A model generated the notes under the pieces. The model had not been told where the DNA came from, searched no databases, and saw nothing but the letters and a program-made list of their open reading frames with translations. The translations under genes were made by a program, and so were the position numbers. DNA of 64,000 bases from Rickettsiales bacterium. GTDB lineage: Bacteria; Pseudomonadota; Alphaproteobacteria; Rickettsiales; SXRF01. The DNA lies in the NCBI GenBank assembly GCA_025464625.1, contig JAOAUZ010000002.1, positions 1-64,000 on the forward strand. Direction: 5' to 3'. This document shows positions 1 through 64,000 of this stretch, piece by piece; position 1 is the stretch's first letter, and every line of letters starts with the position of its first letter.

Positions 1-3000
1 TATCACTATATCTCAGCGGATTACTTTCGGCATATTTATACAGATTGAGGCCACCATTCTGACCAATGATGTCAGTCTGGAGGTAACGCCCCGTGGTTGG
101 GTCGTAGTCACGGAAATAATTATAGTAGTTACCGTCTTCAGCGTCGGCATACTGACCAGGAAAGCGGATGGAGCTGGTCGCGGTACCAGTGATGGCCTGA
201 GTTTCACCGAATGGCTGCTGTACACGATCCCAGACGATGGCTTTTGCCGAATTCGTCAATTTTTGCGGTGTACCCTGATGGTCGGAAAGTACATACCAGA
301 ACACCGAGCTGGGTTCCACCTGCGCCAGTGGCATACCATCTGGCAGCCAGATAAACTCACGCGTAGTCGCACCTGTGACACCATTGGCCTCGGCAATTAG
401 CTGCTCATTCACATCGTAGATGAAATGGGTGGTGATAGCACCAGCTACCTTGCTCACTCGCTGACCCATTGCATCATAGAGGTAGGTCGCAGCCAGCGTT
501 CCGCCGACAGTGACAGTGGATTTACGGTTACGGTTGTTCCACGTATAGGCAACGTCTGGGTTGGTCGAACGGTCATCGGTCAGGATATTGCCGTTGGCTG
601 TATAGGTGAGAGTGCGTGTGGCAGGGCTGTTGGTGATGCTTGTCATACGGTTGGATGCGGCTGGAAAATTATAGGTCTGTGTCACCCCACCAGTCACTCG
701 CGTCTGACGGTCGCTAGGGGTGTAATAGGTATAATTTATGGTGCCATATGCTCCGATGCCCTGAGTCAAGCGGTTGAGCGCATCATAGGTGAAGGTTTGG
801 TTACGGGCGGGGGTAACACCATCTGTGATGTTGGTGATATTTCCTGCATCGTCATATGCGTATGTCAGGTTTTGCAAGAAGGTCGCACCATCATTAGTTC
901 GCAGCGTGGATAGCCAGTAGTTCTGGTTGTAATCCCGCACATGGGTTAGCGAGTTGCCGTAGGTGAATGACTTGAGCGGACCGAAGGGTTCAAACGTAAT
1001 GGCACTCGCCACTGCGGCGTAGCTGCCACCCGAAGTAGCTCGGCTGTTGACGGTCGTCAATTGACCGTTGGCATTATACAGAAACTGCACCTGCCGCCCA
1101 GAAGGATAGGTGATGACTGTAGGCTTGTCCGCCAGATCATAGGCGTAGGAGATTGTATAGGTCTTGCCACTGATTATGGCTGTTTTCTGGGTAATATTCC
1201 CCCGTTCATCATACACATACGCTGTAGATCCAGATTGATCCGTAATCGAGGTCAAATGACCTTTGCCCTTATTACCGCTAGCGATAGAATCGTAGCCGTA
1301 GGTAATGTTTTCTGGCGATGCAGCTGGATATGTCTGAGTCAGTATACGATTCAGAGCATCAAAGGTGCGGTTGGTTACAACGCCCCGTGCATCCGTCTCC
1401 TGTGTTACATTTCCTGCTTTATCGATAGTGTTATAAACTGTTATGCCACTATCGGGACTTGAAGCCTGTATAGCCTGATTAAAGCCGTTATAGACGTAAT
1501 TGGTAGGCAATCCACGGAAATCCTGCTGTTGTGTGATATTGTCGCGTTTGTCATATGCCGTAGCCGCAGTCTGGTTGAGGGCAGATTTGACCGAAATAAA
1601 ACGGTTCAGCGCATCAAAACCTTGCGTCGTTATAAAATTGCGGGCGTTGGTAATGGTCAGACGATTACCATTTGCATCATAGGCGTACACGTTCTGCTGT
1701 GCTGCTAGATAACCGATGTCTTTCAGCAGGCGGTTGATAGAATCATAGGCGTGGGTTACCTGACGGCGGATTGTAGCAGAAGAATCCTTTGTTATTTCTG
1801 CTGTGATATTACCAGCCGCATCTAGGGTATAGTCAATACGCTCGTTACTGGCATTATAAACAGCCACCAGCTTATGGGCGTCATTATACGTGAAATTCAC
1901 AATGGAATTGTCTGGCGCAGTGATTGAAATTAGCATCCCAGTATTGTCGTAACCATACGTCGTAATAGCGTTGCCACCTGAAGCCACGACGGTTTGTGTT
2001 TTCAAGAGTCCTCGCAAATCATAGGTCAGGTTGGTAACAGTACCATTGGTATCCGTATAGGAAAGCAGTCTACCACTCGCATCATAACTGGTAAAGGTAG
2101 TTACTTGCGAAAGAGCGTTTGTTACAGTTCCCAAGTTTTTGGCAGGGGTCGTATAGGTATAGGTGGTCACGTCGGACACGTCCGTGCGAGGACCATCTTC
2201 GGTCAGCACGTTACCCAGCGAATCATACGTCCAAGTCCATGTTCTGGTTGCTCCATTGGTACTGTAAGGTATGGTCTGAGTTTGAGTATCAGTTTCAGTT
2301 TTAGTTAAGATATTACCATTTATATCGTAGGTTAGATCCGTAGTGAGACCAGTCTGGACGATTTTTGTTGGGAGATTAAGCGTGGGGTGCCATGTGGTCG
2401 TAATGGTTCTCGCAGCCGTCGCCCCAAACGCTTCTGTCCTACTGGTCTGCAAGCCTCGGGTATTATTCACAAAATTTGTAACATTGCCCTTCCAATCTAC
2501 AATTTTAGAGAGGTAGCCGTTTGCATCGTAAGTATAGCTCTGCGTTCCAGCTGGAACTGTTGCCGTAGCAGTACGAGATACTTGTGTATTGGAGCAGACA
2601 CCACCGACTAGCGGCACGAATTTATAGGTTTCTACCATACCTAAAGCGTTGGTGACTGTACGATTATTATTGGTATCGTCATAGGTGACACTATGCAGAT
2701 CATTTCCTGTCCCAGTTCCGAGTTTACTGGAAGTTACACGTCCAGTGGCAGTATCGTAAGTCCAAGTCTTATAAGTGTTTCCATTCTCATCAATAATGCC
2801 AGTGAGCGCGAAAGGAAATCCAGCTGCTGTGTAACCATAGGTTTGACTGGTTACAGGAGATGTAGAATAAGAAATTGATACCAAGCGATCGTTCGTTCCA
2901 ACTCCGCTGGAATTATAACCATAAGTTATAACCAAACCTCCAGGGAATGTAACTGTAGAAACTCGGTTATCAGCATTATATGTAAGGCTAAGTGAACGCC

Positions 3001-4003
3001 CCATAGAATCAGTCACGCTTGTAAGTTTGCCACTCGTCACAGTCATAGTTTGGGTATAACCATTTAGTTGTACGATTGTGGTCAGCAATGCCGTGCCAGT
3101 ACTGCCCTGTGTATAGTTCTCGATTGTATTGTTCAGATCGGTAAAAACCCAGGTCGAGCCAGTTCCACTACCTGTATGGGTTAAACTAACGTTCATGTTC
3201 TTGCCTGTTTTCCAAGTGCTGGTCGTGCTATCGAAAGTAAAATATATAACCTGACCATCAGCACGTTCAACATTGGCTTCAGTAGCAGAAACAATAGTAA
3301 TATAACGGTCAAATGTATTACGCCAATGCGGGGCTATCATCGATGGAACTGTTGCTAACGCCTCACCACTGTTATAATAGCGAGTGAAACTGAGCGAGTT
3401 GATTCCTGAAGAACGATAATCGTCAATTGCTTCAAACAAGTTACCATTACCTAAACTAATGGGATCACCCACGCTGACTTGCCCAATTTTCGAAGGCATA
3501 GAATAGTTATAATTTTGCCCATGGCAGCCTTGACCGCCCAAACCGCTGCCTCGGATGCTTGTAACGCTAAATGTTCCATTAGGGTAAGATGCACATGCAG
3601 GAGTTGTTGTTGTCCAGCTACCTGAGTAGACAGTTCCATTTGCTGAAATCGTACCAGTAACATTTTTTACACACCAAACAGAACCAGGTGATTGTGCTAT
3701 AATTGGACCATTTGTAAAATTAAAAGTGTTTCCAGTGATGGTTCCAAACAAGGATATCACAGCCCAAGCATTACCCGTTTTTGTAGTAATTGTTTCAGTG
3801 CCTATCACTGAACCACCAGAACCCTGTATTAGGTTATTTAATGTCCAATTAAATGGGGAATTAGATGGATTTGCTGGCTGAAGCAGTGTTCCCGACCATG
3901 TACCTGACGCATCGGCTGCATGCGAATCTGATGTTGAAAATTGTAATGCTGCGATACATAATAAAAGCAGAAAAGTTCTAAGTAATATTTGCAAGTAGGG
4001 CAT
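1..4003 (-). CDS. Rhs/YD-repeat secreted protein, partial (3' end beyond the window)
   Basis: An uninterrupted minus-strand frame runs from the ATG at 4003 to the left edge, giving at least 1334 residues. AAGGA lies upstream of the start, and the first ~30 residues look like a signal peptide (hydrophobic LLRTFLLLLCIAAL, then SHAADA). A DUF6531-like stretch (VGDPISLGNGNLFE, about residue 178) precedes dozens of YD repeats such as TYDAxGR and YDxLNRL. The last ~110 residues are the Rhs core-associated domain (FPGQYADAEDGNYYNYFRDYDP, then GRYLQTD and NPLRYSD). In known Rhs proteins this core ends the conserved cocoon and is followed by a variable toxin tip; here the tip and any immunity gene are outside the window. 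A secreted or surface polymorphic toxin is the inference. No VgrG, PAAR or T6SS gene is nearby, so the delivery route is unknown. Confidence 0.93.
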   Translation of the reverse strand, partial: MPYLQILLRTFLLLLCIAALQFSTSDSHAADASGTWSGTLLQPANPSNSPFNWTLNNLIQGSGGSVIGTETITTKTGNAWAVISLFGTITGNTFNFTNGPIIAQSPGSVWCVKNVTGTISANGTVYSGSWTTTTPACASYPNGTFSVTSIRGSGLGGQGCHGQNYNYSMPSKIGQVSVGDPISLGNGNLFEAIDDYRSSGINSLSFTRYYNSGEALATVPSMIAPHWRNTFDRYITIVSATEANVERADGQVIYFTFDSTTSTWKTGKNMNVSLTHTGSGTGSTWVFTDLNNTIENYTQGSTGTALLTTIVQLNGYTQTMTVTSGKLTSVTDSMGRSLSLTYNADNRVSTVTFPGGLVITYGYNSSGVGTNDRLVSISYSTSPVTSQTYGYTAAGFPFALTGIIDENGNTYKTWTYDTATGRVTSSKLGTGTGNDLHSVTYDDTNNNRTVTNALGMVETYKFVPLVGGVCSNTQVSRTATATVPAGTQSYTYDANGYLSKIVDWKGNVTNFVNNTRGLQTSRTEAFGATAARTITTTWHPTLNLPTKIVQTGLTTDLTYDINGNILTKTETDTQTQTIPYSTNGATRTWTWTYDSLGNVLTEDGPRTDVSDVTTYTYTTPAKNLGTVTNALSQVTTFTSYDASGRLLSYTDTNGTVTNLTYDLRGLLKTQTVVASGGNAITTYGYDNTGMLISITAPDNSIVNFTYNDAHKLVAVYNASNERIDYTLDAAGNITAEITKDSSATIRRQVTHAYDSINRLLKDIGYLAAQQNVYAYDANGNRLTITNARNFITTQGFDALNRFISVKSALNQTAATAYDKRDNITQQQDFRGLPTNYVYNGFNQAIQASSPDSGITVYNTIDKAGNVTQETDARGVVTNRTFDALNRILTQTYPAASPENITYGYDSIASGNKGKGHLTSITDQSGSTAYVYDERGNITQKTAIISGKTYTISYAYDLADKPTVITYPSGRQVQFLYNANGQLTTVNSRATSGGSYAAVASAITFEPFGPLKSFTYGNSLTHVRDYNQNYWLSTLRTNDGATFLQNLTYAYDDAGNITNITDGVTPARNQTFTYDALNRLTQGIGAYGTINYTYYTPSDRQTRVTGGVTQTYNFPAASNRMTSITNSPATRTLTYTANGNILTDDRSTNPDVAYTWNNRNRKSTVTVGGTLAATYLYDAMGQRVSKVAGAITTHFIYDVNEQLIAEANGVTGATTREFIWLPDGMPLAQVEPSSVFWYVLSDHQGTPQKLTNSAKAIVWDRVQQPFGETQAITGTATSSIRFPGQYADAEDGNYYNYFRDYDPTTGRYLQTDIIGQNGGLNLYKYAESNPLRYSD

Positions 4004-4354
4004 AGCAATTTCCTTCTTAAATAAGGAAATATATTATATGCCTTACTAGTTTGAGTTTGTCCATCCGCAAATATGACGTAGTTCGTGGATACACTGTTAC
4101 AAACAGCTTCTCTCCATACATCAACTCCCTTGCAATCAGTTTGGGAAAGAATTGATTGCCGTGCCAAGCTACTACGCTTTTAATGTATATGCTCTGAAAT
4201 TAGCAAAACAAGGGGGGAAATTTTCAGAGTTTGCTGGAAATAAAACCGATATTTTAGTAACTGCTATTGTCAATAAAGACCGAGAATGCAATCTGCAAGG
4301 TTAAGTATTACTTAGTCGCCAGCATTATAAATGATGTGGTGGGTAAATATAATG
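4004..4354. other. Non-coding stretch upstream of the Rhs gene
   Basis: No convincing gene is visible between the Rhs start and the direct repeat. A minus-strand frame over 3838-4167 overlaps the Rhs signal peptide in another phase and lacks codon structure. On the plus strand a short open stretch ends with a stop near 4305 but has stop codons closely upstream. The Rhs promoter should lie here, but I could not assign -35/-10 boxes. Confidence 0.5.
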
Positions 4355-4670
4355 TTGCTATAATCTCTAGGATAATTTGTACCTAATAATCAGCAGATTC
4401 AGCTTTTTATAAAAAATTTCTCGGAGGCAAATGCCATTTCTGAAAATACCAGCTTGCCTCCCCCCGTGGGGGTCGCGTCATGGGACACTGGCGGGACACT
4501 AACCTGTAAAAAATGACAACTACTGGTAACAGTTGACAGCTATGCTAAGTGCTAAGGTGCTAGTTTGTATGTTGTAGTTTGCTGCTATTGATTATGTTTA
4601 TTTATCAATAACTTGACTGTAAATCTGCCAGCGTAAGCGTTCGCTGGTTCAAATCCAGCCTCCTCCACCA
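4355..4670 (+). repeat. Left copy of ~310-bp direct repeat ending in a tRNA-Tyr fragment
   Basis: This segment aligns along its whole length with 10661-10967 in the same orientation. Shared blocks include AATTTGTACCTAATAAT, AGCAGATTCAGCTTTTTAT, a G+C hairpin of five C's and five G's with a short loop, CATGGGACACT, and the tRNA fragment at its right end. The copies differ by scattered substitutions and small indels, so duplication is not recent. No ORF is shared, so it is not a gene remnant that I recognise. Confidence 0.85.
4615..4670 (+). pseudogene. 3' half of a tRNA-Tyr gene
   Basis: The sequence starts inside the anticodon arm (GACTGTAAATCTGCC, with GTA in the anticodon position). It continues through a variable arm and a perfect T arm (GCTGG-TTCAAAT-CCAGC), and ends in CTCCTCC-A-CCA. 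The 5' half (acceptor 5' strand, D arm) is missing and is replaced by AT-rich DNA. This is what integration into the 3' part of a tRNA gene leaves behind. Confidence 0.75.
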
Positions 4671-4686
4671 CATTACTGATAGCCAA

Positions 4687-6912
4687 CTACAGAGATTTTG
4701 ATAAATTAAAAAATTCCTCTACCCTTTTAGTCTCATCTTTAATAGCGATAAGCATTTCTTGTTTTTGTAATTCGCTATCCTCAAAATGAGTTTCAGCGCG
4801 TTTGCAGATATTATGAAGTTTCATCGCACCTAAATTACCAGATGAACCTTTGAAGCGGTGAGCAGCGGATTTCCACTCTTCTTTTTTGTCAGTACTCATG
4901 CTTTTTTCTAAAATCTCTATCATTCCGCGTGATTGCTCAAGGAACAGGTTGGCAAGTTCTTTTTCTTCTTCAGGATCACCATTGGTAAATAAACGTAGTT
5001 GCTCCATATCAACAGGCGCATCTTCTGATTGTATTTTAGCAGCAGCTTCTTTCGGAACCGAGATAATTTCTTTGTTATCATCCAATATGAACCAAGTATT
5101 TAGTACCTTTTTTAGATGATCGGCGCGTAGTGGCTTACTCAAATAATCATCCATGCCCGATTTTAGGCATTTTTCACGGTCACCAACCATTGCATTAGCT
5201 GTCATGGCAACTATTGGTGTGTGTAGTGATGTACCGTCTTCTAAAATACGCAATTTTTCGGTAGTTTGATAGCCATCAAGTTCTGGCATCTGGCAATCCA
5301 TAAATATCATATCATAAATATTAGTGCGATATTTTTCGATTGCCTGCACACCATCTTCAGCAATATCAATATTACATAGCCCAAATTTACGAAGCAGCTT
5401 TTCTGCAAACACACGGTTGACATGATAATCATCAACTAACAACACTTTGGCTTCACCGATAGGCTTTTTATTTTCAACCGCCTGACAAAATATAGTCTGC
5501 TCATCAGCATGAGTTTTTATATCTTTTGCTTCGGCAGGTTTACATGGAATAGCAAACCAGAAAGTTGAGCCCTTACCTTCAGCACTTTCTACACCAATAT
5601 CACCGCCCATCAACTGTACCAGTTGTTTGGTAATAGCAAGCCCCAGACCAGTTCCACCATATTTACGAGTTACAGAAGCATCTGCTTGTGTGAATTTTTC
5701 AAAAATATCACCAAGTTTGTTAGCTGGAATACCCATACCAGTATCTTCCACTGCAATATAGAGGCTATTTACGTTATTATGTTCTTGCATACTTGCTTTG
5801 ATACGCACATGCCCATGTTCAGTAAATTTAATCGCGTTACCAACCAAATTTATAATTATCTGGCGTACACGCCCTGAATCACCCCAAATATGGGTTGGCA
5901 CATCTGGTTCTAAGCTAACAATTAAATCTATACCTTTTTTGTCAGCTTGCGGACGCATCAAATTCCCAGTTTTATGCAGAGTATTTGCAAAGCCAAACAC
6001 GATATTTTCCAGCACCAAAGCACCAGCTTCTATTTTAGAGAAATCAAGAATATCATTGAGTAGCATCAACAAATTTTCGCCCGAACTATTTATGGTAGAA
6101 ACAAGCTCTTTCTGTTCATCGTCAAGTTTGGTATCTTCCAACAAATGCGCCATGCCTAGCACGCCATTCATAGGGGTGCGCAGCTCATGACTCATATTTG
6201 CGAGGAAATCTCCTTTGGCTTTGTTAGCGGCTTCGGCTTTTTCAAGGCTGTCTTTCAAATCACGGGCAGCAGCTTCCGCTTTCATATTTGCGCGCTTTAG
6301 CTGTAACCACATATTTTTCTCTTTTACTTCTTCTTCTTTCTTCGCTGAAATATCACGCTCAATGGCAGCAAAATGTGTTACCACTCCTTCCGCATTTTTT
6401 ATCGGAACAATGCTTATATCCAACCAGTAGTTTTTTCCTGTTTTGCTGACATTGAGAAGCTCGTCCTTAAATGGTTTACCTTCTTTAAGAGCGAGGCGAA
6501 GAGCATCCAGAGTTTCGCGTTTGGTGAATTCACTTTGTAAAAAACGTGGCGATTTGCCAATAGCTTCTTCTGATGAGTAGCCTGAAATGCGAGTAAAAGC
6601 ATCGTTTACATAAATAATTTCTGGGCTTGGCTCATCAAGACCAGCTTTGGTAATGATAATACCATCATTAGCACTTTGGATTACTGTTTCCAGTAACATT
6701 GCGCGTTCTCTGAACTGTGTCATAAGGCGCAGTTGCGGACGGAACACAAATAAAGTTATAGAAAATAGAAACGCAACTGAGCTAGCAAAGGCGATATTAG
6801 ATGCCCAGTCAGAAAATGATTCTGGTGGGTCTAATAATTCGTGTATAGTAGCCGTAATTACTAGTAATCCTACTGACACATAGAATAACACAATGTTGCG
6901 TTTCTCTTTCAT
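4687..6912 (-). CDS. Hybrid sensor histidine kinase (PAS-HisKA-HATPase-REC-HPt)
   Basis: The 741-residue protein has two membrane segments (about 8-25 and 38-58) with almost no periplasmic loop. A PAS/PAC domain follows (about 70-195), then a coiled coil (195-235), a HisKA domain with phospho-accepting His242 in NMSHELRTP, a HATPase domain (N box VGNAIKF, G boxes DTGMGIP and GTGLGL), a receiver domain (acidic pair near 494, Asp539 in FMDCQMP, Lys593) and a C-terminal HPt domain with His685. It can therefore run a full His-Asp-His phosphorelay to a separate receiver. The two receiver proteins directly upstream (gaps of 12 and 20 bp, same strand) are the obvious candidates. The short loop suggests a cytoplasmic or membrane signal read by PAS. 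The signal is not evident. Confidence 0.93.
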   Translation of the reverse strand: MKEKRNIVLFYVSVGLLVITATIHELLDPPESFSDWASNIAFASSVAFLFSITLFVFRPQLRLMTQFRERAMLLETVIQSANDGIIITKAGLDEPSPEIIYVNDAFTRISGYSSEEAIGKSPRFLQSEFTKRETLDALRLALKEGKPFKDELLNVSKTGKNYWLDISIVPIKNAEGVVTHFAAIERDISAKKEEEVKEKNMWLQLKRANMKAEAAARDLKDSLEKAEAANKAKGDFLANMSHELRTPMNGVLGMAHLLEDTKLDDEQKELVSTINSSGENLLMLLNDILDFSKIEAGALVLENIVFGFANTLHKTGNLMRPQADKKGIDLIVSLEPDVPTHIWGDSGRVRQIIINLVGNAIKFTEHGHVRIKASMQEHNNVNSLYIAVEDTGMGIPANKLGDIFEKFTQADASVTRKYGGTGLGLAITKQLVQLMGGDIGVESAEGKGSTFWFAIPCKPAEAKDIKTHADEQTIFCQAVENKKPIGEAKVLLVDDYHVNRVFAEKLLRKFGLCNIDIAEDGVQAIEKYRTNIYDMIFMDCQMPELDGYQTTEKLRILEDGTSLHTPIVAMTANAMVGDREKCLKSGMDDYLSKPLRADHLKKVLNTWFILDDNKEIISVPKEAAAKIQSEDAPVDMEQLRLFTNGDPEEEKELANLFLEQSRGMIEILEKSMSTDKKEEWKSAAHRFKGSSGNLGAMKLHNICKRAETHFEDSELQKQEMLIAIKDETKRVEEFFNLSKSL

Positions 6913-6924
6913 AACAACTCCTAT

Positions 6925-7782
6925 TTAGGCGCATTGCTTGTGGTGGTGTAACGCGCTCTCTTTAATGTAGTGATACATTCTATCTTTCTTAAATGGTTTA
7001 GCAACAAAACCAGATGCACCTGTGCCTAGCGATGTTGTAATATTATCAAGATAACTATTACCGCTGAACATCACAACATATGCTTCGGGGTCACTTTCCA
7101 TGATTTGTCTAAGCACACTAAGACCACTTGCATCAGGCAGGTTTATATCCAGAAAGACAATGTCTGGTGCGTGCAGGAGATAACCAGCAATTGCTTCCTC
7201 AGCATTTGCAGCAGTAATAAGCGCATAGCTCTCCTTAAATGTGTTGGTTACTAAACGGCGAGTGAGGGGATCGTCTTCCACCACCATTACATGCAATGGC
7301 ATACGCGATTTGCGGCGTTTCTTAGCCTCAGCAAACACTTCTTGCAGGGATGATATTTCACCGAAATTATGTGTCACATGTTGTATAATCGGTGGTGACA
7401 ATTCTCCATTTTTACTGAGAAATACGTCATGTATCGTATCCCAATCACGGAATAAATCATAAATCATCATTTCTACTTTTACTTCCTCCTCACCACGCAC
7501 CGCACTCACAAGTTCGGCAGCAATCTCATATAATTGCTCAGAATGCAGACTATTACTTATGAACATTATGTCATTGTCACTGCAAGGCACTATATCACAA
7601 TCAATATCCTGATGTATTTCTTTCAGCTTTTGCAATGTCTCATTACTGCACATAAGATGTTTTTCTTCTTTAGGTGTTATGTGTAAGCAACGCCAAGTTT
7701 CCATACTGGCTGGATCTTTATCGATAGCAAACGCCAACGAATTAATATAGTTCTCTGTATTATTTTGAGTAATGATACGCAT
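6925..7782 (-). CDS. Response regulator with unknown N-terminal domain and C-terminal receiver
   Basis: The 285-residue protein has a receiver domain at the C-terminus (about 164-280): acidic pair in VVEDDP, phosphorylatable Asp212 in FLDINLP, Lys262 in AKPF. The N-terminal ~150 residues match no family I recognise. They share general layout, though little sequence, with the same part of the next gene upstream (7803-8693). There is no DNA-binding or enzymatic output domain, so it probably acts through its N-terminal domain or as a phosphate shuttle. The ATG at 7782 follows AAGGAG. It sits between the hybrid kinase and its paralogue in what looks like one operon read leftwards. Confidence 0.85.
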   Translation of the reverse strand: MRIITQNNTENYINSLAFAIDKDPASMETWRCLHITPKEEKHLMCSNETLQKLKEIHQDIDCDIVPCSDNDIMFISNSLHSEQLYEIAAELVSAVRGEEEVKVEMMIYDLFRDWDTIHDVFLSKNGELSPPIIQHVTHNFGEISSLQEVFAEAKKRRKSRMPLHVMVVEDDPLTRRLVTNTFKESYALITAANAEEAIAGYLLHAPDIVFLDINLPDASGLSVLRQIMESDPEAYVVMFSGNSYLDNITTSLGTGASGFVAKPFKKDRMYHYIKESALHHHKQCA

Positions 7783-7802
7783 AAAATTTTCTCCTTTTAA
7801 GG

Positions 7803-8693
7803 TTAAGCGTGTTGTACATGCCCAATAGTTGGGCAGCGTTCTATGTATTGAAACAATTTGTCTTTGGTAAATGGCTTGGCAATAAAGCCTTTTGCGCCTT
7901 TGCTCATGGCCTGCATGATGTTTTCACGATCAGCGTTACCACTAAGCATGATTACATAAGCTTTAGGATCTAATGCTATGATACGCTCTAATAGCTCATG
8001 TCCTGTCACATCTGGCAGATTTATGTCCAGAAAAAGCAAATCTGGTGCTATACAAGAATATATTTGCAATGCGTTAGTAGCGTCCCCTAACCCTGTAAGT
8101 TGATATTGTTTCTGCAAAACATTTTCTACCAAGCGACGTGAGAAAGCATCATCTTCTATAATCATGAAATGTGGTGATTTACGGTCAGCACGACGTTGCT
8201 CAATTTCATCTTGTGCACTGATTGTTTTACTGTTCAGTATCGAATTACGCTTGCGTTCCTGCTGTTTCTGTTCAAGCAATTTACGTTTTGTTTCTTCTAT
8301 CTGATTCTGTTTTTCAATTTTCTGCTCTACTATAAGCAACAATTTATTTATCTGTAATGATACTTCATAAAAACCAACCCAATCATCAGTGGCTGGCTTA
8401 TCCAAATAATCCACTACGCTTAAAATAAATTCCTTACCATCTTTAACAGGAATGCTTGGGGCTAATATAAAAACATCTCCATCATCACATATATAGATTT
8501 GTAAATCTGCTGCTGATAAATATAGCTGTGTTAGTTCAAACAATTTGTCTTTGAAGCCAGCAACAATTTTATCACCAGCTATCTTATCACCAGCTAGGGC
8601 AAAATATATACAGCGTGAGGTTTTAGGGGCAGATTTTAGTGATTCTAGCTCTGACACCAATTTTTGTTCTACTTGTTCGTCTATAAGTAACAT
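7803..8693 (-). CDS. Response regulator paralogue with coiled coil and C-terminal receiver
   Basis: The 296-residue protein has the same plan as its downstream neighbour. It has an N-terminal domain of unknown type (1-120), a strongly charged coiled coil (about 122-168) and a C-terminal receiver with Asp223 in FLDINLP and Lys273 in AKPF. The two receivers are close paralogues (both have FLDINLPD, the AYV-M-SGN strand and the G-A-GF-AKPF-KD run). Residues 34-43 contain a small tandem duplication (AGDKI twice), visible as a duplicated DNA unit. It is the first gene of the kinase operon; AAGGA precedes the start. The promoter should lie in the 168-bp divergent gap that also holds a perfect 11-bp dyad. 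Confidence 0.85.
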   Translation of the reverse strand: MLLIDEQVEQKLVSELESLKSAPKTSRCIYFALAGDKIAGDKIVAGFKDKLFELTQLYLSAADLQIYICDDGDVFILAPSIPVKDGKEFILSVVDYLDKPATDDWVGFYEVSLQINKLLLIVEQKIEKQNQIEETKRKLLEQKQQERKRNSILNSKTISAQDEIEQRRADRKSPHFMIIEDDAFSRRLVENVLQKQYQLTGLGDATNALQIYSCIAPDLLFLDINLPDVTGHELLERIIALDPKAYVIMLSGNADRENIMQAMSKGAKGFIAKPFTKDKLFQYIERCPTIGHVQHA

Positions 8694-8789
8694 AAGTTTT
8701 TCCTTCTCTATGATTCCATTATCGCAAAGTTTTACTGAAAATAATAATCTAGCAAAAACAATGTGTTAGCTATAGGATGGGGCAGAAAA

Positions 8790-8817
8790 TTCTCAAAATA
8801 GCGTTTTATTTTGAGAA
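8790..8817. promoter_or_regulatory. Perfect 11-bp inverted repeat between divergent regulator genes
   Basis: TTCTCAAAATA and TATTTTGAGAA are exact reverse complements separated by 6 bp (GCGTTT). The dyad sits in the gap between the receiver-protein operon (start 8693) and the NtrC-like gene (start 8861). A half-site-like TTCTCATAAT lies at about 8832. Position and symmetry suit an operator for a dimeric helix-turn-helix protein such as the neighbouring regulator. The assignment is inferred. Confidence 0.55.
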
Positions 8818-8860
8818 ATATTTGTGCTATATTCTCATAATTATCCTATTTTGGAGGCAT

Positions 8861-10252
8861 ATGACTGATACAATACTGATCGCCGAAGATGATCCATTGC
8901 AGCGTAAGATGCTTTCCATGCTGCTCACCCAAAAATTAGGCTATAGAGTGATTGTAACCACTAATGGCGAAGAAGCGGTGGCGCAGGTACAGTCAAGCAA
9001 TGTTGGCGAAATAAGAGCTGTATTGCTGGATATAAAAATGCCCGTGATGGATGGATTTGAAACGCTAAAAAATATCCGTAAATATCGCCCTGATCTGCCT
9101 GTGTTAATGCTAACTGGTAGCGATGACACTAATGTTGCCGTAAAAGCTATAAAAGAAGGTGCTAGTGATTTTATTGTTAAACCACCTGAACCATCACATC
9201 TTGATATTGCTATAAAAAATGCTATCCGCTTTTCCACACTATCGCAAGAACTCGCTAAGCTGAAACGTGATAAAGAAGGTGCAGTGGCTTTCACTGATTT
9301 AGTTGGGCATAACGCAGGTCTTGCTTTTACTGTTTCGTATGGACGTAAAGCAGCAGCGAGTGATGTCCCCGTAATGCTTATGGGTGAGACAGGAGTAGGC
9401 AAAGAATTATTTGCACGCACAATTCATGGCGAAAGCAAGCGTGTTGGCGCACCATTCATTTCCGTTAATTGTAGCACAGTATCACATAATATAGAACAAA
9501 CGTTATTTGGTGCAGCCAGCACAGTATCGCCTAATCAAAATAACCAAACAGGAAAAATCCGTGCCGCAGAAGGTGGAACACTATTTTTGGACGACATTAC
9601 AGAACTATCACCAGATGCTCAAGTTAAGTTGCTTCGGGTTTTACAGCAAAAAGAAATTGAGCCACAAGGAGGTGGCAAACCAATAAAAGTCAATGTGCGT
9701 ATTATCTCTGCCACTGACCGTGATATAAAACGCGAAGTGCAACAAGGACGTTTCCGCGAGGATTTATATTTCAGGCTAAATGTTCTGCCAATTACAATTC
9801 CACCACTGCGTGAACATAAGCAGGACATAGTTCCGCTTGCGGAATATTTCATTCAGCGAATTTCTATGTCCGACCGCTTGCCACAAAAATCTCTTGAGCC
9901 AGATGCAATTGATTATTTAGTACATAATAATTGGGCGGGGAATGTGCGTGAGTTAGAAGGGCTGATACACCGCGCCCTTGTGCTTACAGACGCTGAATCA
10001 ATAGACCGCGTCACTTTAGAGCAGATTCATGAATCAAGCACAACGACCAATCCTAACGAACGACGTACACCATCTGCACTGCATATAAATATGCGCAACT
10101 CTGATGGAAGTTTCAAAACTATGTCCGAAATTGAAACAGAAACACTACGAACTATGCTTGCTCATTTTGCAGGCAACATAACCAGAGCCTCGGATATACT
10201 AGGCATTGCAAAATCTACTTTTTACCGAAAAATAAAAGATGCACGTGAATAG
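8861..10252 (+). CDS. NtrC-family response regulator (REC-AAA+-Fis HTH) without GAFTGA
   Basis: The chosen start is the ATG at 8861, preceded by TTGGAGG; the upstream in-frame ATG at 8777 would add a hydrophobic leader that does not belong to the family. The 463-residue protein has a receiver domain (Asp57 in LLDIKMP), an AAA+ domain with Walker A GETGVGKE (175-182), and a Fis-type helix-turn-helix at the C-terminus (about 425-463, ITRASDILGIAKSTFYRK). The loop that carries GAFTGA in sigma-54 activators (just after LFG, 215-217) reads AASTVSPNQNN at nearly the same length. The Walker B acidic pair is LFLDD rather than LFLDE. It is therefore unlikely to remodel sigma-54 holoenzyme in the usual way. 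A role as a DNA-binding repressor or sigma-70 activator, like Rhodobacter NtrC, is plausible. Confidence 0.9.
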   Translation: MTDTILIAEDDPLQRKMLSMLLTQKLGYRVIVTTNGEEAVAQVQSSNVGEIRAVLLDIKMPVMDGFETLKNIRKYRPDLPVLMLTGSDDTNVAVKAIKEGASDFIVKPPEPSHLDIAIKNAIRFSTLSQELAKLKRDKEGAVAFTDLVGHNAGLAFTVSYGRKAAASDVPVMLMGETGVGKELFARTIHGESKRVGAPFISVNCSTVSHNIEQTLFGAASTVSPNQNNQTGKIRAAEGGTLFLDDITELSPDAQVKLLRVLQQKEIEPQGGGKPIKVNVRIISATDRDIKREVQQGRFREDLYFRLNVLPITIPPLREHKQDIVPLAEYFIQRISMSDRLPQKSLEPDAIDYLVHNNWAGNVRELEGLIHRALVLTDAESIDRVTLEQIHESSTTTNPNERRTPSALHINMRNSDGSFKTMSEIETETLRTMLAHFAGNITRASDILGIAKSTFYRKIKDARE

Positions 10253-10288
10253 CAATAGGTTATACTGCCCTTTTCAGGAGAGGGAAAA

Positions 10289-10657
10289 ATGAGCAAAAGT
10301 TTGTATGAACGCATCGGTGGTGAAGCAGCGGTAAAAGCCACAGTCATTAAAATGTACGAAAAAATTTTGGATGATGAAGAACTCGCGCCGTTTTTTGACG
10401 ATATTGATGTGGAACATTTACGCCTTAGTCAGTCAGCTTTTGTCACTTACGCTTTTGGTGGACCAAATCATTATACTGGCAAATCAATGCGAACCGCCCA
10501 TGCCAGAGCTGTTTCAAATGGTCTAAACGACCACCATTTTGATCTCGTTGCTGGTCACCTCAAATACGCAATGCAGGAACTAAAAGTCCCAAATGAGCTA
10601 ATCGAAGAATCACTAACCATAGTCGCTAGCACTAGAAATGACGTGCTGGGGAAGTGA
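10289..10657 (+). CDS. Group I truncated hemoglobin
   Basis: The 122-residue protein fits the short globin fold of the group I (GlbN/trHbN) family. It has LYERIGG at the N-terminus, a B/C-helix segment with FFDDID, the distal region with QSAFVTYAFGGP, YTGKSMRTAH (the proximal His is in the following helix, HHFDLVAGHL), and the C-terminal VASTRNDVLG signature. Such proteins bind O2 or NO through heme b. CAGGAGAGGG precedes the ATG. It lies 36 bp after the NtrC-like gene on the same strand, suggesting co-transcription and a possible link between the regulator and oxygen or nitric oxide. The right-hand direct repeat begins immediately after its stop codon. Confidence 0.92.
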   Translation: MSKSLYERIGGEAAVKATVIKMYEKILDDEELAPFFDDIDVEHLRLSQSAFVTYAFGGPNHYTGKSMRTAHARAVSNGLNDHHFDLVAGHLKYAMQELKVPNELIEESLTIVASTRNDVLGK

Positions 10658-10660
10658 ATC

Positions 10661-10967
10661 TTGCTGAAATCTCTAATCTAATTTGTACCTAATAATAAGC
10701 AGATTCAGCTTTTTATAAAAAATTTCTCAGATATAAATGCCATTTCTTAAAATATCAGCTTGCTTCCCCCATAGGGGGTGAACCATGGGACACTAGACTA
10801 TAAAAAAACAGCGTTGAATGGCAATCATTGACAGCAATACACTAACTGCTAATATACTGACTTGTATATTGTAGTTTTCTGTGATTGATTGTATTTATTT
10901 ATCAAAAACTTGACTATAAATCTGCCCGCGTAAGCGTTCGCTGGTTCAAATCCAGCATCCTCCACCA
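10661..10967 (+). repeat. Right copy of ~310-bp direct repeat ending in a tRNA-Tyr fragment
   Basis: This copy matches 4355-4670 in the same orientation. It starts three bases after the globin stop codon and ends with a 56-bp tRNA-Tyr 3' fragment. The C5/G5 hairpin is kept while its loop differs (CGT in the left copy, ATA here), which suggests that the hairpin has been maintained. The two copies bracket exactly the two-component/globin module. From 10968 to about 11020 I see no further feature. Confidence 0.85.
10912..10967 (+). pseudogene. Second 3' half of a tRNA-Tyr gene
   Basis: The fragment is 56 bp long, like the left one. The T arm is intact (GCTGG-TTCAAAT-CCAGC) and CCA is encoded. 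The anticodon loop reads CTATAAA rather than CTGTAAA, and the acceptor strand is ATCCTCC rather than CTCCTCC, so this copy has decayed further. No 5' half is present. Confidence 0.75.
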
Positions 10968-11021
10968 TTATTTTTCAATCAGTTATGATAATTATTACTC
11001 CACCAGACTTATGGTAAATAT

Positions 11022-11050
11022 TTGTTAATAATCCTTGCAAATATTAATAT
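11022..11050 (+). promoter_or_regulatory. Predicted sigma-70-type promoter
   Basis: TTGTTA at 11022-11027 and TAATAT at 11045-11050 are separated by 17 bp. They end 38 bp before the ATG of the 132-residue protein. The boxes are close to consensus and the spacing is ideal, but the region is AT-rich, so chance occurrence is possible. Confidence 0.4.
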
Positions 11051-11088
11051 AATCCGTTAGAAAAGCAGTTCATTAAGGGAGATATATT

Positions 11089-11487
11089 ATGGCATTTGGT
11101 AATGAAAATTGTAATTATGAGGGATTTAGCTGCGGCGAGCAACCTGTCGTACGCAGCCCTAGCTTTCATCACATAGATCCACGCGGACATTCAATTGACT
11201 TGCTCGGTGCAGACGGTAAACGTACGCGGTCTGTTGATCCAGCAGTAAGTGACCGAATTGCTCTTACTGTCAGCGTAAGTGGCAATACTGATGGTGTTAG
11301 TAAAGAGCTTGAAGCTACTTTGAAAAAACACGGGGTACCACACCAGAAAACTGATTGGAAAGTTCATCAAGATGGCAAAAAAAGCACTACTTTCCATGAT
11401 ATTCCAGTTGCCCAATTGCCTAATTTGGAAAGAGCGGTTACTGAGATTGTTGCACCAGAACGCTCAACACAACGCGGAGTTGCCTGA
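11089..11487 (+). CDS. Small protein of unknown function (132 residues)
   Basis: I do not recognise this protein. It is soluble, without signal peptide or membrane segment. The N-terminus contains two cysteines (C8, C15) and a His/Asp-rich stretch (FHHIDPRGHSIDLLG). The middle resembles a beta-rich fold followed by a helix with a KELEATLKKHG pattern. AAGGGAG precedes the ATG and a candidate promoter lies just upstream. It stands alone: the left neighbour is the tRNA-fragment repeat, the right neighbour a Sel1 protein 67 bp away. Coding is supported by ribosome binding site, codon pattern and length. No function can be assigned. Confidence 0.7.
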   Translation: MAFGNENCNYEGFSCGEQPVVRSPSFHHIDPRGHSIDLLGADGKRTRSVDPAVSDRIALTVSVSGNTDGVSKELEATLKKHGVPHQKTDWKVHQDGKKSTTFHDIPVAQLPNLERAVTEIVAPERSTQRGVA

Positions 11488-11554
11488 GCAATAAATCGCT
11501 TTTCCCAATTATTTCGCTCTGGTATGGTGTCTCGATTATAAATAGGACTGTCCC

Positions 11555-12136
11555 ATGAAAAAAAATATTTTATTCGTCGCGCCCCTGCTCGTCTTGTTGG
11601 CTTTCCCATGTTTTGCCGACTCTCTGGAATTCACCAAAAAAGCTGCTGAACTTGGTGATGCCAAAGCACAACATACAATCGGGTATATGTATGAATATGG
11701 AAAAGGTCTGCCCAAAAATCAGAGTGAAGCCGCAAAATGGTATACTAAAGCAGCAGAGCAAGGATTCGCAGAGGCACAAAATAATTTGGGATTCATGTAC
11801 GCCAACGGTAACGGTGTAATCAAAGACCCAACGCAAGCCATGAAATGGTACGGCAAAGCAGCAGAGCAGGGTCTGTCAGCAGCACAATATAATTTTGGGG
11901 TGATGCACACCAACTCTCAAGCAGCACCAGTAGATTATGTTAAAGCCTATATGTGGGCAAACCTAGCGGCTGCAAAAAACAATAAAAATGCCATTAAAAT
12001 GCGTACCATGCTGGAAAAAAATCTAAAAAAAGAACAGATAGAAGAAGGACAACGCCTGTCTAATGAATGGTTAGAAAAACATCCTGAAAAACCTGATGCA
12101 AAAAATGCTGAAGAAGCCCAATCCGATAAAAAATAG
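11555..12136 (+). CDS. Exported Sel1-like repeat protein
   Basis: The 193-residue protein starts with a signal peptide (KKNILFVAPLLVLLAFPCFA, cleavage after FA). Three Sel1/TPR-like repeats follow: AAELGDAKAQHTIGYMYEYG, AAEQGFAEAQNNLGFMYANG and AAEQGLSAAQYNFGVMHTN. Each is of the usual ~36-residue period with AxxWYxKAAEQG linkers. The last ~50 residues are a charged tail rich in Lys and Glu. Sel1 repeats form a protein-binding solenoid, so a periplasmic scaffolding role is likely. Its 3' end overlaps the start of the pseudopilin gene by 41 bp, which suggests translational coupling. Confidence 0.85.
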   Translation: MKKNILFVAPLLVLLAFPCFADSLEFTKKAAELGDAKAQHTIGYMYEYGKGLPKNQSEAAKWYTKAAEQGFAEAQNNLGFMYANGNGVIKDPTQAMKWYGKAAEQGLSAAQYNFGVMHTNSQAAPVDYVKAYMWANLAAAKNNKNAIKMRTMLEKNLKKEQIEEGQRLSNEWLEKHPEKPDAKNAEEAQSDKK

Positions 12137-12959
12137 GCACCGATTAAAACTGTCCGCAGCTTTCACTCTCATCGAATTATCCATAGCTATAGTAATAATT
12201 GGACTGATTGTTGGTGGAATATTGGTTGGGCAAGACTTAATCAACTCAGCAAAAACACGCTCTCAAATTTCGCAGATGGAAAGATATCAAGCCGCACTTA
12301 ACACCTTCAAACTAAAATATGGTTATTTACCAGGTGACATCCCAGATCCAACGGCTTCAGCATTTGGCTTTATAGCAAGAGGAATATACCCAGGTCAGGG
12401 CGATGGAAACGCTATAGTAGAAGGGACTTTAAATCATGCAGATCCAGGTGGGAGTTGGGGACTACTTATCCTTAGCGGTGAAACTGCCGTTTTCTGGCGC
12501 GATATGACTACTGCTAAGTTGCTTGATGGAGGCTCTAATACGCGTTCATCTATAATTTGTGGACCTGGTTGCACAGGAGGAGCATTTACTGGTAATTTTG
12601 GTGATTATTTGCCCGCTGCTAGTATTGGTAACGGAAACTATATACATATTTATAGTATCACCAAACAAAATTATTACGGTCTTTCAATGCCAACTTCTTA
12701 CCTTGCAAATGCACAAATAACAGCAAGCACTGGATTAACAGTGTCACAGGCATACACTATTGATAATAAACTAGATAACGGGTTGCCACAAACTGGCAAA
12801 GTTATCGCAAATTACATAAATACCAGCACTGTAGGATGGTCGGCAAATGCAGTGACAGCATCTGCAACTACTTGTTTCGATACCACCTCTGGTAATTATT
12901 CTGTAGGACAAAACGGTGGAAGTGGTATTAACTGCGCCCTGTCATTCAAATTCCAATAG
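12096..12959 (+). CDS. Type IV pilin / type II secretion pseudopilin-like protein
   Basis: The 287-residue protein has a class III signal: a short basic leader (KNRHRLKLSAA), then FTLIELSIAIVIIGLIVGG with Glu at +5 of the mature protein. The residue before the predicted cleavage is Ala instead of the usual Gly. The mature N-terminal helix is followed by a globular domain with LKYGYLPGDIPDP, a pattern seen in many alphaproteobacterial pseudopilins. Cysteines near the C-terminus may form a disulfide. The start at 12096 overlaps the Sel1 gene; 12105 (ATG) is also possible, and no clear ribosome binding site decides. No secretion ATPase, secretin or prepilin peptidase is in the window. Confidence 0.85.
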   Translation: MQKMLKKPNPIKNRHRLKLSAAFTLIELSIAIVIIGLIVGGILVGQDLINSAKTRSQISQMERYQAALNTFKLKYGYLPGDIPDPTASAFGFIARGIYPGQGDGNAIVEGTLNHADPGGSWGLLILSGETAVFWRDMTTAKLLDGGSNTRSSIICGPGCTGGAFTGNFGDYLPAASIGNGNYIHIYSITKQNYYGLSMPTSYLANAQITASTGLTVSQAYTIDNKLDNGLPQTGKVIANYINTSTVGWSANAVTASATTCFDTTSGNYSVGQNGGSGINCALSFKFQ

Positions 12960-12984
12960 AGTCTTTATTTACTAAAAACCACCT

Positions 12985-14811
12985 ATGGCTGAAACTGTAC
13001 TCATAAGTCTAGAAGATATTTCCGTAAAATTTGGTGGCAAACCATTATTTGAAAATCTGCGGATGCATATTATAGAAGGCGATAAAATCTGCTTGGTAGG
13101 AAAAAATGGCGCGGGAAAAAGCACCCTAATGCGCCTTATTCTCGGCGATTTGGAACAAGATGGAGGAACTCGTTTTTGCCTTCCCAACACCAGCATCGGG
13201 TATCTGGCGCAGAATGTAGAATTTAATGCCAGCGATAATGTGCATCAGTTTGTAATGTCTGGTTTAAAAGCTGAGGAGAGGACAGAAAACAAGCATCATC
13301 TTGCGGATATGGTTATAGAGCCACTGGATTTGGACAGCAACACCATAATGGGAACTCTTTCAGGTGGGCAGCTCCGACGTGCAGCTCTTGCCCGCTCGCT
13401 CATCACCGAGCCTGATATTTTACTGCTCGATGAGCCGACCAATCATCTCGACTTAAACGGCATCGAATGGCTGGAAAAATATCTGGCAAATTATCGTGGT
13501 GCGTTGGTTTGTGTCAGCCATGATAGGGCTTTTCTATCGGCAATTTCCCGCAAAGTATTTTGGATAGATAAGGGCATGATTCGCACCTGCCCCACTGGCT
13601 ATAAAGGCTTTGAAGATTGGGCAGAGCAAATCATCGAACAAGAAGCCCGCGAATTGCAAAATATGAAAAAGAAGCTCGCTGCCGAAGTAGATTGGACGCA
13701 AGGCGGAGTCACAGGCAGACGCAAACGCAACCAACGTCGCCTCAGCGAATTATTCAAACTGCGTGACAAGCTCAAAGCCGATAAAGCCGCCTATAACCAG
13801 CGGATGCAGAGGGTAGATGCTGATTCACTCTCCACCACACAGGCTTCAAAAATTATTGTGGAATTCAAGCATATTGATAAATCATTCACCAATGGAAATA
13901 AAACTATTCCAATTCTCAAAGATTTTAATTTGCGGATTATGCGTGGAGACAAAATTGGCATTTTAGGAAAAAACGGTTCAGGAAAATCAACTTTTATAAA
14001 ATTATTGGTTGGCGAAATAGAGCCAGATAGTGGGCGTATTTTTCGCGGGAAAACTATAGATATTGCCTATTTCGATCAAAGCCGTATTGCAATTAATCCC
14101 GAAAAAACCTTGTGGGATACGCTCTGTCCTGATGGTGGCGACCAAGTGTTTTTAGGTGGCACGAAAGAACGTAGCATACATGTTTGCGGTTATCTAAAAG
14201 ATTTTATGTTCGACCCGAAAATGGCGCGCAACCGCGTCAGCACACTTTCAGGCGGGCAACAAAATCGCCTGATGCTGGCAAAAATTCTCGCCAATCCTGG
14301 TAATGTTTTAATTCTCGATGAACCGACCAACGATCTCGATATGGACACGCTGGATATGTTGCAAGAATTACTCTCGGAATATAAAGGTACATTGCTGATA
14401 GTCAGCCATGATCGTGATTTTTTAGATAGAACCGTAACCGAAGTTCTGGCGTTTGAAGGTGATGGAATTGTCGAGGGTTATATTGGCGGATATACCGATT
14501 ACGCTGCGCGAAAAAAAATCATCGCACCCAAAAAATCTTCCGAGAAAAAATCTCCTGAAAAAATAGAGCTAAATATTACAGAGAAAAAAATAATGTCGGG
14601 AAAAGAACGTCACGAACTGGAAAAATTACCAGAGAAAATTGTAAAATTAGAAGCGGAAATAAAAATCCTGCGTGAAAAATTATTAGACGTAGATTTTTAT
14701 ACTAAAAATCCAGCAGAATTTGACAACTCCTCACGCCGTTTTGCCCTCGCCCAGCATGAGCTGGAAACCGCCGAATTACGCTGGCTAGAGCTGGAAGAGA
14801 AGAAGATATAA
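12985..14811 (+). CDS. ABC-F family ATPase, Uup-like
   Basis: The 608-residue protein has two tandem ABC domains without membrane segments. The first Walker A is GKNGAGKS (about 39-46) with signature LSGGQLRR and Walker B ILLLDEPTNHLD. The second is GKNGSGKS with signature LSGGQQNR and VLILDEPTNDLD. A basic linker with long helices joins them. The C-terminal ~90 residues form a charged coiled coil, which distinguishes Uup from EttA. ABC-F proteins act on ribosomes, and Uup has also been tied to DNA branch structures. The gene is probably monocistronic, 25 bp after the pseudopilin and convergent with the next gene. Confidence 0.88.
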   Translation: MAETVLISLEDISVKFGGKPLFENLRMHIIEGDKICLVGKNGAGKSTLMRLILGDLEQDGGTRFCLPNTSIGYLAQNVEFNASDNVHQFVMSGLKAEERTENKHHLADMVIEPLDLDSNTIMGTLSGGQLRRAALARSLITEPDILLLDEPTNHLDLNGIEWLEKYLANYRGALVCVSHDRAFLSAISRKVFWIDKGMIRTCPTGYKGFEDWAEQIIEQEARELQNMKKKLAAEVDWTQGGVTGRRKRNQRRLSELFKLRDKLKADKAAYNQRMQRVDADSLSTTQASKIIVEFKHIDKSFTNGNKTIPILKDFNLRIMRGDKIGILGKNGSGKSTFIKLLVGEIEPDSGRIFRGKTIDIAYFDQSRIAINPEKTLWDTLCPDGGDQVFLGGTKERSIHVCGYLKDFMFDPKMARNRVSTLSGGQQNRLMLAKILANPGNVLILDEPTNDLDMDTLDMLQELLSEYKGTLLIVSHDRDFLDRTVTEVLAFEGDGIVEGYIGGYTDYAARKKIIAPKKSSEKKSPEKIELNITEKKIMSGKERHELEKLPEKIVKLEAEIKILREKLLDVDFYTKNPAEFDNSSRRFALAQHELETAELRWLELEEKKI

Positions 14812-14837
14812 ATCCTCAAGTATTATTAGAAAACAAT

Positions 14838-15707
14838 CTACTGCAATTTAGTAGGCTGTGGATCTGGAGCTTGGACAGGAGATGCCAACGATGCACCACC
14901 TGAAGTAGTAAATCTTATCTTATGTAGTAAAATATCAGAAAACGTAGCCCATGCTTTTCCCATCAACTCATCACGATTTGGAGCACTAACAACAAACATA
15001 AACACATGTGTTCCACCATCAATATAAGCCACCACTTCTATATTTCCCAAACTGCTATTACTGAGCATGCGAAGGTGAGCTGTAGAAAGTGGCTTATTAT
15101 CAATTGTCAAAGAATCCATCGGGGTTACAACAATATTAGGATGTTTTGGACGCAAGTTAGTGTCAATAAATTTAGTAATAAATGCTTCTATAGTGTCACT
15201 AGGATCTTTCTTAAACACTTCATGCATCATGATTACTCGTGAATCAGGCACGACACGATAGCCTTTAAATTCACGTTCAGAAAATGTATGGGCTGTTAAA
15301 CTTGCATCTGCTGGGTTATCTTTAAATTTTTTTGCTTCCCAATTCTGCGGATATGACAAACTTGAGCTGTAATTGCTCTGAGGAGCAATTACTTGAGATG
15401 ATTTCACAGTTTTCAATTCATTCGAATCAGTTTTTTCGGGACAAGCACTAGGATTTACGGTGCATATGACTATACCCCATAATATCGGACTAGTGGCGAT
15501 CCCAATAGCAGAAATACTGGTTCCAATAACACCAGTGATTTTTTGTTTTTTAACTAATGCGACTATTCCAAGAATCAACCCAATTGGAGATACAACGCCT
15601 AAAAACGGTAACATTGATATTCCACCAAAAACAATCGACAGAATCCCTAAAACAGGTGTGGATTTACTCAAATCCTGCACAGTGGTAGCGTCACTCTGTT
15701 TATTCAT
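14838..15707 (-). CDS. DUF4190-type membrane protein with soluble C-terminal domain
   Basis: The 289-residue protein has an N-terminal pair of hydrophobic helices (about 18-45 and 55-85) with the Gly-rich, small-residue pattern of DUF4190 (SIVFGGISMLPFLG, PIGLILGIVALVKK). The soluble domain (about 115-275) has alternating strands, including YPQNWEAKKF and GTHVFMFVVSAP. This resembles PsbP/DUF1795-like folds, but only by pattern. The tail is Pro/Gln-rich. It is probably an inner-membrane-anchored protein of unknown role. The gene is convergent with the ABC-F gene (26-bp gap), and there is no obvious partner. Confidence 0.72.
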   Translation of the reverse strand: MNKQSDATTVQDLSKSTPVLGILSIVFGGISMLPFLGVVSPIGLILGIVALVKKQKITGVIGTSISAIGIATSPILWGIVICTVNPSACPEKTDSNELKTVKSSQVIAPQSNYSSSLSYPQNWEAKKFKDNPADASLTAHTFSEREFKGYRVVPDSRVIMMHEVFKKDPSDTIEAFITKFIDTNLRPKHPNIVVTPMDSLTIDNKPLSTAHLRMLSNSSLGNIEVVAYIDGGTHVFMFVVSAPNRDELMGKAWATFSDILLHKIRFTTSGGASLASPVQAPDPQPTKLQ

Positions 15708-15795
15708 TCTGGGTATCCTTTCAAGTTACAAATAAAACTTAACGTCTAAAAATATAGTTAAAACAGAGTATTTGTCAAATATATTCAAAGCGCGC

Positions 15796-17559
15796 TTAAT
15801 CCATAACATCCTCAATCGTCAGGCTAACGGTTTGCTTTCCGTTCCATTCTTGCAGGCGCAAACCGCCCGCCACATCAATAGTTTTTCCAATTGTTGAAAG
15901 CAAAGAATCACCCAGTTTTGCGCCTACACAACGGAAAGAAATGGCGGAAAGCCGCGTATTACTAAGTCTATCAATCAGCAAAGTTTTAACATGGTGTTCA
16001 CCAACAATATCCGATTTCAAATTAACCACTTGCTGAATACATAAGCGCAGTTGCGGGTTTCCCTGCCCAAATGGTGCAAGTTTTTCAAGTTGCGTGAGCA
16101 GTTCTACACTCGCACCACTGATGCTTACTATACCATCTAGCATCAATTTTCTTTGCCCTGATACCAACTGCAACTGGCTTCCCATCCGCGCTTGCAAAAA
16201 AGCAGCGAGTGCAGGAATTTTTGCTTCTTCCACAGTAAACCCAGCCGCCATTGCGTGACCACCACCAGCAAGGAGTAACCCTTCTTCCAAAGCGGCAATC
16301 ACCGCTGCCCCAAAATCAACTCCTGTAATGCTGCGTGCCGAAGCCTTACCCACACCATCCACCACGGCAATCACCGCCACAGGTTTATGAAATCGTTCTT
16401 TGAGCCGTCCCGCTACAATTCCAATAACTCCAGCGTGCCAGCCCTGCCCTGCAATCACCAAGAGCGGAAAGTCTGCATCAATTTTTTCCGCTTGCGCCAT
16501 TGCCTGTTCCAGCACCATTGCCTCTATGGTTTTGCGTTCGGCGTTATATTGTTCTAGTTCGGTTGCCAGTTGCTTGGCTTCCTGCTCATCTTCTGTGGCA
16601 AGCAAGCGCACACCAAGATCTGATTTTCCAACGCGCCCGCCCGCATTAATGCGTGGACCAACAATAAACCCACAGGAATATACGTTTGGTTTTTCATCCG
16701 ACTTTGCCATATCAAGCACTGTAGAAATTCCTATATTCCTGCGTGCTGCCATAACTTTCAAACCCTGCGCCACCAATGCACGATTCACGCCTGTAAGAGG
16801 CACAACATCGCACACCGTTCCCAACGCAACAATATCCAGCCATTGTTTTATATCTGGCTCACTACGTTCCGTAAAAAATCCCCTGCTCCGCAACTCGCGG
16901 TTCACCGCCACCAGCAATAAAAACGCAACACCAACCGCTGCCAGTTGCCGATGTGGTGAATTTTCATCAAGACGATTGGGGTTTATTATGGCAACCGCCT
17001 CAGGTTTTCGTGCTTCACTAAGATGATGATCAACCACAATCATATCCAGCCCAGCTTTTTTAGCTTCTGCAATTGGCTCAAACGCCAGCGTCCCGCAATC
17101 AACAGTTATGGCAAGTTTTGCACCCTGCGCGCGCAGCGCAAGCAAGGCTTTCGTATTAGGTCCATAACCTTCTTTCATGCGGTCAGGAATATATAAAATA
17201 GGCGCAATACCAAGCGCACGAAAATAGCGCGCAAGCAAGGATGATGATGTTGCACCATCAACATCATAATCACCAAAAATAGCGATTTTTTCTTGGTGGG
17301 TAACAGCATCAGCTATGCGCCTCGCTGCCTTATCCATATCAAGTAAATGTGATGGGTCAGGCAGTGCATTGCGTAAAGTTGGGTTCAAAAAATCTTCGAC
17401 CACATCTATATCAATTCCCCGCGCAACCAGCACTCTTGCCACAATCTCTGGCAAATCATGCTCGCGGGCAATTGCTGCCACCAAACGCTCATCCACCTCC
17501 CGCACCTGCCATACACGCCCAGCCACCGACAATGGCTTCTTGCTTTCTGCTTCAATCAT
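15796..17559 (-). CDS. recJ: Single-stranded-DNA-specific exonuclease RecJ
   Basis: The ~587-residue protein has the RecJ architecture: an N-terminal DHH domain with IFGDYDVDGATSS, ILYIPDRMKEGYG, TVDCGT and VVDHHL (metal ligands), then DHHA1 with GPRINAGGRVG and GGGHAMAAGFT, then an OB-fold C-terminal domain with APFGQGNPQ. RecJ degrades ssDNA 5' to 3' in RecF-pathway recombination and mismatch repair. The ATG at 17559 is chosen; an in-frame GTG at 17571 would add four residues. The start lies only about 15 bp from the divergent O-methyltransferase start, so the two share a very compact promoter region or overlap each other's transcripts. Confidence 0.95.
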   Translation of the reverse strand: MIEAESKKPLSVAGRVWQVREVDERLVAAIAREHDLPEIVARVLVARGIDIDVVEDFLNPTLRNALPDPSHLLDMDKAARRIADAVTHQEKIAIFGDYDVDGATSSSLLARYFRALGIAPILYIPDRMKEGYGPNTKALLALRAQGAKLAITVDCGTLAFEPIAEAKKAGLDMIVVDHHLSEARKPEAVAIINPNRLDENSPHRQLAAVGVAFLLLVAVNRELRSRGFFTERSEPDIKQWLDIVALGTVCDVVPLTGVNRALVAQGLKVMAARRNIGISTVLDMAKSDEKPNVYSCGFIVGPRINAGGRVGKSDLGVRLLATEDEQEAKQLATELEQYNAERKTIEAMVLEQAMAQAEKIDADFPLLVIAGQGWHAGVIGIVAGRLKERFHKPVAVIAVVDGVGKASARSITGVDFGAAVIAALEEGLLLAGGGHAMAAGFTVEEAKIPALAAFLQARMGSQLQLVSGQRKLMLDGIVSISGASVELLTQLEKLAPFGQGNPQLRLCIQQVVNLKSDIVGEHHVKTLLIDRLSNTRLSAISFRCVGAKLGDSLLSTIGKTIDVAGGLRLQEWNGKQTVSLTIEDVMD

Positions 17560-17574
17560 TTTATAATCCACGCC

Positions 17575-18243
17575 ATGTCCAGAAACACTCCAACTCCTGC
17601 CCTAAACTATATACGCAGCCTTTACGCAGCGCAAGACGACTTGCTCGCCAGCATCAATACAGAGCTAGAAAAGCGTAATATGGCCATCCATATCGGCGCA
17701 GAAGAAGGCAGATTGCTGCAACTGCTCATCGCTCTGCATGGCACAAAAACTGTGGTAGAAATTGGCACATTGGCTGGATATTCAACAATCTGGATGGCGC
17801 GCGCCCTGCCAGAAAATGGGCATATCTACACCATAAATAAAGACCCTGAGCATATTAAGATGGCAGAAGGTTTTTTTGCCAAGTGTGAGTGTAGTAACAA
17901 AATAACCCAGCTTGCTGGTGATGCTCATGTTGTTCTACCAGAACTGGCAAAAAAATCTTCTAAAAATGAAAAGTTTGATATGGTATTTATCGATGCTGAC
18001 AAAATCAGCTATTTAGAATATCTGGATTGGGCAGAACAAAATATCCGCAAAGGTGGGTTGATTGTTGCCGACAACACACTTTTAGGAGGCGCAGCAATAG
18101 AAAATATGCCGCCCAAAGATTACGCGCCAACCACATGGAAAAACATCCGTATATTCAACGAACGCCTTGCCGATAAAAGTAAATATAATGCAACGATGAT
18201 TCCCACCAGAGAAGGCTTGAGCGTAGCAGTGAAGTTATTTTAA
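17575..18243 (+). CDS. SAM-dependent O-methyltransferase (class I, CCoAOMT family)
   Basis: The 222-residue protein carries the SAM-binding motif VVEIGTLAGYSTIWMA, the acidic motif YTINKDPEH and the metal/substrate motif FDMVFIDADKISYLEYL with DNTLLGG. This is the order seen in the caffeoyl-CoA O-methyltransferase/YrrM family, which transfers methyl groups to small phenolic or other hydroxylated substrates with a divalent metal. The ATG at 17575 gives the usual length; longer in-frame starts overlap recJ and lack family sequence. No clear ribosome binding site is present. The 3' end overlaps the convergent LOG gene by 4 bp. The substrate is unknown. Confidence 0.88.
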   Translation: MSRNTPTPALNYIRSLYAAQDDLLASINTELEKRNMAIHIGAEEGRLLQLLIALHGTKTVVEIGTLAGYSTIWMARALPENGHIYTINKDPEHIKMAEGFFAKCECSNKITQLAGDAHVVLPELAKKSSKNEKFDMVFIDADKISYLEYLDWAEQNIRKGGLIVADNTLLGGAAIENMPPKDYAPTTWKNIRIFNERLADKSKYNATMIPTREGLSVAVKLF

Positions 18244-18785
18244 TACCCCAGCACGTCAATAATCTCTTCCAACTCATCCACCACATGATAGTAAGTGGCG
18301 ACTTCGGCTTTGGCAAATCTGGATTCGATTATGTTTTTCATCAACGCGATTAATGGATCCCAATAGCCCTGATAATTAAAAATTACTATTGGTTTGTTGT
18401 GCAGCATCAACTGTTTCCAAGTGATTATTTCGAACATTTCATCCATTGTTCCAAATCCACCAGGGAAAACTATAAACGCATCGGAGCGTTCAAACATATT
18501 CTGTTTGCGCTCATGCATAGTATCCACGATTGTGATTTCAGTAAGAGACTGATGTTCGTTTTCGATGTTACGCAGCGAACGCGGAAAAACACCGATAGCA
18601 TAACCGCCATGTTTCATGGTAGAGTTGGCAACCGCGCCCATCACGCCACAATCACCACCGCCATAAACAAGATTTATATCACGAGCAGCCAGCAACTTTC
18701 CAAATTCTGCACCAATATCAAGAAATTTTTTATCGACATTATTAGATGCGCCACAAAAAACGCAGACAGATTTTTTCCCAGACAT
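18240..18785 (-). CDS. LOG-family nucleotide phosphoribohydrolase-like protein
   Basis: The 181-residue protein has a Rossmann-like fold. The opening strand is VCVFCGAS, followed by VYGGGDCGVMGAVA and the family signature PGGFGTMDEMFEIITW (PGGxGTxxE). LOG proteins cleave nucleoside 5'-monophosphates (for example cytokinin precursors) to release base and ribose 5-phosphate. In bacteria they are often annotated TIGR00730. Length and all motifs are normal. It overlaps the O-methyltransferase 3' end by 4 bp, so both genes probably terminate into each other. Substrate specificity cannot be read from the sequence. Confidence 0.92.
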   Translation of the reverse strand: MSGKKSVCVFCGASNNVDKKFLDIGAEFGKLLAARDINLVYGGGDCGVMGAVANSTMKHGGYAIGVFPRSLRNIENEHQSLTEITIVDTMHERKQNMFERSDAFIVFPGGFGTMDEMFEIITWKQLMLHNKPIVIFNYQGYWDPLIALMKNIIESRFAKAEVATYYHVVDELEEIIDVLGY

Positions 18786-18871
18786 GAATTCCTACTTTTT
18801 TGTTATTTTATTGTTATAATTATTCTTCTATATTCCACATATGATATTAGCCATAAATTGATTAACTTTTT

Positions 18872-19639
18872 ATGAAAATTCCCAAAAATATACTTATAAC
18901 TGGCGCAAGCAGCGGGCTTGGTGCAGCCCTAGCCCTTGAATATGCCAAATTTGGCAACAAACTGTATTTACAGGGTAGAAATCCTGAAAGACTGGCAGGA
19001 ATAGCCGATAAATGCCAAAAATCAGGAGCAATCGTATATACACAGACAATTGATGTTACCGATGCTGCTTCCATGCAGAACTGGATAGAGCAGGCAGACG
19101 CGCAAAATCCTTTGGATTTAGTTATTGCCAATGCTGGAATTTCTGCAGGGACTGGTGGAGATGGTGAAAGCAACGAGCAAGTGCGACGAATCTTTTCTAC
19201 CAATATTGATGGTGTAGTAAATACTATACAGCCGATTATTCCTTTGATGCTCGTGCGCAAATCTGGACAAATTGCAATTATGAGTTCTCTGGCAGGGATA
19301 CGCGCCCTGCCCAGCGCACCAGCCTATAGCGCGAGCAAAGCATGTGTCCGCTATTATGGTGAATCATTGCGCGGATGTTTATTAAAAGAAAATGTGTATG
19401 TAAGCGTAATTTGCCCTGGCTATATCAAAACTCCTATGACCTCTGTCAATAATTTCCCGATGCCTTTTATTATGAGCGCGGAAAAAGCAGCGCAGATAAT
19501 AATGAAAGGTCTGGCACGAGGTAGCAGCCGTATCGCTTTCCCAACATTGCTTTATATCCCATTATGGCTGATTTCCTGCCTATCACCAATGATAACCGAT
19601 CCTATATTTTCACGTCTGCCTGCCAAACCTTCGGCATAA
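18872..19639 (+). CDS. Short-chain dehydrogenase/reductase
   Basis: The 255-residue protein has the classical SDR set. The cofactor motif TGASSGLG is at 11-18, NAG is in VIANAGIS, a catalytic Ser lies in IMSSLAG, and the YSASK pair supplies Tyr and Lys. The segment after the active site (ICPGYIKTPM) is typical. Arg35 in LQGRNPERL favours NADP(H), an inference from the motif. The C-terminus is hydrophobic (LLYIPLWLISCLSP), as in the DltE/YohK-like membrane-associated SDRs. No good ribosome binding site is seen before the ATG. The gene ends 2 bp before the convergent small basic gene. Confidence 0.88.
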   Translation: MKIPKNILITGASSGLGAALALEYAKFGNKLYLQGRNPERLAGIADKCQKSGAIVYTQTIDVTDAASMQNWIEQADAQNPLDLVIANAGISAGTGGDGESNEQVRRIFSTNIDGVVNTIQPIIPLMLVRKSGQIAIMSSLAGIRALPSAPAYSASKACVRYYGESLRGCLLKENVYVSVICPGYIKTPMTSVNNFPMPFIMSAEKAAQIIMKGLARGSSRIAFPTLLYIPLWLISCLSPMITDPIFSRLPAKPSA

Positions 19640-19641
19640 AA

Positions 19642-19965
19642 TTAGCGTCCGCGCCCGCCACCATCATCAGTTCCCGCAAAGCGATTCCAGCGATCATCAG
19701 TGGTACGTTTTTTATCTGTCAAACGGTTGCGGATAGTAGAAACCTTAACACTCCAAACTTCCTTTTTATCTTCTCTTTTTTCTTCTTCCCTACTTCTTCG
19801 TTTCTTTTTTTCTTTGTCAGCAACTTCTTTTAGGTCTTTTATCCTATTTGCTTCACCACGTCGCATCCGCATCAAATTATAAACTCCCTGATGCATTTCA
19901 TTCTTGCGCATCAAGGCTTTCTTTTTTTGCTTTCTCGTAAGATGGAGATGGTGAAAAATATTCAT
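19642..19965 (-). CDS. Small highly basic protein (107 residues), downstream partner of 19962-20135
   Basis: The protein is extremely rich in Lys, Arg and Glu (KEKKKRRSREEEKREDKKE in the middle) with no hydrophobic core. It is probably helical or disordered and nucleic-acid- or ribosome-associated by composition. Its ATG overlaps the TGA of the upstream 57-residue gene in an ATGA arrangement, which indicates translational coupling. I do not recognise a family. It is convergent with the SDR gene (2-bp gap). Composition alone could arise from a shadow frame, but the coupled start argues for a real gene. Confidence 0.6.
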   Translation of the reverse strand: MNIFHHLHLTRKQKKKALMRKNEMHQGVYNLMRMRRGEANRIKDLKEVADKEKKKRRSREEEKREDKKEVWSVKVSTIRNRLTDKKRTTDDRWNRFAGTDDGGGRGR

Positions 19966-20135
19966 TCAGAGGAATCCTCACCGTTAGCATCAGATGGAGC
20001 GGTAGCAGCAACCTTTCTTCGACGCAAATTATCACGCAGCGCAGATGCAAGTTTTGCCTTTTTTTCCTGCTGCTGCTTTTTTGTCTGCGAACGAACAGTA
20101 TCTTTTTGTTCTAGCTTTATTTTATGTGTATCCAT
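19962..20135 (-). CDS. Small basic protein (57 residues)
   Basis: Reading the minus strand gives a 57-residue frame from the ATG at 20135: a charged N-terminus, KKQQQEKKAKLASALRD, then NLRRRKVAATA and an acidic end. The ALxxNLRRRKxxA pattern is common in ~60-residue alphaproteobacterial proteins of unknown function, in my recollection. The stop codon overlaps the start of the 107-residue gene (ATGA). The two would form a small operon transcribed away from tRNA-Thr. No membrane segment is present. Confidence 0.65.
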   Translation of the reverse strand: MDTHKIKLEQKDTVRSQTKKQQQEKKAKLASALRDNLRRRKVAATAPSDANGEDSSE

Positions 20136-20278
20136 TCCCCTATTTTGCCGAAAAGATACTGATATTGCAAATATTTAATAATAAATTACTAACCACTTGC
20201 AAAACTATAACAACTCAGCACTTGCGCTTGCCTGATTCTTATGGCATTTTCCCCTGCCTTATAGCTTTTTTATAAATT

Positions 20279-20353
20279 GCTGCTGTAGCTCAGTGGTAGA
20301 GCACGTCATTGGTAATGACGGGGTCGGGTGTTCGATTCACCTCAGCAGCACCA
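20279..20353 (+). tRNA. tRNA-Thr (GGT anticodon)
   Basis: This is a complete cloverleaf of 75 nt with encoded CCA. The acceptor strands GCTGCTG and CAGCAGC pair fully, with discriminator A. The D arm is GCTC-AGTGGTA-GAGC. The anticodon arm CGTCA-TTGGTAA-TGACG places GGT at the anticodon. The T arm is GGGTG-TTCGATT-CACCT with one mismatch. It is flanked by a small-protein operon on the left and a convergent membrane gene on the right. Confidence 0.96.
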
Positions 20354-20368
20354 TTCTTCCATAGTGTC

Positions 20369-20965
20369 TTACTGTCCGCACTCAAAATCATTGAGCATGG
20401 AGGGTCTGCGGAACGGATCTGTGAGCGCATCCGTATATTCACCCATAAGGAGGCGATGCTGTGGCAACATATTCTGACGATACCAACGCGAGAAACGTGC
20501 TATTCTATGTCCACGCTTGGTAAGCATAACACAACCATCTTTAATCTGTACCGTGCCAGATTCGGTTTGCTCAGTTAGCCTAGCATCACTTAAGCGATGT
20601 TCCTGCATAAATTCTTCAGTAATTTTGCTATCAAATGCCTCTTTTTTCAAAGCACCTCTGTGCTGTTCCAGCTTCTCGAGAATATATAACGAGAATGAAC
20701 GATCGATAACAGTTGGAACAGATATCGCAAAAATATACCCTCCCAGCACAAAAATTATAAGAAGCTGTGCAAATATGATAAATTCAACTTTTTTCCCAAA
20801 GAGAAAAAACCAGCTGATAAATCCAGCCACAAGAACAGCCACGAGAACATCAATCAAAGCGGAATAAAAAACAACATTAACAGGCAGAAAACGAAAATGC
20901 AGATAGTTAATGCCAAGCAACGCAAATGTAAAAATTATTCCAGATATGATGTGCTTTGTAATCAT
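20369..20965 (-). CDS. Membrane protein of unknown function (198 residues), glycosyltransferase cluster
   Basis: The protein has three predicted membrane helices in the first ~95 residues (about 5-24, 32-55 and 64-88), then a soluble, charged C-terminal half (about 95-198). That half contains EEFMQEHRLSD and a Tyr/Arg-rich RIARFSRWYRQNMLP. No family is recognised. It directly follows the glycosyltransferase gene with overlapping stop and start (TAATG), so it is very probably co-expressed. A role in assembling or modifying a lipid-linked sugar or surface glycan is inferred from context only. Confidence 0.75.
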   Translation of the reverse strand: MITKHIISGIIFTFALLGINYLHFRFLPVNVVFYSALIDVLVAVLVAGFISWFFLFGKKVEFIIFAQLLIIFVLGGYIFAISVPTVIDRSFSLYILEKLEQHRGALKKEAFDSKITEEFMQEHRLSDARLTEQTESGTVQIKDGCVMLTKRGHRIARFSRWYRQNMLPQHRLLMGEYTDALTDPFRRPSMLNDFECGQ

Positions 20966-21900
20966 TATTCCGACACCTTGCTTACAGACCTAATAAAATA
21001 GCGATAATCTGGTGGGGTATTTAACACACCTTTCATCACTCCAGTAAGCAAAAGGGTTGTGAGAGTCATAAAACCAGTTTGGAGCATGATAAGACAGAAT
21101 ACCCCAACAATAACTGAAAACCACCCTGGTGTTGCCATACCGATCATTTTCAGGAAAATAGCTATTATCACACCAAGAGCTGCCAAGAATGTCATGCCTA
21201 AACACACTATCCCCACCCGCACCAAAACATCTTCTGCAAAAACCATAAGGCCACGAAAACCATGCAGCACTAGTGAAACAAAATTCATTTTACTTTTGCC
21301 TGCATACCGCGCTCCACGATCTAGTGGAACATATTGTACACGAAGGCGTGAACTAAGCACTGTGCCAGCAATATGTATCCATAATTGTGACATCTTCGAC
21401 AAGCGCGAAACAGCAAATGAACTGTAAAGCGCGAAATTGCCAAAATTTATGGCACGACCAGTAAGTAATTTGAACACCACTTTATAAATAGCGTAAAAGA
21501 TTTTGAATTTGATGGTTTCCACACGCTTCATACGCTTGGCAACCACCACATCGGTTTTGTCATTTAAGTTAGCGATAAGAGAATGGACAGTTTCTGGAAC
21601 ATCTTCTCCATCAGAATCAATGGTAAGAACTGGCAGATCAGGAAAATGTTCCGCAGCATAACAAATTCCAACCGCAATAGCCTTCTGATGCCCAACATTC
21701 TGACCAAGAGTAAGTATGCAGCCCTGCGCCCCCGCCTCCTCCAACCATGAACTATCGACTGGTTCATGCACAGAACCATCGTCTACAGCAACAATATAAA
21801 TTCGTTCTCCAAACTGGGTTATAAGTTCTTTGAACAACCTGCGGGCAGAGGCTTTATCTTCATAAACTGGAGTAACCACAACAAAATTTTCAACCGTCAT
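20965..21900 (-). CDS. Family 2 glycosyltransferase with C-terminal membrane helices
   Basis: The 311-residue protein has a GT-A fold of the DPM1/GtrB type. The nucleotide-sugar motifs are IVAVDDGS and TIDSDGEDVPE (DxD), with GHQKAIAVG and KRVETIKFKIFY between. Two C-terminal transmembrane helices (about 225-255 and 260-290) anchor it. Such enzymes transfer a sugar from a nucleotide donor to undecaprenyl phosphate, providing donors for outer-face glycosyltransferases. The start overlaps the stop of the upstream 570-residue membrane protein by 4 bp (ATGA), so the three genes form a tight operon. Confidence 0.88.
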   Translation of the reverse strand: MTVENFVVVTPVYEDKASARRLFKELITQFGERIYIVAVDDGSVHEPVDSSWLEEAGAQGCILTLGQNVGHQKAIAVGICYAAEHFPDLPVLTIDSDGEDVPETVHSLIANLNDKTDVVVAKRMKRVETIKFKIFYAIYKVVFKLLTGRAINFGNFALYSSFAVSRLSKMSQLWIHIAGTVLSSRLRVQYVPLDRGARYAGKSKMNFVSLVLHGFRGLMVFAEDVLVRVGIVCLGMTFLAALGVIIAIFLKMIGMATPGWFSVIVGVFCLIMLQTGFMTLTTLLLTGVMKGVLNTPPDYRYFIRSVSKVSE

Positions 21901-23609
21901 TGCGATTCTTTCATAGAAAAATATTTGTAACCGTATTTTTCACCAATGGGCGGATGGTCATCAGTGCTGCAATAACGCTCCAGCCAGCAAACCTCATGCC
22001 CAACCTCATTGCTGGGGCGAACTCCAAAGTTCTTATCAGGAATCGTATTCATATGTGGTGCTTTTAACATAGAAAAATGAATAATGTTACGAATATTTGA
22101 AGATCCTAAAACCTGCCTGTTAAACTTTAGCGTAAGACAAACAACTAGAATAATGGCTATAAAAGAAACTGCGCCCGTAGTCAGCAACAACTTTTGCAAT
22201 CTGGCAGCATTAGCAGAACCACAAAAAATGGAACAGATTTTAATGAATTTTTGTGCAATAAAATCCCAACGAGATTTATCCATCCAGCGAAATCCACACA
22301 CAGCGAAGATAGTAACAGCGGGCAGAATAATGAAATTACCAATACCAAAACGTGGCGTTGGAGATTTATAAAACCACACGGTCAGAGAACATATCAAAAA
22401 TATGAGTCCAGAAATGCGAAGTAGTAATTCTTTTTCTACCTGCTTTTTATTGAACAGAAAATAATAAACCACACCAATCCCAGCAGCAGTTAGTGCCATA
22501 TATATGCAGAAAAATCTATAACGGGGCCACCACCAGTTTGGAAACCAATCCCAGCTCTTGAGCGAATACATACCACCAGCAGCATGGCGCGCCCAAGCTG
22601 TCACCGAATTACCGTTATCAATTGCTGCCTGCTTTGCACTCCAATACACATCAATGCAGCTTTCTGGCATAGGAAACAGGAGACATCCGCTAATTACAAA
22701 ACCACGAATAAGCCAGATAACCATTAGCAAACTAGGAATAATCGACGCATAAAAAAAGTCATTAAATTTAATATGCTTTGCCGTAACCAGCATAGCCAAA
22801 ACCATTGCCACCCACAGAAAAATAACCGCCCCGCTAACCTTGCAGGCAAAACACAGAAACGCCATCAGAAAAAGAATCGATAACTGACGCGCCGTTACTA
22901 TAATTTTATTCAATAATAAAGACAGCCCATAAAAAAACGACATGGCAAACATCACCCCAGTCGGAGTATCAGTAGATGTATATTCAAAATCAAAATTACT
23001 ATTTATTATAAGCCCTAAGATGGTTAAAAAACCAAGCACCGCAATTGATGGATTAGCAGAGCGAGCCATCTGTAATAAAAATATCATCAGCGTTATAACA
23101 AATACCGACATATTATATGACAACAGTTTGAAATATTGCCCTATCCACAGCGGAGCAGAAATATACTCCACAAAAGAATTAGAACCAAAACGAGCATGCA
23201 AATTTGCAAGCCCAAAAATTACCTTTTCATCACGCATTAATAGCTGGTGAGGAATATGATATAGCCCAGCATCTGCGCCAGCCTCCATAGCAGCAGTTAT
23301 AGGAGCAAGCAAAACCGCAAATAATAATGCCCAAACAAGCGTATCCCTATCTTCACGACGCAACCGAAAACAGCCTAAACCCAATATTGCTATAAGGATT
23401 GCGATAAAAATAGGCGATGAAACGGGATAGAAAAAATTCCAAACAACTATTGCAAAACCAACAGTAAGTTGTGCGGCAACGAAGTAAAAAAATGGAGGAA
23501 AAATATCCAATGAATTGCTAATAACTTTACCACGCCATCGCAACACACCAACGCCGAAAATATACACCGCACACACATAAAGCGGAAACATGAGTAAATC
23601 AAAAATCAT
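21897..23609 (-). CDS. Polytopic membrane protein, probable GT-C-type glycosyltransferase or related
   Basis: The 570-residue protein has about 12 hydrophobic helices from residue 5 to about 490. Between helices 4 and 5 lies a conserved-looking loop (GADAGLYHIPHQLLMRDEKVIFGLANLHARFG), similar in style to LIC_10190-type membrane proteins. The C-terminal ~70 residues are soluble. An acidic residue in the first outer loops and the operon with a GtrB-like enzyme suggest a lipid-linked sugar user, but this is inference. It is the first gene of the three-gene cluster. Confidence 0.75.
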   Translation of the reverse strand: MIFDLLMFPLYVCAVYIFGVGVLRWRGKVISNSLDIFPPFFYFVAAQLTVGFAIVVWNFFYPVSSPIFIAILIAILGLGCFRLRREDRDTLVWALLFAVLLAPITAAMEAGADAGLYHIPHQLLMRDEKVIFGLANLHARFGSNSFVEYISAPLWIGQYFKLLSYNMSVFVITLMIFLLQMARSANPSIAVLGFLTILGLIINSNFDFEYTSTDTPTGVMFAMSFFYGLSLLLNKIIVTARQLSILFLMAFLCFACKVSGAVIFLWVAMVLAMLVTAKHIKFNDFFYASIIPSLLMVIWLIRGFVISGCLLFPMPESCIDVYWSAKQAAIDNGNSVTAWARHAAGGMYSLKSWDWFPNWWWPRYRFFCIYMALTAAGIGVVYYFLFNKKQVEKELLLRISGLIFLICSLTVWFYKSPTPRFGIGNFIILPAVTIFAVCGFRWMDKSRWDFIAQKFIKICSIFCGSANAARLQKLLLTTGAVSFIAIILVVCLTLKFNRQVLGSSNIRNIIHFSMLKAPHMNTIPDKNFGVRPSNEVGHEVCWLERYCSTDDHPPIGEKYGYKYFSMKESQ

Positions 23610-23714
23610 GGTATTTTTTTCAGCAGCTCAATACGTTAAAAGAAGATAACTAGACAAATAGTACCCATAACAAATTTTGTCTATGTTTTTCGTTTTTCCA
23701 ATGAAAACAATCGC

Positions 23715-24068
23715 CTAACAACAAGCTGGTTTTGTTTTTTTCTTAGTCTTAGCTACTGGCGCGCAATCAGATTTTTTATCCTGTTCACGCAGGCAGCAAT
23801 TTTCAACCAGAAAACCAACTAGATTCTCAATGGTATCAACATTAGCTGTGTAAATGATAGAGCGACCTTTGCGCTTAGATTTTACCAAGCCTGCCTGATG
23901 CATGTGCGATAGATGAAAAGATAGGGTGTTATGCGGAACACCAAGTTGCTCCCCCAAAGACCCAGCCGCACATCCCTCTCTTCCGTATTGTATCAACAGA
24001 CGAAATAATTGCAGACGAGTTTCCTGTGATAGAGCAGAAAAGGCTATAAGCGCGTGGTTAATATCCAT
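23715..24068 (-). CDS. ArsR-family metalloregulator with C-terminal cysteine cluster
   Basis: The 117-residue winged-helix repressor has the ArsR pattern ALSQETRLQLFRLL, then VPHNTLSFHLSHMHQAGLV as the recognition helix and GRSIIY as the wing. It lacks the E. coli-type CVCDL motif, having only Cys33 in the helix before. It has Cys91-Cys92 and Cys102 near the C-terminus, close to the arrangement of the Acidithiobacillus-type arsenite sensor, and ends in a further Cys pair (116-117). Arsenite derepression is therefore likely. The gene is divergent from a PstS-like gene, and its start is 14 bp from the -35 box of the facing promoter, so it probably controls that promoter. Confidence 0.9.
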   Translation of the reverse strand: MDINHALIAFSALSQETRLQLFRLLIQYGREGCAAGSLGEQLGVPHNTLSFHLSHMHQAGLVKSKRKGRSIIYTANVDTIENLVGFLVENCCLREQDKKSDCAPVAKTKKKTKPACC

Positions 24069-24081
24069 ATGTCTATAATAA

Positions 24082-24110
24082 TTGACATGATTACAAGTTC
24101 AAGTTATACG
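24082..24110 (+). promoter_or_regulatory. Near-consensus sigma-70 promoter for the pstS-porin genes
   Basis: TTGACA at 24082-24087 is an exact -35 consensus. TATACG at 24105-24110 follows after 17 bp and matches four of six -10 positions. It reads rightwards, leaving a leader of about 200 nt before the pstS start at 24316. It lies just upstream of the arsR start codon on the other strand. Confidence 0.6.
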
Positions 24111-24114
24111 AACT
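24096..24114. promoter_or_regulatory. Candidate ArsR operator overlapping the promoter
   Basis: AGTTC and GAACT form an inverted repeat with a 9-bp spacer. It covers the promoter spacer and the -10 box of the facing pstS promoter. Short, spaced dyads like this are usual ArsR/SmtB targets, and bound repressor would block RNA polymerase. The link to the adjacent regulator is inferred from position. Confidence 0.45.
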
Positions 24115-24315
24115 ATATGCTAACCAGAATTTATGGTCAAGGATTGTAGTGTATATGAAATATTTTCTAATGACTTGTGCATTAAACACATAGCTCCCAT
24201 GCCAAAAAAACTTTTGTATAAAACATAGCCTGAGCTTACACAGCCAATAAAAAATATTTCAACAACCATTGACATTATGATTTTTTATTCAATTTCTAAA
24301 AACAAAGGAGTGCTT

Positions 24316-25353
24316 ATGCCACGTTTATCATCTTCCCGAATGATTGTTCTTGCAACACTTACCACAACTTCATTGATGACATCTGCTCCAGCTTTCGCCC
24401 GCGACCAGATTCGCGCTGTTGGCTCGTCCACAGTTTATCCATTTGCCTCCGCAGCGGCTGAACAATTCGGTCAAGGCGGTAAATTCAAAACACCAATTGT
24501 TGAATCAACAGGTACTGGCGGTGGTTTCAAATTATTCTGTGGTGGAATCGGTGCCGATACTCCAGATATTAGTAATGCTTCACGCCCGATTACCGATTCA
24601 GAAAAAGAGACCTGCCAAAAAAATGGTGTAACCAAAGTTGTTGAGGTTCCGATTGGTTATGATGGTATCGTCATTGCCAATGCCAAAGGTGCTGCTGGGT
24701 TCAATTTAACCAAAAAACAAATATTCATGGCACTGGCTCGCCAAACACCTGATAAGGACGGTAAACTCGTAGCAAATAGCTACCAGAAATGGAATGAAAT
24801 CGACCCTAAATTACCAGCACAGACCATCGATGTTTACGGACCTCCTCCAACATCTGGAACTCGTGACGCATTCGTTGAACTAGCTATGGAAGAAGGATGC
24901 AAAGCATTTCCAGAATTTGCCAAAGCATATCCTGATGAAAAGGAGCGTAAAAAATCTTGTGGGCTGATTAGGGAAGATGGTCGCTATATCGATGCTGGTG
25001 AAGATGACAATATGATTGTCCAAAAATTGGTTAGTAATAAAACTGCTCTTGGTATTTTTGGTTATAGTTTCTTGGAAGAAAATAAAAGCAAGGTTCAGGG
25101 AAGCAAAGTTGATGGTGTTGAGCCGACTATGGAAAATATCGAAAGCGATAAATACAAGCTTTCGCGCAGCCTTTATATTTATGTAAAAGGTGATCATATT
25201 GGTAAAATCGCTGGTATATCTGAATTTGCGAATGAAATTGTTAGCGAAGGTGCAATCGGTGCGGACGGCTACTTAACAGCTAAAGGCTTGCTACCACTAC
25301 ATGATAAAGATAAAAAACTGGCTCGTGAACGTGCTGCATCTTTGAAGAAATAA
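24316..25353 (+). CDS. PstS-like phosphate/oxyanion ABC transporter substrate-binding protein
   Basis: The 345-residue protein starts at the ATG preceded by AAAGGAG; the upstream frame from 24277 is not family sequence. The signal peptide ends at APAFA. The mature protein opens with IRAVGSSTVYPFASAAAEQF, the PstS phosphate-loop signature. It continues with VESTGTGGGFKLFCGG, DISNASRPI and PPTSGTRDAFVELAM, which line the anion site. It delivers phosphate to a PstCAB permease that is not in this window. Position after an arsenite-type ArsR and before a polyanion porin suggests control by arsenic as well as or instead of phosphate starvation. Confidence 0.92.
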   Translation: MPRLSSSRMIVLATLTTTSLMTSAPAFARDQIRAVGSSTVYPFASAAAEQFGQGGKFKTPIVESTGTGGGFKLFCGGIGADTPDISNASRPITDSEKETCQKNGVTKVVEVPIGYDGIVIANAKGAAGFNLTKKQIFMALARQTPDKDGKLVANSYQKWNEIDPKLPAQTIDVYGPPPTSGTRDAFVELAMEEGCKAFPEFAKAYPDEKERKKSCGLIREDGRYIDAGEDDNMIVQKLVSNKTALGIFGYSFLEENKSKVQGSKVDGVEPTMENIESDKYKLSRSLYIYVKGDHIGKIAGISEFANEIVSEGAIGADGYLTAKGLLPLHDKDKKLARERAASLKK

Positions 25354-25377
25354 TTCAAAAACCGAAAGGCTTTCAAA

Positions 25378-26757
25378 ATGAAAAAACTACTTCTTACTGG
25401 AACTGCTTTAATCGCTGTATTAACCTCTGGGCAAGCATTTGCGCAGGATGATGAAGCTATGATGAAACAGCTCAAGGCTATGCAAGCGCAAATGGAATCC
25501 ATGCAGCGCGAAATGAATAAGCTCAAAGAGCAACTGGCACAAAATAAAGCACAAACAGCAAAAGTAGAAAAAGTCACGAACGAAATCAAAGCTCCAAAAG
25601 CACCAGAAAATGACGTGAAAATCAGCATGGTTCCTGCACCAAAAATTGAAACTGCTGATGGCGCATATAGCTTCAAAGTTGGCGGGTTTGCACAAATAGA
25701 CGCTGGTATGTTCAAAGACGACATAAGGGATCGCCCCGATGGCACTAATGTTCGTCGCGCTAGGTTAAATTTTTCTGGTACTCTTGCCAAAGATTTCAAA
25801 TATAAAATTGAAAATGATTTTGCTGGCAACGTCAGTGCGCTTACCGATGTTTATTTGGAATATGCTGGTCTAAAGCCAACTTCTATTACTGTCGGACAAT
25901 TCAAAGAACCGTTCGGTTTGGAAACTCTAACCAGCGATTTATTTACCAGCTTTGTTGAGCGTTCATCAACCAACCTTTTCTCACCAGACCGCAAAATCGG
26001 GGTGATGGTTAGCACTTATGGGGAAACAGCACCAATTGGCTTTTGGACAGCTTCTCTCGGTGGTTTCGGTAGCGGAACAAGCAGCACCAGCAGCACGGAT
26101 GACGAAGCACGCGATATCACTGGTCGTATAACTCTCGCTCCAATCGCCGAAAAAACTAGGATAATTCATTTTGGTGTTGCTGGCAGCCACCGCATCCCTG
26201 ATTCTTCTGCTGATTCATTTAGCTTTTCTTCACGCGCAGAAAATCAAATGTCCAGTTCATCTGCGGATCTTTCGGTCAATACTGGGACTATCAGCAATGT
26301 TAGCAGCGTAAATCTTCTCGGGCTTGAAGCCGCTGGGGTTTATGGACCATTTTCGTTGCAGGGTGAATATGTACGCGCTGCTGTAAACCGCAATTCTGGC
26401 GTTGAACCAACATTTGGCGGTTATTATGTTGAGGCTTCATATTTCTTAACTGGTGAAAGCCGTAACTATAACGCATCATCTGGTAGGTTTGACCGCGTTA
26501 AGCCAATCTGGCCACTGAGCGTCTCTGAAGGTGGTTGGGGTTCTTGGCAGGTTATGGCTCGTTATAGCAATCTGGATTTGAACGATAAAACAATAAATGG
26601 CGGGCAACTGCGCGATACGACTTTAGGTATAAAATGGTTGCCAAACAGCTACACCATGATTACCGCTAACTATATCATGTCAAATAGCGACAGCCACTCT
26701 GTAACCCCGAATGATGACCCGCAAATATTCTTGCTACGCACCCAATTTGATTTTTAG
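25378..26757 (+). CDS. Outer-membrane porin of the OprP/OprO type
   Basis: The 459-residue protein has a signal peptide (KKLLLTGTALIAVLTSGQAFA) and then a helical coiled coil (about 25-65, MKQLKAMQAQMESMQREMNKL), which is typical of trimeric phosphate-selective porins. A beta barrel follows with GGFAQIDAGMF, RRARLNFSGTLAKDFKYK and VTVGQFKEPFGLE-like strands (TSITVGQFKEPFGLE is the family hallmark), ending in a terminal Phe (QFDF). Only 24 bp separate it from pstS, so the two share a transcript. It would admit phosphate or arsenate-like anions into the periplasm for PstS. Confidence 0.92.
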   Translation: MKKLLLTGTALIAVLTSGQAFAQDDEAMMKQLKAMQAQMESMQREMNKLKEQLAQNKAQTAKVEKVTNEIKAPKAPENDVKISMVPAPKIETADGAYSFKVGGFAQIDAGMFKDDIRDRPDGTNVRRARLNFSGTLAKDFKYKIENDFAGNVSALTDVYLEYAGLKPTSITVGQFKEPFGLETLTSDLFTSFVERSSTNLFSPDRKIGVMVSTYGETAPIGFWTASLGGFGSGTSSTSSTDDEARDITGRITLAPIAEKTRIIHFGVAGSHRIPDSSADSFSFSSRAENQMSSSSADLSVNTGTISNVSSVNLLGLEAAGVYGPFSLQGEYVRAAVNRNSGVEPTFGGYYVEASYFLTGESRNYNASSGRFDRVKPIWPLSVSEGGWGSWQVMARYSNLDLNDKTINGGQLRDTTLGIKWLPNSYTMITANYIMSNSDSHSVTPNDDPQIFLLRTQFDF

Positions 26758-26789
26758 GTTGTAACTTTTGTTAAATTAATGGAACGTTA

Positions 26790-26806
26790 TGTGCCTAAAT
26801 GGCACA
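26790..26806 (+). terminator. Weak hairpin after the porin gene
   Basis: TGTGCC and GGCACA pair perfectly around a TAAAT loop, 33 bp after the porin stop codon. Only a mildly T-rich stretch follows, so it is at best a weak intrinsic terminator. The remaining ~125 bp to the next GTG start show no other clear element. Confidence 0.3.
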
Positions 26807-26930
26807 GTCCGTTTATTAACAAAAATCAACCACATATCAAATAAAAGCCCTTAGCGTTTTATTAAGTATTGTCGCTTTATAGTGGATGCTTAAACAATCA
26901 TCCAACTGACAAATAGAGCGCAATAAATTT

Positions 26931-29663
26931 GTGTCTAAAAAAGATAAAAATAAGGGCAAATTACAATCTATTAAGTTTGCTTTCTCCGTTGGACTGCTAA
27001 CATTTTTAGCAGTACTTGCCAGCAGCTATGTACTTTATGCCTACGCATTGAAAGCTATAGAAGAAGATATAGAAGAGTATTTGAGTGGTATTGCTGGTGC
27101 TGTTTCCAAACAGATTGATGGTGACATTCATACAAAATTCACTTCTCGCGATCAGGAAACTTCTCCAGAATATTTGGAACAAGTTGCAAAGTTAAATAGC
27201 ATAAAGGGTGTGTTCCCCGATGTTAGTTATGTATATACCTTTGTCTTAAAAGATGGGGATGTATATTTTATACTCGACCCTACACCAGCAGGAATAATCG
27301 AGGACGGCGTAGAAACCAAATCCCACATCATGGATAAATATGATGAAGCAAAAGAACAACCTCCACTTATGGAGGCATTTAATACCCAACAAAAATCCTT
27401 CAATAAAGAGCCTTATACTGACCGCTGGGGGAGCTTTGTTTCAGCCTACACACCGCTTTTTAGTAGCAAAGGAGATTTTGTAGGGGTTGCTGGAGTTGAT
27501 ATTGATGCAAAAGACTATGCCGCTAAAATAGAAAGGATAGAACATGCGGAAATGCTTTGTATCCTAATAGGTTTTGTTATCTCCAGCCTCACTGGATATT
27601 TAATCTATAAAAAAAATATGAAAATAAGTGCCATAACTAAAAATCTAGAAAAAAGCGAACAGCGTTTTGCTCTTGTTATTGAAGGTATGAACGATGGCAT
27701 TTGGGATTGGGAGGATATGACCAAAGATGAAGAATATTGGTCACCTCAATTCAAAAAACTTCTTGGTTATGAGGATAATGAAATAAAAGCAAGCTATCAG
27801 GAATTTCAATCCCGCCTTCATCCAGATGATGTGGATAGAATCAAGCAGGAAATGGAAGAGCATTTCGAGCGTAATGCTCCATTCAACTCAGAATGTCGCC
27901 TGCGAAAAAAATCTGGAGAATATTGCTGGTTCCGTGCCAAAGCAACCACGGTGCGTGATGCTAATAATAAACCAATAAGGATGGTTGGCTCTATTCGCGA
28001 TATTACCCAACGCAAAGCTGGTGAGGAAAAACTCCGCGAATATGCCCATCAGATGGAAGAAAAAAACCAAGAATTAGCCATAGCCAAAGAGCAGGCGGAA
28101 CAAGCCAACAATATGAAGTCGGAATTTCTTGCTAATATGAGCCATGAAATCCGTACTCCAATGAATGCTGTTATCGGTATGACCAGCATGTTGCTGGAAT
28201 CAGATATGTCACCAGAGCAAAGACAAAAACTAAATATAATCCATAGTTCTGGTGAGGCATTGCTAGAAATTATCAATGATATTCTTGACATTTCTAAAAT
28301 TGAAGCTGGCAAAATGGAGCTGGAGCCTCTGCCGTTTAATCTGCAAAATGCTCTAGTGGAAATCACAGAAATGTTTACACCGCGCTGTAAGGGCAAGGGT
28401 ATAAAAATGCTGATGCAGTATGTTTCGGGAACTCCAGAATGGGTTATGGGTGACGCGGGACGAATACGTCAAATCATTACCAACCTAGTAAGCAACGCCA
28501 TTAAGTTCACTGATTCAGGTCAGGTGATGGTTAGCGTAAAGCCTACCTCTGTTAGCTCAGAAAATGTTTCTCTGTATTTTGAGATAACTGATACTGGGAT
28601 CGGGATTCCTGAAAAAGTACAGAAAAAATTATTCCAAAAATTTAGCCAAGGCGATTCATCAACCACCCGAAAATATGGCGGAACAGGCTTGGGTCTTGCG
28701 ATATGTTTCCGTCTGGTAGCATTGATGGGTGGAAAAATCGGTGTAAAAAGCAAAGAAAATAAGGGTAGCACTTTCTGGTTTACATTAGACCTGCCACTCG
28801 CAGATGCAGAAATAGAAGAAGATATACTATCATATAATACAGACTTCAATCCAACTGGCGCATATATTCTCGTTGCTGAAGATAACCAGATCAACCAGAT
28901 AATGATAAAGCAAATGCTGGATATGCTCGGATGCAAATCAGATATCGCAGTAAACGGCAAAGAAGCTATAGAAATGGTGCGCCAGAATAAATACGATTTA
29001 GTGCTAATGGATTGCATGATGCCAGAAATGAGCGGATACGAAGCGACAGAAGCAATTCGTAAAATGAAGGATGATAAAAACAACACCATAATAATTGCAC
29101 TCACCGCTAACGCCCTGCAAGGTGACAAACAAAAATGTTTAGACTGTGGAATGAGTGATTACCTAAGCAAGCCAATTAAAAGACTAGAATTGCAAGCCAT
29201 GCTCGCCAAATGGTTGCAGAACAACTTTAAATCTGAGCAACTTCCCAAGCAGCCAAAAAGTGTTTCGCAAAAAAAATCAAAAGAGATTAAATACACTCCT
29301 GAATTATCAAATATTCTGGAAGTGGAGATTTTAAATTCTTTTCTGCAAATTGTTGGTAAGGAGGCTGCAACAATACTAAACAAGCATTGTACCGTAGCAA
29401 AAGATTATATAACCACAATGCAGAATGCACTGGCTGAAAAAGACTATATAACTATGTCAAATACAGCCCACCCCCTTAAATCCTCAAGCCAATATATAGG
29501 GGCAACCGATATAGCAAAACTAGCGTCCAAAATTGAGGAAATGGGGAAAACATCAATGCCCGATGAAGTGGAACTGCAAGATTTGGTTAATCAGATTGAA
29601 TATAAACAAAATTTAGTCGAGCAAGTTATAAATCAAAACTTTACTGTAAGGAAAAGCGCATGA
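26931..29663 (+). CDS. Hybrid sensor histidine kinase with periplasmic sensor (Cache-PAS-HisKA-HATPase-REC-HPt)
   Basis: The 910-residue protein has TM1 (about 13-37), a ~165-residue periplasmic domain of Cache-like pattern (VYTFVLKDGDVYFILDP, GVAGVDIDA) and TM2 (206-227). A PAS/PAC domain (240-365), a coiled coil, and HisKA with His405 (NMSHEIRTP) follow. Next come HATPase (SNAIKF, DTGIGIP, GTGLGL), a receiver with Asp694 (LMDCMMP) and an HPt with His847 in AHPLKSSS. It starts at GTG with a weak ribosome binding site. The stop overlaps the start of the phosphatase-type response regulator by 4 bp, so the pair is translated together and the HPt probably phosphorylates that regulator. Confidence 0.93.
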   Translation: MSKKDKNKGKLQSIKFAFSVGLLTFLAVLASSYVLYAYALKAIEEDIEEYLSGIAGAVSKQIDGDIHTKFTSRDQETSPEYLEQVAKLNSIKGVFPDVSYVYTFVLKDGDVYFILDPTPAGIIEDGVETKSHIMDKYDEAKEQPPLMEAFNTQQKSFNKEPYTDRWGSFVSAYTPLFSSKGDFVGVAGVDIDAKDYAAKIERIEHAEMLCILIGFVISSLTGYLIYKKNMKISAITKNLEKSEQRFALVIEGMNDGIWDWEDMTKDEEYWSPQFKKLLGYEDNEIKASYQEFQSRLHPDDVDRIKQEMEEHFERNAPFNSECRLRKKSGEYCWFRAKATTVRDANNKPIRMVGSIRDITQRKAGEEKLREYAHQMEEKNQELAIAKEQAEQANNMKSEFLANMSHEIRTPMNAVIGMTSMLLESDMSPEQRQKLNIIHSSGEALLEIINDILDISKIEAGKMELEPLPFNLQNALVEITEMFTPRCKGKGIKMLMQYVSGTPEWVMGDAGRIRQIITNLVSNAIKFTDSGQVMVSVKPTSVSSENVSLYFEITDTGIGIPEKVQKKLFQKFSQGDSSTTRKYGGTGLGLAICFRLVALMGGKIGVKSKENKGSTFWFTLDLPLADAEIEEDILSYNTDFNPTGAYILVAEDNQINQIMIKQMLDMLGCKSDIAVNGKEAIEMVRQNKYDLVLMDCMMPEMSGYEATEAIRKMKDDKNNTIIIALTANALQGDKQKCLDCGMSDYLSKPIKRLELQAMLAKWLQNNFKSEQLPKQPKSVSQKKSKEIKYTPELSNILEVEILNSFLQIVGKEAATILNKHCTVAKDYITTMQNALAEKDYITMSNTAHPLKSSSQYIGATDIAKLASKIEEMGKTSMPDEVELQDLVNQIEYKQNLVEQVINQNFTVRKSA

Positions 29664-30844
29664 GTACTGTAAAAAAAGATATACTTAATTCTCGTATTCT
29701 AATTATAGAAGATGACTATCTCGGTCGTAACGTGCTGAAAGAAATTTTTAAAAAGAAAGGCTTTACCAATATTGAAGAGGCAGAAAACGGCAAAGCAGGA
29801 TTAGTAAAAGTGCGTTCTTTCCGCCCAGACCTCGTGATACTAGATGTTATTATGCCAGAAATGGATGGGGTGGAATGCTGTAAAATAATCAGAAAAGATC
29901 CAGATGTAAGGCTGTCTAATATTCCCATTTTATTTCAAACATCGCTTGGCGGAATAGCAGATAAAGCACGTTTCTTCGAAGCAGGGGCGACTGATTATCT
30001 CTGCAAACCGATAGATCCATATGAAATCACTGCCCGTGCCATAGTACATCTGGAACGAGAAGTTATGAATAGGCATTTGCGTGAGTTTAAAGTGCGTGTG
30101 TCTCATGAGCTTAACACCGCGCGCAACACCCAGCAGATATTGATTCCTGATGATAATGAAATTCAGGAAATGGAAAAATATTATAATCTGCAAATCTGTG
30201 GTTATTATCAGCCATGTTCAGAACTCGGCGGAGATTTCTGGGGCTTCAAGAGCCTATCCAACGAAGAGATTGCCATGTTCATGGTCGATTTTTCTGGTCA
30301 TGGGGTAAATGCGGCACTTAATGTTTTCCGCCTACACGCTCTTATGCAGGCAACAATGAGTACGGCAAAAACACCAGGGGCATATCTGACCCACCTGAAC
30401 GCTATTCTTGCACCATTACTTCCCACTGGGCAATTCGCCACCATGTTCTACGGAATAATAAACAGTAAAAAGAAAACCTTTGCATACGCTTCGGCATCAG
30501 CACCGCCACCTGCATTATTCCGTAAACATGGTAGAACCCATCAAATGCTCGAAAGCACTGGAACTGTTCTTGGAGCATTCAAAGAAACTACCTATCAAAC
30601 TGTTGAAACTGAATTTGATCTGGGCGATTGCCTGCTGCTCTATAGTGATGCGCTGATAGAAACGCCTAATGAAAAGGGCGATATGCTCCCTATCGAACAT
30701 TGGACAGAAGCATTTCAAACCCGCCTTAAAGTGGATGGCGATGGCTGCCGTGAATCTTTTGCCTCATTACTGGCGAATTTCAGGCGGCATTGTGCTTCAC
30801 AAATGATAGATGACTTATCGTTAAATGCGTATTACATGCACTGA
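29660..30844 (+). CDS. Response regulator with PP2C/SpoIIE-type phosphatase output
   Basis: The 394-residue protein has a receiver domain (about 10-135: IIEDDY, phospho-acceptor Asp62 in LDVIMPEMDG, Lys in CKPID), a helical linker, and a PPM-type phosphatase domain (about 185-390). The phosphatase domain shows CSELGGDFWGF, FMVDFSGHGVNAALNVFR and LLLYSDALIETPN, holding the Asp/Gly metal ligands. This is the RsbU/RssB-like design: phosphorylation switches a Ser/Thr phosphatase that normally acts on a STAS-domain antagonist. No STAS or anti-sigma gene is adjacent. A STAS protein is encoded at the head of the chemotaxis operon (61537-61848), so a link is possible but unproven. Confidence 0.92.
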   Translation: MSTVKKDILNSRILIIEDDYLGRNVLKEIFKKKGFTNIEEAENGKAGLVKVRSFRPDLVILDVIMPEMDGVECCKIIRKDPDVRLSNIPILFQTSLGGIADKARFFEAGATDYLCKPIDPYEITARAIVHLEREVMNRHLREFKVRVSHELNTARNTQQILIPDDNEIQEMEKYYNLQICGYYQPCSELGGDFWGFKSLSNEEIAMFMVDFSGHGVNAALNVFRLHALMQATMSTAKTPGAYLTHLNAILAPLLPTGQFATMFYGIINSKKKTFAYASASAPPPALFRKHGRTHQMLESTGTVLGAFKETTYQTVETEFDLGDCLLLYSDALIETPNEKGDMLPIEHWTEAFQTRLKVDGDGCRESFASLLANFRRHCASQMIDDLSLNAYYMH

Positions 30845-30858
30845 TACATACTGTTAAA

Positions 30859-31629
30859 TTACAGCTTATAAGAATCCATCGAGAGTACAGAATAATCAAT
30901 ACTTTGGTGTATTCTCTCCGCGCTGACACTTCCAGAAGTTGCGCCCAGAACGGTGAATAGTGGCAGGAAATGATCGTTGGTCGGGTGGTTCCACGCAGCA
31001 TCTGGCGCATGTTCCCAGCGCATCAGCTCATCATCATCACGAGCAGTCATAGCAGCGTAAAGCCAATCATTAAAGCGCGTCACCTGCGCCGGTGTTTCAC
31101 TATAACGCTCGCCAAACACCGCCCGAAGATTATGCGTGGCATTACCCGAAGCCATGATAATCACTCCTTGCTCACGCAGATCGCGTAGTCTTTTACCAAT
31201 CTCATAATGATGATGTGCGTCACGATGCGGTTGTATAGAAAGCTGCAAAACAGGAATAGTCGCTTTCGGCTCTGCCAAAATCAACGGGATCCACGCACCA
31301 TGATCCAACCCACGCTTTACATCCAGCTCTGCCATTGGAAATGCTGGTGCTAGATGTCTCACCATCTCCGCTGCCAACAGCGCATCCCCTGCCACTGGAT
31401 ATCGCATATCATATAACTGCTTGGGGAATCCTCCAAAGTCATGAATAGTGCTGGGGTGTGGATTCGCCGTCACCATAGGTTCATCTGTCATCCAATGTGC
31501 GGAAACCACCAATATCGCTTTTGCTTCTGGTAATTTTAGCGCACGCAGGAACTGTGCAGCAGGCGTATCCCGCAGCACAATATCTGGCGCACCATGCGAA
31601 ATAAAATAAGTTGGAAGTGGTTCTGTCAT
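30859..31629 (-). CDS. 4,5-DOPA extradiol dioxygenase-like protein (LigB family)
   Basis: The ~256-residue protein carries the YgiD/DODA pattern. FISHGAPD near the N-terminus supplies the first metal His. VVSAHW, GGFPKQLYDMRYP, DHGAWIPL and ASGNATHNLR follow in family order, with a C-terminal HFLPLFTVLGA. Members are zinc- or iron-dependent ring-opening dioxygenases acting on catechols such as DOPA. The physiological substrate in bacteria is usually unknown. In-frame TTG at 31656 and ATG at 31647 lie upstream; the ATG at 31629 best matches family length. It is convergent with the phosphatase gene. Confidence 0.9.
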   Translation of the reverse strand: MTEPLPTYFISHGAPDIVLRDTPAAQFLRALKLPEAKAILVVSAHWMTDEPMVTANPHPSTIHDFGGFPKQLYDMRYPVAGDALLAAEMVRHLAPAFPMAELDVKRGLDHGAWIPLILAEPKATIPVLQLSIQPHRDAHHHYEIGKRLRDLREQGVIIMASGNATHNLRAVFGERYSETPAQVTRFNDWLYAAMTARDDDELMRWEHAPDAAWNHPTNDHFLPLFTVLGATSGSVSAERIHQSIDYSVLSMDSYKL

Positions 31630-31713
31630 TAGCTTGATATAGTGCATATTTTGCAAATGTCATCTTTGCCTGTTGACATTTTGTCGAACTACGTTCTCAT
31701 CTCGAACACTCAG

Positions 31714-31753
31714 CACTTACTAAAGCAGGGATTTTTCCCTGCTTTAGTAAGTG
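31714..31753. repeat. Perfect 18-bp inverted repeat abutting the tRNA-Ser 3' end
   Basis: The arms at 31714-31731 and 31736-31753 are exact reverse complements around a TTTT loop. The right arm includes two bases of the encoded CCA of tRNA-Ser. On the tRNA strand the hairpin directly follows the mature 3' end, but no T run follows the stem. It may act in termination or 3' processing. Confidence 0.75.
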
Positions 31754-31841
31754 GCGGAAGAGGTGAGATTCGAACTCACGGAGGCGTTGCCACCTCGGCA
31801 GTTTTCAAGACTGCTGCCTTAAACCGCTCGGCCACTCTTCC
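31752..31841 (-). tRNA. tRNA-Ser (TGA anticodon)
   Basis: This is a 90-nt class II tRNA on the minus strand. The acceptor is GGAAGAG/CTCTTCC with discriminator G and encoded CCA. The D arm is GGCCGAGCGGTTTAAGGC. The anticodon arm CAGTCTTGAAAACTG has TGA in the loop. A long variable arm (GAGGTGGCAACGCCTCC) and a T arm (GTGAGTTCGAATCTCAC) follow. All stems pair. It stands alone between the dioxygenase gene and rho. Confidence 0.97.
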
Positions 31842-32011
31842 GTTAGGTTTTCTTAGCGGAAAATCCGCTTAGAAAATATTACGTCCGCCGAAGCTCCTTT
31901 ATGGAGCGAAGGCTGGACTTATAAAACAACACTCGTTTGGTTAATGCGAGCAAAATTTAATTTCAGCAAGTGTTTTAATTATATATCACGGGATTTGTCA
32001 AACACCAATTC

Positions 32012-33271
32012 TCAAGAATTCATTTTATCAAAGAATTCGCCGTTATTTTTGGTTTCGCCAAGTTTTTCCAGCAGGAATTCAATGCCATCCATAGCTCCCA
32101 TAGGCGCGAGAATCTTACGCATCACCCACATTTTTGTGAGCGTTGCTTTATCCACCAGAAGATCTTCCTTACGAGTGCCAGACTTGGTGATGTCGATGGC
32201 TGGGAAGGTGCGCTTATCAGCAATCTTACGATCCAGCACCAATTCACAGTTACCAGTTCCCTTGAATTCCTCGAAAATAACCTCATCCATGCGTGAGCCA
32301 GTGTCAATCAGCGCGGTTGCTATAATGGTCAAGCTGCCACCATGCTCGATATTACGCGCTGCACCAAAAAACCGCTTAGGACGTTGCAAAGCATTCGCAT
32401 CCACACCACCAGTAAGCACCTTACCCGATGATGGAATAACCGTGTTATAAGCGCGCGCCAGACGGGTGATGGAATCAAGCAGAATCACCACATCTTTTTT
32501 ATGCTCAACCAACTTTTTAGCTTTTTCAATTACCATTTCTGCAAGCTGCACATGGCGGGTTGCTGGCTCATCGAAAGTTGAAGATACCACCTCACCTTTT
32601 ACGGTGCGTTGCATGTCGGTTACTTCTTCTGGGCGTTCGTCAATGAGAAGCACTATCAAATATGCATTAGGATGATTGGCGGTGATAGAATGAGCAATAT
32701 TCTGCAAAAACACCGTTTTACCAGTGCGTGGCTGCGCAGTAATCAGCGCACGTTGCCCAAAACCAATGGGTGCGACAATATCAGCAACACGCATCGACAA
32801 ATCTTTTTTATCAGGGCGATCTTCAATTTCCAGCTTGATACGGCGTTCAGGATAAAGCGGGATAAGATTGTCAAAATTAATACGGTGGCGTATTTGCTCA
32901 GGATCATCATAATTGATTTTATTAACTTTAAGCAGCGCAAAATAACGCTCGCCATCTTTCGGCGCACGGATTTCACCCTCAACCGTATCCCCCGTACGCA
33001 GCGCAAAACGGCGCACTTGGCTGGGAGAAACGTAAATATCATCAGGTCCTGCAAGATAGTTTGCCAGTGGCGAGCGCAAGAAGCCAAACCCATCCTGCAA
33101 TACTTCAACCACGCCTTCACCTAATATCGCCTCGCCTTTTTCTGCCTGTTTTTTCAAAATGGCAAAGATCATTTCCTGTTTGAGCATGGTGCTGGCATGT
33201 TCAATTTGCTCTTCTTCAGCCAGCTTTAATAATTCGTCAGGGGTTTTTAGCTTAAGGTCTTGTAATTTCAT
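32012..33271 (-). CDS. rho: Transcription termination factor Rho
   Basis: The 419-residue hexameric RNA helicase has an N-terminal helical segment ([14 protein letters not shown]), a cold-shock-like RNA-binding domain ([30 protein letters not shown]) and a RecA-type motor with Walker [24 protein letters not shown], the Q/R loops and [22 protein letters not shown] follow. Length and motifs are standard, and no insertion is present. It ends transcription of untranslated RNA. A 270-bp gap with no gene precedes it up to glpX; leader regulation is known for rho in other bacteria but no specific structure is clear here. Confidence 0.98.
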
Positions 33272-33541
33272 GATTGTATCAATAGGTAAGGAGGGTTAAA
33301 AAAATCTGTGTAGAATTAATTTTTTATAAATTAAGATAGCTTATAAATTTACGGGGGTGTAAACGTCGCGCGAGAAAACGGCGACAGCCTTGAATAGCTA
33401 CATAATTGAACAATTTTTCCAATCAGTCAATGATTTTGTGTAAAAGCATGTAATAATTCTTTAAAATTACTAAAAACTGCGTTACACCCTCCTCTTATGT
33501 TATTAAAAGATTACCTGTGAATTAAGTGGAGAACATAGAAA

Positions 33542-34546
33542 ATGGGTGCAATTAAAGAAAATTTCTGGTCGGATCGCAATTTTGCGCTGGAAGCCGTGCG
33601 CGTTACGGAAGCAGCAGCACTGGCAAGCTTCGCATGGATGGGTAAAGGTCAGGAAAAGGAAGCAGATCGTGCAGCAGTAAACGCTATGCGCCTAGCTCTA
33701 AATGCTCTTTCCATTGACGGAACCATCGTAATTGGTGAGGGTGAGCGCGATAAAGCCCCTATGCTATATATCGGCGAAAAAGTAGGGAACGCAGCAGGCA
33801 CAGGTCCAAAAATCGACATCGCTCTTGACCCGCTGGAAGGAACAACCATCTGTGCGCATGGCGGAGCGAATTCACTTACAGTAATTGCAATGGCAGAAAA
33901 AGGCGGATTTCTGCACGCTCCCGATGTTTATATGAGCAAAATTGCCGTTGGTGGTGGCTTGCCAGATTATGTGGTTGATCTCGATAATTCTCCAAAGCAA
34001 AACCTAAAAAATCTAGCTAAAGCTAAGAAATGTGATGTTTCTGATTTGGTAGTGGTTATTTTAGAGCGCGAACGCCACAAAGAAATTATCGCTGGTGTGC
34101 GTGAGGCTGGGGCAAGAATCCAGCTTATTCCAGATGGTGACGTGGCTGGTGTAATCGCAACCAGCAAACCAGATACAGGAGTGGATATGTATTTAGGCAT
34201 TGGTGGCGCGCCAGAAGGCGTGTTAGCAGCGGCAGCTTTACGTTCAATCGGCGGGCAAATGCAGGGGCGCTTACTGTTTACCGCTGACGAGGAACGCGAG
34301 CGCGCGAAACGCATGGGTATTGAAGATTTTAGCCGTAAATATCACCTCGAAGAACTGGCAAAAGGTGACGTTATGTTTGCTGCAACTGGTGTAACCGATG
34401 GCTCAATGTTGCGTGGCGTGCGCCGTTTTGCTGGTGGTGCAACCACACATTCAATCGTTATGCGCTCAAAAACTGGCACGGTGCGCCTTGTTGAAGCACA
34501 GCATAACTTAACCCGCAAAACATGGCTTGGTGGTGTCGAATCCTAG
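33542..34546 (+). CDS. glpX: Class II fructose-1,6-bisphosphatase
   Basis: The 334-residue protein matches GlpX throughout. It shows AALASFAWMGKG, DGTIVIGEGERDKAPMLY with metal-binding acids, IALDPLEGTT, and GDVAGVIATSKP with YLGIGGAPEGVLAAAAL. It hydrolyses fructose 1,6-bisphosphate to fructose 6-phosphate in gluconeogenesis, and often sedoheptulose bisphosphate too. Start: ATG after AAGTGGAGA. The stop is followed after 10 bp by the ALDH7 start, so the two genes are likely co-transcribed. Confidence 0.97.
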   Translation: MGAIKENFWSDRNFALEAVRVTEAAALASFAWMGKGQEKEADRAAVNAMRLALNALSIDGTIVIGEGERDKAPMLYIGEKVGNAAGTGPKIDIALDPLEGTTICAHGGANSLTVIAMAEKGGFLHAPDVYMSKIAVGGGLPDYVVDLDNSPKQNLKNLAKAKKCDVSDLVVVILERERHKEIIAGVREAGARIQLIPDGDVAGVIATSKPDTGVDMYLGIGGAPEGVLAAAALRSIGGQMQGRLLFTADEERERAKRMGIEDFSRKYHLEELAKGDVMFAATGVTDGSMLRGVRRFAGGATTHSIVMRSKTGTVRLVEAQHNLTRKTWLGGVES

Positions 34547-34556
34547 CGCAGATGAT

Positions 34557-35996
34557 ATGCTTATCGTCACCTCTCCTTGCGATGGAGCGGTAATAGCAGA
34601 ACTCGCGACAGATACGGGGCAGACTCTTGCCTATAAAATAAATAATGCGAAACAAACGCAGGAAAACTGGCAGAAAAATCAGCGCGGTGCGCGTGAAAAA
34701 TTGCTTGTCACTTTTAGTGATGCCATCAATGAGAATAAACAAAGCCTGATTGATTTGGTGGTTTATGACGCAGGTAAAACCGTGAAAGAAGCCACAGCAG
34801 AAGTGGCGGGTGCTGCTGATATACTTAAAAAAACCATCGAAAATGCCACCCTACCAGAATTTGGCGGAATGGCGCGCTGTAAGGAACGTCCGCCAGTTGG
34901 CACAGTCGGGCTTATAACCTCTTTTAATTTTCCGCTGGCGGTAGCACATTGGACGATTGCCCCTGCCCTGCTCGCTGGCAATGCTGTTGTTTGGAAACCA
35001 TCAGAAAAAACGCCAATGGTTGCCATTGCCATCAAAGAAATTTTTGACAAAATTGCAGGTGATTATGCTGGTTTATTGCAAATTATAATTGGCGGACGGG
35101 AACTTGGTTCACGCCTAGTTTCACATGAACAAATTGATATGATAAGCGCGACTGGCTCAGTTGCCATGGGGCAAGGAATAAAAGCAGCTCTCGCCCAGAA
35201 AAAAAATAATAGCATTCCACCAATATTAGAGCTTGGTGGTAATAACGGTGTGATTATTTCTGATAAAATCACTCCTGAACATTTGGAGTTTGCGGTTAAT
35301 TCCATTATGGGTTCGTTTCTTGCCACTAGCGGGCAACGCTGCACCAATACCCGCCGCCTTATCGTTCAGCACCGAGTATATAACGATGTCATTTCGGCAC
35401 TGAAACAAAATATCCAAAATTTTATCACCTCTGGCGCAATCGTAAATCCACTATCTGGTGTGTCTAATGATTACGGGTATGCTGCCCTTATTGATGAAGA
35501 TAGTTACTTACGCTTTGAATCCGCCAAAAAACAGGTAATGCTAGAAGGTGGGGAAATACGCTTTGGTGAGAGGCTACTTATCCATGAATCACCAAATGTA
35601 TATTTTGTTGAGCCAGCCATCGCCATGATGCCAAAACAATCTCAGGTAATGCACAAAGAAACTTTCGCGCCACTTTTGTTTGTAACTCCATATCACGAAT
35701 TTTCTGAAGCAATAGAGATGGTAAATGCTCCTGAAAATGCAGGGTTGGTGGGCGGTATTTACACACAGAACAAAAAAGAAGCGGAAATATTCGCCCGCGA
35801 AAATGGCGCAGGGCATAGCGTAATAAACTCCCCTAAAGGCACAGGAACACCAGCCTTTGGCATGGGTTTTGGTGGCAATAAACATTCAGGCGAAGGTGAA
35901 ATATTAAACAACGCCGACCCGCTGCAAGCCTTCACCCGCGTTGGAAAATTCAGCAGAATTGCTATAAACAGCGCAGTAGCGATGGATGTGGAGTAA
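34557..35996 (+). CDS. ALDH7-family (semialdehyde) dehydrogenase
   Basis: The ~479-residue NAD(P)-dependent aldehyde dehydrogenase has IASPIDG-like TSPCDGAVIAEL at the start. The substrate channel sequence TSFNFPLAVAHWTIAPALLAGN is followed by WKPSEKTP, the general base in ELGGNNGVII, and the nucleophile Cys in GQRCTNTRRL. ELGGNN and GQRCTNTRR mark ALDH7 (alpha-aminoadipate semialdehyde/antiquitin group). A role in lysine or polyamine catabolism is plausible. The start is uncertain: TTG 34527 or GTG 34530/34533 overlap glpX, and ATG 34557 follows its stop. The gene ends 2 bp before the convergent ilvE. Confidence 0.9.
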   Translation: MLIVTSPCDGAVIAELATDTGQTLAYKINNAKQTQENWQKNQRGAREKLLVTFSDAINENKQSLIDLVVYDAGKTVKEATAEVAGAADILKKTIENATLPEFGGMARCKERPPVGTVGLITSFNFPLAVAHWTIAPALLAGNAVVWKPSEKTPMVAIAIKEIFDKIAGDYAGLLQIIIGGRELGSRLVSHEQIDMISATGSVAMGQGIKAALAQKKNNSIPPILELGGNNGVIISDKITPEHLEFAVNSIMGSFLATSGQRCTNTRRLIVQHRVYNDVISALKQNIQNFITSGAIVNPLSGVSNDYGYAALIDEDSYLRFESAKKQVMLEGGEIRFGERLLIHESPNVYFVEPAIAMMPKQSQVMHKETFAPLLFVTPYHEFSEAIEMVNAPENAGLVGGIYTQNKKEAEIFARENGAGHSVINSPKGTGTPAFGMGFGGNKHSGEGEILNNADPLQAFTRVGKFSRIAINSAVAMDVE

Positions 35997-35998
35997 AA

Positions 35999-36871
35999 CT
36001 ACTCCAACACCTTTGCACTATAGTCGCTCATAAGCTGCTTAGTGATGTTTCCGACGGTGAATTTCTGTTCGCCAATCTGTCCGATTGGAGTTACCTCCGC
36101 AGCCGTGCCAGTTAAAAACACTTCCTGCGCATTTTTAAGCTCTTCTGGTTTGATGTGGCGTTCAATAACTTCAATGCCACGTTTGCGCGCCAAATCCATA
36201 ACAGTGCGCCGTGTGATGCCGTCTAAGAAACAATCAGGTGTTGGGGTGTGAATTTTTCCATCAATCACTAAAAATAAATTCGCTCCGGTTGCTTCAGAAA
36301 GCAACCCGCGATAATCCAGCATCAACGCATCGTCAAAACCATCATTTTCTGCTGCGTGCTTGGAAAGCGTGCAGATCATATATAGCCCAGCCGCCTTACT
36401 AGCAGTAGGTGCAGAATTAGGCGCTGGGCGCGCCCATTTGGAAAACTGTAAACGGAGTCCTCGCTCACGCGCTTCCTTGCTGAAATAGCTAGGCCATTCC
36501 CAACTCGCTATCGCTACATGGATTTTATTTTTCTGCGCGGAAATCGCCATCATCTCACTGCCGCGCCACGCCACAGGGCGAATATATCCATTCACCACGT
36601 TTTGTTTGGCAATAGTTTCTTTGGTTGCTTTTTCCAATTCTTCTAAACTATAAGGCAAATCAAAACCAAGAAGTTTTGCAGAATTAATCAAACGCTCGGT
36701 ATGTTCACGCAGCTTGAAAATTTTGCCATTATACACACGCACACCTTCAAACACGCATGAACCATAATGCAAGCCATGAGTAAGCACATGCACCTTAGCA
36801 TCACGCCAAGCAACCATTTTGCCGTTAAACCAAATAAACCCATCGCGGTCGTCAAAAGATAGCAGTGTCAT
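35999..36871 (-). CDS. ilvE: Branched-chain amino acid aminotransferase
   Basis: The 290-residue fold-type IV PLP enzyme shows FEGVRVYNGKIFKLREHTERL, a conserved GYIRPVAWRGSE, and a Lys in SKAAGLYMICTL that should carry PLP. EATGANLF and EVFLTGTAAEVTPIGQI complete the family pattern. It transfers amino groups between glutamate and the keto acids of valine, leucine and isoleucine. Length is typical. It lies 11 bp downstream of pgeF in the same direction, so the two probably form a transcription unit. Confidence 0.95.
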   Translation of the reverse strand: MTLLSFDDRDGFIWFNGKMVAWRDAKVHVLTHGLHYGSCVFEGVRVYNGKIFKLREHTERLINSAKLLGFDLPYSLEELEKATKETIAKQNVVNGYIRPVAWRGSEMMAISAQKNKIHVAIASWEWPSYFSKEARERGLRLQFSKWARPAPNSAPTASKAAGLYMICTLSKHAAENDGFDDALMLDYRGLLSEATGANLFLVIDGKIHTPTPDCFLDGITRRTVMDLARKRGIEVIERHIKPEELKNAQEVFLTGTAAEVTPIGQIGEQKFTVGNITKQLMSDYSAKVLE

Positions 36872-36882
36872 TTTTTACCTAT

Positions 36883-37638
36883 TTACTTGAGCATAATCGT
36901 TGAAATCTGGCGACCATAAACAGGCTCACCCCGCTTACAACTTCGCCTGTAACTGAAAAACTCATTATCATTAAAATATGTATCTTGCGCAATGATATTT
37001 ATTTGTGAAATTCCAGCATGCGTAAGCCTTTTTTTTGCGTACCCTGCAAGATCAAATAAATATTTGTCATCCTGTGAGACAAAAAACCGTTCATTATTAG
37101 TATCCTGCCCAATAAAACGTTCAAAAAACTCTGCTCCCACCTCATAGGATTTTTGAGCAATAGCAGGTCCAATGGTTGCATGAATGTTAGAAATAGAAGC
37201 ACCAAGCTGCTGCATTTTCTCTATCGTATTTTCAATTACTCCCGAAAATGCTCCTTTCCAGCCCGAATGAGCAGCAGCAATCACCCAGTTTTTTTCATCA
37301 GTAAATAATATCGGCAGGCAGTCAGCGGTCAGCACACCAAGGATTATATTAGGCTTATTTGTTACTAGCGCGTCTGCTTTTGGTGCGTCTTTATGTTCCC
37401 ATGCTTCATTAACTATAACTGCATCGGGGCTATGAGTCTGGTGAACTGTGCATAGCGCACCACCACCCATTTCTTCTGCCACTATCCTGCGGTTTTTCTT
37501 CACTTTTTCTATATCATCACCAGAACCATAGCCACAATTAAGTGAAGAATAAATACCATCACTCACTCCAGCATTTCTGGTGAAAAAACCGTGCTTAATA
37601 TTTGAAAATGAAGCGATTTTTGAGCAAGTTAGGTACAT
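36883..37638 (-). CDS. pgeF: Peptidoglycan editing factor / purine nucleoside phosphorylase-like (laccase domain)
   Basis: The ~251-residue protein has the YfiH/DUF152 signature: HGFFTRNAGVSDG at the start, LCTVHQTHS, ADALVT, LTADCLPILF, AAHSGWKGAF and the C-terminal RRSCKRGEPVYGR. The His/Cys/His zinc site is complete. Family members cleave nucleosides, and in E. coli correct L-Ser misincorporation in peptidoglycan precursors. ATG 37638 is preferred over the in-frame TTG 37674, which would add 12 residues not seen in the family. No strong ribosome binding site is visible. Confidence 0.9.
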   Translation of the reverse strand: MYLTCSKIASFSNIKHGFFTRNAGVSDGIYSSLNCGYGSGDDIEKVKKNRRIVAEEMGGGALCTVHQTHSPDAVIVNEAWEHKDAPKADALVTNKPNIILGVLTADCLPILFTDEKNWVIAAAHSGWKGAFSGVIENTIEKMQQLGASISNIHATIGPAIAQKSYEVGAEFFERFIGQDTNNERFFVSQDDKYLFDLAGYAKKRLTHAGISQINIIAQDTYFNDNEFFSYRRSCKRGEPVYGRQISTIMLK

Positions 37639-37694
37639 ATAGAAAAATTCACGAAATTGTAACACAAATATCAATCGATGATGCTACACTGCAC

Positions 37695-37717
37695 AGGCTA
37701 ATTCAAGCAATTAGCCT
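37695..37717. repeat. Perfect 9-bp hairpin upstream of the 59-residue gene
   Basis: AGGCTAATT and AATTAGCCT pair exactly around CAAGC. The hairpin lies 38 bp before the start codon of the small gene and in the divergent gap with pgeF. It could be a terminator-like leader structure or an operator. Confidence 0.5.
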
Positions 37718-37754
37718 ACAAATATAAAAACAAAATTACAGGGGGACTAAATTT

Positions 37755-37934
37755 ATGGAAAATCCGACACAAACAAGAGAACAGATAGAGGCTAAAGAGT
37801 TGGCAAACCAAAGGGAGCAAACTACGCAAGAATTGGCTAGAAGGACTGCGGCTCAGGCAGCTCTTGATAAAGGAAAAAATCCACATTTAGCAAGGGAAAA
37901 GCTTGAACAAAAACCTTCGGGATTTGAAAGATAA
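37755..37934 (+). CDS. Small charged protein (59 residues)
   Basis: A 59-codon frame starts at ATG 37755 after GGGGGA with good spacing. The product is hydrophilic and probably one long helix: REQIEAKELANQREQTTQEL, then an Ala-rich RTAAQAALDKG, ending in EQKPSGFER. There is no Cys, signal or membrane segment. I do not recognise it. The only plus-strand gene between two minus-strand operons, it ends 2 bp before the midA stop. The good ribosome binding site and clean frame favour a real gene. Confidence 0.6.
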   Translation: MENPTQTREQIEAKELANQREQTTQELARRTAAQAALDKGKNPHLAREKLEQKPSGFER

Positions 37935-37936
37935 CA

Positions 37937-39067
37937 CTAAAAACCCTCTGCCTGCGCAATTTGTTTTGAAGTTATTGCTAACACCTTGAACAATTCTCCC
38001 ATCTCAGATGGATCAGCGAGGCGTTTTAGACCAGAAATTAGTGATTTTTGCTGCTCTTTTGTTGATATTTCACATAGTGCAGTGGTTCTAGCCCCTGCCC
38101 CGAGGCGCATGAGAAATGCCCCTTGGGGCATTATTTTATGTATATTCACACCTTCCATCTGCGCTGCTTGTGATAGTGCCAAAAAATCCACATGGGCAGT
38201 AATATCAGCCTCTCCAACATCTTTTAATAGGTGATGATAGGAGTGGTTTCTCATAGCCTGCAATGTATCTCCCTTACTTCCCTCGCTATAACCATAATCG
38301 ATAACCAATGCAGCACCGCCATGAGTTGCTATATGCTCAGAAATCTGCCTGATAATCATAATGGCTGGTTCACAAGTTTCTATTACGCTATCCTTGAGAA
38401 CGCTTGCTGGAGTAATGTTGGGCAACTCTCCCAATATTTCCCCCAAATCTTCCGACATTGACTCGGCTGGTAAAAAGGAAATAGGCAGCATTGCAGTTCC
38501 TCCAGCGGTCACAAACACCAACTCATCACCAACAACATCTACCATACGCTCATGCCAACCATCCTGCTGCTTAACAAACTGCCTAATCGGCAGGGCATCA
38601 AAAAATTCATTAGCCACCAACAACATAGGAAATTGCGGCAAGCTATCTATGTTATCGTGCCACTCGATGCGTTCATGTTTGCCAGCCAATGTTTTCCACT
38701 GTTTTTGTTTAAGAATAGGGCTAATTTCTACCAGATGAACGCTAACAGCATCGTGAAAACCTTTGATGTTTTTAGTAGCACGGAGAATATCAGCCATCAG
38801 CGTACCGCGCCCTGCTCCAAGTTCCACCAGCGCGACTTCCTTTGGACTCCCCAATAACTGCCAGTTGTGAGCAAGCCACACACCTATAATTTCACCAAAC
38901 ACCTGAGATATTTCTGGCGCTGTAATAAAATCCCCTGCTACGCCAAAAGGATCGCGCTGCATGTAATAGCCATATTCAGGATGGGAAAGTGCAATCTGCA
39001 TATAATCCGCAATGGTAATTGCCCCATGCGCGCGGATACGATCTTTTATTAGCCCCTCAAGATTCAT
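37937..39067 (-). CDS. MidA/NDUFAF7-family SAM-dependent methyltransferase
   Basis: The ~376-residue protein matches the DUF185 family: ADYMQIALSHPEYGYYMQRDPFG, GDFITAPEISQVFGE, the SAM motif VELGAGRGTLMADIL, LVANEFFDALPIRQF and ALVIDYG. The human homologue methylates an arginine of complex I subunit NDUFS2. Bacterial targets are less clear. The ATG at 39067 overlaps the lgt stop as ATGA; an in-frame TTG at 39079 is less likely. Coupling lgt-midA is a familiar alphaproteobacterial arrangement. Confidence 0.92.
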   Translation of the reverse strand: MNLEGLIKDRIRAHGAITIADYMQIALSHPEYGYYMQRDPFGVAGDFITAPEISQVFGEIIGVWLAHNWQLLGSPKEVALVELGAGRGTLMADILRATKNIKGFHDAVSVHLVEISPILKQKQWKTLAGKHERIEWHDNIDSLPQFPMLLVANEFFDALPIRQFVKQQDGWHERMVDVVGDELVFVTAGGTAMLPISFLPAESMSEDLGEILGELPNITPASVLKDSVIETCEPAIMIIRQISEHIATHGGAALVIDYGYSEGSKGDTLQAMRNHSYHHLLKDVGEADITAHVDFLALSQAAQMEGVNIHKIMPQGAFLMRLGAGARTTALCEISTKEQQKSLISGLKRLADPSEMGELFKVLAITSKQIAQAEGF

Positions 39068-39846
39068 GCTTTTTTCCAAAACACTAGATACATACCAACC
39101 ACAATCATAGGCAAGCTAAGTAACTGCCCCATAGTTGTGCCAGCATATAAAAAGCCGAGAAAACTATCAGGCTCACGGAAATACTCGCAAATAATCCGCG
39201 CCAGACCATATAATATAAAAAATATCCCGCTTAAACGACCAGCCTTATCGCGTAAATTTGTTTTTTTAAGCAGCAACATCATTATTACAAAAAGCAGCAA
39301 TCCTTCCAGAGTTGCCTCATAAAGCTGGCTTGGGTGCCTTGGCAATTCACCGCCACTCGGAAAAATCATTCCCACCTGCGCATCTGTCACACGACCAAAT
39401 AATTCACCATTGATGAAATTAGCTATGCGTCCAAAAAACAAGCCAATTGGAGCAGCGCAAGAAAGCAAATCTGTAAGTGCTAGAAAACGGATTTTATATT
39501 TACGGCAGAATAGGTAAAAAGCGGCAATTATTCCAAGCAGTCCGCCATGGAAAGACATTCCGCCTTCCCAGACGTAAAAAATTTCCAGTGGCTTGCTTAA
39601 ATAATATGCTGGTTTATAAAAAATTACATATCCCAGCCTGCCACCAAGGACAATACCAAGAACCGCCCACACCACAACATCATCCAATGCTGACTTGCTA
39701 AGATTTACAAGTGGCTTGCGTGCATTTTCCCGCGAGATAACCCACCAGCCAAGCAAAATTCCTGCCATATATGCAAGAGAATACCAACGAATTCCAAAAC
39801 TACCCAAATGGATTGCAACAGGATCAATATTGGGAAATGGGATCAT
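39064..39846 (-). CDS. lgt: Prolipoprotein diacylglyceryl transferase
   Basis: The 260-residue polytopic membrane enzyme has seven hydrophobic segments and the Lgt signature. It shows GGRLGYVIFY, WEGGMSFHGGLLGI with the essential His, GRIANFINGELFGR and RHPSQLYEATLEG. It moves diacylglycerol from phosphatidylglycerol to the lipobox cysteine of prelipoproteins, the first step of lipoprotein maturation. It is first in the lgt-midA unit. Start ATG 39846; no downstream alternative is needed. Confidence 0.97.
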   Translation of the reverse strand: MIPFPNIDPVAIHLGSFGIRWYSLAYMAGILLGWWVISRENARKPLVNLSKSALDDVVVWAVLGIVLGGRLGYVIFYKPAYYLSKPLEIFYVWEGGMSFHGGLLGIIAAFYLFCRKYKIRFLALTDLLSCAAPIGLFFGRIANFINGELFGRVTDAQVGMIFPSGGELPRHPSQLYEATLEGLLLFVIMMLLLKKTNLRDKAGRLSGIFFILYGLARIICEYFREPDSFLGFLYAGTTMGQLLSLPMIVVGMYLVFWKKA

Positions 39847-39896
39847 GAGAATTATTATATGTTGCTTGCTAAAATCAGTGCCAACACTAGCACTAA

Positions 39897-40262
39897 CTAA
39901 TATTCATCCCAAGCCTTTTTCTCAACAGGAACACGAGAACCACCTTGGAAAACGGCTGGAGCAATGGGTTGCATCATATTATGAGATGACTCCATCTCCT
40001 TACGCAACCCTTCAGAGGGGCTACCCTTCCCCGCTGCAACAATAGTACCAAAATCGCTAGGAGTGAAATCCTCCCCCGAATTAAGGGCAGCATACAAACG
40101 CTTAATATTGGGCAGAGTAACCTCTACATAGCTATAAATCATGTCGCCAAAAGCATTGCGCCCCTGCAGAAGTATAACGGCGTATTCGTTCTTGAACAGA
40201 TCACCAAACTTGTCGGTGCTGTTATTTTTATTAAACTCATCATCACTCATTTTAACGCCCAT
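39897..40262 (-). CDS. Uncharacterised soluble protein (121 residues)
   Basis: I do not recognise this protein. It has no signal peptide. Residues 24-75 look folded (KNEYAVILLQGRNAFGDMIY, VEVTLPNIKRLYAALNSGEDFTPSDFGTIVAAGKG), and the C-terminal third is Met/Pro-rich and probably flexible. The start could be ATG 40262 or ATG 40250. It lies between lgt and purN on the same strand with gaps of 50 and 172 bp. Good codon structure supports expression. No functional hint comes from the neighbours. Confidence 0.65.
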   Translation of the reverse strand: MGVKMSDDEFNKNNSTDKFGDLFKNEYAVILLQGRNAFGDMIYSYVEVTLPNIKRLYAALNSGEDFTPSDFGTIVAAGKGSPSEGLRKEMESSHNMMQPIAPAVFQGGSRVPVEKKAWDEY

Positions 40263-40434
40263 GAAATAGCTTTACCTAAAACTTTAACGAATAAATACAT
40301 ACCACAAAACCCCGCTACAGACAACTAATAGCGGATGCAAACAAATAACATTATGAGTGTAGAGTATTTTTTATCAATAAGTAAATTGAAAAACTTTTTT
40401 CAAATACAATGAATAAAATACTAACGAATCAATC

Positions 40435-41010
40435 TTAATGCCTATTTATCAGTATTTTAAGAGCTTGAGGGTAAAGAATATGCTCCTGTGTATGGATACG
40501 ATTATGGAGAGATGTCTCCGTATCATCAGTTAGTATAGGGACTTTTGCCTGAGCGACAATCTCGCCAGCGTCCATTTCCTCAGTCACCACATGCACCGTG
40601 CAACCGCTCTCTTTTGCACCAGAATTAAGCGCATCACGCACTGCATACGCTCCTTTAAAATCAGGAAGTAATGACGGGTGAATGTTTAACATCCGACCAC
40701 GCCAGCTATTCACAAAACCAGCAGATAAAATCCTCATAAATCCAGCTAGGCAAACAAACTCAACATCATTCTGCCTAAGTAGAGTGTCCATTGCCGCATC
40801 AAATTCTTCGCGCGAATTATAATCCTTATGGCTGATTACATGAGCTGAAATGCCAGCATTTCTTGCACGCGTCAGCCCATAAGCGTCTGTCTTATTAGAA
40901 ATCACCAGAACAATTTGCGCTGGATAATCTGACCTGCTCGCTGCATCAATCAGGGCTTGCAAATTACTGCCATTGCCTGAGATTAGAACTGCAACTCGGT
41001 GTTTTTTCAC
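40435..41010 (-). CDS. purN: Phosphoribosylglycinamide formyltransferase
   Basis: The 191-residue enzyme has the PurN order: [18 protein letters not shown] for phosphate binding, [23 protein letters not shown] with catalytic Asn and His, and [19 protein letters not shown] with the catalytic Asp. It formylates GAR with 10-formyl-THF in purine synthesis. The GTG start overlaps the purM stop (GTGA), consistent with a purM-purN operon. Confidence 0.97.
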
Positions 41011-42062
41011 GCTATCTCCACCGCCTCGCCAGTTCGTGGTGTCAGTGTTCCAAGCTTATAGACTGTTTCACCATTTTTCGTCAGCAATTCCATAACTGCA
41101 TCCGCTGAATCTTTATCTACAATCAATACCATACCGATGCCTGAGTTAAATGTCCGCAGGAAATCATGCTCAGGAACATTGCCAGCTTTTTTAAGCCATG
41201 CAAAAACTGGTGGGAGATTCCATGAATTTCTATCAATCTTGGCACATAGTGAATCAGGAAGAACACGCGGTAAATTTTCAGGCAATCCACCACCTGTTAT
41301 ATGCGCGAAACCCTTAATTCCTTGCGGGAAAGCACGGATTGCCGACAAACAATTTTTTACATAGATACGGGTCGGGGTAAGAAGTACATCAGCAATCGTC
41401 AAACCACTAGCAAATGGTGCAGGAGAATCAAATTTTAGGTTGTTTTGTTCCATAATATAGCGCACCAATGAAAATCCATTGGAATGCACACCGCTGGAAG
41501 CAAGGCCAAGCAAAGCGTCACCAGCTCTTATCGTTTTAAGTGGCAATACATTGGCACGTTCCACTGCACCAACGGTAAAGCCCGCCAAATCATATTCACC
41601 GTCTTTATACATTCCCGGCATTTCCGCCGTTTCGCCGCCAATAAGCGCGCATCCAGCCAGTTTGCAGCCTTCGGCTATGCCCTTTATCACCTGTTCGGCA
41701 ACATCCACCGAGAGCTTACCTGTGGCGAAATAATCAAGAAAAAACAGTGGCTCGGCACCTTGCACTATCAAGTCATTAACGCACATCGCCACCAGATCTA
41801 TGCCGATAGTATCATGTTTTCCTGCAGATTGCGCGATTTTTAGTTTTGTTCCAACACCATCAGTTGAGGAAACTAACAAAGGATCAATATATCCAGCCTT
41901 TTTAACATCAAACAGCGCACCAAACCCGCCAAGTTCATCCATAGAACCGAGACGACGAGTAGCTTTTGCCAATGGTTTAATCCGTCCAACCAATGCATTG
42001 CCAGCATCAATGTCAACACCAGCCTGTTTATAACTCGCTTCTGTAATTTTATTATTTTCCAT
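41007..42062 (-). CDS. purM: Phosphoribosylformylglycinamidine cyclo-ligase (AIR synthetase)
   Basis: The 351-residue protein shows the PurM signatures [63 protein letters not shown] and [13 protein letters not shown]. It closes the imidazole ring of AIR using ATP. It heads the purMN operon and is divergent from the DUF2066 gene, with an 87-bp gap to the start chosen there. Confidence 0.97.
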
Positions 42063-42149
42063 TGTTATTTGTTCCGCTTCTATCTTGCGATGTTTTATAT
42101 AATTCTGTATGAATACTTAAGCTATCCGTCTCGTTCAAGCATATTAATT

Positions 42150-43232
42150 ATGAAAATATTATATTTACTCGTAATATTCGCGCTTTTCCCCGTAAATTTA
42201 TGGGCTGGGGAGGCTATTGTTAACAGCCAAGTTGAAGTGGATGTAACGGGCAAAGACGCTGTTGATGCCCGAACACAAGCTATGGAAAAGGCTACAATTG
42301 ACGCACTTACGGACTTACTCAATAAACTTGCTCAACCCGGACAAGCGCAGGATATCCTCTCATCGCTTGATTCCCGCAAAATAAGCAAGATGGTCAAAGG
42401 CACTGAAGTATTGGACGAAAAAATCAGCGGCAACCGCTATCACGCACAATTAATGGTGAGCTTCGATGGCGATGAATTATCAAATTTAATAAGCAAAGCC
42501 AGCGAACAAAATATCAACGATACAGGAAACGCTGTAAATTCTTTCCTCATAATTCCTGCCTATCAAGAGGGACCTAAAACTATTCTATGGGAGGATTCAA
42601 ATCCTTGGAAAATGGTGTGGAAAAATGTCGGATTAGAAAATAATTCAGGCGATGTTATAGTCCCATTTGGTGATGCCAAAGATAATAATATTATTGATGT
42701 TGATACCATAGCCACTGCCACTTATGCTTCGGTGGTTCCAATGACAATTCGTTATGGAGTCACTGACATAGTTATTGTTCAGGCTAAATTAGTACAAAAA
42801 CCTGACTTAATTCTTACTGTAATAAAACGTCGCATTTCACGCGGACGCAATGAAATACATACACTTAATTATCGAGCAGATCCTCAGGAAACCAGAGATC
42901 TTCTTTTGGCGCGCGCTGCACGCGACATTGTTTCAGGCTTACAACATAAAAAAACCGAAGAAATGTCCACCACCCAATCAGTAAGGGGTGGAGAGCGCAA
43001 TAAAATCATGATGCTCGCCAGCATTTCCACTATGTCCTCATGGACGCAACTACGGAGCAAACTTTCTGCCCTGCCTATGGTAGACAGAGTGGAATTGCTC
43101 GCAATTTCTCCTAAACAAGTTGATGTAATCTTACATTATCGTGGCTCGCCAGAATCGCTGGCGCGATCCATCACCACAAGCAATATAAGACTAATACAAA
43201 ACAACGATTATTGGGTGGTATCGCGTGACTAA
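42150..43232 (+). CDS. Exported DUF2066 protein
   Basis: The 360-residue protein starts at ATG 42150 with a signal peptide (KILYLLVIFALFPVNLWA); the longer frame from 42069 places non-family sequence in front. The mature protein has the DUF2066 pattern: VDVTGKDAVDARTQAMEKATIDALTDLL, then MVSFDGDEL and IIPAYQEGPKTILWEDSNPW. A C-terminal domain (about 275-360) has alternating strands. The family is periplasmic and of unknown function. Its constant neighbours in alphaproteobacteria are purM, perM and hdaA, as here. It overlaps the permease start by 8 bp. Confidence 0.85.
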   Translation: MKILYLLVIFALFPVNLWAGEAIVNSQVEVDVTGKDAVDARTQAMEKATIDALTDLLNKLAQPGQAQDILSSLDSRKISKMVKGTEVLDEKISGNRYHAQLMVSFDGDELSNLISKASEQNINDTGNAVNSFLIIPAYQEGPKTILWEDSNPWKMVWKNVGLENNSGDVIVPFGDAKDNNIIDVDTIATATYASVVPMTIRYGVTDIVIVQAKLVQKPDLILTVIKRRISRGRNEIHTLNYRADPQETRDLLLARAARDIVSGLQHKKTEEMSTTQSVRGGERNKIMMLASISTMSSWTQLRSKLSALPMVDRVELLAISPKQVDVILHYRGSPESLARSITTSNIRLIQNNDYWVVSRD

Positions 43233-44328
43233 AATAGAAAATAAAACAGAAAATTCTACCAAAAATAATAATAAAATATGGCTGTTCTGGCTTGCGATAG
43301 GTATTTTATTTTTTGTGTTTATTTACCTTATACGAGCGGTGTTGTTGCCCTTTGTCCTTGGCGCACTGATTGCTTATTTTCTTGATCCAGCGGCTGATAA
43401 ATTGGAAAAATGGAAATTTTCCCGAACTCTTGCCACTACTAGTATAACATTATTGTTCTTTACCTTAATTGGTTTGGTATCTCTGCTTGTTATCCCTACA
43501 CTTGCCCACCAAATATCAGGTCTTATCGCTGATTTACCAACATATCTGAGCGAATTAGAAAAGAAATATGAAACTCAGTTATTCAGTTGGTTGGGGTCAC
43601 TACCAGAAAGCTATATGGAGAGTGTTAAAAATGCTGCCAGTAATTTTTCTGGCATGATGGTAAAATTGGCTGGCGATATGGCAGGAGGATTATTCCAATC
43701 AGGAATGGCAATTATAAATTTATTGTCCTTAATTTTAATTACTCCTGTTGTTGCTTTTTACCTACTGCGTGATTGGGACATCATCAAAATCAAATTTTTT
43801 GCTCTACTTCCCCGCAAGCATGAAAAAACTATTCGCGAGCAACTATTGCTTATTGATGCTACTCTTGCTGGTTTTATTCGCGGACAAATAAATGTTTGCC
43901 TGTTTCTAGGATTTTTTTATGCCATTGGTCTTTCACTAACAGGTTTAAAATTTGGTGTATTAATAGGGATAATCACAGGATTACTGGTGATTTTGCCTTA
44001 TGTCGGGCTAATGTTTGGTATGTTAATTGGGTTAACTGTTGCCTTTTTCCAATTTGGAACATGGGATGGGATTTTGCCGGTTCTAGCCGTATTTATCGTT
44101 GGGCAAATATTGGAAGGTAATTTTATAACTCCAAAATTAGTGGGGGAGAAAGTAGGGCTACATCCAGCTTGGCTAATCTTTGGGTTACTAGCTGGAGCTG
44201 CATTGTTTGGCTTTGTCGGAGTATTGATTGCCGTCCCAGTTACCGCTGTAATCGGTGTATTGATTCGCTTCACCATCTCGCGTTATCTCCATAGCAGTTA
44301 TTATTACGGCGACTTACCAGTAAAATAA
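43225..44328 (+). CDS. AI-2E/PerM-family membrane transporter
   Basis: The 367-residue protein has eight or so membrane helices: two at about 18-60, one at 70-95, and five after residue 150. Between them lies a soluble helical segment (100-150). The family marks are LIRAVLLPFVLGALIAYFLDP, LITPVVAFYLLRDWD, and the C-terminal GNFITPKLVGEKVGLHPAW. PerM-type proteins include AI-2 exporters and sodium/proton antiporters, so the substrate is unassigned. GTG start inside the preceding gene; hdaA starts 5 bp after the stop. The three form one operon. Confidence 0.9.
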   Translation: MTKIENKTENSTKNNNKIWLFWLAIGILFFVFIYLIRAVLLPFVLGALIAYFLDPAADKLEKWKFSRTLATTSITLLFFTLIGLVSLLVIPTLAHQISGLIADLPTYLSELEKKYETQLFSWLGSLPESYMESVKNAASNFSGMMVKLAGDMAGGLFQSGMAIINLLSLILITPVVAFYLLRDWDIIKIKFFALLPRKHEKTIREQLLLIDATLAGFIRGQINVCLFLGFFYAIGLSLTGLKFGVLIGIITGLLVILPYVGLMFGMLIGLTVAFFQFGTWDGILPVLAVFIVGQILEGNFITPKLVGEKVGLHPAWLIFGLLAGAALFGFVGVLIAVPVTAVIGVLIRFTISRYLHSSYYYGDLPVK

Positions 44329-44333
44329 CCGCC

Positions 44334-44972
44334 ATGCCCCAATTACCACTGCCACTTACATTTCCCGAAATATTTTCTGCGGATATTTTTTTTGTTTCAC
44401 AGTGTAATAAAGAGGCTTATGAAACTGTTCTTTCCACAGAAAAATGGCGGGGGCATGCGCTATATCTTTATGGAGAAAAATTTTCTGGAAAAAGCCACCT
44501 CGCGTATATCTTTGCACAAAAGAACAATGCAGTAATTATTTCCGCGCAAGAGATAAATCCAGCCTCTATAAATAGTAATTGTGTAGTTGAAAATATCGAA
44601 AATTGTTCAGATGAACGTGCATTACTTCATTTATTCAACCACTGCAAAGATATAGGTGTAAAACTACTTATGACATCTGCGCTACTGCCCAATTCCTTGC
44701 CATTTTCCCTGCCTGATATAACCTCACGTCTTCGTGCCTGCCAAATTGCTACCATCCACCCACCAGACGATGCGATAATCACAAGCGTAATGCGTAAACA
44801 ATTCTCAGATAGGCAGCTGTTGGTTGATGATGAAGTTATTTCCTATATTGTTTCTCGTATGGAACGAACGTTAGCTAATGTAAAAACGCTGGTAGAAAAA
44901 CTAGATGCAGAAGCACTTCTTCAGAAAAAAAATATTACTGTCCCTTTTGTAAAACAGATTCTCGGCTATTAG
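44334..44972 (+). CDS. hdaA: DnaA-like replication regulator HdaA
   Basis: The 212-residue protein resembles the AAA+ part of DnaA and lacks the DNA-binding domain IV. LPLPLTFPEIFSADIFFVS carries the N-terminal clamp-binding-type motif (QLPLPL). Walker A is GEKFSGKSH, and LKSRL-type sensor sequence appears as ITSRLRAC. A lid domain with VKTLVEKLDAEAL follows. Alphaproteobacterial HdaA, with the sliding clamp, stimulates DnaA-ATP hydrolysis and prevents over-initiation. The third gene of the operon, its stop overlaps the convergent glnD stop by 4 bp. Confidence 0.85.
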   Translation: MPQLPLPLTFPEIFSADIFFVSQCNKEAYETVLSTEKWRGHALYLYGEKFSGKSHLAYIFAQKNNAVIISAQEINPASINSNCVVENIENCSDERALLHLFNHCKDIGVKLLMTSALLPNSLPFSLPDITSRLRACQIATIHPPDDAIITSVMRKQFSDRQLLVDDEVISYIVSRMERTLANVKTLVEKLDAEALLQKKNITVPFVKQILGY

Positions 44973-47686
44973 ACATTCATCACAGAAAGCAATTTTTCCT
45001 GTATCTGTTTTATCTTATTATCGTGTAGAATTTTCATCCCAAAATTATCTTTTACATAAAACACGTCAGCGACCTGTGTTCCATAGGTTGAAATATGCGC
45101 GGTAACTATAGAAAGTCCCATCTCAGCAATTGAGCGCGTTACATCGTGTAACAATCCAGCACGATCCCGACCAGTAAACTCTATAACGCTGTGGATATTA
45201 CTTGCTTCATTATCAATTAAAACTTGCCCCAATAGCGGAACAGCTTTAGTGCGTGAACGTAAGTAGGGCGATGAACGTTTAGAAAACGCCTGAGCAATAT
45301 CAAGTTCACCAGTTAATACTTGTTCAATATAAACTGACATTTTAGCAAGTTTATCCGAACGATCAAACACCTCTCCATTTAAATCCTGCAACTGGAAAAC
45401 TTCTACAGCAATATCATTTTTAAGGGTGAATATTTTGGCGTTTATAATGTTTGCACCAGCAAGCGACATAGCGCCAGCAACCATAGAAAATAACCCGTGC
45501 TTATCTGATGTACAAACTGTTATTTCGGTTATGGAACGTTCGTAATTATGCTGCGTATCAAGCAAAATTGGCTGCACCATATTCTCTGCCTGACGTACCA
45601 TACGCGCTATAACAGCATGACGTGCTGGCTCTACACTCGCCCAGAAACTGGAGTTCCCCAGTTCAAGATAGTTCGCAACATCACGTTCACTCCACCCAAT
45701 CAAAAATTTATGTAAATCTTCCTGAAAATGGCTGGCTTGATGCTGCTTTAACTCAACCTTTCCTGTCCCCATACACTGCTCTGCACGGCTATATAATTCA
45801 CGGAGCAAAACACCTTTCCACGCATTCCACGCAACAGGGCTTACTGCGCGAATATCAGCAACAGTAAGCACTAACAAAAGTTTAAGTCGCTCAGGAGATT
45901 GAACATTTGCTACAAAATCCTGAATTGTTTTTGGGTCATTAAAATCACGCTTGGTGGCAACATTAGAAAATAACAAATGATTACGCACCAACCAACCGAC
46001 AGTCTGAACTTCGTCTTTGGAAAAACCAAGTCTTTCAGCAAATCTTTCGCCTACTTTTTCACCAAGCGCAGAATGATCTCCACCTCTTCCCTTAGCAATA
46101 TCATGGCAAAATAACGCAACATAAAGCACTCGCCGCAAACGAATACGGTGAATTATATCGCTTGCTAAAGGCAGCTCATCTTTCATTTTTCCATTTTCGA
46201 TTGCGTGCAAAATACCGATTGCCACCAACGTATGCTCATCAACGGTGTACACATGATACATATTGAATTGGGTTTGCCCTATTACCCTTCCAAAATCACG
46301 AATAAAACGCCCTAAAACTCCCGCATCACTCATACGTCGCAAAGTATGTTCCGCTCCATTTTCTGACAGTAATATCTCTAGGAATAAGGAATTTGCCTTC
46401 GGGTCATTTTGCAGTGTATGATCTATGCGGTGTAAATTGTGCGAAATTAATTGCAACGCATGCGGGTGAATTTGCAGTTCATGTAGCTGTGCTATACGAA
46501 ATAGCTCAATCATCATGATTGGTGATTTTTCAAAAATATTTTCACTACGAACATTGAGTCTTTCACCGTCAATCTTAAACCCACCTAGATTCCATGGCAT
46601 ATACCACAAACTTGCGAGCGAACGGCGTGGCTTGCGTTTTTTACTTTCCTCAAGCAATGCGCAAAAAACACCTGTGCTACTTCCAATAGTACGCACCGCG
46701 GCAAAATATCTACGCATGAAGCGTTCGATAGAACGATTGATTGAAGGATGGGAGAATCCCATAGCCACCGCCAGTTTATGCTGATAATCGAAAGTTAAAC
46801 GTTCCTCTGGTCGTTCCGCTATATAATGCAGATGTGCGCGCACACGACATAGAAAAATTCTTGCTTGTTCAAAAGCTTTATATTCATCACGGCTTACTAA
46901 CCCACGCCCTACCAATTCCATGTTGCTCGATAATGAATAAGCTGCCCGCGCTAACCACCACAGCGTATGCGCATCACGCAATCCGCCTTTTCCCTCTTTA
47001 ACGTTTGGCTCGAGCATGTAGCGGGAATCACCAAAGCGTAAATGTCTCTGGTCACGTTCTGCGAGCTTCGCTTCAATAAACTCCGAAATCTTCCCCTGAA
47101 TAATTTCGTTATTAAATCGAATGCGGAATGATGCAAATAATTCTTTATCACCAGCAACTGGGCGGGCATCAAGCAAATTAGTACGAATAGTTATATCAGA
47201 TTTTGCTAATTCCAATGCTTCATTAATGGTGCGGTGAGCTTGTCCAACCTTAAATCCCAAATCCCATAATATATAGAGCAATGATTCAACAACTAGCGTT
47301 GCTCGCACTTCATCTACAGGATCATAAAGGAATAAAAGATCGATGTCGGAATATGGAAACATCTCGCCACGACCATATCCACCAACGGCGACAATAGAAA
47401 TTTTGTCACTGGATTTAGCCACTTCAGAATATAATGTCGCAAGGAGCGTATCGATTAATTTAGTATGGTGAGCAAGTAGCGAAACCACTTTCCCATTGGC
47501 AAGAAATTCTGCCTTTAATATAGTTCTGTTTCCAGCAAGCCAGTTACGACAAATCTCAAGTGTTTTAAGTTTATTATCTGTAAATTTCTTATCGACAACG
47601 GCAAGCTGTTCAGCAAGCGATGGTGGCTTGGAACTTGCATGCACTACAGGATTTCGGAAAATATTTTTTTTCATAAGGCTCGCCAT
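44969..47686 (-). CDS. glnD: Bifunctional [protein-PII] uridylyltransferase/uridylyl-removing enzyme
   Basis: The ~905-residue protein has the GlnD plan. The nucleotidyltransferase has AVGGYGRGEMFPYSDIDLLFL. A GlnD-type middle domain includes KEGKGGLRDAHTLWW. An HD domain follows with FCHDIAKGRGGDHS, and two C-terminal ACT domains (TVCTSDKHGLFSMVAGAMS and IEFTGRDRAGLLHDVTRSI). It senses glutamine and modifies PII proteins. ATG 47686 with AAGGG just upstream is preferred; TTG 47713 and ATG 47674 are alternatives. It stands divergent from rsmI. Confidence 0.96.
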   Translation of the reverse strand: MASLMKKNIFRNPVVHASSKPPSLAEQLAVVDKKFTDNKLKTLEICRNWLAGNRTILKAEFLANGKVVSLLAHHTKLIDTLLATLYSEVAKSSDKISIVAVGGYGRGEMFPYSDIDLLFLYDPVDEVRATLVVESLLYILWDLGFKVGQAHRTINEALELAKSDITIRTNLLDARPVAGDKELFASFRIRFNNEIIQGKISEFIEAKLAERDQRHLRFGDSRYMLEPNVKEGKGGLRDAHTLWWLARAAYSLSSNMELVGRGLVSRDEYKAFEQARIFLCRVRAHLHYIAERPEERLTFDYQHKLAVAMGFSHPSINRSIERFMRRYFAAVRTIGSSTGVFCALLEESKKRKPRRSLASLWYMPWNLGGFKIDGERLNVRSENIFEKSPIMMIELFRIAQLHELQIHPHALQLISHNLHRIDHTLQNDPKANSLFLEILLSENGAEHTLRRMSDAGVLGRFIRDFGRVIGQTQFNMYHVYTVDEHTLVAIGILHAIENGKMKDELPLASDIIHRIRLRRVLYVALFCHDIAKGRGGDHSALGEKVGERFAERLGFSKDEVQTVGWLVRNHLLFSNVATKRDFNDPKTIQDFVANVQSPERLKLLLVLTVADIRAVSPVAWNAWKGVLLRELYSRAEQCMGTGKVELKQHQASHFQEDLHKFLIGWSERDVANYLELGNSSFWASVEPARHAVIARMVRQAENMVQPILLDTQHNYERSITEITVCTSDKHGLFSMVAGAMSLAGANIINAKIFTLKNDIAVEVFQLQDLNGEVFDRSDKLAKMSVYIEQVLTGELDIAQAFSKRSSPYLRSRTKAVPLLGQVLIDNEASNIHSVIEFTGRDRAGLLHDVTRSIAEMGLSIVTAHISTYGTQVADVFYVKDNFGMKILHDNKIKQIQEKLLSVMNV

Positions 47687-47779
47687 TTTACCCTTATTAA
47701 GGTTAACTACCAATAGTTATTTATTGCCATATTGTGGTTAAATAGTGCATTGTAGAATAAAATATTGTGAGAAAACAAA

Positions 47780-48637
47780 GTGGAAGAACGCTCTAATCAA
47801 ATAAACCCCGTGGGGCTGTATATAGTCTCAACACCAATCGGGAACTTATCTGATATCACCCTGCGTGCGCTGGATATACTGAAACTCGTAGATTTAATTG
47901 TATGCGAAGATACGCGTGTGAGTGGAGTTCTTCTCGCTCATTATGGTATAAAAAAACCGCTACTGTCCTATAACGACCATAATGCCGATGAAAGGCGACC
48001 AGAGATTTTTGCTGCTATAAATTCTGGAAAACGCGTTGCTCTTATTTCTGATGCTGGAACACCGCTTGTTTCTGACCCTGGTTATAAGCTAGTGAGGGAA
48101 GCATTGGAACAGAATATTTATGTAACTGCAATCCCTGGTGCTTCTAGCGTCACAACGGCTCTTTGTTTATCTGGGCTTCCCAGCGATAGCTTCTATTTTG
48201 GCGGTTTTTTGCCAGCTAAAACTGAAGCACTTAAAAAACATATAGCAAGCCTTGCAGCAATCCCTGCAACACTCATATTTTTTGAATCCGCCCGCAGACT
48301 CGAAGAATCTCTTGTGGCACTGCGTGATGGCTTGTCCGACAGGCAAGCGGCAATAGTGCGTGAAATAACAAAGCTTTATGAGGAAAGTAGACGCGGAAAA
48401 TTGTCAGAACTACTGGAAAACATACAGGAAAATGGTGCGCCAAAAGGTGAAATTGTAATTGTTATCGCTCCACCACAAGAAACTGAAATGTTGGAAAATC
48501 AAAATGTTGAGGAACGATTGATGTTATTATTAAAATCACATTCAGTTAAGGAAGCTGCTGCTATAATAGCCGAGCAAACTAGTCGCTCACGCAAGGAAAT
48601 TTATGGTTTAGCCCTTAAAATTCAAACAAAAACTTAG
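47780..48637 (+). CDS. rsmI: 16S rRNA (cytidine1402-2'-O)-methyltransferase
   Basis: The 285-residue tetrapyrrole-methylase-fold enzyme shows IVSTPIGNLSDITLRALDIL, VCEDTRVSGVLLAHYGI, LISDAGTPLVSDPGYKLV, AIPGASSVTTALCLSGLP and FFESARRLEESL. Together these identify RsmI. It 2'-O-methylates C1402 in the decoding centre of 16S rRNA. GTG start within a weak context. The usual partner yraN is not downstream here; the next gene is a carrier 110 bp away. Confidence 0.95.
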   Translation: MEERSNQINPVGLYIVSTPIGNLSDITLRALDILKLVDLIVCEDTRVSGVLLAHYGIKKPLLSYNDHNADERRPEIFAAINSGKRVALISDAGTPLVSDPGYKLVREALEQNIYVTAIPGASSVTTALCLSGLPSDSFYFGGFLPAKTEALKKHIASLAAIPATLIFFESARRLEESLVALRDGLSDRQAAIVREITKLYEESRRGKLSELLENIQENGAPKGEIVIVIAPPQETEMLENQNVEERLMLLLKSHSVKEAAAIIAEQTSRSRKEIYGLALKIQTKT

Positions 48638-48747
48638 ATTTTATAGAATTGTTAAAGCTTTTTGCTGGTGTTTTGCGGATTTTCGGCTTAAATGCTACTT
48701 CTTTAAAAAGATAAAGATATAAAATATAGAAACAACGGGAAGTCATT

Positions 48748-50190
48748 ATGAACGCCACTATTGCGCCTAAAATTTCTAAAAGCCCTACAAAAAAATCTAA
48801 AGCAAAACCGTTTTATAAATCTCTCCTGATACAGGTTCTTTTTGCTATATTCGTAGGGATTGCTTTTGGTGCTGCCTATCCTAGCGTTCAAACTATCAAG
48901 GCTGGTTTACCCAACGCTGGGCAAGAAATCCCAGAAACATGCTATACTGCTTTTGATGCAGCGGGAAAATGCCTTCCCAATCTTGCAGAAAAAATGAAAC
49001 CACTTGGTGATGCTTTCATAAATCTGATAAAAATGCTAATTGCTCCAATCATTTTCTGCACCATAGTCAGCGGTATTGCAGGAATGGGCGATGTAAAACA
49101 AGTTGGGCGTGTAGGTGCGAAAGCCATATTGTGGTTTGAAATTATCACCACCATAGCACTGATTATCGGCTGGATAATGGTGGAACTAGTAAAACCTGGT
49201 AATGGGATGCACATTACGGCCGCTCCTGTTGCTGCTGATGTTGGGAAAAAAATTGCAAATGCCCACATGTCTAGTACGGTTGATTTTTTAATGAATATTA
49301 TTCCAAAAACTTTTGTCAGCGCATTTGCTGACGGTGAAATACTCCAAGTTCTTTTAATTGCGATATTGTTTTCTCTTGGGCTGGCAAAGCTTGGTGAAGG
49401 CGGAAAAAGAACTCATCAAATCATAGATGATTTTTCCCATGTGTTATTCAAGATGGTAGATATTGTAACAGCATTTGCGCCAATAGGTGCGTTTGGTGCA
49501 ATGTCTTATACAATTGGCAAGTTTGGTCTTGGTTCGCTTACACAGTTAGGTTCGTTACTTCTACTGTTTTATGCTACCTGCGTCATGTTTATATTTCTGA
49601 TTCTAGCACCAGTTATGCATTTTTACTGTAAGTTAAGCACCATACAATTTATAAAATATATTCGTGAAGAACTTTTTATTGTTCTAGGAACATCATCATC
49701 AGAAACAGTTCTTCCACGCATGATGGAAAAGCTTGCTGCTCTCGGTTGTGCAAAAAAGGTGGTTGGTCTTACTATTCCTGCTGGCTATTCCTTCAACCTT
49801 GATGGCTCGTCTTTATATTTCATTATGGGGGCGTTATTCGTTACTTATGCGACAGACACGCCAATTACATTCTGGCAAGAACTTACATTGCTTGGTGTTC
49901 TACTTATAACATCAAAAGGTGCAGCAGGTGTAACTGGAAGTGCGTTTTTGGTTCTGGCAGCGACACTGGCTTCTATGAACATAGTTCCACCAGAAAAATT
50001 GACAGTTGGCTTGGCGTTACTTTTTGCTATTGACCGTTTTATGTCAACTGGTCGTGCGCTTGTAAATTTAATTGGCAATGGCATTGCAACAATTGTTATT
50101 GCTAAGTGGGAAAAAGAACTGGATTACAAACTAGCTAAAGACGTTCTTACTGGCAAAAAAGAAGCCGACCTTACGGTATTGGAGAAATAA
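48748..50190 (+). CDS. Dicarboxylate/amino acid:cation symporter (DAACS family)
   Basis: The 480-residue membrane protein has eight or so helices and the two hairpin loops of GltP/DctA carriers: SSSETVLPRMMEKL (HP1, serine-rich), AGYSFNLDGSSLYFIMG (TM7, NMDGT-like) and SKGAAGVTGSAFLVLAATL (HP2), then DRFMSTGRALVNLIGN (TM8) contacting the substrate. It imports C4-dicarboxylates, glutamate or aspartate with Na+ or H+. A ~90-residue N-terminus with a periplasmic loop containing two Cys is longer than usual. The 3' end overlaps the convergent EamA gene by 20 bp. Confidence 0.93.
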   Translation: MNATIAPKISKSPTKKSKAKPFYKSLLIQVLFAIFVGIAFGAAYPSVQTIKAGLPNAGQEIPETCYTAFDAAGKCLPNLAEKMKPLGDAFINLIKMLIAPIIFCTIVSGIAGMGDVKQVGRVGAKAILWFEIITTIALIIGWIMVELVKPGNGMHITAAPVAADVGKKIANAHMSSTVDFLMNIIPKTFVSAFADGEILQVLLIAILFSLGLAKLGEGGKRTHQIIDDFSHVLFKMVDIVTAFAPIGAFGAMSYTIGKFGLGSLTQLGSLLLLFYATCVMFIFLILAPVMHFYCKLSTIQFIKYIREELFIVLGTSSSETVLPRMMEKLAALGCAKKVVGLTIPAGYSFNLDGSSLYFIMGALFVTYATDTPITFWQELTLLGVLLITSKGAAGVTGSAFLVLAATLASMNIVPPEKLTVGLALLFAIDRFMSTGRALVNLIGNGIATIVIAKWEKELDYKLAKDVLTGKKEADLTVLEK

Positions 50191-51058
50191 TCTTTTTCTT
50201 TTTAGATTCACGATGGGCGATATAAACTGCACTGGCAACTATTACCGCTGAACCAGCCAGTGTGTGTGCGTCAACTGTTTCACCAAAAAATATATAAGCC
50301 AAAGCAGCAGTAAAAATTAGCCGTGTAAAATCGAATGGTGCAAGCACCACCAGTTCGGTGCGTACAAAAGCACGCGCCATACATAGATGAGCTATCGTTG
50401 AGCATAGAGCTATAATAAAAGCCATAGAAAGCTGTGATGAATTAAATGCTTGCCAATATGGTATAGCTATAGGAATCGACCATAACAGCATGAACAATGA
50501 CATATAGAACACTATAGTTTCTGGTGATTCACTGCTAGTCAGACTTTTCACCATAACTCCAGAACCAGCCATCAATATCGACGCGCCAATGACTATCCAG
50601 CCTGCATTGCTAACACCGCTAATATCAGGACGGAGAATAATCAACATACCTATAAAACCAGTTATAACAGCTCCCCAGCGACGTATTCCAGCCTTCTCGC
50701 CGAGAAAAACTATTGCAAGGATTGTAGAAAAAATCGGTGTGATAAATGAAAGAGCCGTAGCAAGTGTAATGTTCATGATGGAAATAGAATAAAACCACAT
50801 CTCCATAGCACAAATACCAAATGTGGCACGCCAGAAATGCCCAGACATACGCTTGCTGTAAAAACGTGGTATACCACGCATCAACCATGCCGACCACACC
50901 AGCACAATTACAATGCTGCATATATGACGAAGCACAACTATTTGCGTGGAATGCAGATCAGTCGAAAGCATCCGCAAGGCAACATTCATCGCCGACAGAC
51001 AGAACATTGCCACAAGCATATATAAAATCGCGCACTGATTTTTGGAAATATTGAGCAT
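50171..51058 (-). CDS. EamA/DMT-family transporter
   Basis: The 295-residue protein has ten predicted helices in two EamA repeats. The first carries MFCLSAMNVALRML and ALSFITPIFSTILAIVFLGEK with the Gly-Glu-Lys turn. The second carries APFDFTRLIFTAALAYIFFGE. The 20-residue C-terminal tail is basic. Family members export metabolites such as S-adenosylmethionine or amino acids. The substrate is not evident. Divergent from the 210-residue/MuF toxin genes, it marks the left border of the toxin locus. Confidence 0.88.
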   Translation of the reverse strand: MLNISKNQCAILYMLVAMFCLSAMNVALRMLSTDLHSTQIVVLRHICSIVIVLVWSAWLMRGIPRFYSKRMSGHFWRATFGICAMEMWFYSISIMNITLATALSFITPIFSTILAIVFLGEKAGIRRWGAVITGFIGMLIILRPDISGVSNAGWIVIGASILMAGSGVMVKSLTSSESPETIVFYMSLFMLLWSIPIAIPYWQAFNSSQLSMAFIIALCSTIAHLCMARAFVRTELVVLAPFDFTRLIFTAALAYIFFGETVDAHTLAGSAVIVASAVYIAHRESKKKKIISPIP

Positions 51059-51162
51059 GGCTTAAACTAGCAAGATAGCCTGCTCAGGCAATCAAATTCC
51101 TGAAAATACTAACTTCCGTGACAACATATTCTCATTTTATCTTTCGTGGGTAAGGAGAACAT

Positions 51163-51795
51163 ATGGGTTATTGGTACGCATATACGGGAGAAAGCCTAAT
51201 TGCAGGGCGCGGGCGCATGATTCAGCATGTAGTGGCGGATAATTCTGCGCTTGAAGATTTTATTGCCACCGCTGCTGAAAGTTACGCTCTCTATTCAAGA
51301 ATTATGAGTGGCGTTTCCAAAGAAACCTATAGTGCGGCATTTATTGCAGCACTTGCCATGCGAGAATTTGGTGAAAAAACTACACCAGAAAATTTTTCCT
51401 CACTACGGCAAATATATAATTTGTTTGAAGGATTGGATATAGAGCAAGTTGCTGTCAATTTCCTAAATGGCAGAATAGTAAGTGGCTATAAAACAGAAAA
51501 CCTTGCCGAACGAATTATAGATGGTTTTTCCAGTGGTGAATTATTATTTTTACCGCGTGATTCTGTGAAGTTAAATTCGCCAGAAATTATCAATAAGCTG
51601 GTTGGAATTATTGCATTCTTACTTACAAAATCGGAAATTGAGCGCAAAGCCTTTTCTGATTACCTGCGACGTGGAACACCCCCAATTCCTGATTCACATT
51701 CTTACACAAAAATTGCTAATATTCGTCCTGTTTTAGCTAGTTTTGCTAAGAAAATCCGCGAAGAAAAAATCCTACAACAAAAGGGATATGTATGA
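51163..51795 (+). CDS. Unknown protein translationally coupled to the MuF-toxin gene
   Basis: The 210-residue protein has no signal peptide and looks mostly helical (NSALEDFIATAAESYALYSRI, TYSAAFIAALAMREFG, PEIINKLVGIIAFLLTKSEIER). A basic C-terminus carries KKIREEKILQQKGYV. I recognise no family. AAGGAG precedes the ATG and the stop overlaps the MuF gene start by 4 bp (ATGA), so its product is made together with the MuF protein. In phages the gene before muF usually encodes the portal; this protein is far too short for a portal and shows none of its patterns. An adaptor or chaperone for the toxin is a possibility only. Confidence 0.75.
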   Translation: MGYWYAYTGESLIAGRGRMIQHVVADNSALEDFIATAAESYALYSRIMSGVSKETYSAAFIAALAMREFGEKTTPENFSSLRQIYNLFEGLDIEQVAVNFLNGRIVSGYKTENLAERIIDGFSSGELLFLPRDSVKLNSPEIINKLVGIIAFLLTKSEIERKAFSDYLRRGTPPIPDSHSYTKIANIRPVLASFAKKIREEKILQQKGYV

Positions 51796-52742
51796 AACAT
51801 TCCCCCACTGAATACAAAACGATATTAATTCCACCAGATGAACAATCAAAGCTCATTGCAGAGGCAATGAAAGATGCTAGGCGTATCACCAAACTTGCTA
51901 TAGACAAGCATTGGCAAGCGTTCTTATCACAAATACGCGATAAAGTGGGTGTAGAAAATATCGCAATGGATGAGCCATATCTCAAATTTGAGATTGTAAA
52001 AAACACACTCGAATATCTGAAAAAATTGGAAAACACAGAGTATCGTTTTACCATTCTCCCGCAGGTTGAAAGAGGCGATTTCGTTATGAGCCTAAATGCC
52101 GTAGAAAATCGTCATGTCATCAATGTAAATCAAAGCATGGATGAACACCGCCAGCAAGAATTTGGTGTTAAAAAATATGTCTGGCGGACGGCGATGGATG
52201 ATCGCGTGCGCCCTTCTCACGCTGCCAATGAAGGCAAAGTTTTTGAGTGGAAAGATGGTGACGGACCAGGCACAGAAGAAAATTGCCGTTGCTCGGCAGA
52301 GCCATTTCCTGAATATTCAGGTGCTGATGACCCACCGATAATACCTGTCTATCCACTAGAAACATTACTGGCAATATATGTTGGTTTAACAAGCCCCATC
52401 GCCCGCCAAATCGGCAGAGAACTTCTTGATGTATTTACGGATGATAAGCCATCTGCGCCAGCACCAGAAACACAAAAGCCTGAAGCACCTCTTGAAAAAC
52501 CTAGTTTAAATGACACTAAAACTTGGTCTAAACCACCAAAAGATGGGAAGTATAATGAAGGTGTTCCATCAAGAACTAAACCAATGGATAGAGGAGAGAA
52601 AAGTTTATATGATGAAAAAGGTGGTGAATGGCGTTATGCTCCTGAAGATAAATATCATAATGAGCATTGGGATTACAAACCACCTGGTAAAGGCGAAGCA
52701 TGGGAAAATGTGCCTATTGACAATAAACCTCCAGTAAAATAA
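51792..52742 (+). CDS. Short phage MuF-type head protein with C-terminal toxin-like domain
   Basis: The 316-residue protein has a helical N-terminus (1-100), then the conserved MuF block: HRQQEFGVKKYVWRTAMDDRVRPSHAANEG (split about 119-148), FEWKDGDGPG and the hallmark NCRC at 164-167. A hydrophobic stretch (184-208, VYPLETLLAIYVGL) and a Pro-rich linker (217-238) follow. The last ~76 residues look like a separate small domain with GGEWRYAPEDKYHNEHWDY (H292-W293-D294) and PGKG-WENV. HWD/PGG-style tips resemble polymorphic nuclease toxins (type 37-like), but that naming is from memory. MuF-linked polymorphic toxins are known from temperate phages; here no portal, terminase or capsid gene accompanies it. 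Confidence 0.8.
   Translation: MKHSPTEYKTILIPPDEQSKLIAEAMKDARRITKLAIDKHWQAFLSQIRDKVGVENIAMDEPYLKFEIVKNTLEYLKKLENTEYRFTILPQVERGDFVMSLNAVENRHVINVNQSMDEHRQQEFGVKKYVWRTAMDDRVRPSHAANEGKVFEWKDGDGPGTEENCRCSAEPFPEYSGADDPPIIPVYPLETLLAIYVGLTSPIARQIGRELLDVFTDDKPSAPAPETQKPEAPLEKPSLNDTKTWSKPPKDGKYNEGVPSRTKPMDRGEKSLYDEKGGEWRYAPEDKYHNEHWDYKPPGKGEAWENVPIDNKPPVK
52411..52485 (+). repeat. MuF linker repeat, copy inside the intact gene
   Basis: This 75-bp stretch (TCGGCA through the linker encoding LLDVFTDDKPSAPAPET) recurs at 53125-53199 with about ten differences. It encodes the junction between the MuF domain and the toxin tip, the place where polymorphic toxins exchange tips by recombination. Confidence 0.8.
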
Positions 52743-52754
52743 CAGGCAGTAATT

Positions 52755-53084
52755 ATGTTAAGAGTCAAGTATATAGAAAATTTTATAAATAGTCAGCCGT
52801 TTGTAGTTATTGTATCTGATAGATACGGATTTCAGAAAGCTCATGATTATTTCAGCAAGCAAAATGGAGCATATTTGTGCGACCAGCGCATAACTAATTA
52901 TTGTGAAGTTGCTCCATTAAACCCAGAGGGATTATACCTAAATGCTGGAGAGTGTGTAGCAATCGCAAATATTTTTAAGACCCTGATAGATAATGATGTG
53001 CCTAAGCATGATTATCTTGATATTATGGCGTTACCAAAAATAGAAATTATTATCTCTTATTTAGAATACACTGATTTGTTTTAG
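52755..53084 (+). CDS. Putative immunity protein for the MuF toxin
   Basis: The 109-residue soluble protein of no recognised family lies 12 bp after the toxin stop codon. It has mixed strand/helix pattern (VKYIENFINSQPFVVIVSD, NAGECVAIANIFKTLIDNDV, IEIIISYLEYTDLF) and three Cys. Size, position directly behind a toxin tip, and lack of family fit an immunity gene. This function is inferred from the layout, not from similarity. A 40-bp gap follows before the repeated linker begins. Confidence 0.6.
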   Translation: MLRVKYIENFINSQPFVVIVSDRYGFQKAHDYFSKQNGAYLCDQRITNYCEVAPLNPEGLYLNAGECVAIANIFKTLIDNDVPKHDYLDIMALPKIEIIISYLEYTDLF

Positions 53085-53124
53085 CGGAAAGTTCAACCTA
53101 AATTCATAAGAAAGTTGTCACTGT

Positions 53125-53199
53125 TCGGCAAATAATTGCTTGATGTATTTACGGATGATAAGCCAAGTGCGCCAGCACCAGAAACACCAAAGCCTGAAG
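53125..53199 (+). repeat. MuF linker repeat, second copy
   Basis: This copy corresponds to 52411-52485. Upstream of it the homology stops at TCGGCA, so the MuF domain itself is not duplicated. It fuses in frame to a different toxin tip. Confidence 0.8.
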
Positions 53200-53498
53200 T
53201 TCCTGCGGAAAAGCCTAAAGAACCAAAGGATATATTGAACCCAAATGGCAATCCTATTGGTCAACAAGGGAAAAGACCCGAAATACGCATAGAAAAAGGT
53301 GGTGATAAAGCAGCAAAAGAGCTATACGATAAACTGAGTAAAGGTGGAAAACCAGATACCCCTCCACGCTATCAAGGCGAGGGTACGAGACTTCCGAATG
53401 GTGACTGGGTAGGGTATAGACTAGAATCAAGAAGTGGCTCTCCAACAGTAGATGTAAACATTGATGGAGTTACTTTTGATAAAATTCACTTTCCATAA
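53136..53498 (+). pseudogene. Orphan toxin tip with MuF linker but without MuF domain or proper start
   Basis: The 120-residue frame opens with LDVFTDDKPSAPAPETPKPE, the same linker as the MuF protein, then carries an unrelated C-terminal domain. That domain has GGDKAAKELYDKLSKGG, RLPNGDWVGYRLESRSGSPT and VDVNIDGVTFDKIHF. The LPxG-V-xR-xSxSGxPT-DV-KIHF pattern looks to me like a tip seen on other polymorphic toxins; I do not assert a family name. The only possible start is a TTG without ribosome binding site, so it is probably silent unless recombined onto the MuF gene. An intact immunity-type gene follows 16 bp later. Confidence 0.75.
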
Positions 53499-53514
53499 TC
53501 TTAGGAGAAACATT

Positions 53515-53694
53515 ATGACAACAGATAATACAAAACATAAAGATCCTGATGGAACTTTAACAAGCGATGGACTTGCTGTGTTAATTGTAGATGGTCTTTT
53601 AGATGCGGGACTAATAAAAAGTGAACATTTTGAAGAAGCGGTTAAAATAGCTACGCTTGAAATAGAAATTCGCAAACATGCAGGTGATTATTAG
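53515..53694 (+). CDS. Putative immunity protein of the orphan toxin tip (59 residues)
   Basis: ATG 53515 is preceded by TTAGGAGAAAC, a strong ribosome binding site; the longer frame from 53461 overlaps the toxin tip and is rejected. The small acidic protein reads DPDGTLTSDGLAVLIVDGLL, then DAGLIKSEHFEEAVKIATLE, a compact helical pattern. I have seen similar small partners next to phage-linked toxins but cannot name a family. Keeping a good start while the toxin has none suggests protection against sibling toxins carrying this tip. Confidence 0.65.
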   Translation: MTTDNTKHKDPDGTLTSDGLAVLIVDGLLDAGLIKSEHFEEAVKIATLEIEIRKHAGDY

Positions 53695-53700
53695 TAAAAT

Positions 53701-53829
53701 CCGTTTCCTGAATATACAGGCGCTGATGACCCTCCACTAGAGCCAGTCTATCCACTAGAAACATTGCTGGCGATATATGTTGGTCTGAACAATCCCATCG
53801 CCCGACAAATTACAAAAAACATCTTTTGA
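53701..53829 (+). pseudogene. Third MuF C-terminal remnant, overlapping the cheB end
   Basis: The open frame encodes PFPEYTGADDPPLEPVYPLE and then TLLAIYVGLNNPIARQI, matching residues 171-207 of the intact MuF protein. DNA similarity covers 52302-52411. The frame has no start codon, then diverges (TKNIF, stop), and its last 20 bp are the convergent end of cheB. It is the scar of another MuF copy lost by deletion or recombination, and marks the right border of the locus. Confidence 0.8.
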
Positions 53830-54853
53830 TAATTGCATCGGCGATTACTGGTAGTGGCAAAACTTCTGCAACAGCACCGATATTATACGCTGCATGTGGC
53901 ATACCATAAACCACACAAGTTGCCTCATTTTGCCCGATAGTATGTGCGCCTGCCCGCCTCAATCTAAGCAAACCTTCTGCGCCATCTTTGCCCATTCCTG
54001 TAAGAATAATTCCAAGAGTATTCTCGCCCACAGATTCCACAATGGAATCAAAAGTTACATCCACCGAAGGTTTATGATTATTCACTGGTGGTTCATCTGT
54101 AACTCTGCACACCAAACCACCAGCCTTGCGAATAATCTTTAATTGCGTTCCACCTGCTGCTATGCACGCCATCCCAGATTTCAGCACCATACCATCCGTA
54201 GCTTCATAAACTGGAAATGAACATAGAGTAGAAATACGTTTGGCAAAACTAGCTGTAAAAACTGGTGGCATGTGCTGGGTTATAACAATAGGTGGGCAAT
54301 TACTTGGAAGATATGGTAATATTTCACTTAAAGTTTCTACCCCACCTGTAGATGCTCCGATTGCAATTAATTTTGGTGCTTTTGGTGAAACAGTCCGTGA
54401 CAAGTTATTGGTCTGCCTAGTTGGCTTGTTACGAACTCGGTTGAGATTTGCTTTAGTCGCTGCTGCTTTTTTTACTGTAACGCATAACTCATCAGAAAAA
54501 CGCTGAAGTGCCACTTGCGTATTTTCCACTGGCTTTCCTATACATTCCACCGCGCCAATTTGTAGTGCGTGAATCGCAACATCAGTCCCCTTCCCAGTCA
54601 AAGTTGAAATCATGATAACTGGCATCGGACGTAAGCTCATTATTTTCTCTAAAAATGTTATGCCGTCCATCTTTGGCATTTCAACATCAAGAGTAATAAC
54701 ATCAGGGTTAAGTTCTTTTATTTTCTCACGCGCATCGAACGGGTCAAAAGCTGTACCAATAACTTTAATTTCTGGATCAGCAGACAACATTTCTGTAAGC
54801 ATCTGGCGTATAAAAGCCGAATCATCAACAATAAGCACGGTAATAGGTTTCAT
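53810..54853 (-). CDS. cheB: Chemotaxis protein-glutamate methylesterase/glutaminase CheB
   Basis: The 347-residue protein has an N-terminal receiver (VLIVDDSAFIR, Asp56 in ITLDVEMPKMDG, Lys in CIGKP) and a C-terminal methylesterase. The catalytic Ser is in IGASTGGVETL, the His in TQHMPP and the Asp in GMGKDGAEGL. It removes methyl groups from receptors when phosphorylated by CheA. AAGGAAGAAATT precedes the ATG. It is the last gene of the operon, and its final codons overlap the MuF remnant. Confidence 0.97.
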   Translation of the reverse strand: MKPITVLIVDDSAFIRQMLTEMLSADPEIKVIGTAFDPFDAREKIKELNPDVITLDVEMPKMDGITFLEKIMSLRPMPVIMISTLTGKGTDVAIHALQIGAVECIGKPVENTQVALQRFSDELCVTVKKAAATKANLNRVRNKPTRQTNNLSRTVSPKAPKLIAIGASTGGVETLSEILPYLPSNCPPIVITQHMPPVFTASFAKRISTLCSFPVYEATDGMVLKSGMACIAAGGTQLKIIRKAGGLVCRVTDEPPVNNHKPSVDVTFDSIVESVGENTLGIILTGMGKDGAEGLLRLRRAGAHTIGQNEATCVVYGMPHAAYNIGAVAEVLPLPVIADAIIKRCFL

Positions 54854-54871
54854 AATTTCTTCCTTAAAACA

Positions 54872-54892
54872 CCCTCTCCCTTTGGGAGAGGG
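54872..54892. repeat. Perfect 9-bp palindrome between cheD and cheB
   Basis: CCCTCTCCC and GGGAGAGGG pair around TTT in the 54-bp cheD-cheB gap. The stem is G+C-rich within AT-rich DNA and is followed by ATGGGTGAGGGCAT. It resembles dispersed REP-like palindromes and could shape the levels of the last gene in the operon. Confidence 0.7.
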
Positions 54893-54907
54893 ATGGGTGA
54901 GGGCATA

Positions 54908-55552
54908 TCAAAAAAGTTCTATGTCGTTTACAATAGGTTTACTTATAATTCCGCGTTCATAAATAGCTTCTTCTTCAACCACCACCATATCTTCTGAACG
55001 GCGGAGCAGGCGCATCATAACCTTACCTGTGGCAGGGTAATAATGAACACGCCGAGGATGTTCCCCTTCCAAATCCTCAGAGAATTTCTGAAAACCTTCA
55101 ATACGCAAAAAATCACGGATAAATTTTGCATTTTTGCTACCTATTCGCGCAGAATTATTAGTTACATTACCACCACCAAAAACCTTGATTTCCAGCCTGT
55201 CTTTATGCCCACCAGCTTTCATGATTCCATTTATCAAACTCTCCATGGCAAACAACCCGTAACGAGCAGCATCGCTATGCGTACTATCCATTTCATCGTT
55301 ACTGGGCAACAAAAAATGGTTCATTCCACCAACGCCAACATATGGATCACGGATGCAAGCCGACACACACGAACCTAAAATCGTGGAAATCATTTCATTC
55401 TTATTAGTTGAGACATGCAGGTCTCCAGCAAAGATTTTTACAACTGTGATTTTTTCTTTAACATCATAATATCGCTTGCTGCTATGGAAATATTCAACAA
55501 TCGGTGGCTCAATACGATTCTGAATTTTATGCATTTTATTATCACGATTCAT
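54908..55552 (-). CDS. cheD: Chemoreceptor glutamine deamidase CheD
   Basis: The ~214-residue protein shows the CheD core: KIFAGDLHVS, STILGSCVSACIRDP with the catalytic Cys, GGMNHFLLPS with the catalytic His, and KVFGGGNV. It deamidates glutamines in receptors and in some species helps CheC. The ATG at 55552 overlaps the cheR stop (TGATG); a TTG at 55555 is the alternative. A 40-residue N-terminal extension precedes the core. Confidence 0.95.
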   Translation of the reverse strand: MNRDNKMHKIQNRIEPPIVEYFHSSKRYYDVKEKITVVKIFAGDLHVSTNKNEMISTILGSCVSACIRDPYVGVGGMNHFLLPSNDEMDSTHSDAARYGLFAMESLINGIMKAGGHKDRLEIKVFGGGNVTNNSARIGSKNAKFIRDFLRIEGFQKFSEDLEGEHPRRVHYYPATGKVMMRLLRRSEDMVVVEEEAIYERGIISKPIVNDIELF

Positions 55553-56400
55553 CAATGAATCTTTCTATAAATGGTATGCCCCAAAGGCTCAAAACGATCG
55601 CAAACATTATGCAGATTTTCAGAGTGACCTATATACAGAAAACCATCTGACTTGATTAAATCAGCAATGCGATCAAAAAGAATTTTCTGTGTAGGCTTAT
55701 CAAAATAAATTACTACGTTACGACAAAATACAGCGTCAAACGTCCCCGACATTGGCCATTTTTCCAGAAGATTAAGCTGTTTGAAAGAAATCATTTCCCG
55801 TAAATCTTCCGATATTATTATACGCTCACCATTATCAATGCTGCGTATATCAGAGCGGTATGAAGCAGGAATTTTTTCCAACTGTTCCACGCTATATTCA
55901 CCAGATCTGCCAATATCCAACATATTTGTGTCAATATCAGTGGCAAGAATTTTTGCATCCCACTTTGATAAATCCTTCAAAGCATATTTTATAGTGAGAG
56001 CGATAGAATAAGATTCCATCCCAGCCGAACAACCAGCTGACCAAATACGCAAACGCTTTGGCTTAGGATTGGACGCTGCTAGTGGCAGCAATACATTGTT
56101 GCGGAGATGTTCAAAATGATGCCCTTCACGAAAAAAACTGGTGAGATTGGTGGTAATGGCGTTGACAAGATTGCCCATCTCCTCATCCCCATCACTACTC
56201 TGTATCAATTCACAATATTGTGAAAATGTATTAAATCCCAACACCCGCAACCGTCGGGTAAGACGCGAATAAACCATATTTTTTTTATTATCAGTGAGCA
56301 TTATGCCCGTACGTTTGCTCACCAAACCAGCGATGAAAGAGAAATCACGCTCACTGAATGCAAATTCTCTTTCATCATCTTTTCGTAATATATTTTTCAT
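55552..56400 (-). CDS. cheR: Chemotaxis protein methyltransferase CheR
   Basis: The 282-residue enzyme has the N-terminal helical domain (SFIAGLVSKRTGI, YSRLTRRLRVLG) and a SAM-binding domain with SAGCSAGMESYSIAL, KILATDIDTNMLD and FDAVFCRNVVIYFDKPTQ. It methylates receptor glutamates. All CheR marks are present at normal length. It sits 28 bp downstream of the receptor gene and is coupled to cheD. Confidence 0.97.
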   Translation of the reverse strand: MKNILRKDDEREFAFSERDFSFIAGLVSKRTGIMLTDNKKNMVYSRLTRRLRVLGFNTFSQYCELIQSSDGDEEMGNLVNAITTNLTSFFREGHHFEHLRNNVLLPLAASNPKPKRLRIWSAGCSAGMESYSIALTIKYALKDLSKWDAKILATDIDTNMLDIGRSGEYSVEQLEKIPASYRSDIRSIDNGERIIISEDLREMISFKQLNLLEKWPMSGTFDAVFCRNVVIYFDKPTQKILFDRIADLIKSDGFLYIGHSENLHNVCDRFEPLGHTIYRKIH

Positions 56401-56428
56401 AAGTTTTCATGATACTTTAAATTATATT

Positions 56429-58618
56429 CTAAAATTCCTTCCAATCAGCATCATACCCATTTTTTTCACCTGATGCTTTTGCCATCTTCATAGGAGGACG
56501 AGCCGATTTTTTAACGTTGCTAATCGGCGGTGCCACTCTTTTCTGCACTGGTTTGTTATTCACGGCTGCCAACTTTGGCTTTGATTCATGATGACTTGCT
56601 GCCTCCTGATGAGCGCGCTCTTCACCGCCTTCTGATTCACTAATTTTGAAGAAACTCATCAGTTTTTCCAATTCACGCGCCTGCTCCACCATAGATTGTG
56701 CAGCAGCAGTGTTTTCTTCCACCAATGCAGCATTTTGCTGGGTGACTTCATCCATCTGGGTAATCGCAGTATTTATTTCATCGATACCAGTTGCCTGCTC
56801 CTTACTTGCCGAAGCAATTTCTGAAACTATGTTGGTCACCTGTTTTACTGAACCAACAATTCCCTTTAGAGTTTCACCCGCCTGATTAACAAGTTCAGCA
56901 CCATTTTTGACTTGCTGCGCGCTTTCATTAATCAGAGCTTTAATTTCTTTAGAAGCAGAAGCCGAACGTCCAGCTAGTGAACGAACTTCCGATGCCACCA
57001 CCGCAAAACCTTTGCCAGCATCACCAGCCCGTGCCGCTTCCACCGCAGCATTGAGCGCAAGCAGATTTGTTTGGAAAGCAATCTCGTCAATCACACCAAT
57101 AATATCAGAGATTTTCTGCGAAGATTTTTCAATACTGGACATTGCCATTACCGCCTCTTCTACCACTCTACCACCGTCACTAGCAACAACGTTAGCCTTG
57201 TTAGAAAGGTCATTGGCAGTTGTAGAATTTTGTGAATTCTGTTTCACTGTACCAGTAATCTGCTCCATAGAAGCCGCGGTTTCTTCTAGAGAAGATGCCT
57301 GTTCTTCCGTGCGCTGCGATAAATCAGTACTACCAGAAGAAATTTCTGTTGCTGCGGAATTGACAGATTGAGCAGCTTCTATAATGCTGCCAATAGTAAT
57401 CCGCATTTTGGCAATAAATGCATTAAGAGATTTTGCCATTTGACCAATCTCATCTTGGCTATTCAGACCCTCTACATCTTTGCTGAAATCGCCATCCGCT
57501 AGGCGTGCAATTTCACCAGAAATTTTACGGAGCGGTTTGCTTGCCAATGTTCCGATGAATGCACCGATTGCTACAATTGCTACTGCTGCAACAACTATGA
57601 TTGTATATAGTAAATCTCTTGCACTATTAATTCCTGAAAAGATTTCAGTGCTAGGAATACGAACCAATGTTGACCAACCCAATCCTGGATAGCCACTTGC
57701 ACCGTTGCTATGATCATAGCCAACTGCCTGCTCAATTTTTTTGCGCGCATGTATAGAAAGCATAGATCCGTTTTTGCCTTTGACAGCTTCCTGCGCTGCT
57801 TCTACACCTCTTTCTGCTAGATTTAATTTTCCTATAACTTCTGGGTTACGCTTATACTTACCATCTGAAAAATTGGCTGGATCATAATCAACAATAACCT
57901 TTCCAGTGGAATCAAGAACGGTAATTTCTGTGCTAACATTACCTTTTGTTTTTTCACTCTGATAAACACTAGCAGTGATACTATCAATCAAGCCAAAATC
58001 AGCGAAATTTACCCATACACCGATCATTTTTCCTGAATAGTCATAAACTGGTGCAGCAAAAGGAATAGTAAAACCATCTTCACCTTTATAAGCCTCTGCA
58101 ACCAGTGGTTCAAATCGTGCCTGTTCAACTACTGTCCCATCAACACCATCACCTTTTAAAAATTCTTTGCGAACAGTCTTCTGAAACCATGTAGCATCCT
58201 TAAATGATTTACTATAAAGAGAAGATGTATTAAGAGATTTTCCCTTATTGTCCTCTGAATTAACAGCAGCAACCTTGCCGTCCATATCTACCAATACCAT
58301 TAATTTATAAAGACCATAATTAGCCATATATGAATTCATGGCAGAAACAAGCTGACCACTTCCATCATTTTTATACCAATTGCCTGTATCCCTAGCAGCA
58401 GAGTTGACACCAAAAGCCTGCACATCACCATAGCGTTCAAAAAGATTGCGATCTACCAACTCATTCACAGAGGTGGCAACGCTATTCATGTCTTCCAACT
58501 TGGCTTTTTGCATCTCATTCAATTTACTAAAAACAATCGGCATTACTGCACCAACTGGCAACAACCCAAAAAATAATAATAGTAACGTAAGTTTTGAACG
58601 AATTGATAAATTAAGCAT
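56429..58618 (-). CDS. Methyl-accepting chemotaxis protein with dCache-like sensor
   Basis: The 729-residue receptor has TM1 (about 8-30), a ~300-residue periplasmic domain of dCache_1 pattern ([54 protein letters not shown]) and TM2 (about 333-357). HAMP follows, then a long helical signalling domain whose tip reads [24 protein letters not shown] (split in two heptad runs) and [16 protein letters not shown]. The C-terminal ~60 residues are basic and Pro-rich. It is the only receptor inside the operon, so it is probably the main partner of this CheA/CheW. AAAGGA precedes the start. Confidence 0.95.
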
Positions 58619-58652
58619 AAAAAGTCCTTTCTGGTGTATTGTGAATATAAAT

Positions 58653-59159
58653 TTAGGCTGCCTGAGCCATAGCTTTCTCTATGTGATTAGTATCAAATAA
58701 ATGCTCTACATTAAGCAAAACAACCATTCGTTCCTCTAGCGAAATAAGTCCACTGATATAATCAGATTCTATCTGAGTATCTCCCTCTGGCGCAGATTTT
58801 ATCTGCTCAGAGCTTGCGTCTAAAATATCAGAGACAGTATCAACCAGAATCCCTATATTGCGCTCACCAATCGCCAGAATAATAACAACATGTTTTGCCG
58901 TAGCATCGGTCATCCCCTGATGAAAACGTGTGCGTAAATCAAAAATAGGAATAATTAATCCACGCAGATTCATCACTCCACGCATAAATTCCTGTGAGTT
59001 TGGCAAGCGGGTGGTTTCAGTCCAGCCCTTAATTTCACGCACAGTCATTATGTCAACACCGTACTCTTCACCACCTACCGTGAATGTCAAAAACTGTTGT
59101 GTTGCGTTCTTACGCACAACATTTTCTTTATCTACACCTCTATCAAAATTATCTACCAT
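58653..59159 (-). CDS. cheW: Chemotaxis coupling protein CheW
   Basis: The ~168-residue protein has the CheW beta-fold sequence: [48 protein letters not shown], and [13 protein letters not shown]. It joins CheA to receptors. The ATG at 59159 follows TTGGAGG; the TTG at 59171 overlaps that ribosome binding site and is rejected. It lies 22 bp after cheA. Confidence 0.96.
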
Positions 59160-59181
59160 AATTACCTCCAATTTTATTTAT

Positions 59182-61179
59182 CTAAGCTGCCTCTAGCTCT
59201 ACCTGAGCATGGCAAAGAGATTTGAGACCATCTATATCGAGAATAAGAGAAACACGCCCGTCACCAAGAATAGTTGCACCAGAAACACCAGAAACAGGGT
59301 CAGCATTTGATTCTAAACTTTTTATTACCACCTGCTGCTGTCCAATTAATTCATCGACCACCAACCCCATTTTTTTATGCCCACTCTCCACCAGCACAAT
59401 CAATGCTTTGCTCGGATCACTCTCCGCACCAGCTACGTTAAAAATTCTATGCAGATAAACCACCGTTACAAAATCACCGCGCACATTTATGACATCATTA
59501 TGACCTTCCACGCGCTTCACATGGTCTGATTTTGGGCGCAATGTTTCGATAATATTAGTTATCGGAATAATATAATTTTCTCTTCCCACGCGAACGATCA
59601 TGCCATCTAAAATCGCCAACGTCAGAGGCAAGGAAACTGTAAAAAGCGACCCTTTATTAGGACTTGTTGTCACCCGCACAGTACCACCCAATCCTTGAAT
59701 ATTACGCCTTACAACATCCATCCCCACGCCACGTCCTGAGATATTTGACACGACATCAGCAGTGGAAAATCCAGGAAGAAAAATAAGATTGTCGCATTCT
59801 TCATCGCTAGGTGTAGCATCGGCTGACACCAATCCTTTTTCCCGTGCTTTAGCTAGAACTTTTGCACGGTTAATTCCTGCTCCGTCATCACGAATTTCAA
59901 TTATAATACGACCGCCACGATGCGAGGCAGAAAGGTGGATAGTCCCCTCTTCTGGCTTTCCTGCAGCAACCCGCGCCTGAGGACTTTCAATCCCGTGATC
60001 CACCGAATTACGAATCATATGGGTAAGAGGATCACCAAGTTGCTCAATAACTGTTTTATCTACCTCTGTATTTTCACCAGATGTAACCAGACGAATTTCT
60101 TTACCAAGCTGCGCGGAAATATCACGAACAATTCTTGGCATCCGTGAAAAAATAGATTTTACAGGCTGCATACGCACCGCCATAACGGCTTCTTGCAGCT
60201 CGCGTGTATGCTGTGATAATTCACTAATTCCCCGCATCAAATCAGAAAATTGCCCTTCGGTAAATTCCCGTGTCTGTGCTTTAAGCATCGCCTCGGTGAT
60301 AACTAATTCACCCACCATATTCACCAGCCTATCAACCTTTTCCAAATCAACGCGGATAGAAGTTGCCTGCGTAGTGCGTGGAGCCGTGTCATCAGCAACA
60401 AGTTTTATAGCATTAGGACGAATCTCCGCAGCGGTTTCATCCTCAGACGCGCTGGCTTCCTCCATAGCAATGGTAAGATCGCAATGGTCAGCTACAAATT
60501 CAAACACCTCTCTAATATCTGATTCAGTGTTTGTACTGCAAAGAACAATAGACCAGCCTATATAACAGCATGTTGGGTTCAATTCTTCCAATAATGGAAC
60601 ACGGTGGATAAAGGCTGTAACATCTGTTTTGCCTAAGCGAGCAAGCTCACGCAAAATAAGTAGTGGTTCATTGCCTGTAGCAAGCAATGTTTCATGTGGT
60701 GCGAAATTAATTTGCCAGCGACGTTCTGTAGAATTTATAGCTTTTTCACTTTTTCCTTCCTTCTTACCAGCTCCAGTTTCAACATTCCCAGAACCAGCAG
60801 CAAGTTCTTTCAACTGCGCTAATAACTCTGCTCCTAAATCTGCTGGAGGAATTATATTATCCTGCGCCGCCCGCACCATCTGAGTTACTATATCAACTGA
60901 TTTAAGCAGCATATCAACCGCCACACGCGATGGCTTAACTTTTCCGTCACGCATTGAATCAAGCAACGCCTCCAGAACATGGGTAAAGTTCATAATAGAA
61001 TCTAAACCGAATGCCCCTGCTCCGCCCTTAATTGAATGAGCGCAACGAAAAATTGCATTAAGTTGCTCTATATCCGCTACTTCAACATCAAAGCCAATGA
61101 GCAGAGATTCCATATCACCAAGCAGCTCAAAGCACTCAGTAATGTAAGTTTGCTTAAATTGATCGAGAGATATAGCCAT
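59182..61179 (-). CDS. cheA: Chemotaxis histidine kinase CheA
   Basis: The 665-residue kinase has a P1 HPt domain with phospho-His48 in RCAHSIKGGAGAFG. A P2-like segment (about 155-245) contains NEPLLILRELARLG and WSIVLCSTN. P3 dimerization is marked by TSIRVDLEKVDRLVNMVGELVI (split), the P4 ATPase by DPLTHMIRNSVDHGIE, IRDDGAGIN and GRGVGMDVV, and P5 is CheW-like. It phosphorylates CheY and CheB. ATG 61179 overlaps the cheY stop (TAATG); a TTG at 61188 is a poorer start. Confidence 0.97.
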   Translation of the reverse strand: MAISLDQFKQTYITECFELLGDMESLLIGFDVEVADIEQLNAIFRCAHSIKGGAGAFGLDSIMNFTHVLEALLDSMRDGKVKPSRVAVDMLLKSVDIVTQMVRAAQDNIIPPADLGAELLAQLKELAAGSGNVETGAGKKEGKSEKAINSTERRWQINFAPHETLLATGNEPLLILRELARLGKTDVTAFIHRVPLLEELNPTCCYIGWSIVLCSTNTESDIREVFEFVADHCDLTIAMEEASASEDETAAEIRPNAIKLVADDTAPRTTQATSIRVDLEKVDRLVNMVGELVITEAMLKAQTREFTEGQFSDLMRGISELSQHTRELQEAVMAVRMQPVKSIFSRMPRIVRDISAQLGKEIRLVTSGENTEVDKTVIEQLGDPLTHMIRNSVDHGIESPQARVAAGKPEEGTIHLSASHRGGRIIIEIRDDGAGINRAKVLAKAREKGLVSADATPSDEECDNLIFLPGFSTADVVSNISGRGVGMDVVRRNIQGLGGTVRVTTSPNKGSLFTVSLPLTLAILDGMIVRVGRENYIIPITNIIETLRPKSDHVKRVEGHNDVINVRGDFVTVVYLHRIFNVAGAESDPSKALIVLVESGHKKMGLVVDELIGQQQVVIKSLESNADPVSGVSGATILGDGRVSLILDIDGLKSLCHAQVELEAA

Positions 61180-61544
61180 TATGGGCAAACTTTCTTGATA
61201 ACTTCAATTAATTTCTCAGGATTAAACGGCTTGACAATCCAACCAGTAGCTCCCGAAGATTTTCCTTCTTCTTTTTTGGTGGCATCACCTTCCGTAGTGA
61301 GCATCAGGATTGGAGTAAATTTGTAAGTTGGATTAGCGCGGAGTGAACGAATAAGCTCAAAACCATTCATGTTTGGCATGTTTAAATCTGTTATTACTGC
61401 ATCAACCTTCAGACCAGCAATTGCTGCTAATGCCGCCTTTCCGTCCTCAGCTTCCACTACATCATAACCAGCACTTTTAAGCGTAAATGTAACCATTTCA
61501 CGCATACTCTTAGAATCATCGACTGCCAAAACTTTTTTAGCCAT
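61179..61544 (-). CDS. cheY: Chemotaxis response regulator CheY
   Basis: The 121-residue single-domain receiver shows VLAVDDSKSMREMV, the phosphorylation site in AVITDLNMPNMNGFE, LTTEGD and a Lys in IVKPFNPEKL. These are close to classical CheY. It carries the signal from CheA to the flagellar switch. ATG 61544 follows GGGAGA, which decides against the GTG at 61559. The start lies inside the end of the STAS gene (8-bp overlap). Confidence 0.96.
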   Translation of the reverse strand: MAKKVLAVDDSKSMREMVTFTLKSAGYDVVEAEDGKAALAAIAGLKVDAVITDLNMPNMNGFELIRSLRANPTYKFTPILMLTTEGDATKKEEGKSSGATGWIVKPFNPEKLIEVIKKVCP

Positions 61545-61848
61545 TATATTTTCTCCCACTCAAGAAATTTTCCAACCCGATATCCTTAAAAGCACTGGCG
61601 AAGGAATCGCTTTCATCTTTGATAGAAAATGTTCCACCCGATGAGGATAAAGTTTTTTCCAACGCAACTATTAATTGCAACCCTGTGGTGGTAATGTTTT
61701 CCACTTTCGAAGCATCAAGAATTAAATTAGGAATCTTGGAGGAGGATAATAATTGCTTAAATCCACCAACAATTTCTTCTATCGTTTCAATATTAATGAT
61801 TGGAGGCAGCATAAAGTTGGTTATTCCACCTATAATTTCTTGTTGCAT
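61537..61848 (-). CDS. STAS-domain protein heading the chemotaxis operon
   Basis: The 103-residue protein has the STAS pattern: IINIETIEEIVGGFKQLLSS, then LILDASKVENITTTGLQLIVALEK, and FSIKDESDSFASAFKDIGLENFL. The usual phospho-Ser position (DxSxxxxxxxxGL) is occupied by Thr residues (ENITTTGLQL), with Ser68 absent, so phosphorylation would be on Thr. CGGAGGCG precedes the ATG. A STAS protein before cheY is found in several chemotaxis clusters and may link them to a partner-switching kinase or phosphatase. The response regulator-phosphatase at 29660-30844 could act on it; this is speculative. Confidence 0.88.
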   Translation of the reverse strand: MQQEIIGGITNFMLPPIINIETIEEIVGGFKQLLSSSKIPNLILDASKVENITTTGLQLIVALEKTLSSSGGTFSIKDESDSFASAFKDIGLENFLSGRKYNG

Positions 61849-61864
61849 TTACGCCTCCGATAAT

Positions 61865-61905
61865 CTAGTAATAGTTGTATGAATAAATACATAAACTATT
61901 ACTAG
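61865..61905. promoter_or_regulatory. Perfect 12-bp inverted repeat upstream of the chemotaxis operon
   Basis: CTAGTAATAGTT and AACTATTACTAG are exact reverse complements with a 17-bp spacer that itself contains TATG and CATA in mirror positions. On the operon strand the stem ends a few bases before the GGAGG of the first gene. It may be an operator or an mRNA hairpin that governs access of ribosomes. It also separates this operon from the esterase gene upstream. Confidence 0.6.
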
Positions 61906-61962
61906 TTGCAACTACTAAATTACAAAAAGAACCGAAAAATACAATAATATAGATGTTTAGTG

Positions 61963-62841
61963 TTAATTGGGTACAGTTCTTACGGAGTCCTGCATAAACA
62001 GTAGAATTTCTTGAGGTAATGATACGCCAGCCACCTCTTTGTTCCATTTATGCCCGCCTTTTGTAAGTTCCAAAACGCGTATAAAATTTCCTGCTTCACA
62101 ATTTGCTGAACGAAGCAAAATATCATCGCTCACTGTTTTTTGTTTTTCTTGCCCACAACGCAAATATTTTTTCCATAAATCTACCGAATCTTCAAACCCC
62201 ATATAAGGACGTTTTTGCGTACGAAAGGCACTTCTGTTTTTACTCATGCCACCAGTAAAGGGTATTATCTCGTCATCTTTTGTTTGAATCATAAATAATG
62301 AAAATGGGTATTTAGGCATAGCCTGATCGTCAAACACTGCAGAACTCACAACTACAATTCCTTTAATTGCGTGTTGTGTTTCTACCACTGCACGATAAGA
62401 AATCATTCCGCCATTGGAATGACCAACGAAGAAAATATTACGTTCATCAATTAAATATTTTTTAGCAATAGAATCAATAGCTGCATCGATATAAGAAATA
62501 TCGTCTATTTTATTCTTCGCCGCGTATGCACAGCAATGCTTTGCATTCCATGAATTCAACCTTATCATCCCTGTGCCATTCATAAACGCCACCGCATATC
62601 CAGCATTCAGCAGCAAATCATTAAGTTCCGTTGAGTGACGCTGCATCCACGCTGAATTACCACCGCCACCATGAAAAATCATGACCAAAGGCACTGGAAT
62701 ATTGGCAGAATTTTCTGGGTAATTAAGAATAAGATCGCGCTCTATATCATCAACCTTAAACGTCAATTCTTCAGCCTTCACTATGGAAGAAAAACCAACA
62801 AAGCATGCCATCAAAACCAAAAATAATTTTGTAATACGCAT
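61963..62841 (-). CDS. Exported esterase of the PHB-depolymerase/LpqC type
   Basis: The 292-residue protein has a signal peptide (KLFLVLMACFVGFSSIVKA) and an alpha/beta-hydrolase fold. The oxyanion-hole region is PLVMIFHGGGGN, with WNAKHCCAYAA containing paired Cys. The nucleophile is in FFVGHSNGGM (GxSxG), an acid is in QTKDDEIIPFTGG, and the catalytic His is in KGGHKWNK. The family includes poly(3-hydroxybutyrate) depolymerases and feruloyl esterases, so the true substrate is open. TAGGAG precedes the ATG. It is 9 bp after rsmD, probably co-transcribed. Confidence 0.88.
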   Translation of the reverse strand: MRITKLFLVLMACFVGFSSIVKAEELTFKVDDIERDLILNYPENSANIPVPLVMIFHGGGGNSAWMQRHSTELNDLLLNAGYAVAFMNGTGMIRLNSWNAKHCCAYAAKNKIDDISYIDAAIDSIAKKYLIDERNIFFVGHSNGGMISYRAVVETQHAIKGIVVVSSAVFDDQAMPKYPFSLFMIQTKDDEIIPFTGGMSKNRSAFRTQKRPYMGFEDSVDLWKKYLRCGQEKQKTVSDDILLRSANCEAGNFIRVLELTKGGHKWNKEVAGVSLPQEILLFMQDSVRTVPN

Positions 62842-62850
62842 GCTAAACTC

Positions 62851-63411
62851 CTATTTAGTAAGCTGCAAAAGCTCTATTGTTGCACGACCATATTTTCGTT
62901 TATCAACAACCTCAAACATTTCTGGAATTTCAATTTCTTCTTTGCTGTCATGTTCAATCACCAGCAAAGCATCAGGAGCAAGCCACTCACCACCGTGCAA
63001 TGCCAGAAGCGTTGGTGGAATCAATTTCTCAAAATAAGGCGGGTCAATAAAAACCAGTGAATATGTTCTACGCGCGCGCCCAAGCTTGGCGGCGTTCATC
63101 TGCAAAAATTCTGCGTTTTCCAATTCATTCATTCTCTCAGCATTATGGCGTGCGCTGGCAATTGCCTCTCTCGAGCTATCAACAAAAGTAATGCTGGCAG
63201 CACCGCGTGACAAGGCCTCCAAACCAAACGCACCTGTGCCACAGAACACATCCAAAACATTTTTACCAACAAAACTATCACCATATTTTCCGTGACTCAA
63301 AATATTAAAAATCGCTTCGCGGGCAAATTCTGATGTTGGTCGAATCGCACCATTAGAATCTTTGAGTAAGTCAATTCGTCTGCCTTTATGTTTTCCAGCA
63401 ATAATTCTCAT
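62851..63411 (-). CDS. rsmD: 16S rRNA (guanine966-N2)-methyltransferase
   Basis: The 186-residue enzyme matches RsmD: RIIAGKHKGRRI at the N-terminus, RPTSEFAREAIFNIL, the SAM motif VLDVFCGTGAFGLEALSRGA and the catalytic LVFIDPPY. It methylates G966 of 16S rRNA before 30S assembly is complete. It follows the rluB-type gene at a distance of 164 bp that contains a long imperfect inverted repeat. Confidence 0.96.
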   Translation of the reverse strand: MRIIAGKHKGRRIDLLKDSNGAIRPTSEFAREAIFNILSHGKYGDSFVGKNVLDVFCGTGAFGLEALSRGAASITFVDSSREAIASARHNAERMNELENAEFLQMNAAKLGRARRTYSLVFIDPPYFEKLIPPTLLALHGGEWLAPDALLVIEHDSKEEIEIPEMFEVVDKRKYGRATIELLQLTK

Positions 63412-63484
63412 TTTATTACTTCCAATAAGTTATACTCATTTGATTTAAGTTTTCTGTGAATTTATTATAGCAATAAAGCGCGAA

Positions 63485-63550
63485 GCAATGAAAGCCGAAA
63501 AACATGAGTGTACAAAAAGTACACGACATGTTTTGAGGAAGGTTCATTGC
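63485..63550. repeat. Nested inverted repeat between the rluB-type gene and rsmD
   Basis: Three nested pairs of arms are seen: GCAATGAA/TTCATTGC (63485-63492, 63543-63550), AAAACATG/CATGTTTT (63499-63506, 63527-63534) and GTGTAC/GTACAC (63508-63513, 63519-63524) around AAAAA. The whole could fold into one interrupted stem-loop. No T run follows on the minus strand, so processing or a mobile palindromic element is as likely as termination. Confidence 0.65.
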
Positions 63551-63575
63551 AAGTAGATTTGAAGCTAGAATAAAT

Positions 63576-64000
63576 TTAGTTTCCCACGAATGATTTCAGA
63601 ACTTTTCCTGTTACTTCCTTTACTTCACCTTTGGCAAGGCTGCCAAGCTGGAAAGGTCCATATGAAAGGCGGAGAAGACGGCTAACTGTGCAACCGAAAT
63701 GTTCAAATATTTTACGGATTTCGCGGTTCTTTCCTTCACGCAAACTCACTGTCAGCCAGCTATTATCACCTTTTTGGCTATCAAGCACCGCTTCAATGCT
63801 GCCATAATTTATACCATCTACTGTTACACCTTTTTTCATCCCATCTAACATCGAAGGAGTGATTCCCCCATAGGCTCGCACACGGTAGCGACGAATCCAA
63901 CCAGTGGAAGGAAGCTCTAATTTACGCGCCAGCGAACCATCATTGGTAAGTAACAGCAAACCTTCCGAATTGAGATCCAACCGCCCGATTGAAATAACGC
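63576..64000 (-). CDS. RsuA/RluB-family rRNA pseudouridine synthase, partial
   Basis: The frame enters at the right edge and ends with the stop at 63576, giving 140 C-terminal residues. VISIGRLDLNSEGLLLLTNDG contains the catalytic Asp (GRLDLNSEGLL) of the RsuA/RluB/E/F group. LSLREGKNREIRKIFEHFG (as VSLREGKNREIRKIF) and SRLLRLSYGPFQLGSL confirm it. RluB, modifying 23S rRNA near 2605, is the usual member next to rsmD in alphaproteobacteria, but the S4 domain is outside the window. In-frame TTG at 63980 is not the start. Confidence 0.93.
   Translation of the reverse strand, partial: VISIGRLDLNSEGLLLLTNDGSLARKLELPSTGWIRRYRVRAYGGITPSMLDGMKKGVTVDGINYGSIEAVLDSQKGDNSWLTVSLREGKNREIRKIFEHFGCTVSRLLRLSYGPFQLGSLAKGEVKEVTGKVLKSFVGN

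Follow-up and report, generated by a model that had tools for sequence, protein, structure and literature searches.

Because phosphate and arsenate have transporters in common, raising phosphate uptake in the presence of arsenic without self-poisoning poses a physiological question. Control of a pst operon by an ArsR repressor is already known, having been published for Agrobacterium tumefaciens 5A: according to that paper (PMC7965956), As(III) and ArsR1 control pstS1, As(III) induces pstS1-C-A-B and two ArsR1 sites were located in the intergenic region by gel shift, findings summarised in PMC3834237 and PMC7533571. In GFAJ-1 (PMC5930303), a pst operon lies within an arsenic island, yet deletion of either pst operon left arsenic resistance unchanged, which argues against a simple protective role.

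Here we describe a locus from a Rickettsiales bacterium, lying in a 64-kb stretch of DNA (hereafter the window, meaning the whole stretch analysed), in which arsR faces pstS and a porin gene. With its compact layout, a defined predicted operator and relatives both with and without arsR, the locus makes the ArsR-phosphate link testable beyond Agrobacterium, and also beyond arsenite-oxidising bacteria.

The arsR/pstS-porin locus and its regulator

The features of the locus are as follows:
23715..24068, minus strand: arsR, ArsR/SmtB repressor, 117 aa (open reading frame and profile matches)
24069..24088, no strand: O1, predicted ArsR operator ATGTCTATAATAATTGACAT, directly abutting the arsR start codon
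24075..24102, minus strand: promoter-like site of arsR, -35 TTGAAC at 24102-24097, -10 TATTAT at 24080-24075
24082..24110, plus strand: promoter-like site towards pstS, TTGACA-N17-TATACG, -35 at 24082-24087, -10 at 24105-24110
24096..24114, no strand: AGTTC-N9-GAACT, proposed as operator in an earlier note on this DNA, judged a chance repeat
24256..24275, no strand: O2, weak second operator-like site ATTTCAACAACCATTGACAT, 41-60 bp 5' of the pstS start
24316..25353, plus strand: pstS, phosphate-binding protein (PF12849, 156.2 bits, cut-off 27)
25378..26757, plus strand: porin, Porin_O_P, OprP/OprO-type (PF07396, 212 bits, cut-off 20.9)

The earlier note had described an ArsR gene facing PstS and an OprP-like porin with no arsB, arsC or acr3 adjoining; the reading frame coordinates and the PF12849 and Porin_O_P matches agree with this layout, and no ars gene occurs among the neighbours of arsR and pstS. 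A ribosome-binding-like AAAGGAG lies ahead of the pstS ATG at 24316, and the porin gene begins 24 bp past pstS. PstS matches the PDB phosphate-binding protein 9jwy (E 3.1e-88); against TIGR02136 it scores 152.2, under the cut-off of 206.6. The porin matches Porin O and Porin P of the PDB at E about 1e-55 and belongs to the Porin O/P family by profile, phosphate selectivity being predicted from the family. This pstS is the sole PF12849 gene found in the readable part of the 1.9-Mb genome, and the porin is the sole Porin_O_P found in the same, partly unreadable, sequence; searches of that sequence for Acr3 and an aquaglyceroporin found neither.

The regulator matched the ArsR family profiles HTH_20 and HTH_5, and NF033788 at 62.9 against a cut-off of 55. 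Its best PDB relative by sequence (E 2.4e-19) and its top match by fold (E 6.7e-07) are one and the same entry, 6J05, which is AfArsR (PMC8470949). The Cys91-Cys92/Cys102 arrangement ascribed to it earlier is present in full in the 117-residue translation, where the three residues align with the Cys pair and third Cys of 6J05 across a four-residue gap. Cys91-Cys92 end the last helix (77-92) and Cys102 follows ten residues further, although the third Cys is unplaced in the fold because residues 97-117 are of low confidence. Loci of this ArsR class mostly lie beside ars genes (54 of 67 among the matches listed), and the predicted operator described below also precedes arsC. The evidence thus supports assignment of the protein to the type 2 (AfArsR-like) As(III) repressors, with arsenite its presumed ligand, and upholds the earlier description of an arsenite-type regulator.

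The predicted operator and its distribution

An operator matrix was built from sites upstream of arsR in 12 relatives, excluding the window. Its top site in the window is O1, a 20-bp palindrome scoring 22.7 bits (the next site scores 12.5) and equalled by none of 1000 shuffles. Of 62 loci outside the training set, 45 have their best-scoring site in the 150 bp ahead of arsR, mostly at -20; these 62 are the members of the 67 class loci that have an arsR start and at least 150 bp upstream. Across 1,251,931 scanned positions, mostly around pstS, sites of at least 17 bits all precede arsR or pstS; at two loci, L078 (the same contig as L183) and L205, the operator stands before pstS with no intact arsR adjoining. 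The arsR -10 (TATTAT) falls inside O1, and the TTGACA of the pstS-facing promoter-like site is part of its right half. Promoter-like sites for arsR were not above chance in the scan (5 against 8.1 expected), and only placement relative to the operator favours TTGAAC/TATTAT.

The motif also occurs 33-52 bp before arsC, which lies far from arsR and is the sole gene of the genome matched by an ArsC query. A giant protein apparently encoded behind arsC was discounted, its very long open frame deriving from unreadable letters. Nor was a mere tally of hits to the operator pattern accepted as evidence by itself, the genome having 113 at two mismatches or fewer and a reversed control 100. Two high scorers of 18.2 bits each, C6:593959 (within a coding frame) and C6:385715, resemble chance. 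The weaker O2 scores 10.0 bits, a value reached by 11 of 1000 shuffles, and L038, of the same genus, also has a second site (7 of 1000 shuffles); among pstS genes without an adjoining ArsR, 4 of 114 have a site of at least 8.3 bits.

Among the matches listed, ArsR adjoins pstS at no fewer than 11 distinct alphaproteobacterial loci, and in several of these the genes run in the same direction in what looks like a single transcription unit. One of the surveys behind this count annotated 64 pstS neighbourhoods, under half the places in its list; genomes with a PstS match were covered, contigs shared by the two collections (L184 with L081, L183 with L078) were counted once and L091/L193 were omitted for a weak ArsR-like gene not adjoining pstS. 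One array, L142, runs arsR-arsC-pstS-porin-pstCAB with intergenic gaps of at most 42 bp. No ArsR lies beside pstS in the same-genus genomes G002 and G003, nor in G008, and the pst-linked ArsRs do not form one clade, tree support being low. The comparison supports a real and recurrent link between ArsR and phosphate uptake.

Proposed arsenic control of phosphate uptake and its alternatives

We favour, with a probability of roughly 0.6, a reading in which a type 2 ArsR represses arsR, arsC and pstS-porin through O1 (and perhaps O2) and arsenite relieves that repression, so that phosphate supply is kept up. The protein type, the conserved operator, its occurrence before arsC and the recurrence of ArsR beside pst genes are indicated by comparison of sequences; we infer ArsR binding, arsenite as the ligand, repression of pstS and the benefit. 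An ArsR dimer on O1 would cover the arsR -10 and the -35 of the putative promoter pointing to pstS, and might also occupy O2, more weakly, placing the window pstS under putatively direct control. Cytoplasmic arsenite, produced for example by ArsC reducing arsenate, would bind Cys91/92/102 and release the repressor, whereupon arsR, the distant arsC, pstS and the porin gene would be derepressed together. More high-affinity, phosphate-selective uptake, using pstCAB encoded elsewhere, would then let phosphate enter while arsenate competes. The earlier note had likewise suggested that arsenic raises phosphate scavenging, perhaps to outcompete arsenate, an idea already in print for A. tumefaciens 5A. 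On sequence comparison, the amount of phosphate taken up may be set in part by arsenic as well as by phosphate shortage. A bolder version, which we think unlikely, is that in this lineage the one high-affinity phosphate-binding protein, together with its porin, has moved from phosphate-starvation control to an arsenic repressor with arsenite as a main input, and that Alphaproteobacteria have brought pst under ArsR on several occasions, with relics of the operator persisting after decay of arsR (L205).

The layout might instead carry no regulatory meaning, with ArsR acting on its own gene through O1 and on arsC in trans but on no others, and pstS-porin served by a nearer promoter that is PhoB-driven or constitutive. 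O1 does sit at the position standard for an autorepressor operator, 228 bp from the pstS start with only O2 nearer; PhoB is encoded in the genome (330.7 bits) and a PAS-HisKA sensor kinase gene stands ahead of pstCAB. Such an arrangement would nevertheless leave unaccounted for the repeated, in several cases co-directional, adjacency of ArsR and pstS, the operators ahead of pstS at L078 and L205 and the O2-type second site in two species. The best Pho-box match before the window pstS, at 9/14, is no better than the shuffles (9.05), although the same scan found 12-13/14 in only 11 of 123 pstS genes and its silence therefore counts for little. We consider this account doubtful. It is more improbable still that arsenite is not the main cue and that ArsR responds instead to some other thiol-reactive species (methylarsenite, antimonite, or a sulfur or redox compound), or, in Cys-poor relatives, to something phosphate-related. 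The pst-linked ArsRs of L039 and L040 do lack the Cys pair, the third Cys is missing from their L038 counterpart, and the ArsR found for G022 (L015) is without the pair though the G022 pstS carries the operator; but the pair is kept in 8 of 10 pst-linked ArsRs of one comparison and also in L305, and the window protein retains all three residues, has an operator in common with arsC and belongs to a class found chiefly beside ars genes.

Hardly credible, finally, is the model of the earlier note, in which ArsR acts through AGTTC-N9-GAACT overlapping TTGACA-N17-TATACG. Both strings are exact and the TTGACA -35 does overlap O1, but the operator role of the repeat fell away: 5-bp inverted repeats with spacers of 4-11 arise in 50% of shuffles of its 60-bp stretch, the repeat is altered in L038 and it differs from the motif at the 45 independent loci. 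The pstS-facing promoter likewise stands as sequence but is not supported as drawn: 7.5% of shuffled intergenic regions contain a TTGACA promoter whose -10 matches at 4/6 or better. The conserved 24069-24088 is the better predicted operator.

Comparison with described arsenic-phosphate systems

Arsenic control exerted by the window ArsR would draw on a protein resembling AfArsR of Acidithiobacillus ferrooxidans in fold, in the vicinal Cys pair that ends the last helix and in the third Cys downstream; the spacing differs (CC-x9-C in the window, CC-x5-C in AfArsR), as does the lack of an attached ars operon. The same ArsR family occurs in alphaproteobacterial arsR-arsC-aquaporin operons (L006, L008, L286 and plasmid L279), the operator position of the first three being that of the window, but there ArsR leads its own resistance genes whereas the arsC of the window genome is far off. 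Arsenic islands with pst/phn (PMC3834237; also plasmids of Pseudorhizobium NT-26, Ensifer and Phyllobacterium) similarly cluster arsenic and phosphate genes, and their PstS proteins are about 50% identical to that of the window. On these three plasmids pstSCAB-phoU-phoB is accompanied by aio or arsK, and the annotated neighbours include no porin; the window pstS has neither aio nor arsK alongside.

Literature searches found no paper joining arsR, oprP, pstS and operon, and those on pstSCAB with arsR and on an ArsR inverted repeat in Rhizobium gave, among the matches listed, nothing nearer than A. tumefaciens 5A. In 5A high-affinity phosphate uptake is under an ArsR-family protein (PMC7965956), as is proposed for the window, where the sites are predicted from sequence. 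There pst1 is the second, arsenic-island copy of pst and a separate pst2 serves phosphate stress; this hallmark is absent here, with one PF12849 gene and one PstB above the family cut-off in the readable genome. The ArsR1 sites of 5A lie between pstS1 and phoB1, whereas in the window arsR itself faces pstS, a porin follows it and pstCAB lies elsewhere; and whereas the 5A paper records no fit to the 12-2-12 inverted-repeat model, the window has a predicted 20-bp palindrome at the arsR start, whose matrix could be used to list ArsR targets across Alphaproteobacteria. New here, relative to 5A, are the involvement of the sole pstS found, the porin partner and a defined, predicted operator.

The ArsR-pstS-porin locus and its regulator

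The arsR and pstS genes are divergent, back to back across a gap of 247 bp, and the porin gene follows pstS after 24 bp.

Features of the locus
23715-24068, - strand: arsR
24069-24088: O1, predicted ArsR operator, a 20-bp palindrome touching the arsR start codon
24256-24275: O2, weak operator-like site 41-60 bp 5' of pstS (score reached in 11 of 1000 shuffles)
24316-25353, + strand: pstS
25378-26757, + strand: Porin_O_P gene

The window covers 1-64000 of contig C5; the genome has 1.9 Mb on 7 contigs and a listed completeness of 100%. Genome searches found one PF12849 gene and one Porin_O_P gene. There is one PstB above the family cut-off, in a pstC-pstA-pstB array that lacks pstS and has a PAS-HisKA sensor kinase gene ahead of it, along with one PhoB above cut-off, one ArsR of the window's kind at E <= 1e-5 and one match to the ArsC query. 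Neither Acr3 nor an aquaglyceroporin was matched in the readable part of the genome, a stretch near arsC being unreadable. On the 3' side of the porin gene, positions 26931-30844 hold a hybrid sensor kinase gene with a GTG start (domains PAS, HisKA, receiver and Hpt) and then a receiver-SpoIIE phosphatase gene.

All three cysteines that the earlier note had read as an arsenite sensor (C91, C92 and C102) are present in the regulator. Its nearest solved protein is 6J05 (E 2.4e-19), the type 2 As(III)-responsive repressor AfArsR, with Cys95, Cys96 and Cys102 according to the consulted part of PMC8470949, and the window's Cys pair and third Cys align onto cysteines of that chain across a 4-residue gap. 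A structure model built from five sequences (mean pLDDT 76) has 6J05 as its top fold match and places the two adjacent cysteines where the last helix ends, the tail from residue 97 being of low confidence.

A predicted operator shared with arsC

In ars-linked and pst-linked relatives alike, the 20 bases immediately 5' of the arsR start are palindromic, with 5 to 8 of 10 half-positions paired in 12 loci as against 0 to 6 at the other ten offsets. A matrix trained on the sites of 12 relatives, with the window left out, ranks O1 top in the window at 22.7 bits (next 12.5); when the intergenic region was shuffled 1000 times, no shuffle scored as high. Among 62 class loci outside the training set, 45 have their locus-wide best site within 150 bp 5' of arsR, in most cases at exactly -20, and the other 17 do not fit.

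The operator first proposed here, AGTTC-N9-GAACT, is exact in its letters, but short repeats of this kind are expected and the same-genus locus L038 has different letters. The TTGACA put forward as part of a pstS promoter falls within the right half of the better-supported O1. By our own reading, L038 has TAGAAA-N17-TATAAA at the corresponding position, so a promoter there is possible.

Searched across the genome, the motif pattern matches the window site with no mismatches and C6:168461-168480 with one, both on both strands, the latter lying 33-52 bp 5' of arsC and scoring 17.9 bits. Further sites score about 18 bits (one inside a coding frame, one between pilin-like and Fur-like genes), so this score is not unique, and it is the position ahead of arsC, rather than the score, that is telling. 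The intergenic case comprises two overlapping operator-like sites of 18.2 and 15.9 bits between the pilin-like gene and the Fur-like regulator gene (G000:C6:385707-385734; L273 2208-2235), possibly a further ArsR target or chance.

A matrix that had seen neither genus member in training was run over 1,251,931 positions, most of them in pstS neighbourhoods. The sites of at least 17 bits were O1, those of arsR in L187, L190 and L195 (members of the matrix training set), and sites at -87 of pstS in L078 (the same as L183) and at -134 in L205; in neither of these last two loci does an intact arsR adjoin pstS. In L205 (3864-3952) the site runs directly, in frame, into about 22 codons resembling an ArsR start and a stop, ahead of pstS-porin-pstC-pstA; in a small comparison the resemblance has E 4e-4, a score that 1 of 30 shuffles equalled. 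The stretch is probably a decayed arsR whose operator has been retained. L038 likewise has a second site (score reached in 7 of 1000 shuffles); counted against O2, 4 of 114 pstS genes without an adjacent ArsR have a site of 8.3 bits or more, two being L078 and L205.

ArsR beside pstS in relatives

ArsR was found beside pstS at 11 distinct loci. In five of them the two genes diverge and the porin lies 3' of pstS: the window, L038, and L039, L040 and L081 from other families of the order. Five are co-directional: L142 (arsR-arsC-pstS-porin-pstC-pstA-pstB), L190 from a Micavibrio MAG (arsR-pstS-porin-pstC-pstA), L187 and L195 (arsR-pstS-pstC-pstA-pstB), and L157, with the porin gene between arsR and pstS-pstC-pstA; L305 has arsR-pstS. 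The association occurs in 5/64 pstS loci of the order, 4/80 from named genomes (one being L081 again), 2/40 porin loci of the class and 1/67 further class ArsR loci, the last a non-random sample of high-scoring matches (54 have ars genes nearby and 12 have neither; own, G577 and G378 loci tallied separately). The layout is thus a minority, yet in our judgement far from the expectation of random placement. On the ArsR tree, which has few columns and many open forks, the pst label needs 7 changes, at least two by well-supported branches; the sequences make several origins likely, their number being unsure.

In L009 (1501-2204) the gene for an ArsR of the CC type, which has this operator too, is followed by one for a 118-aa Cys-containing membrane protein that reads as MerT-like, a hint that regulators of this type also sit at a mercury-like gene. 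Two relatives have a 151-170 aa protein encoded between their arsR and arsC genes (L002 1845-2300; L005 1791-2303). In G045, the ArsR of L027 (1465-1869), 82% identical to the pst-linked ArsR of L081, faces not pstS but a gene for what reads as a DsbA-like thioredoxin-fold protein.

The arsenic-phosphate reading and known systems

In the mechanism that we propose, arsenite would release ArsR from O1 (and O2), and this release would raise arsR, arsC and pstS-porin together. Several results count against this reading: L039 and L040 have the same layout with the Cys pair absent, the ArsR of L038 lacks the third Cys, pstS occurs without ArsR in G002 and G003 (same genus) and in G008, and the sole ArsR found in G022 at E <= 1e-5 (L015) lacks the Cys pair, though the G022 pstS carries the motif. 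Before the window pstS, the search for a Pho box gave nothing better than shuffled sequence does; since just 11 of 123 pstS genes showed a clear box (12-13 of 14) by this test, PhoB may still control it.

ArsR control of pst has already been published for A. tumefaciens 5A, where, in the consulted part of PMC7965956, pstS1 rose about 9- to 14-fold with As(III) (from a table with partly collapsed columns) and was also raised by arsR1 deletion. Arsenic islands carrying pst genes have been described as well, in an article (PMC3834237, consulted in part) that cites a Pst1-like protein able to discriminate 500-850-fold between phosphate and arsenate, in favour of phosphate. A benefit through phosphate selectivity is plausible, although in GFAJ-1 a pst deletion left resistance unchanged (PMC5930303, likewise in part). 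As far as literature searches show, what is new here is the ArsR link to the only pstS found in a genome, the porin partner of pstS at an ArsR locus, the predicted 20-bp operator in common with arsC, and the arsR-arsC-pstS-porin-pstCAB array.
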